In this document: one piece after another, positions 1 to 38,369 of the stretch
Position numbering within the stretch: the first letter of the stretch is position 1
How the letters are laid out: each line of letters opens with the position of its first letter
Source: a virus
Length of the DNA: 38,369 nt
Direction: 5' to 3' (one strand)
Virus record (IMG/VR): IMGVR_UViG_3300032245_000650
Span: 1-38,369 of that record
Position numbers and translations under genes: made by a program
Notes under the pieces: generated by a model
What the model was told of the DNA's origin: nothing
The model's input: only the letters and a program-made list of their open reading frames with translations
Database searches by the model: none

Positions 1-163
1 AACCTGTTTGGGAGGGTTTTGGCTTGTAGGAGTCTCCTAAAGTACCCTAGCATCAACAACTTATGCCTAATTATGCGTAAATACCCTATAATCAACGACC
101 CTGCTTCTGTAAGTCGCACTTGTGCCTTGTGTAAAAACTTGCGTAAGTAGCATATGCCTTTTG
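1..163. promoter_or_regulatory. Non-coding region with direct repeats and a palindrome
   Basis: No credible gene lies here. The segment holds two copies of a 15-base element, TACCCTAGCATCAAC at 43-57 and TACCCTATAATCAAC at 82-96. It also holds a near-perfect tandem 10-mer at 61-80 (TTATGCCTAA then TTATGCGTAA) and a TAGGAG-T-CTCCTA palindrome at about 27-39. A related TGCGTAA motif recurs near 140-147 and, inverted, near 38293-38299. On the minus strand TTGATT followed by TAATTA at 16-base spacing is a possible promoter. If the genome is circular or cohesive-ended, this joins 38300-38369 to form the leader of the packaging genes and could hold promoters, operators or the packaging site. The function is inference. 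Confidence 0.45.
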
Positions 164-637
164 TCATAGCTCCCCCCCTGCCTCCTTGTATGCCTCCACT
201 ATGGGTCGTGCTTCATCAAGGAACTGGCTCTTTTGGGCTGGTGTCCAATGGGTTACGCTCTTGCGGGCGAGCCACTGCCTAGCCTTGATGATGTAGGAGT
301 GCCACGCTTGCTCGGCCTTGGGGTTGCTGGTCTCAATGGGGTCTGGTAGCAAGCCAGTCCATAGGGCTAACTGCTTGAGGCCACCGGGGGTAGGGGCTTG
401 TAGGCTTGGCCTTGCCTTGGCTACTCGCTCATACCGCCTTGCTTGCTCACCGTTTATTTGTGCTATTTCTTGGATGGCTTCTAGGTCTAGCCCCTCCACC
501 CTTGCCGATAGGAGCAGGTCGCCAGCGTCTGCCGCCAGTCCGATGGCCTCCCCCATCTGTTGTATGGCATTTTCCTTGGCCTTTTCTAACTGCTTGACTG
601 TCTTTTGTAGCTCCATTCCGATCTGTTTTTCGCTCAT
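164..637 (-). CDS. Helical DNA-binding-like hypothetical protein
   Basis: This 157-residue soluble protein is not assigned to a function. Residues 1-45 are a predicted amphipathic helix rich in Lys, Glu and Gln. The stretch around residues 30-75 (GDLLL, then QARRYERVAKA) resembles DUF3102-like or sigma-like helical proteins, in which a short HTH ends in an ARRY/AQRY motif. That resemblance is by eye only. The ATG has AAAAGGAC upstream at suitable spacing. It is the last gene of the early run before the non-coding region at the window end. A regulatory or DNA-binding role is a guess from the helices and position. Confidence 0.7.
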   Translation of the reverse strand: MSEKQIGMELQKTVKQLEKAKENAIQQMGEAIGLAADAGDLLLSARVEGLDLEAIQEIAQINGEQARRYERVAKARPSLQAPTPGGLKQLALWTGLLPDPIETSNPKAEQAWHSYIIKARQWLARKSVTHWTPAQKSQFLDEARPIVEAYKEAGGEL

Positions 638-656
638 TTTAGGATGTCCTTTTGGG

Positions 657-947
657 TTATGCGTAAGCCTCGGCCAACTCCTCGGCCTCGGCCTCTGCGG
701 GTGGTTCTATCTCTCGAAATCTATGCTGGGCAAAGCCTCGCTCCGGGTAGGGCGGGACAGTTGAGCAGGGGTTCTCTAGCTCCTTCAAATAGACTACCAC
801 CTCCCCTGCCTCTCCGTTCAATGCTACCCCTATGCCTATGCCCCTTATTGTGTAGTGCCTATCCTTGATTGGTAGGGCTTTGTAAAAGGCTAGGATGTCG
901 GGCGGGAATCTGTCGTCTACGCACACTACTTTTGAGCCAGTTGTCAC
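657..947 (-). CDS. Small conserved phage hypothetical (VVCVDDRFP family)
   Basis: This 96-residue protein begins with GTG and overlaps the upstream stop as GTGA. GAGGG lies about 8 bases before the GTG and supports that start. It has a short N-terminal VVCVDDRFPP motif, a YTIRGI strand, a VVYLKEL strand and an FAQHRFREI segment. The tail is Glu/Ala-rich. This pattern (CxDDxFP, YTxR, GFxxxRFRP) recurs in small uncharacterised proteins of phages and prophages that I recognise as a family without known function. A small beta-rich regulatory domain is plausible. No catalytic motif is visible. Confidence 0.75.
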   Translation of the reverse strand: MTTGSKVVCVDDRFPPDILAFYKALPIKDRHYTIRGIGIGVALNGEAGEVVVYLKELENPCSTVPPYPERGFAQHRFREIEPPAEAEAEELAEAYA

Positions 948-1477
948 CGTTTTTTCCCTCGCTTTTTAATGCCTTTTTCCCACGCTTCCTTGTTCCATTT
1001 TGGGCATTCCTCCCGCCTCTTTTTGTGAACCCTCAAGGCTCGTTCCTTGTAAATCTGGCGTACCCTTTCGCTCCGTTGGATGCGTAAAACTAGGCCAGTC
1101 CGTTGGCTCAATTCCGTAAGTCTTGCAGAAATGGCCGCTCGTGTGTAGGGCTTGCCAGTTGAGGGGTTGATGTAACGCTTTGCGATTGAGGTTAGGCTGT
1201 CTGGGCTTCGGTTGCTGGCTAGGGCTAGTAGGGCTTCGTCCAATGTATCGTCCCTCCGATGCCTCAACATCTGGCTATCGCCTTCGTGCTTGATGGTCTG
1301 CTCCACCACCTCTGCCGTGAGCTTTGCCAGTTGGTCTAGGTCTATCGCTGGGTTCATAGCCTTCATCTGGGCTAGTCGCTCTTTGACCCGATCTTCTAGG
1401 GTGTCGATATGGTCTGCCATATTTGGCGTGTAGCTTGCCAAGATTGAGTCGGCTGGGTCTTGGCCTTGGTGGTTCAT
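944..1477 (-). CDS. Putative helix-turn-helix protein
   Basis: This 177-residue, strongly charged protein has an ATG that overlaps the previous stop as ATGA, showing translational coupling. The middle (about residues 90-130) contains a helix, then YINPSTGKPYTRAAISARLTEL, which looks like a helix-turn-helix with a wing-like turn. The C-terminal 40 residues are very basic (KKRREE, KKRGKKR) and could bind nucleic acid. The N-terminal half is acidic and helical. No family can be named with confidence. A transcription regulator or DNA-packaging accessory protein are both possible. Confidence 0.7.
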   Translation of the reverse strand: MNHQGQDPADSILASYTPNMADHIDTLEDRVKERLAQMKAMNPAIDLDQLAKLTAEVVEQTIKHEGDSQMLRHRRDDTLDEALLALASNRSPDSLTSIAKRYINPSTGKPYTRAAISARLTELSQRTGLVLRIQRSERVRQIYKERALRVHKKRREECPKWNKEAWEKGIKKRGKKR

Positions 1478-2028
1478 TGGATTTCTACGAGTGCCGTCCG
1501 CCCCACCCTTGCCAATTCCCTCTTTGCTTGCCGTTCTGTGGCATAGAAAAGGTCGATAACTGGGAGCTTGGTTTTGCCTGATGCCTTCCTAGAAATAACT
1601 GCCGACCCGGTGTCGTGAGCGTGGTAGGTCTTGCCCTCGATTAGCAGGGTCGTTCCGTAGGGGATAATTTTAGGGTCTACGGCACAAGATTTGCCAGAGA
1701 CTAACCGTTTTCCAGTAGAGCTTTTCCACCCGAACTCGTCCTCGCCCAACCAGTATGCCGTGATGCGAGCCTTGATGGTTTTCTTGGTTGGTGGCTTTGG
1801 GGTTTCAATCATTATGTTCGCCGCTTGGCTTGAGCATAAGAGCGTGATGGCTAGAATGATGATGGCTTTTTTCATCGTTAAGAAGTGGAGTCGCTCGCAT
1901 AGGTGGCGGTAGCGTCTCGATGGGGATTCGTCTCCCTTGGTTCTTTTGCCTTCTGCGTTGTCAATCGGGGTCTTGAGCTTGTCGATCTGTGCCTCGATTG
2001 CCTTGGCTTCCATCTTGTTAATCTTCAC
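1474..2028 (-). CDS. 3D-domain (double-psi barrel) cell-wall protein with internal signal sequence
   Basis: The C-terminal half (about residues 80-184) carries the hallmarks of the 3D domain found in MltA-type lytic transglycosylases and related wall enzymes. These are ITAYW, a VDPKIIPYGTTLLIEG strand-turn, an HDTG motif and VIDLFY near the end, with the conserved aspartates in VDP, HDTG and VID. A GTG start at 2028 has a strong CGGAGG six bases upstream. An in-frame ATG at 1875 begins a clean signal peptide (MKKAIIILAITLLCSSQA, cleavage likely after SQA) but lacks a good ribosome site. The product may therefore be a type II membrane protein with a 51-residue cytoplasmic head, or two forms may be made. 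A role in peptidoglycan cutting during entry or lysis is inference. Confidence 0.75.
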   Translation of the reverse strand: MKINKMEAKAIEAQIDKLKTPIDNAEGKRTKGDESPSRRYRHLCERLHFLTMKKAIIILAITLLCSSQAANIMIETPKPPTKKTIKARITAYWLGEDEFGWKSSTGKRLVSGKSCAVDPKIIPYGTTLLIEGKTYHAHDTGSAVISRKASGKTKLPVIDLFYATERQAKRELARVGRTALVEIQ

Positions 2029-2314
2029 GCTTAACCTCCGTCCAATGGCATCGCTTGTTTGGCCTTTTGATCTTGCCCCTACCCTCTAAATATCGAAGGT
2101 GATACTGGATTGCTCCGTGTGTTTTCTTTAGCACCTCTGCAATCGTGCAGGTCGGAATCTCGTTGGTAATCAGAGTGAACACGGCATCTCTCAACATATC
2201 AATCGTGGCTTGGTTGCGAGTCGTGGCATATAGCTTTTCCAGTTCCTTGCCGGGGTATCGGTCAGCAAGGATGCCGTTGGCCTTGGCCTCTGGGGTTACA
2301 TAAGATTCGTTCAT
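2018..2314 (-). CDS. Winged-helix-like DNA-binding protein
   Basis: This 98-residue protein has a C-terminal half (IPTCTIAEVLKKTHGAIQYH, then LRYLEGRGKIKR) that reads as a winged helix-turn-helix like those of MarR or ArsR-type repressors. The recognition helix is around HGAIQYHLRYL and is followed by a basic wing. The stop overlaps the start of the 3D-domain gene. I chose the ATG at 2314; a TTG lies one codon upstream. No Shine-Dalgarno sequence precedes it. A possible promoter (TTGCAT at 2346-2351, TATCTT at 2324-2329) would place the transcript start almost at the ATG. It is likely a transcriptional regulator of the distal early genes; the target is unknown. Confidence 0.7.
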   Translation of the reverse strand: MNESYVTPEAKANGILADRYPGKELEKLYATTRNQATIDMLRDAVFTLITNEIPTCTIAEVLKKTHGAIQYHLRYLEGRGKIKRPNKRCHWTEVKRED

Positions 2315-2323
2315 CAAGTTTTT

Positions 2324-2351
2324 AAGATAGTTTGAGTTTAGGTTGATGCAA
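2324..2351 (-). promoter_or_regulatory. Candidate sigma-70-like promoter
   Basis: On the minus strand TTGCAT (2351-2346) is followed after 16 bases by TATCTT (2329-2324). This lies between the methyltransferase stop and the winged-helix gene, in one of the few early junctions that is not an overlap. The predicted transcript start falls 2-3 bases before the ATG at 2314, so the message would be nearly leaderless. The match to consensus is partial, so confidence is low. Confidence 0.25.
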
Positions 2352-2369
2352 GGGATGGTTTTGGTTTAT

Positions 2370-3284
2370 TCAGCACAATCCATTTTCACCAAATTCGTCT
2401 CTTATGTCGTTAACATCTTTACCTTTGTAAAATACATATATATTTTGATGAGTCTTAACCACTTTTCGCTTTGAAAAGGCTTGTGTAATCCTCATAGCTG
2501 ACGAGCCTATTCCGTCTAAAAGTATCATTTCATTATAGAAGTGAAGCCCACAATCAATTATTGTGCTTTTTGTTATTCCAGTAAGATTTCTGTACCAATT
2601 TATTGGCCTTTCTTTGTCTCGAACATCTCCAACGACTATGCAAAAAAATCTGTTTTCTTTTATCAATGAGCAAGTCGATGAAAGAATGTTGTTGTATCTA
2701 TCAACAAATTTATCCCATTCCATATTCGACAAGTCTCCGTCTTGGTCACTATATTTTTCTAGGTCGAAATATGGAGGACAAGTGAAGGCCAAATCAAATT
2801 TTTGGCTGATTTTTGGCAACTCTGAATAGCTGTCACCAGTTATCCAGTTAGGGGTTTTGTTTCCGCAGATTCGATTTGCTTGCTCTAAATTAGAACGAAC
2901 TTGCTCTTCACGAATTTCTATTCCGGTATATTCCAATCCTTTCGAGCTTGCAACAATTCCCCGAACCGACCCGCCGGCGAATGAGTCTAAAACACTTCCA
3001 TCTTTAATACAAAACCAATCATAAATTACTTCGCATAAAACTGGGTCAAAAACAGACGCACTTCTATCAAAAAGCCTTGGCTTACCTTTAGAATAAATCC
3101 TTTTGAATCCCATCAAATCTTCGGCCCTTCCAAGCTCACTTTGTATTCCTAGATTTATCCATTTCTGTTTTCTTTTCCTCCATTCGCTAGTCTTTGTATC
3201 AAGAACAGAAAAGGGCATTATTCCAAATCTCTCTTTGAGAGTTCCGTCTGCAATCTCTTGCCCAAATAAGTCTGTGCTTATCAC
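2370..3284 (-). CDS. Site-specific DNA methyltransferase (orphan)
   Basis: This protein is about 304 residues long. I start it at GTG 3284, which overlaps the upstream stop as GTGA and has GCGGAG just upstream. The longer ATG start at 3401 would run through the neighbouring gene. The first 50 residues (PFSVLD, IQSELGR) match the N-terminus common in phage DNA methylases. Residues near 100 carry a SAM-binding motif (VLDSFAGGSVRG) and near 170 the catalytic TCPPYF, the PPY signature of amino-methyltransferases making N6-adenine or N4-cytosine. No restriction enzyme lies nearby, so it probably masks phage DNA from host restriction or regulates replication. It looks more AT-rich than its neighbours, hinting at transfer. 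Confidence 0.9.
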   Translation of the reverse strand: MISTDLFGQEIADGTLKERFGIMPFSVLDTKTSEWRKRKQKWINLGIQSELGRAEDLMGFKRIYSKGKPRLFDRSASVFDPVLCEVIYDWFCIKDGSVLDSFAGGSVRGIVASSKGLEYTGIEIREEQVRSNLEQANRICGNKTPNWITGDSYSELPKISQKFDLAFTCPPYFDLEKYSDQDGDLSNMEWDKFVDRYNNILSSTCSLIKENRFFCIVVGDVRDKERPINWYRNLTGITKSTIIDCGLHFYNEMILLDGIGSSAMRITQAFSKRKVVKTHQNIYVFYKGKDVNDIRDEFGENGLC

Positions 3285-3547
3285 AAGTAATACTCCGCAA
3301 CACTCTTTCCGCTGTTCGTCTTTATGGTTCGCTTCTGCACATCGTAACCAGCCTTCCGCAAATCGCAAACTCGGCTTGCCAAGCGAAAGCACTTGAACCA
3401 ATCGAGTGCCTCCAAAGCCGTGAGAGTTCTCCCAGATTGCAAGTGGGCTAGGATGCGAGCGTTCTGGTCGTGGCCTTCCGTCTTTACTGGATGCGTTGTC
3501 CTCATAAAAGGCAACTCAAACTGCTCTGCCTCAACTATGGCGATCAT
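3281..3547 (-). CDS. Small helix-turn-helix protein
   Basis: This 88-residue protein starts at ATG 3547. The start overlaps the upstream stop as ATGA and is preceded by GGGAGG at good spacing. A longer in-frame extension to 3688 lies inside the upstream gene and is not needed. Residues 30-80 (ARILAHLQSGRTLTALEALDW, then FRLASRVCDLRKAGYDV) match the small phage HTH type in which a helical repeat is followed by R-I-x-DLR-x-x-G. The stop is coupled to the methyltransferase GTG. It is probably a DNA-binding accessory protein for replication or transcription. Confidence 0.8.
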   Translation of the reverse strand: MIAIVEAEQFELPFMRTTHPVKTEGHDQNARILAHLQSGRTLTALEALDWFKCFRLASRVCDLRKAGYDVQKRTIKTNSGKSVAEYYL

Positions 3548-3954
3548 TTTGCGTTCCTCCCAGTTGCCTTGCGTGCTTTGAAGTTTCTGTTCTTGGCATT
3601 GAGAACGCTTGTAGGGTGGCATCCCCAAGCGTTTGCAATATCTCGAAGTGAAAGCCCAGACTCGTGTTGAGCCTTCCAAATTTCCCAACGCTTCTTAACC
3701 ACCGAGTGTGTTCGATTGCCTCTTGCCCTATATTTCCCGTAGGTTGGAACTAGCTCCTTGGGAATGTCTAGGGGGGTGGCTGTACCCATAACTAGGTTTG
3801 CAAGCCCTTTAGAGGCCAATTCTGCTCGATTGTGAGCCATCTGTGCGGTGAGTGTCGTTACCATTTGCTCAAACTCTCTGATTCTATCCTCACACATCCT
3901 AACCCGATGGATTGTGGCGGCCAAAACCATATCTTGAGGGTAGTTCACGGACAC
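3544..3954 (-). CDS. HTH protein with N-terminal coiled coil
   Basis: This 136-residue protein has residues 15-50 forming a long helix with heptad-like spacing (RMCEDRIREFEQMVTTLTAQ), suitable for dimerisation. Residues about 95-125 (SGLSLRDIANAWGCHPTSV) form a clear helix-turn-helix, and the tail is basic. Its ATG lies 10 bases inside the end of the replication gene, so the two are translated together. The position directly after the initiator suggests a replication or transcription accessory role, perhaps a helicase-loader substitute or a repressor. The sequence shows only the DNA-binding fold. Confidence 0.75.
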   Translation of the reverse strand: MSVNYPQDMVLAATIHRVRMCEDRIREFEQMVTTLTAQMAHNRAELASKGLANLVMGTATPLDIPKELVPTYGKYRARGNRTHSVVKKRWEIWKAQHESGLSLRDIANAWGCHPTSVLNAKNRNFKARKATGRNAK

Positions 3955-4709
3955 CCCGCTTCTACCCAGTCGCTATGAGTGTTGAATCCAGCTAATTTAT
4001 AGGTTGGAGGGGATTCGCACCCCGATTTGATTGGTTTCTTCATTGGTTGGTTTCCTTTGGTTGGTTGTTGGTTGCTTCTCCGCTGACAGTTTCTTGCACA
4101 AGCTCGCCAGTCCTTAACCGATGCCCTGCCCCCGACCTTCCATCCGTTGCTCTGGTAGTAATCAAAAGCCGACTCTGCGTCTGTCTGCCTCCATCCAATC
4201 TCTTTAGCAAAGGCAATCCATTCAGCGAGCGTGGGGCGTAAGCCATCTCTCTCTTTCTTGTTATCTATCTTACTATTATTGTTACTATTACTATTACTAT
4301 TATTATATACAATAGATGGCTCATCTTTGGTACATAGATGGTTCATAGATGGTACATAGATGGACGATCTATGGTTAATCCTTCGTGCATATCCAGCCGA
4401 TCTTTCCTCCATCTTTACTAATCCAGAGGCCACTCCTCCGTGATAGATTGCCCCATCCTTTAGCTCATAAACCCCAGCAACCTCAAGCTCTTGCAGTAAA
4501 GGCTTGGCATCTTGCCCAACCATTCTGCTGATCTGTTCTGGGGTGGGTATATGTCCGTTGATGGTTAGCTTGCCGCCGGCGTTGGCCTTATACATAAGAC
4601 ATAGCAAGTGAATCCATAGCCCTTTAGAAGCAAGGCTTACCAATGCCAGTTTCTCATTAGCCAGCCAGCGGTTAGGCTCAAATGGAAACCAGAAGGAGTC
4701 CCGCCTCAT
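3945..4709 (-). CDS. Replication initiator / replisome organiser (lambda O-like organisation)
   Basis: This 254-residue protein has three parts. Residues 1-125 look like a winged-helix N-terminal domain (ASKGLWIHLLCLMYKANAGG, then TPEQISRMVGQDAKPLLQEL), the style of phage replisome-organiser proteins. Residues about 130-160 are a low-complexity Asn/Ser linker. The C-terminal part contains AFDYYQSNGWKVGGRASVKD followed by WRACARNC, which matches the conserved tail of DnaD-like or phage initiator proteins that recruit host helicase or loader. The linker DNA carries six 11-bp repeats and an AT-rich tract. This reproduces the lambda arrangement, where the origin lies inside gene O. The protein probably binds those repeats. 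Its stop is overlapped by the next gene. Confidence 0.8.
   Translation of the reverse strand: MRRDSFWFPFEPNRWLANEKLALVSLASKGLWIHLLCLMYKANAGGKLTINGHIPTPEQISRMVGQDAKPLLQELEVAGVYELKDGAIYHGGVASGLVKMEERSAGYARRINHRSSIYVPSMNHLCTKDEPSIVYNNSNSNSNNNSKIDNKKERDGLRPTLAEWIAFAKEIGWRQTDAESAFDYYQSNGWKVGGRASVKDWRACARNCQRRSNQQPTKGNQPMKKPIKSGCESPPTYKLAGFNTHSDWVEAGCP
4256..4376. other. Putative origin of replication: six 11-bp iterons plus AT-rich tract
   Basis: From 4311 to 4376 six 11-base units follow in exact register: AATAGATGGCT, CATCTTTGGTA, CATAGATGGTT, CATAGATGGTA, CATAGATGGAC and GATCTATGGTT. The consensus is CATAGATGGTA. Next to them, 4256-4312 is almost pure A/T with TATTAC-like steps, as expected of a DNA-unwinding element. 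The period of 11 is not a multiple of 3, so it produces no protein repeat and must be kept for the DNA itself. The period equals about one helical turn, placing the sites on one face. The position inside an initiator gene mirrors the lambda origin in gene O. Confidence 0.75.
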
Positions 4710-4915
4710 TTCTTGGCCTTTTCCATATCGATCTTCTGATACTTCTTGGCTCGCTCCAATAGCTCTTTAGTGATGCGATGTGAGTAGTCGAGGTGGCTGA
4801 TGATATCCTTGTAGTTCTCCCGCTTTGCGTGATCGAAGTCCTTGAATAAATCCTTCAATCTTTTCGATACGATTGCGTGGAACTCGTCCACAAGTTTCAG
4901 TCTTTTTACGCTCAT
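4706..4915 (-). CDS. Small helical hypothetical protein
   Basis: This 69-residue, all-helical, Lys-rich protein (KRLKDLFKDFDHAKRENYKD, then HRITKELLERAKKYQ) has no recognisable family. Its ATG overlaps the stop of the 50-residue membrane protein upstream as ATGA, and its own stop overlaps the initiator ATG, so it is translated in step with the initiator. A role as an initiator partner is conceivable from position only. Confidence 0.7.
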   Translation of the reverse strand: MSVKRLKLVDEFHAIVSKRLKDLFKDFDHAKRENYKDIISHLDYSHRITKELLERAKKYQKIDMEKAKK

Positions 4916-5064
4916 TTTTTCTTAATCCTTTCTAGAATGTCTTTTACTAAATCCCATAATACGCCGCTCACAAACAGAATGGTTAGATAGAGAGACAAAC
5001 ATCCCAAACCGATTACGAACACATCCCACAAAGCTTTCACGATGGATAAAAGGAAACTTACCAT
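4912..5064 (-). CDS. 50-residue membrane protein
   Basis: This small gene reads MVSFLLSIVKALWDVFVIG at its start and has two adjacent hydrophobic stretches (about residues 3-20 and 20-38), ending in a basic KDILERIKKK tail. The ATG lies 7 bases inside the end of the DUF551-like gene. The stop overlaps the next ATG as ATGA, and GAAAG lies upstream. A larger open frame across the same bases (4922-5269) in another phase lacks coupling and looks like a shadow. The function is unknown. It is probably an inner-membrane peptide, perhaps for host takeover or superinfection control. Confidence 0.65.
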   Translation of the reverse strand: MVSFLLSIVKALWDVFVIGLGCLSLYLTILFVSGVLWDLVKDILERIKKK

Positions 5065-5276
5065 TTGGGTGCTTTCGGCCAGCTTGCCCAAAGCCGAACA
5101 TCATTTTCAGAATGCCCCCAGCTTCGAGACACAAACGAGCCATCAACGAAACGACCAACGCAAACCTCACCGCCAATATCCATAAGCACTTTTTCATCGT
5201 TCTTGGGTTTCTCCTCTTGGCTTTTCCATTCCAACATTGACCACTTGACTCTTGGAACATCGACATCAACGCTCAT
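5058..5276 (-). CDS. DUF551-like small protein
   Basis: This 72-residue protein has the pattern of the DUF551 family common in phages: a KVLMDIGGEVCVGRFVDGSF beta hairpin followed by an RLWASWPKAP ending, the counterpart of WMPLPxxP. Its ATG overlaps the end of the preceding gene by 11 bases and its stop is overlapped by the 50-residue membrane gene. The family has no assigned biochemical function. Confidence 0.7.
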   Translation of the reverse strand: MSVDVDVPRVKWSMLEWKSQEEKPKNDEKVLMDIGGEVCVGRFVDGSFVSRSWGHSENDVRLWASWPKAPKW

Positions 5277-5451
5277 CCGATAGCCTCCGTAGAGCTACGA
5301 CAACCTCATTGAGAATGTCTTGGATGACTTGATCTTCTGTTCCATCGGCTAGTCGCTGGACGAGTTCGGCACACCGCTCTCTTTCGAGGGCGGCGGCCTT
5401 TCTCATCGCATCATCGATGATGTCTTGGATTAGGTCAGAATGGGATTTCAT
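5266..5451 (-). CDS. Small helical hypothetical protein
   Basis: This 61-residue protein is one continuous charged helix pair (DLIQDIIDDAMRKAAALERE, then LVQRLADG). It follows the style of small phage proteins with an ERERCAELV motif. AAAGGAAATCC upstream is a good ribosome site. The ATG lies 17 bases inside the recombination protein gene, so it is coupled to it. No function can be read; a partner of the recombination protein is possible. Confidence 0.7.
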   Translation of the reverse strand: MKSHSDLIQDIIDDAMRKAAALERERCAELVQRLADGTEDQVIQDILNEVVVALRRLSDER

Positions 5452-6262
5452 CGTTAGGATTTCCTTTCGCTATCGCATCTGCTTCCGCAAGAATCTCTGC
5501 GATGATTTCATTTCTGATTATATCGTTCTTATATGGTTTGCCATCTGCTCCGGGCTTGAGGTCTTGCTTGCTCAACCACTCCAAGTAATCCAAGCCCTTG
5601 TTTCCGAAGGCGGCGATCTCCCGAAGGGTTGAGCCTTTGTGCTTTCCAAACTTCAATTCCATATCTCTAGGCTCACCGCCATTAGTCTTAACCGCAACTC
5701 CGTTGAGCTTGGCCGTGATGTCGGCTAGGTCTGCTTTGCTGATCGAATCAGACTTAACCGTGTCTATCTTTACTGGCTTGGGTGCTGGCTCGTACTTGTC
5801 CGTGTTGATGTCCTCAAACCCGCCAATAGGAATCTCCTCTGCCGGGGTCGTACTCAATTTAGAATCTATTAGCACGACGATGTGTGCGAATGCCGAACGA
5901 CAAGCCCTGCTGATACTTCTCGTCTGAACCATAGCCCTCTTTGCGTAGGTGGGACGATTTGCCCACATCGGCTCGTCATCACCCAAGAATCCCTCGGCAC
6001 TTGAGATTACTTGGCCGTTGTCCATTCGCTTAACCTCACCGATGCAACGATAGCCATCCTCAAGACGCTCGACATCTCTTGCCGATGCAACGCATCCGTG
6101 AGCCACTGCGATTGCTTGCCAGCCTTCGACTCGGACATAATCTTTCTGCCCAATGCGTTGGCAAGTTTCTTTTACGATGGCACGACAAGCCCCAGCCACA
6201 TCAGTCGCTTGGCGAATGTGGGTTGAGACTCCGTTGCCGTTGGTTACTGCTAGTTCATTCAT
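5435..6262 (-). CDS. ssDNA annealing/recombination-type protein with ExoX-C-like domain and SSB-like tail
   Basis: This 275-residue protein starts at ATG 6262, preceded by AAAAAGGAAAAC. Residues 20-145 resemble the phage family with an AMVQTRSISRACRSAFAHIV motif followed by TPAEEIP. That family is usually found in recombination modules beside nucleases and is tentatively RecT/ERF-like. Residues 203-262 (FGKHKGSTLREIAAFG, then LDYLEWL) fit the small C-terminal domain also found at the end of exonuclease X. The last residues are NDEIPF, close to the DDDIPF tip of bacterial SSB that docks host repair and replication enzymes. It probably acts on single-stranded DNA during replication and recombination. 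The annealing role is inference. Confidence 0.75.
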   Translation of the reverse strand: MNELAVTNGNGVSTHIRQATDVAGACRAIVKETCQRIGQKDYVRVEGWQAIAVAHGCVASARDVERLEDGYRCIGEVKRMDNGQVISSAEGFLGDDEPMWANRPTYAKRAMVQTRSISRACRSAFAHIVVLIDSKLSTTPAEEIPIGGFEDINTDKYEPAPKPVKIDTVKSDSISKADLADITAKLNGVAVKTNGGEPRDMELKFGKHKGSTLREIAAFGNKGLDYLEWLSKQDLKPGADGKPYKNDIIRNEIIAEILAEADAIAKGNPNDEIPF

Positions 6263-6281
6263 TGGTTGTTTTCCTTTTTGT

Positions 6282-6479
6282 TTATTGTTTATCTTGTCCG
6301 TAATCGAATATGCCAAAACCTTCAGCATTTTCTTTTGCGGTTGTGGGTAAGTTCAAACACCTAAAATCATTTCGCTGATCGAACTCTGTATCTGGAATCG
6401 GGCCATCCACTCTAGTCACCCATTCTTCCAATGTTTCTCCTTCGAGGCGTTTGGGATATTGCGGTACACAATCACTCAT
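6282..6479 (-). CDS. Small hypothetical protein
   Basis: This 65-residue protein starts at ATG 6479, which overlaps the nuclease stop as ATGA and has AAAGGAC upstream. The sequence MSDCVPQYPKRLEGETLEEW begins a soluble, acidic, partly disordered protein with FRCLNLP in the middle and an FGIFDYGQ tail. No family is recognised. It lies between a nuclease and a recombination protein. Confidence 0.6.
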   Translation of the reverse strand: MSDCVPQYPKRLEGETLEEWVTRVDGPIPDTEFDQRNDFRCLNLPTTAKENAEGFGIFDYGQDKQ

Positions 6480-6796
6480 TTTTTTGTCCTTTCGTTTATG
6501 GTTTTGATTATCGGGGAAAGCCACTTGGTGCTGATGTCGTGGGAAGGAACACGGAAAACTAGGATGCCCATCGATGCGGCGAGATTATACTTTTCCATAT
6601 CGTTCAAGAACCCGGTCGGCCTCGTGTGTCTGCCCCTGCTCCACACGCCCCCCTCGAGTTCGATGGATACGCCGGCGGGGTGATAGTAATCAAACCTAAA
6701 CCTTCTGCCCTCCGCAAACTTATGCTCTCTCTTTAGCTCCCCACCGCCAAGACTCCTCCAAAGAATCTCAAACTTGGCTGATGGGGTTAGCTTCAT
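6476..6796 (-). CDS. PD-(D/E)XK-type endonuclease
   Basis: This 106-residue protein is close to the full length of a single nuclease domain. The motif run RFRFDYYHP, then IELEGGVWSRGRHTRPTGF, then DMEKYNLAASMG and ILVFRV matches a widespread phage endonuclease fold. The D of FDYY and the E residues of IELEGG are likely metal ligands, with GRH and the DxEKYN helix conserved. A role in resolving recombination or packaging intermediates, or degrading host DNA, is expected. Its stop overlaps the next start as ATGA. The nuclease class is by eye. Confidence 0.8.
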   Translation of the reverse strand: MKLTPSAKFEILWRSLGGGELKREHKFAEGRRFRFDYYHPAGVSIELEGGVWSRGRHTRPTGFLNDMEKYNLAASMGILVFRVPSHDISTKWLSPIIKTINERTKK

Positions 6797-6797
6797 T

Positions 6798-7037
6798 TTA
6801 GTTACGCCCCACCCAGTTCTTTGTGGGCAAGACTAGCTCTGGGTCTTTGGGCTGATTGCCCTCTGCCACGATCTTGTCCAAGCGGTCGAGGTCGGCGGCA
6901 ACGGACAAATAGAATCTCCGTCTCTCGTAGTTCTGCTGGTCAATGTGCTGGGCAATTAGATAAAGCCCTCGGACAATCACCAACCCTACAAAGATGATGA
7001 GGCCAAAGATCACCAGCGAATCCTCTGTTTTTGCCAA
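6798..7037 (-). CDS. Membrane-anchored small protein
   Basis: This 79-residue protein has one transmembrane segment at about residues 8-28 (LVIFGLIIFVGLVIVRGLYL). It is followed by a charged helical region (QQNYERRRFYLSVAADLDRL) predicted to form a coiled coil. The N-terminus is inside by the positive-inside rule only weakly. It overlaps the ligase-like gene by 28 bases. Function is unknown. The TM-plus-coiled-coil layout is i-spanin-like in shape, but it lies far from the lysis genes. Confidence 0.65.
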   Translation of the reverse strand: MAKTEDSLVIFGLIIFVGLVIVRGLYLIAQHIDQQNYERRRFYLSVAADLDRLDKIVAEGNQPKDPELVLPTKNWVGRN

Positions 7038-7579
7038 GCGGGCGAGCAGTAGTTGGGGTTGGTAATGAATGGATACTTGCCATCATCCAGAGCCTTCATC
7101 ACGAAACCCTCCCAGATAACCTCGCCCGCCTTGTTGTTCTGGTAGTTCATCTCTTCCCATATCGAATTGATCTTATGGTGGGCAAGCTGAACAAAGCGGA
7201 GGAGCTTGTTCTGTGAAACATCAAAGGTCACGGCCTCTAGGTGTTCAATCTCCTTCATCCGTTCTGCGTAAGGCTTGGGGTTGGCGGGGTCGAAGGCATC
7301 CATCACTACGATTGTACCTTTGCCAGTCTTGGTGCGTTGTCCCATAATCTCACAATCAATGTAGGGAGCTTTGATGCCAGCATTGGCGAGACGCTCAACC
7401 ATTAGGTTATGGTTGGATGCAATCTTTCCGTGGCGGTTGTATCCGATGCCAGTCTTTTGATGAAATAAACCTCGCCAGCCGTTCAGCTTTCCCTCAATGG
7501 AGAACCCATCAGAGAACTCCTCGTGGTTAGCCGGGACGGCAGAGGCTTGTGGTCTGGCGGGGTGAATGGAGGATGTCAT
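7010..7579 (-). CDS. Minimal ATP-dependent ligase-like nucleotidyltransferase
   Basis: This 189-residue protein carries the ordered covalent nucleotidyltransferase motifs. Motif I is KLNGWR (31-36, Lys31 the predicted adenylated lysine), followed by YNRHGKI. Motif III is DCEIMG (75-80), motif IV EGFVMK (157-162) and motif V KQRIRW (184-189). The chain stops right after motif V, so the OB-fold domain normally following in DNA ligases is absent. It would seal nicks in phage DNA, or RNA, if active. The lack of an OB domain suggests a partner supplies it or that the substrate is unusual. No good ribosome site precedes the ATG. Confidence 0.8.
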   Translation of the reverse strand: MTSSIHPARPQASAVPANHEEFSDGFSIEGKLNGWRGLFHQKTGIGYNRHGKIASNHNLMVERLANAGIKAPYIDCEIMGQRTKTGKGTIVVMDAFDPANPKPYAERMKEIEHLEAVTFDVSQNKLLRFVQLAHHKINSIWEEMNYQNNKAGEVIWEGFVMKALDDGKYPFITNPNYCSPAWQKQRIRW

Positions 7580-7618
7580 TGTTTGTTTGTAGAGGATTTC
7601 GTGGGGTTGTGTAAAGAA

Positions 7619-7705
7619 CTATTTTAGGAGTTGCTCAACTATGAAAAGGGTTGAGCCAGCACCTACAACTAGTCCGATGATATAGGCTATTAGGATTTTA
7701 GTCAT
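7619..7705 (-). CDS. 28-residue membrane peptide
   Basis: This tiny gene reads MTKILIAYIIGLVVGAGSTL and ends FIVEQLLK. Nearly the whole chain is one transmembrane helix with a GxxxG-like spacing (GLVVGAG). AGAAAGGAAC lies upstream of the ATG at good spacing, as strong as that of confirmed neighbours. It fills the gap between the ligase-like gene and the next hypothetical. The function is unknown. Confidence 0.55.
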   Translation of the reverse strand: MTKILIAYIIGLVVGAGSTLFIVEQLLK

Positions 7706-7723
7706 TTGGTTGTTCCTTTCTGG

Positions 7724-7966
7724 TTAGTAGGTTCTGCTGTCTGGTGACTTTGCAAGTTCGTGTAGCAACCAATCATAGGTGTGCCACTCTCCATTTGCGA
7801 AAGCGTTTTGCTCTGCCTCGGTCTGACCCTCACCAGATAACTCCGGGTCATACTTCTTATTCTCTGCCTTCTCCCGCAGTTCCCAGAGGAGGCTTATGAA
7901 GTCCTCCTTGGTCTGGCAAGATTGGCTGAACTTTCTTTTATTCCTTGGCTTTTCAATTATTTGCAT
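7724..7966 (-). CDS. Small hypothetical protein
   Basis: This 80-residue protein starts at ATG 7966, preceded by AAGAAAG. The longer ATG start at 8044 would overlap the upstream gene. It has a basic N-terminus (EKPRNKRKF) and a helical middle (TKEDFISLLWELREKAENK). The ending is WHTYDWLLHELAKSP, resembling small phage proteins with a G-x-A-x-A/W-x-Y-x-W-xx-L helix. No function is recognised. Confidence 0.65.
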   Translation of the reverse strand: MQIIEKPRNKRKFSQSCQTKEDFISLLWELREKAENKKYDPELSGEGQTEAEQNAFANGEWHTYDWLLHELAKSPDSRTY

Positions 7967-7989
7967 AGGGTTTCTTTCTTGGTTGAGGG

Positions 7990-8202
7990 TTACGAAGTTA
8001 AAAAGCGAATAATTCTTTGCCCAGCTTTGGATGTGGTTTCCCAATTTGTCTTGCGGATTACGAACAAGTTTCCTGCGAGGATCAACATTCTCTCCTCTTT
8101 CTTTAAGGTTTTAATCGCAGAGCTAGCTGTTTTGAAAAGAGTTCCACGCTCTTTCCACAACCATCCAGAGGGAAGCTCTCTAATCGTTGATTCAATTTTC
8201 AT
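7990..8202 (-). CDS. Small basic hypothetical protein
   Basis: This 70-residue protein starts at ATG 8202 with AGAAAG upstream. An in-frame extension to 8277 would overlap the preceding gene and is rejected. It has pI-raising Lys/Arg throughout (KTASSAIKTLKKEERMLILA) and a beta-rich end (GNLFVIRKTNWETTSKAGQR). No motif is recognised. A nucleic-acid-binding role is possible from charge only. Confidence 0.6.
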   Translation of the reverse strand: MKIESTIRELPSGWLWKERGTLFKTASSAIKTLKKEERMLILAGNLFVIRKTNWETTSKAGQRIIRFLTS

Positions 8203-8227
8203 TTGGTTGGTCTTTCTGGGTTGGGGG

Positions 8228-8479
8228 TTAGCTGACAACAAATGGACGAACCTTGTCCACCTCAAAGCGAACAACATTCTTGGTCTTGCCGTAGGGAGGG
8301 AATGGAAGGCTCATAACTCTAGATGGAATCTTTGCCCTCACGATTCCGTCCTTCACGGAAATAATCTTTAGGTTGCATTTCACCACTTGAAATAGGTGGT
8401 TAAATTGAAACTTTACATATTTGCCCACTAGCTCGCCCTCTTGAACCGGGGCAAGTTCGGTGCTGGTTTTTGTTTGCAT
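8228..8479 (-). CDS. Small beta-rich hypothetical protein
   Basis: This 83-residue protein starts at ATG 8479 after GGTAGG. Alternating strands (GKYVKFQFNHLFQVV, NLKIISVKDGIVRAKI, NVVRFEVDKVRPF) suggest a small beta barrel of the OB or SH3 type. It follows a 67-base AT-rich junction, one of the few early gaps, where a promoter may lie. No family is recognised. Confidence 0.6.
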   Translation of the reverse strand: MQTKTSTELAPVQEGELVGKYVKFQFNHLFQVVKCNLKIISVKDGIVRAKIPSRVMSLPFPPYGKTKNVVRFEVDKVRPFVVS

Positions 8480-8552
8480 AACCAAAACCTACCACACCCC
8501 AACAAGTTGTAAAGGGTTTATTTACGATTGTTTATAAGTCCCTATAAATACG

Positions 8553-8819
8553 CTACTTACTAGGGAGGATTTTGTAGGCTTTTATCCATCTAAAGATTTT
8601 AAAACCCTTTTTGCTTGTAATAACCACTTGAATTTTCCGAACCTCCAATTTCTTTTTATCGAGTAGCTCACGAAGGATGCGATCAATCGAACTGGATTTC
8701 TTGCCCATCAATTCCATTATTTCTTCACGAGTCTTGAACCCCTCTGGTCGTGGAGGGCATTCTTTATTTTGGATGTGTTCTTGTAGAAGTTTCTGCCAAG
8801 GATTTCGGGGGGATTTCAT
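8553..8819 (-). CDS. Winged-helix DNA-binding protein
   Basis: This 88-residue basic protein has GFKTREEIMELMGKKSSSID and RILRELLDKKKLEVRKI forming a winged helix, with a KKGFKIFRWI wing. The ATG overlaps the phosphoesterase stop as TAATG. It is probably a transcriptional regulator or an accessory DNA-binding protein of the early region. Confidence 0.75.
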   Translation of the reverse strand: MKSPRNPWQKLLQEHIQNKECPPRPEGFKTREEIMELMGKKSSSIDRILRELLDKKKLEVRKIQVVITSKKGFKIFRWIKAYKILPSK

Positions 8820-9559
8820 TAGAAGGATTTTATGTTTGTGGGTAGGTGGAATTTGTTGCCTCGTTGTCTTGCTTGGAATACATCGTGGGTCTTGTCGGGG
8901 TAGATCATTCCATACGCCCAGCCGTGTTGCCAGCGGAGCCTTCGCAACTGGCCTCGGTTATATTCGGGAGTCTTGTTGCAGAGGCATCCGATGTTGTACC
9001 CGGTGCGAGGGTCGATGGAGACGCTACGAAAATAATCAATGGCGTGGGTGTGGCCGAAGATAACATCTCCGTAAGCATCGGCGTGTTGCTTCCCGCTGTG
9101 CATAGCGTGGCCGTAGCCGTGAACGAACGATAGATTGCCACACTTGTAAATCCCACCGACTGAATCATAAGGAAACATCCTCGCCTTGGTTTCCTTCATT
9201 ATCAGTTCGATATTTTCAATCCCATCATTGGCATAATCACGAGCTATTCCGCTTCGGCAGTTTCTAGCCATATCAAAAATCCGTTCATCGTGGTTGCCCC
9301 TTAAAAAGATTCTCTCATCCCCGAACTTAAAGAACTCCCGCAAGAACTCCTCCCCACAATCCCAATCCTTCTGCAAGCTGGATGATTGCTCCTCATCCCC
9401 TGCTCCTTTTCTTATCGCTCTAAAATCCCAGAGGTCACCGATGCAAACCACCAGATCGGGCTGGTATTCTTTCGTAAAAGCGAGCAGAGCCTTTACCGAA
9501 GGAGCATCTTGTTCATCGCCGTGAATGTCTCCACAAGCAACGAATTTAATGGGCTTCAT
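8819..9559 (-). CDS. Calcineurin-like metallophosphoesterase
   Basis: This 246-residue protein carries the full metallophosphoesterase signature: GDIHG (10-14), GDLWDFRAI near 40, GNHDE near 90, a central VHGYGH, and GHTH about residue 155. These residues bind the two metal ions. Members hydrolyse phosphomonoesters or phosphodiesters; phage versions can act on DNA ends, nucleotides or cyclic nucleotides. Which substrate applies here cannot be read. It overlaps the MazG-like gene by 4 bases. A role against host cyclic-nucleotide defence signalling would be speculation. Confidence 0.9.
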   Translation of the reverse strand: MKPIKFVACGDIHGDEQDAPSVKALLAFTKEYQPDLVVCIGDLWDFRAIRKGAGDEEQSSSLQKDWDCGEEFLREFFKFGDERIFLRGNHDERIFDMARNCRSGIARDYANDGIENIELIMKETKARMFPYDSVGGIYKCGNLSFVHGYGHAMHSGKQHADAYGDVIFGHTHAIDYFRSVSIDPRTGYNIGCLCNKTPEYNRGQLRRLRWQHGWAYGMIYPDKTHDVFQARQRGNKFHLPTNIKSF

Positions 9560-9915
9560 AAAGGAGGTTTAGATTGTCCAGTTAAAGTTGTGTAAATTAA
9601 ATTACAACACTCTCTAGCTCTAGGATTTGTCAATGTCTCATCGGTGCATCCATCCCTAGCTAATTCCATAACGATGTGCATTTGTTGGCGAAGCGTGAGG
9701 AGATATGTTAGCTGATCGGTTGCCTCCTCTATTGCGTTTTCAACAAGCCGTGCCGTTGGCATTTCCCAAAGTTTTGTCCCGCCGTGTTCCTCGACTCCCC
9801 TTTTATATTTCTTCTCGATGGATTCAACTGCCGCAACTTGCAAAGTCGTTAAATGAAGTTCGTGCTTTTTGGTAAAATGCTTTTGGGTTTTCTCCACGCC
9901 TTGCGTTGATGTCAT
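9556..9915 (-). CDS. MazG-like all-helical protein (tentative)
   Basis: This 119-residue helical protein contains KKYKRGVEEHGGTKLWEMP followed by LVENAIEEATDQLTYLLTLR. The order (KY-x-G-x-x-E-HGG, then E-x-x-x-x-EE-x-x-D-x-x-x-YL) recalls MazG/dUTPase-like nucleotide pyrophosphohydrolases of phages. The usual ExxE...ExxD metal set is only partly clear. If correct it would trim unwanted nucleotides or alarmones during infection. Its stop overlaps the metallophosphoesterase ATG. Confidence 0.5.
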   Translation of the reverse strand: MTSTQGVEKTQKHFTKKHELHLTTLQVAAVESIEKKYKRGVEEHGGTKLWEMPTARLVENAIEEATDQLTYLLTLRQQMHIVMELARDGCTDETLTNPRARECCNLIYTTLTGQSKPPL

Positions 9916-9919
9916 CCTT

Positions 9920-10426
9920 TTATCTGCTAGACCACGGACGCTTACTGACTAGAGAAACTTTTTGATTATTCACTTGTTGCTTTTGTGGGGATACTAACTC
10001 CCGCCAACCAGAGATGGTGCTATCCTCTAAATGAGGTTGTTCCCAATCAAGATGTCGGAGCTGGTGTTTCTCGGCTATCTTCTGGCAGATCGAATAGGTT
10101 TGGTCATCTGACCAAGAGGCCAGCAAATCCCCGCTGGGGCTTCGGGATAGGGGAACATAGTCTATTGCGTGTGCCCCCTTTCCTAGGTCGATATGGAGCG
10201 ATTGTGGGGGTATCCCACGAGCGTTTGTGACTTTCCTCCCCGCCTTTGTGCGTCCTTGGGCATAGAGTTCCTCTTGCTCTTGGGGAGTACGCACCGAGCA
10301 GTAGATCAAAACTGGAATCTTTTTGCTCATCAACTCCGAGTACCAAGCCCCAACCCTCTTCCCGAAACTAGGCTCACACTTTTCTATGTGGCCTCTTGAC
10401 CTCTCGACCGCCTCTCGAATCGTCAT
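9920..10426 (-). CDS. Endolysin, M15-type D-Ala/L-Ala-D-Glu peptidase
   Basis: This 168-residue protein matches the VanY/T5-endolysin M15 fold: SLHIDLGKGAHAIDY at 76-90 gives ligands His78 and Asp89, and WEQPH gives His132. It cuts peptide stems of peptidoglycan to lyse the host. No signal peptide is present, so release needs a holin. The ATG overlaps the lipoprotein stop as ATGA, which places it in a compact lysis cassette. The last 30 residues are basic and may be a tail of unknown role. Confidence 0.88.
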   Translation of the reverse strand: MTIREAVERSRGHIEKCEPSFGKRVGAWYSELMSKKIPVLIYCSVRTPQEQEELYAQGRTKAGRKVTNARGIPPQSLHIDLGKGAHAIDYVPLSRSPSGDLLASWSDDQTYSICQKIAEKHQLRHLDWEQPHLEDSTISGWRELVSPQKQQVNNQKVSLVSKRPWSSR

Positions 10427-10701
10427 TGGTCGAGTCTCTTTCGGAGTTTTTCATTTTCCTCCACGAGTCGAGATATCGTTTTGAGCGATTGCCCAAAAAG
10501 CTGTCTGTATTCTTCTGAGGTTGCCTTGGTTCGGTCGAGCTTGTCCCACCGCATAATGAAGTCGGTAATCGAATCTTGGTTCGGGACTTCGCCAATGTCG
10601 TAGGGTCGGGTGGTTGCACACCCGCAAATTAAACTAGCGGCGGTGAATCCAAGAATCGACTTCCGAATCACGGAGACGGCGGTTGTAAGCAATTTCTTCA
10701 T
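10423..10701 (-). CDS. Outer-membrane lipoprotein, o-spanin-like
   Basis: This 92-residue protein starts at ATG 10701 (MKKLLTTAVSVI) with a signal peptide ending at a lipobox-like LICGC, so Cys about residue 28 is the likely lipidated residue. The mature part is soluble and ends in a helix (LVEENEKLRKRLDQ). The gene sits directly before the endolysin and its first 68 bases overlap the end of a small TM gene, as in Rz/Rz1 spanin pairs. I therefore infer an o-spanin that joins inner and outer membranes at lysis. An upstream in-frame start at 10758 is less likely because it would bury the signal peptide. Confidence 0.65.
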   Translation of the reverse strand: MKKLLTTAVSVIRKSILGFTAASLICGCATTRPYDIGEVPNQDSITDFIMRWDKLDRTKATSEEYRQLFGQSLKTISRLVEENEKLRKRLDQ

Positions 10702-10795
10702 CGTCTCGTTCTTTTCTTGTCTTGGCTCTATTCTTCGTCCACCAAGCGATGATTCCAATTACACCAGCAAGCGAGGCGAGTATGGCCTCCCACAT
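10634..10795 (-). CDS. Small inner-membrane protein, i-spanin-like
   Basis: This 53-residue protein has one TM segment (MWEAILASLAGVIGIIAWW) followed by a very charged helix (KNRAKTRKERDDEEIAYNRR). The topology suits an i-spanin or a small holin. Its 3' end overlaps the lipoprotein gene in another frame, the signature layout of Rz/Rz1. The periplasmic arm is unusually short for a spanin, so a membrane-fusion role is uncertain. Confidence 0.55.
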   Translation of the reverse strand: MWEAILASLAGVIGIIAWWTKNRAKTRKERDDEEIAYNRRLRDSEVDSWIHRR

Positions 10796-10798
10796 CTT

Positions 10799-10969
10799 TT
10801 ATTTCCGTGAGAACTTCGAGAGGAAATCGACAATCTTTTGGAGCGTGTTCTCTGGCTCGTCACCGGGAATCAAGGAAGCCACGGCAATCACGGCAGAGAG
10901 GAGGGCAACCAAAGCACCCACCCAAGCAAACACATCTTGAGACTGAACGAAGGCTAAGATTTGGTTCAT
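10799..10969 (-). CDS. Holin-like small membrane protein
   Basis: This 56-residue protein has one strong transmembrane helix at about residues 14-35 (FAWVGALVALLSAVIAVASL) and a charged amphipathic C-terminus (NTLQKIVDFLSKFSRK). It leads the lysis cassette, directly upstream of the spanin-like pair and endolysin, which fits a class III-like or pinholin-type holin. There is no clear ribosome site before the ATG, so expression may be low or depend on upstream translation. Confidence 0.55.
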   Translation of the reverse strand: MNQILAFVQSQDVFAWVGALVALLSAVIAVASLIPGDEPENTLQKIVDFLSKFSRK

Positions 10970-10991
10970 AAGAAGGGGTGAGTGTCAAAGG

Positions 10992-11633
10992 CTATTCATA
11001 AGGCCAATAGGTTGCTGGGTTAATTTGAAATGACTGACTACCAGACCAAGACCAGTTTGAAGCATATGCCCAGCCCGGAAACCATCGAATATGACAAGGA
11101 ATTGTGATGCCATCTATGATTAAAAACGAATAGGGGTCGACTTGTTCTTGAACTTTAATATCACCAGCATAAGTATTATACCAACCATCAATAACTATCC
11201 TTGGATAAATTGTATTCCCATTCAAATATCCAGATGGGAAAAAAGTTATAAATGAAGGATTATTGCTGTAATATTGGAATGGGCCAGAGCCAGAATCCTC
11301 ATTCACAAATGAAGTAAATCCAAACAATAATGTTCTTATGCTTTGGCATACTAAATTTTGCTCTGCGGCGATTGAATTTGTCCAATAAGCGTCTTGAAGT
11401 AAGTCAATCGTTACAGAATTTGAATATCTATTATAGCCATCTATTGTTGCTGTTTGATTCCCTTGCGAGCTTCCTGTAACCCTCCAAGTTTTGACTCTCC
11501 ACCACCAAGACATATATTGTTTAAGTGGAAGTGATATTGGGTATTCGGTATCTATTCCGCTTTGTTCCGGCTCTCCCTTGTCCAAGCAAAATGGGAAGTA
11601 TCCACTACCACTTGCGTGAAGAACTTTCCCCAT
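10992..11633 (-). CDS. Virion-associated protein, likely fibre tip
   Basis: This 213-residue, aromatic-rich protein (many Trp, Tyr and Phe, for example SWWWRVKTWRV and WFPGWAYASNWSW) has no recognised family. It follows the large repeat fibre gene and closes the tail module, where phages often put receptor-binding or chaperone proteins. The codons look AT-rich like the fibre gene, and the composition suits a beta-rich carbohydrate or receptor-binding domain. The assignment rests on position and composition. Confidence 0.6.
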   Translation of the reverse strand: MGKVLHASGSGYFPFCLDKGEPEQSGIDTEYPISLPLKQYMSWWWRVKTWRVTGSSQGNQTATIDGYNRYSNSVTIDLLQDAYWTNSIAAEQNLVCQSIRTLLFGFTSFVNEDSGSGPFQYYSNNPSFITFFPSGYLNGNTIYPRIVIDGWYNTYAGDIKVQEQVDPYSFLIIDGITIPCHIRWFPGWAYASNWSWSGSQSFQINPATYWPYE

Positions 11634-11662
11634 AGGATTTCGCTAGGGCATTAGCCCAAGAG

Positions 11663-14600
11663 TTATTCTAAAACTCGTTTGGCAAGACTTACAGTAGCTT
11701 GTGCCACAACTTGCTCGTTTGTTCCGTCTGTCTCGTAGACCTCCATAAGAATGTCTCTTTGGGTTGCTGTCGATAGGATGGCATTGGCCGAGGCTGTTGT
11801 GATGTTAAAGGTTAAGTCTAGCTGATTTCTTTGTAACTGTGGGGTTTGTGGGATAGGGGGTTTTGGGAAAACAATCGCTGGGTTATCTGTAAAGCCATAA
11901 CCCTTATTCAAAACATTGATATTTTGCAACTGCCCATTCTGTATTGTCGGAACATCTAGTCTAGCACCAGAACCAGCGGCATCTTGTATTGTTGCACTAT
12001 AATTATCGCTAGTATAATAAGAGCCAGCACAAGTGATGGAAATAGAGGAAATGACAGCCCCCGCTGGCGTTGGGACAGAAATAGATGGTGCTGAAATATA
12101 TCCCTTTCCACTCTCGACAACCACATATTCACCACTTAAATTCTCATCAACAATATAATTAACTTTTGCTGTCTGCCCCCCAGAGGGTGCTGTGCCTACT
12201 GTGGCCTCGTATGTTCCCGGTGCATATCCAGCACCCAAAGTTGTTACTGCTACTGACGAAAGCAGTCCGTTGGGAGCGTCTGGACTTGGTGCTGTCACAA
12301 TGGGTGCAGAGACATAACCAGCACCAGCATTAAGTATCTGGAATGTATATTTAGATTCTGATTCTTTGATAATGTTGGCAACAGCATTCCCGCCAGCTTG
12401 AGGGCTTTGTCCAATTTGTAACGAGTAAGATTGCCCAACTATGTATCCATTAGGGCTATTTTGCAATTCAAGTGTTCTTAAAAATCCAGACTCAAGCCTT
12501 CTGTCTGGGTCTGGTGCAGTTGCAACTTGTGTTGATTGATAGCCGAAGCCGGGATTTTCAATAATTACATTTACAGAACCAGAGCTAGATTGCGTAAATA
12601 ATATTGAGGCTTGCCCACCATCAATAGGGCTGGTTGGAACTGAAAGGGAGAATTGTTGATCTATTGAATATCCTTGAGGCTGAGTCAAAACAGAAACACT
12701 TTTAACTTGTCCACTAATAAAGTTTGGTGCTGGTGCGGTAACAATAGGGGCAGAAGTATATCCGCTACCACCATTTACTACTACAACTTGCGACCTGCTT
12801 CCATTTCTATCTACAACTAAATTTATTTGTGCTGGCGTTCCAGACGCAGGGGCTTGTACCGAACAGCTATATGTCCCATCTGAATATGATGCGGGAACAT
12901 TACTCAAGCCAGCAGATCGAACCAATCCCAAGGTTTGAACGCTTTGGAATGCAATATTTGTGCTTCTGGTGTATCCAATACCCCCGCCACCCAATAGATA
13001 TTGTACGGCGGCTGGGCCGGGTCGGGTTGCGATACTTGCTGGGACAGAGAAAGCCGTATCAATAAAGCCATCAGCAAGAGTCGATGGCATAGTATAAACA
13101 GTAGTTCCGCTAAATTCAAAAATAACTGGGTCGCTAGTCAATGCACCAAGCTCAACTAGGTCATAATTTTTTGTATATGTTGCTGGATATCCAGCACCAG
13201 CATCCAAGACCCTAAATTCTGGTGTATATCTTCCTCCACCAAAATCTGAATAACTAAAAGATAGACCATTATTTCCTAAATCCAATGCGGAAACTATATA
13301 AGATGTATCTCTTCTTGGAATAAAAATTTCCATAACTGCATATCTGGTTGGAATAATGCTTCTATCTTTTGGGACAATAGCAACTAAAGCACTTTTCCCA
13401 GCAAATTTATCGTGTTGTGGGTTTGGAAAATTAGAAATAGCACTTGCATTAGTATTTATACTTGCAAGATTTCTTCTTCCGACAATAGTAACTCCATTTA
13501 TCTGTGCAGACAAACCGGGGGCTTGTGTGCCATTAAAATCACTTATTAAAACCGCCCTTTGATATTTTGGGTCATATTGTGAGCCGGTAACAACAACGCC
13601 AATATCATTATACAATTTAGCCCCAACCTCAATTAGAGCAGACTGTTGTGCTTTTGCAATTCTAGGGTCTGTTGAATATGTCTTGCCATTCCTTGTGGCA
13701 TATACATATCGAAATGTATTGGCCCCATTTTGGCTTATCCCACCAGTAATCCATTTATGATTATCTGGAAAAGTTCCATCAGGATTAAATCCAATTTTAA
13801 GACCGCCAAGGTTAATTTTTGTTGCAGTTTCAGAAAAAGTCGAAACAGTAGCTAGGGCAACAAGACCAAAACGAGCATTATTGTTTCCGGTAACATCGCT
13901 AACATCAGATACTATTGAATCTACATCTCCATAATTTGTTGTAAAACCAGTTTTTAAGATTGGCAAATACGCAAGAATGTCTCCGTGCGATACAGCTGGA
14001 GTTGCGGAATATCCATATCCAACATCACTAATAATAATTCTCCATAGCGTACCATCCCCAGTATATTGTATTGATGCAACTGGTCTTTTGGATGTAGGTG
14101 GAGTCTGGCCTCCATCTGGGTCGCTAAATTCAAGTGAAACCGTGTTTGTATTAACTCCCTTGCAACCCAAATCTACAATTTGATTAGTAAGACCAACCAA
14201 TGATTTAGTAGGCTGAAAAAGAGTTACAGTTGGGGCATTTGTATATCCAAATCCCCCACTTGTTATTGTTAGTGACTGAATAAATCCACCACTTGCAACA
14301 ACTGTTGCAATCGCAGTTCCGGCTGTTGGTGCGGCAAGAGTTACGCTTGGTGCAGTTGAGTATCCGCTCCCGCCATTAGTAATAGTTATTTTATTGATTG
14401 AGCCACTTACGGCTGACGCAGTTGCCGCCGCAATAGTTCCAGTAGTTGCACTAAATACTAAATCAAATGGGCCGTTTGAATAACCAAATCCACCAGTAAC
14501 AATTGATATTGTTGTGACTACTCCTGCGGATATTGTTGCAGTAAAGCTCGCCCCAGTTGTTATGGATGGAGAAATATTTAAGTCATAAGTTCCATTTGGA

Positions 14601-15247
14601 TAGCCCCTACCCCTATTTACAATATCTATATCCACAACCTCACCAGACAAAATAGACGAAGTAAATGTGGCTGTTGTTGTTGTGTTTAGTTGTTGTGCTA
14701 GGTCTGGATTAACTCTTATTGAATTATCCGACAATTCATAACTAGCCGCAATACTAGAATCCACATATTGAAGAGGTCGAGTAATGATGGTTGGCGTAGG
14801 TATCGCAAATCCCGCCGTAATGCTTGCTGTGACTGGGGTAATATAATCAACATTTAATCTAAATACACCAGTAACGATTGGAAAGGTTGCTATGGAAGAA
14901 ATGATATTAGCGGTTACTGGTGTATATGTAAATATTCTAGCCGAACCAACTGTTCTAGATGCTGGCGATGTTACTATGGTTGCTGTGGCTCTAATCGTGC
15001 TGATTGGCTGTGTGCTGACAGCTTGACCATCTGCCAATTTTAATGTCGTAGTTCCAAGTCTAGCCCTAAAAGAACTATCATCGGCAGGTTGTTTGGAACT
15101 AACAATATTTTTACTTATTTGAAGAACATTGATTTTTATATTCCTCTGCTCATCAGAAAATATTGTTGGCTTGCTAATTGGAATAGTGCTTTGTCCATCC
15201 AAAAACCGACCACTTGCAACATCCAGAAATAGCTCTTGAGAGTTCAC
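11663..15247 (-). CDS. Large repeat-rich tail fibre or tip protein
   Basis: This is a 1194-residue protein. Repeats built around a GxGY core (GGSGYSTAP, GGFGYTNAP, GAGYVSAP, GKGYISAP, NKGYGFTDNP) occur from about residue 200 to 340 and again through the C-terminal third. There the unit is about 75-80 residues long: GxGYxSAPxVTAPxP, a serine/valine strand, GYxxG and GGxA. Such repeats are typical of beta-structured fibre and adhesin-like tail proteins. The centre (about 480-700) is a distinct non-repeat segment. It probably contacts the host surface. The gene is visibly more AT-rich than the head genes. Confidence 0.75.
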   Translation of the reverse strand: MNSQELFLDVASGRFLDGQSTIPISKPTIFSDEQRNIKINVLQISKNIVSSKQPADDSSFRARLGTTTLKLADGQAVSTQPISTIRATATIVTSPASRTVGSARIFTYTPVTANIISSIATFPIVTGVFRLNVDYITPVTASITAGFAIPTPTIITRPLQYVDSSIAASYELSDNSIRVNPDLAQQLNTTTTATFTSSILSGEVVDIDIVNRGRGYPNGTYDLNISPSITTGASFTATISAGVVTTISIVTGGFGYSNGPFDLVFSATTGTIAAATASAVSGSINKITITNGGSGYSTAPSVTLAAPTAGTAIATVVASGGFIQSLTITSGGFGYTNAPTVTLFQPTKSLVGLTNQIVDLGCKGVNTNTVSLEFSDPDGGQTPPTSKRPVASIQYTGDGTLWRIIISDVGYGYSATPAVSHGDILAYLPILKTGFTTNYGDVDSIVSDVSDVTGNNNARFGLVALATVSTFSETATKINLGGLKIGFNPDGTFPDNHKWITGGISQNGANTFRYVYATRNGKTYSTDPRIAKAQQSALIEVGAKLYNDIGVVVTGSQYDPKYQRAVLISDFNGTQAPGLSAQINGVTIVGRRNLASINTNASAISNFPNPQHDKFAGKSALVAIVPKDRSIIPTRYAVMEIFIPRRDTSYIVSALDLGNNGLSFSYSDFGGGRYTPEFRVLDAGAGYPATYTKNYDLVELGALTSDPVIFEFSGTTVYTMPSTLADGFIDTAFSVPASIATRPGPAAVQYLLGGGGIGYTRSTNIAFQSVQTLGLVRSAGLSNVPASYSDGTYSCSVQAPASGTPAQINLVVDRNGSRSQVVVVNGGSGYTSAPIVTAPAPNFISGQVKSVSVLTQPQGYSIDQQFSLSVPTSPIDGGQASILFTQSSSGSVNVIIENPGFGYQSTQVATAPDPDRRLESGFLRTLELQNSPNGYIVGQSYSLQIGQSPQAGGNAVANIIKESESKYTFQILNAGAGYVSAPIVTAPSPDAPNGLLSSVAVTTLGAGYAPGTYEATVGTAPSGGQTAKVNYIVDENLSGEYVVVESGKGYISAPSISVPTPAGAVISSISITCAGSYYTSDNYSATIQDAAGSGARLDVPTIQNGQLQNINVLNKGYGFTDNPAIVFPKPPIPQTPQLQRNQLDLTFNITTASANAILSTATQRDILMEVYETDGTNEQVVAQATVSLAKRVLE

Positions 15248-15268
15248 TTTAGACTATGCCCTTGTCAA

Positions 15269-15547
15269 TTACTTGCCCAGAACCGTGATTGTGGCTGGCG
15301 TGCCATTAGAGCATACAGTAAGGGTTATCTCCCTAAACCCCGCCACACCGCCGCCCCCAACTAATGCCCCCGCTGTTGCGGATATAACATAACTTCCATC
15401 GGTTACCTTAATATCTATATTCGCACCAGCTATGGGGGTTCTTTGCAATACTGCGGCCTCTAGATCGTGGAGATAGGTCTTTGTAATTAGGCCATTATCA
15501 GCCAATACTGGAACTTTAGAAAAGGAACTTCCAGTACCAGACCTCAT
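15269..15547 (-). CDS. Small virion or tail-tip protein
   Basis: This 92-residue protein starts with ATG overlapping the previous stop as ATGA. It has a Gly-rich middle (AGALVGGGGVAGF) and short beta strands (IDIKVTDGSYVISATAG, REITLTVCSNG). It lies between the tail protein and the fibre and is translationally coupled, so it is probably a tip or fibre-connector part. No family is recognised. Confidence 0.6.
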   Translation of the reverse strand: MRSGTGSSFSKVPVLADNGLITKTYLHDLEAAVLQRTPIAGANIDIKVTDGSYVISATAGALVGGGGVAGFREITLTVCSNGTPATITVLGK

Positions 15548-16197
15548 TCTATTTGTCCCTTGGTTGCAGAAGCACGAACTCGGAATAATCCACCAGCCGT
15601 CTCAACTGAAGAACCAATAATGTTGATTACATTCTCATCTATTCCAGCCCCAAAAACAGGATATTGAACCGTGCCAACAAATGCAACCTCCGTTGGCTTA
15701 TTCCTAATAATTTGAACTGGCAAACTTCCTACAATCGTTTTTACTCTATCTTGAACTGCCGTAACATCTTCTGTTTGGCTATTCGTTGTGATTGTTGCTG
15801 TTGGAGATAGCCATTCGCAAGTATAGCTGAATGCCGCATCTAGGGCTGGAAGTCGCACAAATCCAGTAACAATCTCCTTCTGATATTGATAGCTTGTCTC
15901 TAGAATATAAAGCGAATTATCGCCAGTTCCTCCCTCTGCCGATACTTGTAATCTATATAGGCCATTTGCTGTATCTCCCGCAATATGAGACATATTCCTA
16001 CGCACAACACGGAAGCTCCCCGGAGGCTGGTCTGGAACGCCACTTACATCTTGATCTAAAGAGAAGTTGGAATTGAGTGCAGAGAACGAGCCAACAACAG
16101 AGAATTGAAAAGATGAAATACCATCCCGGCCATTGTCTGTTATGATGTCTGGCTCGTAATCGAATGAGGATATGTTTGAGAGAATTGTTGCGGCCAT
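15544..16197 (-). CDS. Tail protein, possible distal-tail component
   Basis: This 217-residue beta-rich protein begins MAATILSNISSFDY, echoing the MAATI start of the two tube-like proteins further upstream, and is otherwise unlike them. It follows the tape measure by 7 bases, the usual place for a distal-tail or baseplate-hub protein. No enzymatic motif is seen. The role is inferred from order. Confidence 0.6.
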   Translation of the reverse strand: MAATILSNISSFDYEPDIITDNGRDGISSFQFSVVGSFSALNSNFSLDQDVSGVPDQPPGSFRVVRRNMSHIAGDTANGLYRLQVSAEGGTGDNSLYILETSYQYQKEIVTGFVRLPALDAAFSYTCEWLSPTATITTNSQTEDVTAVQDRVKTIVGSLPVQIIRNKPTEVAFVGTVQYPVFGAGIDENVINIIGSSVETAGGLFRVRASATKGQIE

Positions 16198-16204
16198 ATA
16201 TTTA

Positions 16205-17497
16205 TTACTTTGCTACTGCGGCTGGCAGTTTGTCAGCCAACGCCTTGATTGCGTCTAATAATGCTTTTTGCGTATCTGCCCCACCACCACCTTTTGCCTT
16301 TTCTGCGGCGACTTGACTTGCTGGTGTCCCGCCTCGCATCGACCCAAACTTTTCAGATAGTAAAGGCATTTCCCCTGCGGCTTGCTGTGCGGCCACTTGT
16401 TCACGCATATTCTGGGCTGTTACTGGTGGCAATCCTTGTGCCTTTCTTTTTGCGTTTTCTTCTGTTTTCATACTCTCAAACACTTGGTCTTGAGTTCTGA
16501 AATCTTCTTTCTTTACCTCTCTAGCCCTTACTTTCCTTGCCACATCTAGGGCTTGTTGTCCTGCCCTGCTTGCACCCAATAGACCCCCACCAGCTTCTTG
16601 TGCCATCTTTGCATCTGCCGCCCTCTCTGATCGCTGTGATCTAATAACATTGTTTTGGGCTTTGTATATTTGAAGCTCTAGTTCGGCTGATCTTATGTTT
16701 CGTGCGTTGATTTGTTCTTTATTGTTGCCCTCACGATTTGATGCAATAAGCGTGTCGAGAATCTTTATATTTTCATCCCTTAAAGCAACTGCTTGTTTTA
16801 GTTCCTCTTTGGCCAAGTCTACAAGTATCTGTCTGCCACCCTCTGTCTCATTAACAAATTTTAGAGTTTCTTGTGCTTGCTTTGAAATGTTTATTGCCGA
16901 TCTGCTTTGCTTTTCGATTTTTTTAATTTCGTCTGCTTCTTTTTGTTTCAGCTTAACAATTTCTTCTTGCACTAAAAGCTGGTCTTGGGCTTGCTTCAAT
17001 GCTCTCTCGGTATCCCCAACTCCAATGTTTATCCCGGTGAACTTTTCAATGCCCTTCAATATCCCGCCAAAGGCTCCGAGTTGTGTGATCTTGCTTCTTA
17101 AAGACTCAATCGTGTCCTCGGTCTTTTCTAGCCCAGCTTGTGCTTGCTCAACGCTCGTACTCTTGAAAGACATCTCAAAGGCAGAAGAAAGGGCTTTCTG
17201 TGAGTCGTAGTAATCTATGGAGGCTTGCTTGACAGTTTGCCCGAACTTGTTAATCGAGCCGAGGACAGCCGCCCCGAATAGCCCGCCGACACCCAAGCGA
17301 GCTAATGAGCCAAGAGATGAGCCAGCCTTCCCAGCATTAAGGCCAAGGGAAAGAAGGCTTTTCCCTAGTCGCTCTGTGCTTCCGCCAGCCCTCTTGAATG
17401 TTTCGGATGTCTTGTTGGCCTCCCGCTGAAGGTCTTTTAACGCAGTTGTTCCCTTGCGTCCGTCGATTACTACCTCTCCCTCTAACTTAAAGCCCAT
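16205..17497 (-). CDS. Tape measure protein (short)
   Basis: This 430-residue protein has residues 1-90 combining a basic helix, Gly/Ser-rich turns and a hydrophobic patch (LARLGVGGLFGAAVLGSI), the classic tape-measure start. Residues about 120-330 are long heptad helices (QLLVQEEIVKLKQKEADEIK), and the end is Ala-rich. With roughly 1.5 angstrom per residue, the known helix rise for tape measures, the tail would be near 65 nm, short for a siphovirus. It comes after the tube and chaperone genes as in lambda. No lytic domain is visible. Confidence 0.75.
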   Translation of the reverse strand: MGFKLEGEVVIDGRKGTTALKDLQREANKTSETFKRAGGSTERLGKSLLSLGLNAGKAGSSLGSLARLGVGGLFGAAVLGSINKFGQTVKQASIDYYDSQKALSSAFEMSFKSTSVEQAQAGLEKTEDTIESLRSKITQLGAFGGILKGIEKFTGINIGVGDTERALKQAQDQLLVQEEIVKLKQKEADEIKKIEKQSRSAINISKQAQETLKFVNETEGGRQILVDLAKEELKQAVALRDENIKILDTLIASNREGNNKEQINARNIRSAELELQIYKAQNNVIRSQRSERAADAKMAQEAGGGLLGASRAGQQALDVARKVRAREVKKEDFRTQDQVFESMKTEENAKRKAQGLPPVTAQNMREQVAAQQAAGEMPLLSEKFGSMRGGTPASQVAAEKAKGGGGADTQKALLDAIKALADKLPAAVAK

Positions 17498-17498
17498 A

Positions 17499-18200
17499 TT
17501 ATCTCTTGAGCTTGTTAAGCCTCTCTTGCTCCTTACGCTCTATATATGTTTTCATATCTTGCTCCTCTAGCCGAAAAGCAAGCCGAAGGGGGGCAACTCC
17601 AATCTTATCAACAGCATTGGCCGTGTTTGCAAATATCGTTTTGATAAAGTCCCCAGCCCTTTGTGCTGGTACAGCATATCCCTTCCCGGCAGAAGTTTTG
17701 GGGGATGGCTCTTTCTTGATATCAGTTTTTGTATTTCTTACCCCTTGCTGTTTATACCTATTCAAAGCGGGCAACCAGCCAGCAACAATATAACCGCAAG
17801 AACGCCTAACTGACTTTACAAAACCATCATACTTTTGTCCCATTCTCTTGCCACCCAATCCACCTCCACGCAATTTAGGGGGTAGGCTTTGTGGTCTAAA
17901 TTTCCTTCTCCAATTAAATATCTTAAACCCTGCTGGTGTCCCCTTGTAGAAGTCACGATTTCTCTTTGCCTTTGTCTCCCTCCCAGTACCTCCCTTTAGC
18001 CTTCTGACTTGTTGGATTGCCCCAAGTTCTCTAACTACTCTTTCTGGGCTTGTTCTTTTTGTGTATTGCATCGCCTTCATAATAATGTTGGCGGCTCGCC
18101 TATTAACTTCTGTTAGAAAATCAGCATTACGCAATTCAATATACTTATCGATAGTTCTATTGAAATCCCTAGTATCTAGCTTAAAGGATGTAAGAGCCAT
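17499..18200 (-). CDS. Basic tail-assembly protein of unknown family
   Basis: This is a 233-residue protein with very high Lys/Arg content (RRLKGGTGRETKAKRNRDFY and LRGGGLGGKRMGQK). The N-terminus (SFKLDTRDFNRTIDKYIEL, then EVNRRAANIIMKAMQYTKR) resembles the start of HK97-gp10-like or minor tail proteins, which carry a long helix then a positive cluster. It sits between the chaperone/virion protein and the tape measure. Function is unknown; a tail-completion role fits the order. Confidence 0.6.
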   Translation of the reverse strand: MALTSFKLDTRDFNRTIDKYIELRNADFLTEVNRRAANIIMKAMQYTKRTSPERVVRELGAIQQVRRLKGGTGRETKAKRNRDFYKGTPAGFKIFNWRRKFRPQSLPPKLRGGGLGGKRMGQKYDGFVKSVRRSCGYIVAGWLPALNRYKQQGVRNTKTDIKKEPSPKTSAGKGYAVPAQRAGDFIKTIFANTANAVDKIGVAPLRLAFRLEEQDMKTYIERKEQERLNKLKR

Positions 18201-18203
18201 ATC

Positions 18204-18947
18204 CTAATTATTTATCATCAAATACGCTTGCACAATAAGGCTTACTGAGTGTGTTCCTTGGCTAACTTTATATTGCCATTCAACATCTGATTTTTGAGTT
18301 CTTACTTGTGGGATAATTCTAGTCACATTAAATGAGTTTGAAAATGTACTTTGCAAAAGATCAAATTTCATTGGCCTTACAACATTGTGATTTGTAACTT
18401 GAACATTAAATGTCACATATTTACTATTGGCAACAACATCCCCGCTATAACAATCGACCGCATAAATATAAAGACTATATCCACTTGGGACTGAATACCA
18501 TCCAGCTTGCATAGCCCCAATGGTCGCATTGATTTGTGCGTAGGTTGTCGCCCCTCCCTTTGCTGTAATAATTCCAGCATTATTCTCTTGCCCAACGGCA
18601 GGAGTAATCATTGAGAACCCATTGATTCGATAGAAGGAATTGGTTGTTGAAGCTGGCGTGACTCCACTTAATGTTACATTCTCTGATATTGGATTCCAAT
18701 TTGAATCAAGTCCATTGATCGCTATAATCCCACCAGAATCAGCCGTAACTGTGCTTGCGATTCCCATTGTGCTTGCAGAAGATGGGAACGCATAAGTGTT
18801 TGGTAATCCATCCCAAAGAGTTCTATTGTTTGTGGTTACTTGATCGCTAAACGCAAATAAGCTAACTGGAATCGCATCTGGTGGATTGTTTTTAGCCGCC
18901 CAAGTTTTCCATTCTAAAGCAAGGAGATGATTTATAGATACAGACAT
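18204..18947 (-). CDS. Beta-rich virion structural protein
   Basis: This 247-residue protein has the sequence pattern GIASTVTADSGGIIAINGLD, then NWNPISENVTLSG, then YRING and YSVPSGYSLYIYA. It matches a structural protein type common in environmental phages (dispersed AINGLDxNxNxIxExVTLxG and VPxGYTxYI). Its exact virion location is not established. The ATG begins just 3 bases after the stop of the frameshift product. Its expression is probably coupled to the chaperone. Confidence 0.7.
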   Translation of the reverse strand: MSVSINHLLALEWKTWAAKNNPPDAIPVSLFAFSDQVTTNNRTLWDGLPNTYAFPSSASTMGIASTVTADSGGIIAINGLDSNWNPISENVTLSGVTPASTTNSFYRINGFSMITPAVGQENNAGIITAKGGATTYAQINATIGAMQAGWYSVPSGYSLYIYAVDCYSGDVVANSKYVTFNVQVTNHNVVRPMKFDLLQSTFSNSFNVTRIIPQVRTQKSDVEWQYKVSQGTHSVSLIVQAYLMINN

Positions 18948-18949
18948 AC

Positions 18950-19533
18950 CTAGTGTTTTTCGTCAAGAATATCATCAATTATATTTACTGCGTTAGAGTT
19001 GTGCCTTCTAACATCAATCCCACGATTGACAAGCATAGCGTGTTCTAGCTGAACAAGTTGCACTTCTGCCATATCCCACAATACTTGCTCTGCCGTCCAA
19101 CCAAACTCCTTTGCAAATAGCCAGACGGACGAAGCAATCCCGGCTGGCTGAACTATTTTGGGGAGTCGTTCCCTCCGTTAGTCTGAACACGAGCCTCTGC
19201 AATTTCAGAGAAAATTTCATCAACAATCTTCACTCCCTCAATAAAATCAGACTCGTTAAAATCGTCAGACCAATTCAAAACAGTCTCTCTAAACTTGGCC
19301 TTATCCCAAGCCAGTTTAACCAATTCTGACCTTGGGTGAGTCAAACAAAAGAGACTAGACCAAATAAAGAACTCCGTCGTATCTGCCTCCTCACGAATCT
19401 GGTTCATCACAATTCGTGTCCCAAGGGTGAACTTTCCGACCTTATTGCCCTTAAACATTCTCTCATTTATGACAAAGGATTTATCGAGTGCTTTGTTTAG
19501 AATCTCCTCATCTTTTTGTAGGTCTAGGCTCAT
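18950..19533 (-). CDS. Tail assembly chaperone GT fusion made by -1 frameshift
   Basis: The zero-frame product ends SPK-stop at 19153. The sequence there, TCC CCA AAA TAG, contains the slippery heptamer C CCA AAA (19162-19156) right at the stop. A -1 slip continues for 68 further codons without a stop, to TAG at 18950. The extension is clearly protein-like (ASSVWLFAKEFGWTAEQVLW then VQLEHAMLVNRGIDV), and the GWTAEQVL turn is typical of T-type chaperone tails. This matches lambda G/GT, whose signal is G GGA AAG. The product would bring tube subunits to the tape measure. The extension has no start of its own. Confidence 0.8.
19153..19533 (-). CDS. Tail assembly chaperone G (zero-frame product)
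   Basis: This 126-residue protein is the unshifted product. Its N-terminal part (LNKALDKSFVINERMFKG, then KFTLGTRIVMNQIREEAD) is helical and acidic-basic mixed, of the size and layout of lambda G-like chaperones. The ATG overlaps the stop of the upstream gene as ATGA. It sits directly upstream of the tape measure region, as expected. Most ribosomes should stop here and only a few shift to make the longer form. Confidence 0.75.
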   Translation of the reverse strand: MSLDLQKDEEILNKALDKSFVINERMFKGNKVGKFTLGTRIVMNQIREEADTTEFFIWSSLFCLTHPRSELVKLAWDKAKFRETVLNWSDDFNESDFIEGVKIVDEIFSEIAEARVQTNGGNDSPK

Positions 19534-19916
19534 AGATATTTACTCAGTTTCTTTCGCAGTTCTGGGGATGCGTTCTTGCTAACCAGCAAGGTAGCTTTCC
19601 CAAACTGCTTTTTAACTAGGGGGGTTGCGTTATTGATAGCATCTAAAAGACGCTCTCTGTTCTCTAGTACGGCTCTGCAATAGGCTATGGGATCATCGTA
19701 ATTCGTGATTGCTGACCAGCCCTTTTCCCACATATCAACAATCTTGCCACCAAGACCATTGGGTAGATCGCTAAAGAAGAATGTGACGCTCCTGCGGTTA
19801 TTATCGTCTGCATCCTCAATGACGGCCATTGGCTCTTTCTCTCTGAATGGGATGCCAAATGTAGCTAGAACCGATGCTAGTTTGATGTTGCGAGTATAAA
19901 GGATTTTTTCTTGCAT
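19530..19916 (-). CDS. Tail-module hypothetical protein
   Basis: This 128-residue protein begins MQEKILYTRNIKLASVLATF and contains GIPFREKEPMAVI, FFFSDLP and AVLENRERLLDAI. This layout (TRNxKLAxxLxxxGIPF, ENRExLLD) is one I recall in small proteins beside phage tail genes, but no function is known. It lies between the tube-like paralogs and the chaperone. Codon coupling with the chaperone suggests a role in tail assembly. Confidence 0.65.
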   Translation of the reverse strand: MQEKILYTRNIKLASVLATFGIPFREKEPMAVIEDADDNNRRSVTFFFSDLPNGLGGKIVDMWEKGWSAITNYDDPIAYCRAVLENRERLLDAINNATPLVKKQFGKATLLVSKNASPELRKKLSKYL

Positions 19917-19935
19917 AAGGATTTCTAGGTTAAAA

Positions 19936-20289
19936 CTAACTTATACCATCGTATCGAACTGCCGTGAAGGATACCGTCTCAAAGTTGTCTGCACTACGAT
20001 TTCTAGCGGTTTCGGTAATATAGGCCGCACCAGACAGATCGTAGTTGCTTCCGTTGGATACTGTGATGGTTGCTCCAACGCTACCGCTAAAGGTTGTATA
20101 TGCACCCTCTACTGAGTAGGTGACTTTCTTATTGCGAAACACAACTGCCGTAACATCCCCGCCCTTGTTCTTTAGCTCAACTGCATCAGCAGAAGCAGAG
20201 GAAGAGATGGATTGAATTACCATCCCAGTCTGTGCTGAGGCAATTCCAAATGCTAGGTCTGTGCTATTTCCAATGATTGTAGCGGCCAT
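19936..20289 (-). CDS. Tail tube-like protein, paralog 2
   Basis: This 117-residue all-beta protein begins MAATIIGNSTDLAFGI. It is clearly a paralog of its upstream neighbour: both share the MAAT start, an AFGxA run, TGxVIQSxS, an AVxFxxxK segment, an SGxYxxT motif and a YDG ending at nearly equal length. The compact beta design and position before the chaperone fit a major tail tube protein. Which of the pair forms the tube is not clear. Confidence 0.7.
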   Translation of the reverse strand: MAATIIGNSTDLAFGIASAQTGMVIQSISSSASADAVELKNKGGDVTAVVFRNKKVTYSVEGAYTTFSGSVGATITVSNGSNYDLSGAAYITETARNRSADNFETVSFTAVRYDGIS

Positions 20290-20290
20290 A

Positions 20291-20647
20291 TTATGTACCT
20301 AATCCATCGTATGCGGTTGCTGATAGGTCAAAGCTGTTGAAGCCATCGGCGGCTTGCGAGAAAGAAACATCCGTTACAAAGTAACTCCCGCTTGATACTG
20401 CGGCTGTGTTGCCAGTTAGGGCAAGGGCACCGCCAATTCCAGAAGAGGCAACAGCACCACTACAGTTACCAGAAAGGCTAACATTCCTTTTGAAAGCAGA
20501 AAAAGCAACGGCAGAGTGAGTGCCATTGTGCTTTGATACTTCAGTTGTCTCTGATGTGTTTGTAAGTGAGAAGCTCTGAATAACAACGCCAGTTTCAGCG
20601 GCGAGTCCAAAGGCAACGGAAGAAAGTCCTATACTTGTAGCGGCCAT
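20291..20647 (-). CDS. Tail tube-like protein, paralog 1
   Basis: This 118-residue protein, MAATSIGLSSVAFGLAAETG, is the first of the duplicated pair. It shares spacing with the downstream copy (TGVVIQSFS, GTHSAVAFSAFKRNVSLSG, GSYFVTD, AADGF, YDGLG). The genes lie one base apart, head to tail, as after a tandem duplication. The two copies may make a mixed tube or one may serve at the tail tip. No catalytic motif is present. Confidence 0.7.
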   Translation of the reverse strand: MAATSIGLSSVAFGLAAETGVVIQSFSLTNTSETTEVSKHNGTHSAVAFSAFKRNVSLSGNCSGAVASSGIGGALALTGNTAAVSSGSYFVTDVSFSQAADGFNSFDLSATAYDGLGT

Positions 20648-20668
20648 TTGATATTCCTTTGTGTCAAA

Positions 20669-20923
20669 TTATCGTGAGAACACTCTGACCTTGATTAGCT
20701 CCCAGATTGTAGAGAATACAGCACCAGATACTAGGGCAACCAGCCAGAGCTTTGTTTTGATGGTGTGAGCGTCCCTCTCTAGGGTATCGACCTTTCCGTT
20801 CATCCTCCCAGTCCATTCGGCTATTTCGCTAGTATGACGCTCTAAAATCGAAATCAACCCTACCTGCCTCTCCTCGATTCTTGCGAGCCTCTCCCTCAAA
20901 TCCGCTACTTGGTCTGCACTCAT
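20669..20923 (-). CDS. XhlA-like membrane-associated protein
   Basis: This 84-residue protein has a coiled coil over residues 1-55 (DLRERLARIEERQVGLISIL, then ERHTSEIAEW). A C-terminal transmembrane helix follows (LWLVALVSGAVFSTIWELIK). This is the architecture of haemolysin XhlA-like proteins and some antiholins or lysis regulators. The ATG overlaps the 46-residue gene stop as ATGA. A lysis or entry role is inference. Confidence 0.65.
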   Translation of the reverse strand: MSADQVADLRERLARIEERQVGLISILERHTSEIAEWTGRMNGKVDTLERDAHTIKTKLWLVALVSGAVFSTIWELIKVRVFSR

Positions 20924-21060
20924 ATCTCACAATCCTCTGCTCCTTCGCAGATTCGGACGCAAGTATTCCCATCTTCATCTATGAACTTCTCTATGTAGCC
21001 CTCATCGCAAAGCCATTTCAAAGAGGATACGAAGTCCTCGTATGTGTATTGGTAGTTCAT
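20920..21060 (-). CDS. 46-residue cysteine-containing protein
   Basis: This small acidic protein begins MNYQYTYEDFVSSLKWLCDE and contains four Cys residues. Its ATG overlaps the lipoprotein stop and its stop overlaps the XhlA-like ATG, both as ATGA, forming a coupled trio. No motif is recognised. The cysteines may form disulfides or bind zinc. A longer frame upward to 21312 lies inside the neighbouring genes and is not needed. Confidence 0.6.
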   Translation of the reverse strand: MNYQYTYEDFVSSLKWLCDEGYIEKFIDEDGNTCVRICEGAEDCEI

Positions 21061-21182
21061 TTGCTTGGTGTCTTTCCTGCGTCCTCGGCGGCTTGCATCA
21101 TTTCGTAGTCCGGCAGAGCGTTGTTGTCTGTGTTCCGTGGCGAGCAAGAGCATAGGAAGAGACCAACCAACAACAGCTTCAT
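21057..21182 (-). CDS. 41-residue lipoprotein, o-spanin-like
   Basis: This short gene encodes MKLLLVGLFLCSCSPRNTDN and about 20 more residues. The signal peptide ends at a lipobox-like LCSC with Cys about residue 13 as the likely acylation site. The mature part is short and Asn/Asp/Pro-rich. Such tiny lipoproteins beside a membrane coiled-coil protein resemble an Rz1-type outer component. The ATG overlaps the previous stop (TAATG) and the stop couples to the next gene. The position in the tail module, not the lysis cassette, is odd. Confidence 0.65.
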   Translation of the reverse strand: MKLLLVGLFLCSCSPRNTDNNALPDYEMMQAAEDAGKTPSK

Positions 21183-21949
21183 TACTGCACATCCAATAAC
21201 CAATGAGTTGATTGGAGGATTGCAGAAGGGCTTGCCGTTGGAGAAGAGGAGGAGTTTGAACAATGAACTTCTGGGCCGAATCGATTTGTGCTAGTGTCGT
21301 TTGTCGGCCCACCAGTAAGAGTTAAAAGCGGAACTTGCCCAATATTTATATTTGGATTTATGGATGAATCTGCTCCGTAGAGATTTATATTCCCTGCTCC
21401 ATCAGACTCAATCACAACGCCAAAAAACCTATTATCAGATGCGGCAAGCCCAAAGCCATTTGTTAGCGTTGTGTAGGAAGTCGGGGTTAAATATGAAGCA
21501 TTAAAACCTATTAGCCTTGCTTGAATAACGCCAGATTGTAGGGCAAATTCAGCACCAAATCCCTTGATTGTTAGTCCATTGACCCCAGCCAAAGGAGCGT
21601 CAGTAGCATTTCCAGTTCCACCAAATACCATTCTGATAACAGAGTTTGTGCTGGCCAAATACATCATACCACCCATTGAAAATCTGATTCTCTTTGAGTA
21701 GTCAATCTTGCCAGCACTTGCCGTCATTAGTGCCGCAGTAGGGTCGAAGTAACCAATTTTAGAAGTTCCGCTTGCCGAAGAGCCAGCGTTCAAATTCAGA
21801 TGAAAACCTCCAGTATTTGCAAGAGAGGCAATCCCACCAGTACCAGTAACTTTTGTGTATGAACCAGCCAACCCAGCCCGATACATTTTCATTCGCCCAG
21901 AGGCAAAAATAAAATCGTCTATATTGCTTGGATTTTTTGTGAGAGGCAT
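21182..21949 (-). CDS. Beta-rich virion protein, possible fibre
   Basis: This 255-residue protein begins MPLTKNPSNIDDFIFASGRM. Gly/Ser/Thr-rich strands (SGTSKIGYF, MTASAGKIDYSKRIRFSMGG, GNINLYGADSS) suggest a jelly-roll or lectin-like virion protein. It lies between other virion genes and the small lipoprotein. No catalytic residues are seen. A decorative or receptor-binding role is inference. Confidence 0.65.
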   Translation of the reverse strand: MPLTKNPSNIDDFIFASGRMKMYRAGLAGSYTKVTGTGGIASLANTGGFHLNLNAGSSASGTSKIGYFDPTAALMTASAGKIDYSKRIRFSMGGMMYLASTNSVIRMVFGGTGNATDAPLAGVNGLTIKGFGAEFALQSGVIQARLIGFNASYLTPTSYTTLTNGFGLAASDNRFFGVVIESDGAGNINLYGADSSINPNINIGQVPLLTLTGGPTNDTSTNRFGPEVHCSNSSSSPTASPSAILQSTHWLLDVQ

Positions 21950-21958
21950 AGCCTACTC

Positions 21959-23029
21959 CTAGCTTACTTCGGTCACACGAGCCGTCCCAGCCGTTGCAAA
22001 TACTGCTGTATGGGCTAGGGAAAGTTGCCCAGCGGGACACTCCCAATAATCTCCCGCAGATAGGCGAACTTGGTAGGAAATCGTGGTGCAGGTAGCTCCG
22101 GGTGAGATGTGGAGATTGCCAGCCCCCTCGTTAAACACCGTCAGCACTTCCCTGCCCGCCACTGCCGAGACGAGTGTGGTAGAGGCTGTGGTGCTGGTGA
22201 AATTGCTATTAGTTACAGTCGTGCCTTGGAGCGGATAGAATGTAACTACGCTGTTAGAGATTGAGGCTGTTACAGAACCGATCTGGGCCGTCCCTGCTCC
22301 GATGGTAACTGTGCCACCACCAATCGTCACCACTCCAATGCGATTTGTGCCAGATGGTAGAGCAGAATCAATGGCGACTGTTCCAAGCACCTGTAATGAG
22401 CCATTGGCAGTTAATGGGATTGGGTAGCAACTTCCACTCGAATCAGACCCATAAACTAAAACTCCTCCGCTATTCCCGCTCTCCCCAAGACTGCGAACGC
22501 TAGAAAGATTTGCTGTCACAGTTCCAGAGATCGGAAAAGAAGCGTAATCCTCTACCCAATTTTGTATCCCACCGGCTATTTCCACATAGGATGACCCTGA
22601 TAATACTGCCGTCACCGTCCCAGCAATCGTCTGTGTCCCAGTTGGGTTGGCTGTGACTGTACCAGCGATTGTAACTGTGTTCCCGATTGTAACTGACGCA
22701 ATAGATACTGGCTGTGTATAGGCAGAACCATCGACACGCAACGCCCCAACAGAAGAAACATGAACTATATTTCCAGTTGTAGATGTCCCAGTATGCCCAC
22801 CAATTTTAATAAAACTACCAGATGCAGAAATCCCCTCTGTTGCAACAGTAGATTGCAAGAGGCCAAGATTGCCAACACATACCGTACTCCCGCTAATTGC
22901 GGTTGTGATATTAGAGATGGCGTTGCTTCCAAGGCTAACAACCGTGTGGGCTGGGATGTGTTGCCCGCTAGTTACAATGGTAGAAAGCGTGGTCGCCGAC
23001 TGGTTGCCGTCTAAAATGGATAATGCCAT
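21959..23029 (-). CDS. Repetitive beta-rich virion protein
   Basis: This 356-residue protein is Ser/Thr/Gly/Val-rich with repeated short strands (IAGTVTANPTG, TIAGTVTAVLSG, FPISGTVTANLSS). Further similar steps follow (VVTIGGGTVTIGAGTAQIGS), and a C-terminal globular part contains YWECPAGQLSL. The repeat xxGTVTAxxSG is typical of phage appendage beta structures. It follows the paralogous terminator-like genes. It is probably an appendage or fibre component. Confidence 0.65.
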   Translation of the reverse strand: MALSILDGNQSATTLSTIVTSGQHIPAHTVVSLGSNAISNITTAISGSTVCVGNLGLLQSTVATEGISASGSFIKIGGHTGTSTTGNIVHVSSVGALRVDGSAYTQPVSIASVTIGNTVTIAGTVTANPTGTQTIAGTVTAVLSGSSYVEIAGGIQNWVEDYASFPISGTVTANLSSVRSLGESGNSGGVLVYGSDSSGSCYPIPLTANGSLQVLGTVAIDSALPSGTNRIGVVTIGGGTVTIGAGTAQIGSVTASISNSVVTFYPLQGTTVTNSNFTSTTASTTLVSAVAGREVLTVFNEGAGNLHISPGATCTTISYQVRLSAGDYWECPAGQLSLAHTAVFATAGTARVTEVS

Positions 23030-23044
23030 ATCTCAATCTCCTTG

Positions 23045-23533
23045 TTAAATCGTGCCGAGATAGAAGCTATTTAAGAAGTCCGAGAAGTCATAATTTCTCG
23101 TTCCATCAGCCGTTGGGTCTGGGGTTACTATAAATGAAAGAGTAAGTCCCCTCTGCCAAGCCCTTTTATCGGCTCGTATTGTTGGGGCTTGACTTGTGAT
23201 TCTGCCCATAAATATCTTCAAATCAGTTACCTTGTCTTGGACTTTTTCCTTCAATGTGTTGTTGTTACTATATAAGGTCGAAAAGATGCTGTAATAATTG
23301 TCATCAAATATGGCTTGGGTAGTCCGTGTGGCTGAATCTGAATAGTTGAGTTCTACGCTAATCTCATATACCCCAGAATAAGGGATGATTTGTTGCCCAC
23401 CGATAGAGGCTTTAATCGTTGCGTATGGGAATAGCCTTAACCCCCTTCTATTCGATACACACACATTAAGCCCCGAAATTGGCGTTAATAGGCTCGCCAA
23501 GGCATCCTCTATCTTGAACTGGGGGCTAATCAT
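23045..23533 (-). CDS. Tail terminator-like protein, paralog 2
   Basis: This 162-residue protein starts at ATG 23533, which overlaps the upstream stop as ATGA. It shares the plan of its upstream neighbour: an MIS start, SGLNVCVSN, IKASIGGQQIIPYSGVYEIS and APTIRADKRAW. The C-terminus is longer and ends with FSDFLNSFYLG. The shared IPYSGV motif and the connector-to-tail position suggest tail-terminator/DUF3168-like proteins, but the family call is by analogy. An upstream start at 23575 would bury the neighbour's end. Confidence 0.65.
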   Translation of the reverse strand: MISPQFKIEDALASLLTPISGLNVCVSNRRGLRLFPYATIKASIGGQQIIPYSGVYEISVELNYSDSATRTTQAIFDDNYYSIFSTLYSNNNTLKEKVQDKVTDLKIFMGRITSQAPTIRADKRAWQRGLTLSFIVTPDPTADGTRNYDFSDFLNSFYLGTI

Positions 23534-23940
23534 ATACTTGTGCAGGAAATGTCTAGGAAGATGGTTTTTGCCCAAGTCCTATTCTCTGACCTAATGTCTG
23601 GGGATTCTGATGCCACATTAGCCAAAAATACCTTGAGAGTGGCCGTGGTTAGAACACTAGCTAGATTAGGCTCTTGATACATCACTTGTAAGATATCTTG
23701 AAACTTAGCATCAAAATCTGTTCGGGTGGTTGTGTCTGCCCTTGTTGCATAGGTGATTGTGGCTGGGCAACGAAATACGCCAGAATAAGGTATGATTTCT
23801 TCTGACCCAATAGAGGCTTGAATTACTAGGTTGGGAAGCAATCGTTGGCCTTCGGTATCGCTCTTATATATATTAACGCCAGAAATGCCCGTCAAGGCTG
23901 TTGCCAGCCCATTCTCAATCTGACGCTCGATTGAGATCAT
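23530..23940 (-). CDS. Tail terminator-like protein, paralog 1
   Basis: This 136-residue protein begins MISIERQIENGLATALTGIS. Paired positions with its downstream copy include GLxxxLTxISGxNxxxS, the RLxPxxxIxASIG run, EEIIPYSGVF, and SPDIRSENRTW. The ATG overlaps the previous stop as TAATG. One copy may cap the tail and the other may act at the connector. The function is inferred from order. Confidence 0.65.
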   Translation of the reverse strand: MISIERQIENGLATALTGISGVNIYKSDTEGQRLLPNLVIQASIGSEEIIPYSGVFRCPATITYATRADTTTRTDFDAKFQDILQVMYQEPNLASVLTTATLKVFLANVASESPDIRSENRTWAKTIFLDISCTSI

Positions 23941-24260
23941 TAGGTCGTTGGGTCAGCTATCTCGATTGTGTAGCTAACTCCATCTGCACTTTGTTGATAC
24001 CCAGCAATCATCCTCTCTGCCGTTCCTACTGTTATGTAAGCCCCGATAGTTACTGGCGAGGAAATAGCCGATGCTGGAACAACCATACTTTGCGTAACCC
24101 TCAAAATCTCTCCACCCACATCTAGCTCTTGTGCAACCGTTAAGTCTGTAACAGAGGCAGATACAGCAGAAGAACCAAGCCCGGTGACAACTGTATATAG
24201 GTCGCCGATCATATTTGTAAGATCGGTTGAGAAATAGGTGGTGTCGATTGTCCCCGCCAT
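23940..24260 (-). CDS. Head-tail connector-like small protein
   Basis: This 106-residue protein begins MAGTIDTTYFSTDLTNMIGD and has beta strands with an ITVGTAERMIAGYQQSADG turn. Small proteins of this kind lie between head and tail genes and resemble FII/DUF-type connectors. The assignment is positional. It shares TAATG coupling with the terminator-like gene. No further motif is visible. Confidence 0.55.
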   Translation of the reverse strand: MAGTIDTTYFSTDLTNMIGDLYTVVTGLGSSAVSASVTDLTVAQELDVGGEILRVTQSMVVPASAISSPVTIGAYITVGTAERMIAGYQQSADGVSYTIEIADPTT

Positions 24261-24276
24261 AAACCCACCCCTTATG

Positions 24277-24948
24277 TCAATTTATCTCTACGCTATCCCA
24301 TATAAAGATATTGTCCTTACTGAATGGCTCTATTGTTTGTGGGAAATACACAACCTTGCTTTCCTTTCTAACCCCAGCGGCGACTGCCATTTGCCCACTA
24401 TCTATTGACCAAAACTCATTAGCCCCCCTGATTGCCCTAGCCAACTCTGGGATGCTTGGGGCTGTGTAAGTTTGCAATCCCTTAATCTCAGTACCCTCTT
24501 GGCATAGAACAAAGAAATTATCCCCACCGCACTTTTTCCTTGCTTCAACGATGATTTGCAGGGGGTCTCTCTTGTGTCCTTGGCTTATTCCAAAGGGGGC
24601 AACCATATTATAGGTTTCTGGCAATTCTTTGGCTGGGGCATCATCCAGCCTATCAAACATAATATCCTTGGGGTCTGCCTTGTTAATATCTAGGTGTGCA
24701 TACACAAACTCTGTCCAAGTCTTTCCAGAGAAGCGATATTCTTGGTATTTGTTAGGCCAAATTTCAAGGTCGATAACATCGCCCTTGTTCCCAACCTTCA
24801 CATAAGAAACCATCTCGAAGATGCCGTGGTATTGGGGTAAGCAATCAAAGAATACCTCGTGGCCTTGGTCTGCTAAATACTTGCAAGCCGGGAGGCAACG
24901 GATGATGTCTCCTAGCCTCTGGGAGTATTTGATTGTTTTAGCAGTCAT
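24277..24948 (-). CDS. GT9-like glycosyltransferase (heptosyltransferase-type)
   Basis: This 223-residue protein begins with SQRLGDIIRCLPACKYLADQ, the start of ADP-heptose:LPS heptosyltransferase-type GT-B proteins (LGDxIxxLPxxxxL). A C-terminal half has GANEFWSIDSGQMAVAAGV, the acceptor/donor loop seen in this family, although the length is shorter than the usual 320-350. It could add sugars to a phage or host substrate. It overlaps the GT2-like gene by 11 bases. Confidence 0.7.
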   Translation of the reverse strand: MTAKTIKYSQRLGDIIRCLPACKYLADQGHEVFFDCLPQYHGIFEMVSYVKVGNKGDVIDLEIWPNKYQEYRFSGKTWTEFVYAHLDINKADPKDIMFDRLDDAPAKELPETYNMVAPFGISQGHKRDPLQIIVEARKKCGGDNFFVLCQEGTEIKGLQTYTAPSIPELARAIRGANEFWSIDSGQMAVAAGVRKESKVVYFPQTIEPFSKDNIFIWDSVEIN

Positions 24949-25705
24949 CGGCTACGCTCTTATCGTGTAGGTGGGGGAAGTATTCACTCAATCGAACTGG
25001 GCCGACTGTCTTTTGCAATTCCTTCCACCCATCCACCAGCCCCTTGTAGCCATAAAAATCTTCCTTAAACTCAACTTGTTTCTGGATTGCGTAGGCATAA
25101 TGGTTGAATACTAGCCCCCAAGTTTCAGTCACTCCCCTAGGGACTAGGCGAGACTGGATGTTTAGGCGGGGCGGTTCGTGACTTGTGAAGCAAACATTCT
25201 TTCCCCACTTCCAAGCCCTCATCCACTCATACCAGTTTGAGCCATAGCCCTCCCTAGTAACCACTCGCTTATTTTCTCCCACAAAGAAGTTACAATGGAA
25301 CTGCATCGTTGCCCCTTCCTCTGCCCCCTTGAGGCATTCGTAAATCCCCTCAATCTGTTCTGCTCGCCACATCTCATCAGCGTCCACCTCCATCACAACG
25401 CCATCATCCACGCCGAATAAGGCTTGCTGAATCATCTCTAGTTTTCCGTTGAAGGGCTTGACTTGAGAATAAACAACCACATTCCCGCCTTGGATGCTTT
25501 CAAGATATTCGTGCGTTCCGTCTATGCTCTTGTAATCCTTATGCCATTTGTCGGGTACTTGCTTGCACCATCGAGTGCATCCAACTGGCTCACTAACCCC
25601 CTCGACAATCCTCCACCTCCAAGGAATCTTTAGCTTTTGAAACTCTGCTAGATGCTTTTCAATAAAAGGCATTCCATTAAGAACGATGGTAAAGATGGTT
25701 AGCAT
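24938..25705 (-). CDS. GT2-like glycosyltransferase
   Basis: This 255-residue protein starts at ATG 25705, which lies inside the methyltransferase stop region and couples the two. The N-terminus MLTIFTIVLNGMPFIEKHLA matches the start of GT-A glycosyltransferases, and VVMEVDADEMW around residue 105 provides the DxD-type metal and sugar-nucleotide site. Downstream YGSNWYEWMRAWKWGKNVCF and HYAYAIQKQVEFKEDFYGY are typical of the acceptor half. It would transfer a sugar from a nucleotide donor. The acceptor is not known. Confidence 0.8.
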   Translation of the reverse strand: MLTIFTIVLNGMPFIEKHLAEFQKLKIPWRWRIVEGVSEPVGCTRWCKQVPDKWHKDYKSIDGTHEYLESIQGGNVVVYSQVKPFNGKLEMIQQALFGVDDGVVMEVDADEMWRAEQIEGIYECLKGAEEGATMQFHCNFFVGENKRVVTREGYGSNWYEWMRAWKWGKNVCFTSHEPPRLNIQSRLVPRGVTETWGLVFNHYAYAIQKQVEFKEDFYGYKGLVDGWKELQKTVGPVRLSEYFPHLHDKSVADDC

Positions 25706-26310
25706 AATTGGAAGATGGCCGCACCATTCCTCACCGCCAAATCTTCCCATAGCAGTTTAGAAAATCCCTTGAGCTTGTTGTAGTTTGCCAAGTTCTTGAT
25801 GTCGTTGACATCGTCCAAGGCGATGATTGCCTTCTCTGCTAGGAATGGCCTTACGCACCGAAGTTCGGCCTCACCAGAAAAGGGTGAGCCATCAATCAGA
25901 ACAAAGTTAAAATCTACATTATGCTCAAAGTGGATGTCCTCGATTGCGTTGGTGCTGTAAGGTTCGGCAGATTCAACGCATTCGTGATACCAGCCAATAA
26001 CCTGATCTAGTGGATATTGATTAAGATTTGTTTTATTTGTTCCGTAAAACTCTGCTACATCTAGTTGGTTCATCCAGAGTTTAGGAAGGGTTGCCGTTCC
26101 CTTGACCGAAACTCCACCCCTTGCGGATAGATTCATTGAGTGCCGACCAATGCGGTCTGGGTGGTTCTCTATGCTGAATAGCCTTTTTGTCCTAATACAT
26201 TGAGTCGAGCCATCCCCAGTTCCTCCCCCGATCTCTAGGCCAATCTCCAAGCCCTCGCTATACTTTGCAAGGGCTTTGCCAAAAGAATCGTGAATGGTTA
26301 CTTCTTGCAT
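25699..26310 (-). CDS. SAM-dependent methyltransferase-like protein
   Basis: This 203-residue protein has a class I SAM fold by motif order. LEIGLEIGGGTGDGSTQCI is motif I, SIENHP the second strand, NFVLIDGSPFSGEAEL the motif with a central acidic loop, and KAIIALDDVND a later strand. The pattern resembles sugar O-methyltransferases of the macrocin/TylF kind. In a glycosyltransferase cluster it may methylate the added sugar. The TAA overlaps the GT2-like ATG. Confidence 0.75.
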   Translation of the reverse strand: MQEVTIHDSFGKALAKYSEGLEIGLEIGGGTGDGSTQCIRTKRLFSIENHPDRIGRHSMNLSARGGVSVKGTATLPKLWMNQLDVAEFYGTNKTNLNQYPLDQVIGWYHECVESAEPYSTNAIEDIHFEHNVDFNFVLIDGSPFSGEAELRCVRPFLAEKAIIALDDVNDIKNLANYNKLKGFSKLLWEDLAVRNGAAIFQLC

Positions 26311-26522
26311 TTCAATTTCTCTTCTAAAGCCTTGCGAATCACATAGGCAATTACTGCCTCTTTGTCGTGCTTCAATGCGAGCATCCCGGCTTTGTATAAA
26401 TCTTTCTCTGCCTTCTCATCATAGCTCACATCCACCTCAACCATCGGGGGGACTGGCCGAGCCTCGCCAAAGCGAATGATTCCAGCCTTACGATTGCCAG
26501 TTTTGGCTTTTGCGTTTTTCAT
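26298..26522 (-). CDS. Small basic hypothetical protein
   Basis: This 74-residue protein has a positive N-terminus (MKNAKAKTGNRKAGIIRFGE) and a helical end (EAVIAYVIRKALEEKLKCKK). The last 13 bases overlap the methyltransferase start, and its own start overlaps the large glycosyltransferase end by 35 bases. It may be a regulatory or accessory peptide of the glycosylation island. No family is seen. Confidence 0.6.
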   Translation of the reverse strand: MKNAKAKTGNRKAGIIRFGEARPVPPMVEVDVSYDEKAEKDLYKAGMLALKHDKEAVIAYVIRKALEEKLKCKK

Positions 26523-28146
26523 AGATGGCCTTCCCCTTGTCGTAAAACTCTGGCTTGTTGTGGTTCTTTAGTTGCTCGTCTGGATTGCCCCCTGCAAACA
26601 TAGGGTTCTCGTGCCTAAATACCAAGTCCCTAGCTTCAATCACGCAATCATCAGCATAGGCTCTTTCCGTGAACTCGTTGTCGGAGTATATGCCGTCCGA
26701 ATCTTGGTAGCTTGGGTGGAACATATGCCCCCCTTGCTTCCGTAGCCTCTTTTGCGTTAGGATGGCCATACAAAGCAGTTTGTCGGTTCGGAGGCCATCT
26801 GATACGGCCAGCACCCTTTCGGCCTCTAGGTTGTCGATTCTGCTCAAAATTAGGGCATCCCAGTATCTCGGTGGACTCCAATCATCGCTCATTTGCACAA
26901 TAACCTCGCTTTTTGCCATCTTTGCCCCCTCATTCCAAGCATTGATAATTCCACCGGGATTAACTCTTTTTGCATCGTGGGGAGTGTAATCAACTGCTTC
27001 ATCGTGATCGACCATAAATAACCACTCAACTGCTAGGGGTTCTTTGGCTAAAGCCAGCCACTGCATCTTTCTTTGGAAGGCCAACTGAGGGCGGCCTCTC
27101 GTAGCGTGGACAATGCTTATCTTGGGCTTGGGATACATATTCATCAGCTTGGCTACTTCCTCTTTTTGTCCGTAGCAGATAGAGGACATTCGGTATCCAT
27201 CAAGAGCTTGCCAATCATAGATTGCGTGGACTTGATTCCAGTAATGAAGATTGGGCTTGGGCATAGCCATACAAGCCCTTCCAGAATGCCAAGCCTTCGC
27301 CCAATCCCCCCTTGCGGAATACTCGGCCATCATATAAAAATAAGCCTCTCTGCGAATAGGATTAACCCCAATTGCTTCCCCTAAATATCTAAACCGCTTC
27401 TCGTTGGGTGAACATCTGCCAAGGTTACATAGAAGTTCGTATTTGAGAGTTTCGTCTAAGTCTGGGAATGCCAAGGCTCTTTCCCCCACATCAATCGCTT
27501 TATCGACTTGCCCCCTCAAGAAAAACTCTTGGTGCTGATAGTAAAGATTGAATGGGGTAGATGTTAGCTCGTCTGCTAGGATGCGATGGTTTCTATCTGC
27601 CGAATCTGCCTTGCTGGTAATTGGGCGATGAATCCTAAACACTCTATCAATCGCCAACAGCTTGTTTCTATCGTTTGGCTCAAGGGCTTCGTGGACTCTA
27701 TTCCTCCACCTACCGCACCCCTTACGCAAGGCCATCTCTCGAATGGGATTTAATCCGGCGTTCTCAACCAGATAACGGAAGCAAACAATTTCAGCCCCTA
27801 CTTTCTCTGCTTGTTCCAATCCCTCTTGCAAAACCTTCTCCCCATCTTCTGCCATTACATCATCGGCATCTACCCAAATAGACCACTCGTTTTTGCAAGC
27901 ATCGAGGGCTGTGTTTCTAGCGGAAGCAAAATCGTCTATGTGAGGCCAATCAGTTTTCTTATTCTTGTAATGAATGACTTTAGCTCCAAGCGAAAGGGCG
28001 ATCTCCTCTGTCTTGTCTGGCGTAGCTGACCCCCTAGCCATACAAACAATAATTTCTTCTGCGATGGGCTTAAAAGATTCAATGACTCGCTTGATGTGGG
28101 CTTCTTCATTTCCAGCGATTAGGTAAAGGGATATAGGGATTTTCAT
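26488..28146 (-). CDS. Two-domain GT-A glycosyltransferase with helical linker
   Basis: This 552-residue protein carries two glycosyltransferase-like regions. The first starts MKIPISLYLIAGNEEAHIKR and has DADD at 93-96 (IWVDADDVMAEDG), as in GT2 and WaaE-type enzymes. The middle (about 200-330) is helical and TPR-like (QGQVDKAIDVGERALAFP region). The second part contains KISIVHATRGRP and FMVDHDEAVDY, with a further VQMSDDWSPP acidic site. Both halves probably bind nucleotide-sugars, and may make a two-sugar step. It is the first gene after the capsid-gene terminator. Confidence 0.75.
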   Translation of the reverse strand: MKIPISLYLIAGNEEAHIKRVIESFKPIAEEIIVCMARGSATPDKTEEIALSLGAKVIHYKNKKTDWPHIDDFASARNTALDACKNEWSIWVDADDVMAEDGEKVLQEGLEQAEKVGAEIVCFRYLVENAGLNPIREMALRKGCGRWRNRVHEALEPNDRNKLLAIDRVFRIHRPITSKADSADRNHRILADELTSTPFNLYYQHQEFFLRGQVDKAIDVGERALAFPDLDETLKYELLCNLGRCSPNEKRFRYLGEAIGVNPIRREAYFYMMAEYSARGDWAKAWHSGRACMAMPKPNLHYWNQVHAIYDWQALDGYRMSSICYGQKEEVAKLMNMYPKPKISIVHATRGRPQLAFQRKMQWLALAKEPLAVEWLFMVDHDEAVDYTPHDAKRVNPGGIINAWNEGAKMAKSEVIVQMSDDWSPPRYWDALILSRIDNLEAERVLAVSDGLRTDKLLCMAILTQKRLRKQGGHMFHPSYQDSDGIYSDNEFTERAYADDCVIEARDLVFRHENPMFAGGNPDEQLKNHNKPEFYDKGKAIYEKRKSQNWQS

Positions 28147-28189
28147 TTAGACTAGGATTTCTAGTTATTAAGGGATGTCAATTAAAAGA

Positions 28190-28224
28190 AAAAGGGGGGA
28201 TAGGTTATTCACCCATCCCCCCTT
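28190..28224 (-). terminator. Rho-independent terminator after the capsid gene
   Basis: In minus orientation the stem is GGGGGGATgGG pairing with CCtATCCCCCC, with a 7-base loop, followed by a T-rich run (TTTTTCTTTT). It ends the head transcript just after the major capsid gene (28253). A TTGACA at 28182-28177 follows and could be the -35 of a promoter for the glycosylation island, though no good -10 follows at 16-18 bases. Confidence 0.8.
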
Positions 28225-28252
28225 CTTCAGAGGAAACAACCAACAGCAATCT

Positions 28253-29224
28253 TTAGCTTGCGGAGTAGTTGGTGGTGATACGAACGGCGGCGTTCGGGTC
28301 AATCACAACTTCGTCCGTGTTCATACGAACACGCAACACTTGGCTACGGCGAGCTTCGTCACGATAGCTTTCGCTAACGAAACCACCAGCCGAGTCACCC
28401 GACCAGACCAAGGTGCGTCCGATTCCACCAGCGGTGAACTCACCACCAGAAATCTGACCTACGATGATCTTGGTATCTGGAACAACGAACGAGCCGGTGT
28501 AGGCTTTGTTCTTGCCAGCGGTGTTGTAAGCCGCACGACCAACTAGGAGGGTCTGGATTCCCAGAGCCGCCGCAATTTCAGCTTCGCTCAACAACCGAGC
28601 ACCAGTATTGGAGATAACTCCAAAAAACTGATTCTGTAGGAGGGTGGAGCGTCTGATCAACTCAAACACATTGGCAGACATCGCAACGCAATTCGGCTCG
28701 TAACCATACTGGTTAAGAGCGAGTTTAGCCGCCGCCACATCACGAGCCACATCAACCGTAGCGATGAGGGTGTTCGTATAGGCAACTGCACGAGTCTGGT
28801 CAGCGATGGTGAAGGGAGTTGTTGCATTCCAGAGAAGATCGGAAACCCGCTTCTCGTGGGAGAGCTTCAACTGACGGAGCAAGAACTTGGCAGTTTCGCT
28901 TTCATACGAAAAAAAACGCGATAAATCTGCCACGCTACTATCGTCCAGAAGCTCCTCGAGGCCATACTCATCGGTCGAGTAGTTCGCAGAGCTGAAGGAA
29001 CGAATCCCTCGGCTGTATCCCGAACCAGCATCACGAGCCGTTGCATTGTTGGAGAGCAACTCTGCACCAGCTAGTTGGACTTTGAGGTATGTTCCTGCCT
29101 TTGCATCAACATTCTGCAAGGGGAGGAGTTGTGAACCGATCAAACCGACATCGGCTTGAGGGGCTTCAATGAGGGCTTGGTTTAGGTCTGCCCGAATCGT
29201 TGTACCGCCGCTAATGTAACTCAT
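28253..29224 (-). CDS. Major capsid protein
   Basis: This 323-residue protein has the size, order and composition of an HK97-fold capsid protein. The N-terminus MSYISGGTTIRADLNQALIE is followed by an acidic loop, a long central helix (FFSYESETAKFLLRQLKLSH) and a C-terminal run rich in Gly and beta strands (GIGRTLVWSGDSAGGFVSES). The gene lies downstream of the protease/scaffold and the decoration protein and upstream of a terminator. The start has AAGAAAGAA upstream. Its N-terminus resembles a segment in the protease (see findings). Confidence 0.85.
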   Translation of the reverse strand: MSYISGGTTIRADLNQALIEAPQADVGLIGSQLLPLQNVDAKAGTYLKVQLAGAELLSNNATARDAGSGYSRGIRSFSSANYSTDEYGLEELLDDSSVADLSRFFSYESETAKFLLRQLKLSHEKRVSDLLWNATTPFTIADQTRAVAYTNTLIATVDVARDVAAAKLALNQYGYEPNCVAMSANVFELIRRSTLLQNQFFGVISNTGARLLSEAEIAAALGIQTLLVGRAAYNTAGKNKAYTGSFVVPDTKIIVGQISGGEFTAGGIGRTLVWSGDSAGGFVSESYRDEARRSQVLRVRMNTDEVVIDPNAAVRITTNYSAS

Positions 29225-29255
29225 TTTTTATATTCTTTCTTGGTTGGTTAAATTA

Positions 29256-29615
29256 TTACTGGGTTAAGGGAACTGCGACTTCGATGACTGCATCAGCCGC
29301 ACCGCCCTCAAGAGCAACTCCGACGATGCCAACATTGGCCGCCGCAGTTGTCACGAGGCCAGCCGTGCTAGTAGCCACAAGGCCACCAGCCGCAATCGCC
29401 ACATCACAAGTTGCAAAAAAGGTTGGGTAGAACAGCTTAACTGCTCCGTTGTCACCAGCCGCCACATCAGCAATAGTAGAGCCAACTGCACGAGCCGTGC
29501 CAGAGACTGCCGCTACTGCCAATCCATCTGTGCCGATTTGAACGAATCGGTAAGCCGAAATCGCCGAAGCGAAGTTAAAGGTGCGAACTGCACCACCGTC
29601 AATGTTTGTTGCCAT
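29256..29615 (-). CDS. Capsid decoration protein (DUF2190-like)
   Basis: This 119-residue, Ala/Gly-rich beta protein has FASAISAYRFVQIGTDGLAV, VGSTIADVAAGDNGAVKLF, and IVGVALEGGAADAVIEVAV. This pattern of short beta hairpins matches the DUF2190 capsid-decoration/stabiliser proteins placed before the capsid gene, comparable to lambda gpD. AAAGGATAATAC lies upstream of the ATG. It probably trims or stabilises the mature head. Confidence 0.8.
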   Translation of the reverse strand: MATNIDGGAVRTFNFASAISAYRFVQIGTDGLAVAAVSGTARAVGSTIADVAAGDNGAVKLFYPTFFATCDVAIAAGGLVATSTAGLVTTAAANVGIVGVALEGGAADAVIEVAVPLTQ

Positions 29616-29633
29616 TTTAGTATTATCCTTTGT

Positions 29634-30035
29634 TTAGAGTTTGGTAATACCACGAGACAGAGCCTCGGAGTATTCTTTGGGGTTGGACAGCATCACGGCT
29701 TTCATCGCCTTGAGCTTGCTTGTTCCGTAGTCGCTATGGGCGGCCACGAGTGCTTCAAAAGTTTTGGGTTCTTCCTTTTTCTCGGAAGGAACTTCGATTG
29801 CAGGAGAAGCGGGGATGGGCTTAATGCCGAACTCGGTGAGAACTTTCTTCACAACCGCACTCATCTCCTCGGTGTTGTCCTCTTCCTCGTCCTCTTTTTC
29901 GATGACGATCTTGGGAGCTTCCTCGGACTTCATCTCCTCTTTCTTGACTTCTTCTTTGGGTTTCATCGCCTCTTCCAAGGCGGCGAGACGAACTTTTACT
30001 TCGTCCATATCTTTTTTATAATCTGTGTTTTCCAT
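29634..30035 (-). CDS. Nested scaffold protein from an internal start
   Basis: Within the protease gene an in-frame ATG at 30035 (residue 254) has AAAAAGGAC at a spacing of about 10 bases, equal to that of the decoration gene. It would give a 133-residue product beginning MENTDYKKDMDEVKVRLAAL. It is highly charged and helical with Lys/Glu runs, as scaffold proteins are. Lambda C/Nu3 uses the same nested design. Expression from this start is inference. Confidence 0.6.
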   Translation of the reverse strand: MENTDYKKDMDEVKVRLAALEEAMKPKEEVKKEEMKSEEAPKIVIEKEDEEEDNTEEMSAVVKKVLTEFGIKPIPASPAIEVPSEKKEEPKTFEALVAAHSDYGTSKLKAMKAVMLSNPKEYSEALSRGITKL

Positions 30036-30794
30036 ATTTGATTTGTCCTTTTTGTCAAGTGGAGCTTCCTCCACAGCTTGTTTCGTTGTTGCAGGGATTG
30101 TTTTGCCTCCGCTGATGTAGCCAAGTTTTTCTTGTGCTTTCACGCAAGAACCCGGCTCGTAGGCTTTCACTCCCTTTGCTGGTTCGTAACCGTCCCAGCA
30201 CCTAAACTCTTTCACCTTCTCCATAAACTTTAGAACTTCCTCGAACAATCCATTAGTGGCGGCTGGGCTGGAAACTAAATCAGCAGAGGCGATGCTCTGG
30301 GGTCGAATGTAATCCTTGCCATTGATGGTCTCGGACTCATTCACAAAGGCTAGGGAAACGCCGAACTGGTCTGGGGCTTCCGATGCCATCTCTTTAATAA
30401 GGCCATAGTGGGGAGAGTTGCGGAGAAGGCGAAGGTCGGCCACTAGCTTGTCCCCGTCAATGCGGGGATTCCTTAAAAAACCGACAACCGCCTCCAATCC
30501 AGAGCCGTGATTCATCTTTGCCTTAGTTCCATTCTTGGCACCCTTCATAAGTTTGAGGGCAGTCTCTAGGCTTAACTTATCCACGAAAAGGTCGTGTCCT
30601 TTAGCCTCTCCCACCTCCAAAATTGAAACTCCACCTAGCTCGGTTTCTTCTAGTTCCTCGTCCCGATATGTGGAATAGGCAACCGCCGCCCTTTGTTGCT
30701 CCTCTGGAAAGTCGCTGATGGCTTGCTCATCTCCCATAAATCGGGAAACAAAGTCTTGCTCGGATTCGTCAGCGGAAGGAATGGGTAGGGGCAT
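29634..30794 (-). CDS. Prohead protease fused to scaffold
   Basis: This is a 386-residue protein. Residues 1-45 (SADESEQDFVSRFMGDEQAI) match the short module found at the start of many phage proteases. Residues 50-200 look like an HK97/S78-type prohead protease: KMNHGSGLEAVVGFL gives the likely catalytic His, and DQFGVSLAF the likely Ser. After a Cys-bearing linker (RCWDGYEPAKGVKAYEPGSC) comes YISGGKTIPATT, then the charged scaffold part with acidic runs. The protease would cut the scaffold and possibly the capsid during maturation. It precedes the decoration and capsid genes. Confidence 0.8.
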   Translation of the reverse strand: MPLPIPSADESEQDFVSRFMGDEQAISDFPEEQQRAAVAYSTYRDEELEETELGGVSILEVGEAKGHDLFVDKLSLETALKLMKGAKNGTKAKMNHGSGLEAVVGFLRNPRIDGDKLVADLRLLRNSPHYGLIKEMASEAPDQFGVSLAFVNESETINGKDYIRPQSIASADLVSSPAATNGLFEEVLKFMEKVKEFRCWDGYEPAKGVKAYEPGSCVKAQEKLGYISGGKTIPATTKQAVEEAPLDKKDKSNMENTDYKKDMDEVKVRLAALEEAMKPKEEVKKEEMKSEEAPKIVIEKEDEEEDNTEEMSAVVKKVLTEFGIKPIPASPAIEVPSEKKEEPKTFEALVAAHSDYGTSKLKAMKAVMLSNPKEYSEALSRGITKL

Positions 30795-30798
30795 AAAT

Positions 30799-30821
30799 CA
30801 TCTTGGTAGTGTCAAGATGAC
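30799..30821 (-). promoter_or_regulatory. Hairpin before the protease start
   Basis: In minus orientation TCATCTTG and CAAGATGA form an 8-base stem around a 7-base loop, ending just 4 bases before the protease ATG. A second short stem (GCCTT/AAGGC) lies upstream near 30825-30840. No T run follows, so a terminator is unlikely. It may block or tune translation of the protease, or be an RNA processing site. This is inference. Confidence 0.4.
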
Positions 30822-30842
30822 TACAGCAAGCCTTGGCAAAGG

Positions 30843-31100
30843 CTAATAAACTGCGTTTTCTTTTGCTTCCGCTTCTTCGGTATCTGTTACTTCTAGGACA
30901 TCTGCACCATACTTTTCTATTTGCATCGCCAGATACTTGCCGAAGAACCCATCAGAAGGGCCGTATTTCAGAACGGCTCGCCGATGTATAGACTCTAGGA
31001 GCTTAATGATTGTATCGTATTTAGAATCAATTGCGATACCTTTATCATCTATGGTTATCGATGTTTTTTCATCAATAAATGAGGCTATAATCTTAATCAT
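30843..31100 (-). CDS. Small hypothetical protein after the portal
   Basis: This 85-residue protein, MIKIIASFIDEKTSITIDDK, is soluble, with a beta N-terminus and a helical LLESIHRRAVLKYGPSDGFF region. The tail is acidic. It starts 8 bases after the portal stop. The family is not recognised. The position suggests a head-assembly or accessory role. Confidence 0.65.
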   Translation of the reverse strand: MIKIIASFIDEKTSITIDDKGIAIDSKYDTIIKLLESIHRRAVLKYGPSDGFFGKYLAMQIEKYGADVLEVTDTEEAEAKENAVY

Positions 31101-31108
31101 AATGGCAC

Positions 31109-34100
31109 TTATTTTACTCCTCGTGTTTTCACCAATAGCCTACCAGTTGCAATCCCAGACACAAGATCAAACCACTCTGGGTCAATTTGGGCAAATTTTG
31201 CTGGGTTTCTATGTAGCAATTCCATCCCCATAGAATAGACCTCAGTTGCACCAATATACTTTGAGCTACTACCAAAAGGAGTATCATCATATACTTTTCC
31301 AGTATAATACGCACGGTTATTTGTGTCGAATTCTGGGAAAAGTTCGGCGTGAGCCTTTGCAAAATTATCTGCCGACCCTTTCTCGTATTTCTTGTAGCCG
31401 TATCCTCTCATTGTCTTTTGAAACTTTTCAATCTTTTCGCCAGCAGTTCTTTTCTTTAGAAATTCTTGGCATAGGTCTTTTGCCTCCGCATTACCATCTT
31501 CAATTTGATGGCCATATTCGTGTGCATAGGTTCTGTCTGGTGTATCTATTCTAACCCTTATCCCTCCATTGGTTGATGGTATTGCAGTTGAACTTCTCGT
31601 GCCATCCACAAACTCCACTATTGTTGCTGTTGAGTCTGCCCTTTTTTCATTCCAATAGGTAACTGGTCTTGATAAAGATTCAGAATGAATATGCGGGTTG
31701 AAAATCTCCCTCAACTCCCCCTGCAACTTTTCTCTTCTTTCTTTAACATAATCGATGGAGGCATCTTTTATTGACTTACGATCATTGGAAATTGCAGATT
31801 GTTGTTTTTCTTTTAGCTCTTGGGTTGCCTTGGATAGTTGCTCTGGCGTGAACCCATCTTGGTTATTCAATGACTGTATATCTTTTTTAAGTTCAGCAAA
31901 TCCAATTTGCCTTGCCTTTTCATTTGCTATTACTATCTGCTTTTCTTGTTTTTCAACACTCTCCTCAAGGGAGTTGATTTTTGCGTATTCAGCATCTAGG
32001 ATTTTTCGTGTTTCAAGATAGTTCTTTACATCTTCTGCTTCTCTATATTGCACGGCCTTGTCTCTTAGGGGTCTTGCTTTTGCCCTGAGTTCCTCTAATT
32101 GTTTTTGGGATTCAACAATGCTATTTTTTGCAGAATCTATTTCTTTTTGCACATCTTCGGATTGCTTAATTATTGATTGCCTTACTGAATCAAGTTGCTT
32201 TTGATTGCCCTTCATCGCCGATTCAAGAGATGCCTTTTCCCTGCTGTCGTATGCCTTGGTTGCATTTGGGAATTTTGATTTTGTGGCTGGCTTTTCTTCT
32301 GTTGGCTTTTTTGTTCCCGAGGGCGGTGGGGGTGGGGGTGGAGGAAGGGGCTTTGGTGGTAGCGGTTTTGGAGGAAGAGGCTTTGGGGGCAGGGGCTTTT
32401 TGCCTCCCCTATCTTGTGGTGTTGGCCTTTTGTAGCCCTTCGGAAACTTTCCACCGGGTCGGGTTGGCGTATAGCCTCCCTTGAGTGGCGGCCTACCATA
32501 CCCTACCGCACACTTGTTATCTGGCCCGAAAGTTCCCCCCTCATCTTGTCCACAATCCCTACCAGCAACGAACTCTGTTTTATTGTCCCTTGCTTCCATC
32601 TGCCCAACAACTTTCCTTGCCCAAGCATACCCAGCATCACCACCCCATCCATTCCACGCTTGCCAACCCTTCCCTTGCTCATCCCAAGTTGCACCCTTTT
32701 TATCGACTTCGTGGCGAGTCAGAAAGCTCAGCATTCGCCTTACTGTGTCGGGCGATAGCTTCACGCCATTTTGCAAGTCCCTAGCTCTAGCTATGCCTAC
32801 TGGGGTCATTCCCCTTTGGCTGGCTGGCTTGCCTTCCCGCACATCCAAGGCTCTTTTGGCGGCCTCCCTAGCTCCTTCTGGTGGGGTAAAATCAATCCCA
32901 TCGTATTTCGCTAACTCAATCCCGCCCATCATTCCCTCAATCAGCATCTTGATAGATGCAGGGTCGAGGCTTTCCAGAATCTCTAAACTACTTTTTTTTT
33001 GAGAAGTCCCAGCGGGGGCGGTCGGGGGCGTGGTGGGTTCTGGGGCTGGGGGTGTTGAGCCTCCCGAAGAATCCCCCTCTTGGTCTTTTGCAATCTGCTG
33101 TTTCTCCTCTTTGGTCGTAGGAATGGTTGTTCCAACATTGACCCCAGCGATGATTGCCCTTGCTTGGTCTGGGCTGATGGTCGGGAAGGCGGCGGTGATA
33201 ATAGATACTGCACCCTCTTTGGAAACTGCACCCATAGCAACCGCATTGATAACATTGATGAGCGAAGCGACTTGTGCCCCATTGAGTGAAGCACCACCAA
33301 GCATATCCTCGTCCGAAGGTTGTCCAGCGGGTGTCTGCTCGCCTTCGGTTGGGGTTACTTGTGCTTGTTGTGAATCTCTGGTCAATCCCTCTGCGGCGAT
33401 GTCGGAAATTGTATCGGCTGAAACTTGGTATTCCTCTGCCAAGTCCTTAATCAGCTTGGCTTCAATAGCCCTTTGTCGCATAGAGCTTTCAAAGTCGAGT
33501 CCTCTCTCCGAGTAAATTTGAGAAGCAGTCATTAGGCCGGATCGAAATTCTGCTAAATTGGCTTGGCTCTCTCTACCTAAATCAATAGATACATTAGCCC
33601 CGAAATTGAAAATTCCCCTTGTTGTTCTGCTCCCAACATTGTCCTCAATCAATCCCCTTGCAACTCCATCTGCAATCACGATGTTCTTAATTGGGCGAAG
33701 CACCTTATCATCAAGTAGCTTCTGGTATCTGCGGAAGGTGCGTCCAGCTTGTTGCATCTCAAGGCGAGCAGTCGGGCCACTCATAGCGGAAGGGTCTACG
33801 GCGAAGCTGTAAGGGATTCCAAGCCCAAGGCAAATGTTCCTCAAAAGAATCTTGTGGAACTCGGCGAATGCTCCGCTTGGACGGCTCGGCCCATCTGGGA
33901 ACACGATGTCCTCACCGGGTTCTAGATAGGAAATTTTGCCAGACTCAATCGCCTCTAGCTTAATCGTGTTGCCATTCAAATCTTCATCGTTTGTTAGGCT
34001 TGATAGATCGGAGGCATTGTTGTTATTCCTCTTCACGATGCCAGCTTGGGAGCTTGCGTTCTTTGCGGCCATCTTCTCGAAGTTGATAATGTCGTAGATG

Positions 34101-34834
34101 TCCGTGCAATCGTTGATTGCTGTGTGGAAAGCAGAGATTCCTCGGTATTGGTCGATGCGGAGTGGGTCGAACAAATGGAACGCTTGGCTTGAGGGGATGG
34201 TTGTCTGGTAGGTGTAGAAATCGCCAATGCTTCGGTTATAGATGTCGTAGGCACTTGGAGCACCAGTATCTCGATCAATATGGATTCCACCAATCAAATC
34301 TAGGCTCGTATAAACCTTGAATGGGTCTCCCAACCTATCTGCCTCGATGCCTTGAATCTTTAGGTTGCCATCCTTGTCTCGGACTAAAACAAAAAGAAAG
34401 TCGCCATCTCGGAGCATACTCATCATCGCCACTTGCATAAGGGTTGAGCCAGTATGCCTTGTGGTTAGATCGCACTTGTCCCACCACTCTGCCCAGTATG
34501 CCTCAACCTCTGTATTAACTTCGGGGTTCTCGGTTCGGGCTTGGTAGGAGATGTTTGCGGCGGTATGGCTTGCGAACTTCATTAGGATGGAACGAACAAG
34601 GCCAACATTCTCTGCCAAGTCCCTCGCCCTCTTCATCAATTCTACTCGGTCATAATTGGAACGATAATCTTCCGCACCAGAAAGAGAACTCGGCCCTTTT
34701 CGTTCCCTTGTATATTTAACCGCATCATAGGAAAACTTGACGAGCTTTTGTCGTGCAATCATCCGATTAACTGCCCCTTGCGGGTTCAGAAAAGCAACGG
34801 CTTTATCTATTAAATTGAGTTGGGCTTTTTTCAC
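31109..34834 (-). CDS. Portal protein fused to a HEYGH metallopeptidase-like domain
   Basis: This is a 1241-residue protein, far longer than normal portals (about 450-550). Residues 1-460 fit the lambda gpB portal family (RDLAENVGLVRSILMKFASH, IQGIEADRLGDP, RGISAFHTAINDCTDIYDII, PYSFAVDPSAMSGPTARLEM). Residues about 510-570 and 640-745 (TPVGIARARDLQNG, MLSFLTRHEVDKKG) match modules seen in other phage structural proteins. A proline tract (814-838), a coiled coil (865-1035) and HEYGH (1105-1109, DNA 31508-31522) follow. Glu residues at 1198 and 1205 could be third metal ligands. The C-terminal role is unknown. Confidence 0.85.
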   Translation of the reverse strand: MKKAQLNLIDKAVAFLNPQGAVNRMIARQKLVKFSYDAVKYTRERKGPSSLSGAEDYRSNYDRVELMKRARDLAENVGLVRSILMKFASHTAANISYQARTENPEVNTEVEAYWAEWWDKCDLTTRHTGSTLMQVAMMSMLRDGDFLFVLVRDKDGNLKIQGIEADRLGDPFKVYTSLDLIGGIHIDRDTGAPSAYDIYNRSIGDFYTYQTTIPSSQAFHLFDPLRIDQYRGISAFHTAINDCTDIYDIINFEKMAAKNASSQAGIVKRNNNNASDLSSLTNDEDLNGNTIKLEAIESGKISYLEPGEDIVFPDGPSRPSGAFAEFHKILLRNICLGLGIPYSFAVDPSAMSGPTARLEMQQAGRTFRRYQKLLDDKVLRPIKNIVIADGVARGLIEDNVGSRTTRGIFNFGANVSIDLGRESQANLAEFRSGLMTASQIYSERGLDFESSMRQRAIEAKLIKDLAEEYQVSADTISDIAAEGLTRDSQQAQVTPTEGEQTPAGQPSDEDMLGGASLNGAQVASLINVINAVAMGAVSKEGAVSIITAAFPTISPDQARAIIAGVNVGTTIPTTKEEKQQIAKDQEGDSSGGSTPPAPEPTTPPTAPAGTSQKKSSLEILESLDPASIKMLIEGMMGGIELAKYDGIDFTPPEGAREAAKRALDVREGKPASQRGMTPVGIARARDLQNGVKLSPDTVRRMLSFLTRHEVDKKGATWDEQGKGWQAWNGWGGDAGYAWARKVVGQMEARDNKTEFVAGRDCGQDEGGTFGPDNKCAVGYGRPPLKGGYTPTRPGGKFPKGYKRPTPQDRGGKKPLPPKPLPPKPLPPKPLPPPPPPPPSGTKKPTEEKPATKSKFPNATKAYDSREKASLESAMKGNQKQLDSVRQSIIKQSEDVQKEIDSAKNSIVESQKQLEELRAKARPLRDKAVQYREAEDVKNYLETRKILDAEYAKINSLEESVEKQEKQIVIANEKARQIGFAELKKDIQSLNNQDGFTPEQLSKATQELKEKQQSAISNDRKSIKDASIDYVKERREKLQGELREIFNPHIHSESLSRPVTYWNEKRADSTATIVEFVDGTRSSTAIPSTNGGIRVRIDTPDRTYAHEYGHQIEDGNAEAKDLCQEFLKKRTAGEKIEKFQKTMRGYGYKKYEKGSADNFAKAHAELFPEFDTNNRAYYTGKVYDDTPFGSSSKYIGATEVYSMGMELLHRNPAKFAQIDPEWFDLVSGIATGRLLVKTRGVK

Positions 34835-35064
34835 GAGAACTTTGTGTAAGTTGTGCGGATACGAGTACCATTAGCAGACTGAATGGCTAGGGTCAATTCC
34901 GCAATCGTATCTCTTACCTCACCGAGATTCGCTCTTGAAAACGAACGACCAGCTATCGAATAGCTTGAACCCGCCACCGCAATCGCCTCTAAACAAGTAA
35001 CATACTTATCACGAAGAGAAGTTAGGGTGGCAAGGGGTAGCCCAATGAAATCACCCTTCGCCAT
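34831..35064 (-). CDS. gpW-like head-tail connector
   Basis: This 77-residue protein, MAKGDFIGLPLATLTSLRDK, is helical with a short beta turn (SYSIAGRSFSRANLGEVRDT), matching the lambda gpW fold and size. It lies between the large terminase and the portal, its standard place. The ATG at 35064 lies 13 bases inside the terminase end. The stop overlaps the portal start as ATGA. It joins the head to the tail through the portal. Confidence 0.8.
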   Translation of the reverse strand: MAKGDFIGLPLATLTSLRDKYVTCLEAIAVAGSSYSIAGRSFSRANLGEVRDTIAELTLAIQSANGTRIRTTYTKFS

Positions 35065-36841
35065 TATCAAACTCACTTTCTGTCAAACTTGCGGGTGAGA
35101 CTTTTAAGCGTCCATATAAGGCCGCACCCACGATTGCCATACACTCGCAATCCAGCAAATGATTATTCTTCCCTATCTGCTTCCAGACAAGCCTTTCCCT
35201 TCCAGTCATAGGGTTTTTTACTCGCACCTTCACCTCTGCCTCAATATGCACCCGCCAAACATCGGGGGTGTCGAGGGCGATGTAGCCGGGTTCTTTTAAT
35301 AGGTTGGATAGGATGTCTTTGATGGATGGGTTCGACCACCGCCAGACTGGGCAGAATTTCCACTTCCACCCTGCCTTTGATTGAACTGCCTTACCGCTGA
35401 AGGGGTCTCCATTGGCGATTCGAGCGTAGGGGCGTTGGAGCTTTCGATCATCTACAATTTCAGAGAAGCTGGCTCGATCTGAGCCGACCAACGCCATAAA
35501 GCCCCATTTGCAACAATGGAGATAGACATCTCTGGTCTGGTCACCGCTGTCACAGAAAACGCACTTCGACTCCACCCCAAACTCGTCTGCCTTGGCCTTA
35601 ATGTCTCCCCAAGTTTCCAACCGCCCTGCCCACACTAGCCTTGACCTACCCTCTAAATCCCAAGCCCTCACAACGCACCAAGCGTGAAAGCCCCCCGCCT
35701 CTTGAATGTCGCAAGCCATAATCAGCTTCTCACCCATCCTAACTTCACCCATCTTGTAGTCACCCGCCACGATTTCCATCTTCTCGCTTTCGTGTTCCAT
35801 CCAAGGCTCTGCTAGAACTCGGTTCACGAAGTCTTGTAGGCCGATGATTCCATTGTGCTTATCTTGCAAAAACTTCACCGCTAAACTTCCGAAGCTAACC
35901 CAAGGGGCATATAGGCCGTTGAGATGATAGGAGCGTCTGGCTGGTTCACCCTTTAGGTTGGTTGCCCTCCACTCCCCTTCTCTCAGCATCTTGGTTTTCT
36001 GTCCGTCTGTAATCTTTTCCTTGCACTCCTCGCACTCGTAGTAGGTCGAGGATTTTACCAGCTTAAAATCATAAACTCCATCCTCGATCTTTGCCGACTC
36101 GTCCCACTTCACTTGTCCCCAGACTAGCTTCTGTTTATGTCCACAATGAGGACAAGGCACAAAGTAGAAACGCATATCGCCCTTCTGCCATTCACTCCAA
36201 ATGATTGAGTCGGCAGTTGTAGGGGTGCTGGTTGCTATGATTAAATGATTGGGGTATGTGCTAACTCTAGCCTCTGCTAATTGAACTGGGTTAGCCTCTC
36301 GCCCCGACCCCGCTTGCTCTGGGAACTTGTCCACCTCATCCATACATAGCAAGGCAATCGAACGACTAGAAAGAGCAGAGGGGCTAGTGCCAGCCCACCA
36401 TACCGAGCATCGTTTGAAATGTTGCTCTAGGATTTTGATTTTGTCGGTGTTGTCTGGCTTTTCTTTTGCTAGGGCTGGGCAATCGTCAATCATTGGCAAC
36501 CACCTAGTTTCTGTGAATGATCTAGCCAAATGCTCGCTAGGCATTACCCACAAGGCGGGGCAAGGTCGCTCTGCTATTCGATATGCTAGGCCAGCTAGAA
36601 TCGTTGTGGTCTTACTTGTTTGTGCCCCCCATACCAGCACCACCCGCCGAATCGAATCATCGCCAAAAGCCTCTAGGGGTTCACGGACATAGGGTGTGAG
36701 CGTTGTTGAGTACGCTCCGGGTATGTTCGTTACCCTAGCTGAAAGGGTAAGGTTTTTCTCTGCCCATTCTGGAATCGAGAGTTGTTCTCTTGGCTCAAAC
36801 AAAAGGCGAGCGAAGTTCTTGGCCTCATCGATCTGGTTCAT
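35051..36841 (-). CDS. terL: Terminase large subunit (GpA type)
   Basis: This is a 596-residue protein. The ATPase has a variant Walker A WGAQTSKTT (71-79) and Walker B LLCMDEVD (164-171). A zinc-ribbon pair (CPHCGHK and YECEECKEK) lies around residues 230-280, as in lambda GpA. The nuclease domain has acidic residues in MACDIQEAGG, FCDSGDQTRD and LLDCECMA. It cuts concatemers and packs DNA into proheads. The ATG overlaps the HNH stop as ATGA. Together with the Nu1-like subunit and HNH protein it favours a cos-type phage. Confidence 0.93.
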   Translation of the reverse strand: MNQIDEAKNFARLLFEPREQLSIPEWAEKNLTLSARVTNIPGAYSTTLTPYVREPLEAFGDDSIRRVVLVWGAQTSKTTTILAGLAYRIAERPCPALWVMPSEHLARSFTETRWLPMIDDCPALAKEKPDNTDKIKILEQHFKRCSVWWAGTSPSALSSRSIALLCMDEVDKFPEQAGSGREANPVQLAEARVSTYPNHLIIATSTPTTADSIIWSEWQKGDMRFYFVPCPHCGHKQKLVWGQVKWDESAKIEDGVYDFKLVKSSTYYECEECKEKITDGQKTKMLREGEWRATNLKGEPARRSYHLNGLYAPWVSFGSLAVKFLQDKHNGIIGLQDFVNRVLAEPWMEHESEKMEIVAGDYKMGEVRMGEKLIMACDIQEAGGFHAWCVVRAWDLEGRSRLVWAGRLETWGDIKAKADEFGVESKCVFCDSGDQTRDVYLHCCKWGFMALVGSDRASFSEIVDDRKLQRPYARIANGDPFSGKAVQSKAGWKWKFCPVWRWSNPSIKDILSNLLKEPGYIALDTPDVWRVHIEAEVKVRVKNPMTGRERLVWKQIGKNNHLLDCECMAIVGAALYGRLKVSPASLTESEFDNGEG

Positions 36842-37143
36842 CTCTTAACCAAATAATCTTTTGCATATGCCCAAGCTGGGTTCATATGGATTTGATGATG
36901 GCACTCGAAGCACACCGCCAAGAAAAACTCTACCTCGTTGAGCCTATCCCCAAACCTTCCTCGCCTATGATGAACTTGGCTCGCCATCTTGCAACGGCAC
37001 ACTTGGCATAATGGATTGTTTGTTAGGAACTTCTCTCGAACATCTTTATAGACTTCGTTCTGGCCTTTTCTCTTTGCAGATACTCGGCGTAGTTTCCCGC
37101 CTCGCTTGAGTGGGGTCTTGCGTTTAAGTGGAGAGCGTTTCAT
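36838..37143 (-). CDS. HNH endonuclease
   Basis: This 101-residue protein has a very basic N-terminus (KRSPLKRKTPLKRGGKLRR). CQVC and CFEC form a zinc-binding pair, and VHHRRGR with HHQIH gives the HNH active site. Such proteins lie beside terminases and help cut packaging sites in cos-type phages. The ATG overlaps the stop of the 24-residue peptide as ATGA, and its stop overlaps the large terminase ATG. Confidence 0.9.
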   Translation of the reverse strand: MKRSPLKRKTPLKRGGKLRRVSAKRKGQNEVYKDVREKFLTNNPLCQVCRCKMASQVHHRRGRFGDRLNEVEFFLAVCFECHHQIHMNPAWAYAKDYLVKR

Positions 37144-37214
37144 CGGTCAAAGAATGGAAGCACTATGCCAAGGATTGCGATTGCTACTAGCAAAACAATG
37201 AAGCACTCGTTCAT
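37140..37214 (-). CDS. 24-residue membrane peptide between packaging genes
   Basis: The peptide begins MNECFIVLLVAIAILGIVLP and ends in FFDR, being almost wholly one transmembrane helix. The ATG overlaps the small-terminase stop as ATGA and its stop overlaps the HNH start as ATGA. AGAAGGGG lies upstream. Both couplings argue that it is translated. The function is unknown. It could be a membrane anchor or toxin-like peptide. Confidence 0.6.
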   Translation of the reverse strand: MNECFIVLLVAIAILGIVLPFFDR

Positions 37215-37810
37215 TTGAATGCCCCTTCTGCTTTCTGAATCGTTACAAAGATTTGGTCGATGCCCTCTTGAATAGCCCTTTTAGCACATTCTGGGTCGCT
37301 GGGGTTTGCTCTAGCGGCTAAGCTCGAAGGCATAGCGTCCATTAGGTTTCTAATTGCTCCTAGCCATTTGCCGAACACTTCTCGCACCTCGTCCATCCGA
37401 ATCGTAACTCTGTTCACCTCTTCCCATCGAGCGTGTTCCATTTCGGCTTCTGCCACTCGCTTTTTTGCTTCGCCCCATCCTTGAACTGCCGCCCTCATAG
37501 CGACTGGGTTTCTTTCGTTGGTTGCCCTCTGAACTAATGAGTAGGCAACAACCTCGGCTCTCCTCGCTCGGTGTAATCGTCCAAGCGGATTTTCCAATTT
37601 GATCGACTCGGCATCCGAGTTTTCTGATGTCTCTGATAAGCTCGTTGATGCTGACAAGATCGGCCTCGCCCTGCTTGGCTTTTTTTGATTGGCTATTTTC
37701 CAACGCTCTGCATCGGCCACGCTTGTAAGGGGCATACCTCTTTTTACTAGCTTTGAGATTTCGCTCTTCACTAGCCCCCACTTCTCGCATAGCTCTTTTT
37801 GTCGTATCAT
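37211..37810 (-). CDS. terS: Terminase small subunit (Nu1-like)
   Basis: This is a 199-residue protein. The N-terminal RQKELCEKWGLVKSEISKLV is a winged-helix/HTH start as in Nu1, for packaging-site recognition. The C-terminal half (WLGAIRNLMDAMPSSLAARA, then AKRAIQEGIDQIF) matches the helical domain of Nu1-like subunits. It lies three genes upstream of TerL. It marks phage DNA for cleavage and packaging. Confidence 0.8.
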   Translation of the reverse strand: MIRQKELCEKWGLVKSEISKLVKRGMPLTSVADAERWKIANQKKPSRARPILSASTSLSETSENSDAESIKLENPLGRLHRARRAEVVAYSLVQRATNERNPVAMRAAVQGWGEAKKRVAEAEMEHARWEEVNRVTIRMDEVREVFGKWLGAIRNLMDAMPSSLAARANPSDPECAKRAIQEGIDQIFVTIQKAEGAFK

Positions 37811-37813
37811 TTC

Positions 37814-38299
37814 TCACAGAGGCTTCCCACACGCCAAGCATTTCTCACCATCTCCACCCTTCTCATCCTCTGGGCTAGTCGCTTCCATCATCTTTCCAAT
37901 CTCATCCAAGCTGAACCCGGTAATATCAATATCAATCTCCCCTGCGTCCAGTTCCTCTAGGATGTCTTTGAGTTGGGGCATATCGAACTCACCACTCAAT
38001 TTGTTAAGGGCAAGGTTAGCCGCCTTCTCTTGTGTTTCATCTAACCAAACTGCCCACACATCGATCTCGTCTTTCCCAAGTGCCAAATAGCACTTTAACC
38101 TTTGATGGCCTCCAACTATGTTTCCAGTCTTTGCGTTCCAAGTTATCGGCTGAAGATTCCCAAGTTCGCTCAAAGATTTTGTGAGCCTACCCAAAGCCTC
38201 GGAAGTAATTTTTCTAGGATTGTATTTTGCTGGCGAAAGCTCGCTGATTTTCTTTGTTACTAAAGATGGATATTTCATTGTGTCTAAAAAGTTACGCAA
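37814..38299 (-). CDS. ParB/Srx-like protein
   Basis: This 161-residue protein has residues 15-95 with the ParB N-terminal signature: SPAKYNPRKI, LTKSLSELGNLQPITWN and GGHQRLKCYLALG. The last part contains helices and ends CLACGKPL with one CxxC. Phage proteins of this kind, placed before terminase genes, may bind or cut DNA, or modify nucleotides. Which applies cannot be read. It is the first gene of the packaging block, after the non-coding region. Confidence 0.85.
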   Translation of the reverse strand: MRNFLDTMKYPSLVTKKISELSPAKYNPRKITSEALGRLTKSLSELGNLQPITWNAKTGNIVGGHQRLKCYLALGKDEIDVWAVWLDETQEKAANLALNKLSGEFDMPQLKDILEELDAGEIDIDITGFSLDEIGKMMEATSPEDEKGGDGEKCLACGKPL

Positions 38300-38369
38300 G
38301 ATTTGTTTTAAGTTGGTTTCTATAAAGGTTTTAGAGGAAACTCGTACAGAAAAATCGCACTTTGGAACC
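38300..38369. promoter_or_regulatory. Leader of the packaging genes
   Basis: This 70-base stretch is A/T-rich on the minus strand. TTTATAGAAACC could be a -10-like region, and TTGCGTAAC lies just before the ParB-like ATG. It mirrors TGCGTAA motifs in 61-80 and 138-147. No ribosome site is strong. If the window ends join, it is contiguous with 1-163. The role as promoter or packaging region is inference. Confidence 0.35.

Follow-up and report, generated by a model that had tools for sequence, protein, structure and literature searches.

Very likely programmed −1 frameshifting at an invariant C CCA AAA heptamer in a putative tail assembly chaperone gene of a phage from IMG/VR

Known frameshift signals and tail genes

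In phage λ, gpG is a short zero-frame protein and gpGT carries in addition a −1 frame extension, which is entered from an X_XXY_YYZ site that ends the first ORF. The λ site is G GGA AAG, the T ORF has 144 codons, and the pair is positioned after the tail tube and before the tape measure protein. Bacterial −1 signals of the IS911 type, which belong to transposase genes, combine a G-rich Shine-Dalgarno (SD)-like stretch with a heptamer and a hairpin 5–8 nt downstream (PMC4066793), and stimulatory hairpins in general usually begin at this distance of 5–8 nt (PMC4066793). Heptamers of the C_CC.A_AA.N type have been studied in Escherichia coli, where C_CC.A_AA.A is among 18 under-represented motifs that give more than 0.10% shifting without stimulators (PMC4066793) and C_CC.A_AA.G was the strongest heptamer tested, reaching 54% with the IS3 pseudoknot (PMC5009743); these values come from E. 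coli reporter constructs and not from a phage tail gene. A literature search of partial coverage found no description of CCCAAAA in a phage tail chaperone.

The shift site and the reading frames around it

The DNA analysed (called the window below) is the whole 38,369 nt stretch of IMG/VR record IMGVR_UViG_3300032245_000650. It encodes terminase, portal, scaffold and capsid genes and thus derives from a tailed phage. A sequence-only reading of the window had proposed that a short minus-strand ORF is followed by a programmed −1 frameshift making a G/GT tail chaperone pair. The elements concerned are:

19153..19533, minus strand: zero-frame ORF (G) for a gpG-like short product of 126 aa, with its ATG at 19533 and its TAG stop at 19155-19153
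19156..19162, minus strand: slippery heptamer C CCA AAA, abutting the zero-frame stop and invariant in 31 of 31 relatives
18950..19156, minus strand: T-like extension in the −1 frame, with 68 sense codons followed by TAG at 18952-18950

The start codon of G overlaps the stop of the upstream gene as ATGA, and its 3′ end reads ...GAC TCC CCA AAA TAG. Reading in the −1 frame after the heptamer begins ATA GTT CAG CCA..., and G joined to the extension gives a 194-aa GT product. The TAG directly behind C CCA AAA (19162-19156) lies exactly where the sequence-only reading had put it, and the claimed continuation of 68 codons was found as 68 sense codons running from 19156 to the TAG. That reading had left 3 bases between the extension and the next gene; the gap is in fact two bases (TAG 18952-18950, ATG 18947). 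It had also pointed out that the heptamer is not that of λ, which is correct, yet unremarkable, since C_CC.A_AA.A figures among the known shift-prone motifs of E. coli (PMC4066793).

Upstream of the shift site, the extension frame is open for just 7 codons. In the roughly 10,000 codons of the window's genes there are 40 in-frame X_XXY_YYZ heptamers; the one at 19162-19156 is the only one that abuts a stop codon, and it also has the longest −1 extension of the 40. A −1 frame is open for at least 68 codons at 4.3% of random in-gene sites, and because openness of this length arises by chance about 4% of the time the window alone is suggestive and not decisive. The observation is settled by the relatives, since the heptamer is invariant and the extension open in 31 of them.

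Conservation of the heptamer and coding of the extension

Scanning IMG/VR with the fusion, G and the extension as queries yielded 31 junction-spanning relatives (L001-L024, L058-L062, L087 and L091); a 32nd contig, L056, starts inside the extension. The junction-spanning relatives are 57–97% identical to the window in G and 51–99% in the extension. Phage records searched by tblastn with the GT fusion gave no match, and no relatives of G were found in the cellular genomes searched.

All 31 junction-spanning relatives carry an identical C CCA AAA in frame. Their −1 extensions were inspected for stops, which the sequence-only reading had named as the observation that would count against it, and every one of the 31 is open. 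The codon before the heptamer's CCA varies among TCC, CCC, GAC and AAC (Ser, Pro, Asp and Asn), always with C as its last base. L060-L062 have a stop shifted downstream by one codon (CCA AAA CAA TAA) and still carry the heptamer. The Lys of the heptamer is AAA in all 26 non-redundant sequences, and the five other invariant Lys residues of G all vary in codon among the non-redundant relatives, three of them preferring AAG. The heptamer has thus been kept in spite of changes in the preceding codon and a moved stop, and with a single codon for its Lys, a pattern typical of selection acting on the heptamer itself.

The protein-like content claimed for the extension is borne out by its substitutions. 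Summed over the 24 closer relatives, each compared with the window by the Nei-Gojobori method, the −1 frame has 294 synonymous and 205 nonsynonymous changes, while the other two frames, both of which also contain stops, have 65:346 and 22:366 synonymous to nonsynonymous; the sums cover non-independent pairs and so give a direction and not a significance level. By this pattern, it is in the −1 frame only that the extension evolves as a protein.

Signals around the shift site

Two further elements lie close to the heptamer:

19119..19149, minus strand: predicted stimulatory hairpin AGCCAG-C-CGGG-(9 nt)-TCCG-T-CTGGCT, beginning 6 nt past the heptamer
19171..19176, minus strand: SD-like GGAGGG, 8 nt upstream of the heptamer and overlapping a Gly-Gly codon pair

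The window hairpin (19149-19119) has a predicted stability of −13.4 kcal/mol (z −2.3), and similar hairpins are predicted at the same position in all seven relatives tested, those of L058 and L087 being no more stable than shuffled sequences. In an alignment of 14 sequences 86% of the hairpin's cells are paired, compared with 25–49% when the structure is slid along the alignment, and at one pair both sides have changed in a compensatory manner, from C-G to U-A. A pair-shuffling control on covariation in the same 14 sequences was not significant and did not distinguish the hairpin. Immediately behind the heptamer, over the hairpin codons, synonymous variation falls to its minimum of 0.18; the value for the body of G is about 0.42. 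We consider that the predicted hairpin probably raises the shift rate.

The SD-like stretch is G-rich in most, not all, of the relatives, being weaker in L058 and L091, and GGAGGG is a possible upstream stimulator. The order of G-rich stretch, heptamer and hairpin at this spacing resembles that of the IS911-type signals, which differ in lying in transposase genes, and the SD-like element here is not kept in all relatives.

The tail neighborhood and the identity of G/GT

The genes that flank G/GT in the putative tail module include:

19936..20647, minus strand: two paralogous genes for 117-118 aa proteins, candidate tail tube proteins by conserved synteny and paralogy
19530..19916, minus strand: 128-aa gene immediately upstream of G, with a 4-base overlap with G
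16205..17497, minus strand: probable tape measure protein of 430 aa (weak match to PHROG 4704, E 0.0034)

The two paralogues are adjacent, about 34% identical to one another and both present in all relatives compared; they are possibly two tube proteins. Profile searches gave no hit in support of a tube role, yielding for the 117-aa paralogues only low-complexity-like matches to designed beta-propellers, which were rejected. All 18 relatives included in the comparison have the 430-aa gene at the corresponding position. The gene order, namely tube-like genes, 128-aa gene, G/GT, a basic 233-aa gene and the probable tape measure gene, is kept in the relatives compared, so that G/GT sits between putative tube genes and a gene whose tape-measure assignment rests on the weak match given above (E 0.0034). 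In the window, L007, L013 and L019, a 247-aa gene directly follows GT, and in most of the compared relatives it is the 233-aa gene that does so; this difference in gene content points to gene traffic at the GT boundary. The 247-aa gene (18204-18947) is virion-protein-like, matching PHROG 8198, and has relatives in cyanophages.

The locus resembles that of λ both in having a short zero-frame protein whose −1 extension is entered from an X_XXY_YYZ site where the first ORF ends, and in lying after tube-like genes and before a probable tape measure gene. It differs in the heptamer (C CCA AAA, immediately before the stop, in place of G GGA AAG), in the length of the extension (68 aa, against 144 codons for the T ORF) and in the two genes that, in the window, separate GT from the probable tape measure gene. 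There is no detectable sequence similarity of λ G or T to G or the extension; hhalign against them found no profile similarity.

Comparison of G and the extension with PHROGs and Pfam, whether single proteins or every member of the alignments were used, returned matches at noise level only, and their profile gave no match in the PDB. An AlphaFold2 model of G (pLDDT 77) is mainly helical, with an unordered, low-confidence C-terminus that runs into the junction, and a model of the extension, with a pTM of 0.41, was too uncertain for a fold search. When the G model was searched with Foldseek and VIA-align, no known tail chaperone structure was among the matches listed. The best viral fold match among those listed (E 1e-4) is a protein without a name; the fold matches of G do include one that bears the name tail assembly chaperone, but only at E 1.3. 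Known chaperone families are themselves very diverse, so the missing sequence match does not exclude a chaperone. Given the frameshift, position and architecture make a tail-chaperone role highly probable. The sequence-only assignment to a G/GT chaperone pair holds as far as gene order and architecture go; the searches revealed neither a homologous protein named as such a chaperone nor a convincing fold match. We place the pair as a database-dark family that probably belongs to the known class of frameshifted tail chaperones. It is also conceivable, but unlikely, that this sequence family is unrelated to the known tail chaperones and reached the G/GT frameshift arrangement independently, its signal of SD-like stretch, stop-adjacent C CCA AAA and hairpin staying near-constant while the neighbors were swapped.

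Alternative explanations

The extension might be a separate small gene, translated either from an internal start or by ribosomes that reinitiate past the G stop, with the heptamer incidental. The sequence-only reading had held that the extension has no start of its own, and this is so for its first part: the first ATG, GTG or TTG in the window's extension frame is codon 26, L060-L062 have none before codon 42, and L091 has none anywhere in the frame. Most relatives do have an ATG at extension codon 29, with AAGGAG upstream of it, as a separate gene would call for. Such a start is not common to all of them, however, and a protein beginning at codon 29 would lose VWLFAKEFGW, the most conserved block of the extension. 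As a separate gene would moreover leave the invariant heptamer unexplained, we regard it as very improbable. For a conserved protein segment that lacks a start of its own, frameshifting is the only consistent expression route. Short runs of C and A commonly attract erroneous insertions and deletions, and a mistake in sequencing or assembly, or else a frameshift mutation of recent origin, could in principle have split a single ORF here; this is refuted by 31 contigs from numerous metagenomes that show the identical arrangement, diverged contigs with the stop one codon later among them, and its chance of being right is negligible.

With −1 frameshifting at C CCA AAA thus the preferred reading, slippage could still occur without structural help, the hairpin being a by-product of coding. 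Certain phage shift sites seem to be without stimulatory signals (PMC5009743), and neither the shuffling control nor the folding of the L058 and L087 hairpins favors a selected structure; set against this are the conserved position of the hairpin, the reduced synonymous variation over it and the compensatory pair, and we judge unassisted slippage to be the less likely case, if a substantial one. Alternatively, the frameshift may be real and the pair some other tail-region protein, not a tail assembly chaperone. Phages frameshift capsid and tube genes too (PMC5009743), and G and the extension are without homology or a convincing fold match to known chaperones. However, a small protein, predicted to be mostly helical, with a low-confidence C-terminal linker and encoded after tube-like genes and ahead of a probable tape measure gene, is in the usual G/GT setting, and another identity for it seems improbable.

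Proposed mechanism

A programmed −1 frameshift at C CCA AAA is very likely on this comparative evidence, and it seems quite likely that the locus encodes a tail assembly chaperone in two forms, a short product and a long, frameshifted one. Most ribosomes would terminate at the TAG at 19155 and give the 126-aa short protein. A minority, with tRNA-Pro on CCA and tRNA-Lys on AAA, would slip back one base on C CCA AAA, the tRNAs would re-pair with CCC AAA, and the 68 further codons would then be read to give the 194-aa fusion. The hairpin starting 6 nt downstream would probably boost the rate of slippage, and the G-rich SD-like stretch 8 nt upstream may assist. By analogy with λ gpG and gpGT, the short form would coat the tape measure protein and the extension would recruit the tube subunit.

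Other genes of the window

Several other genes of the window deserve mention. A 1241-aa protein (31109-34834) matches portal proteins over its first 565 residues and a minor head protein in its C-terminal part, and is apparently a fused portal. A run of genes lies between the capsid and tail modules (24277-28146), and 26488-28146 in this run matches phage glycosyltransferases. The 1194-aa protein at 11663-15247 has repeated GSGY/GFGY-type motifs, and segments of it match many unrelated structural PHROGs; relatives share between about 36 and 99% identity with it, as expected for a host-contact or tail-tip protein. The product of 2370-3401 matches ParB-like nuclease and DNA methyltransferase PHROGs.

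Significance

The locus indicates that a G/GT arrangement can be recognized through conservation of the heptamer where homology fails, and it adds a database-dark family to the frameshifted tail genes. It would also correct the annotation of these phages, from which a 68-codon extension without a start codon is likely to have been omitted. The signal is a compact natural one, consisting of a heptamer, an adjacent stop and a hairpin, with a variant that delays the stop by one codon, and it may be suited to studying how stop proximity and structure relate to the G:GT ratio.
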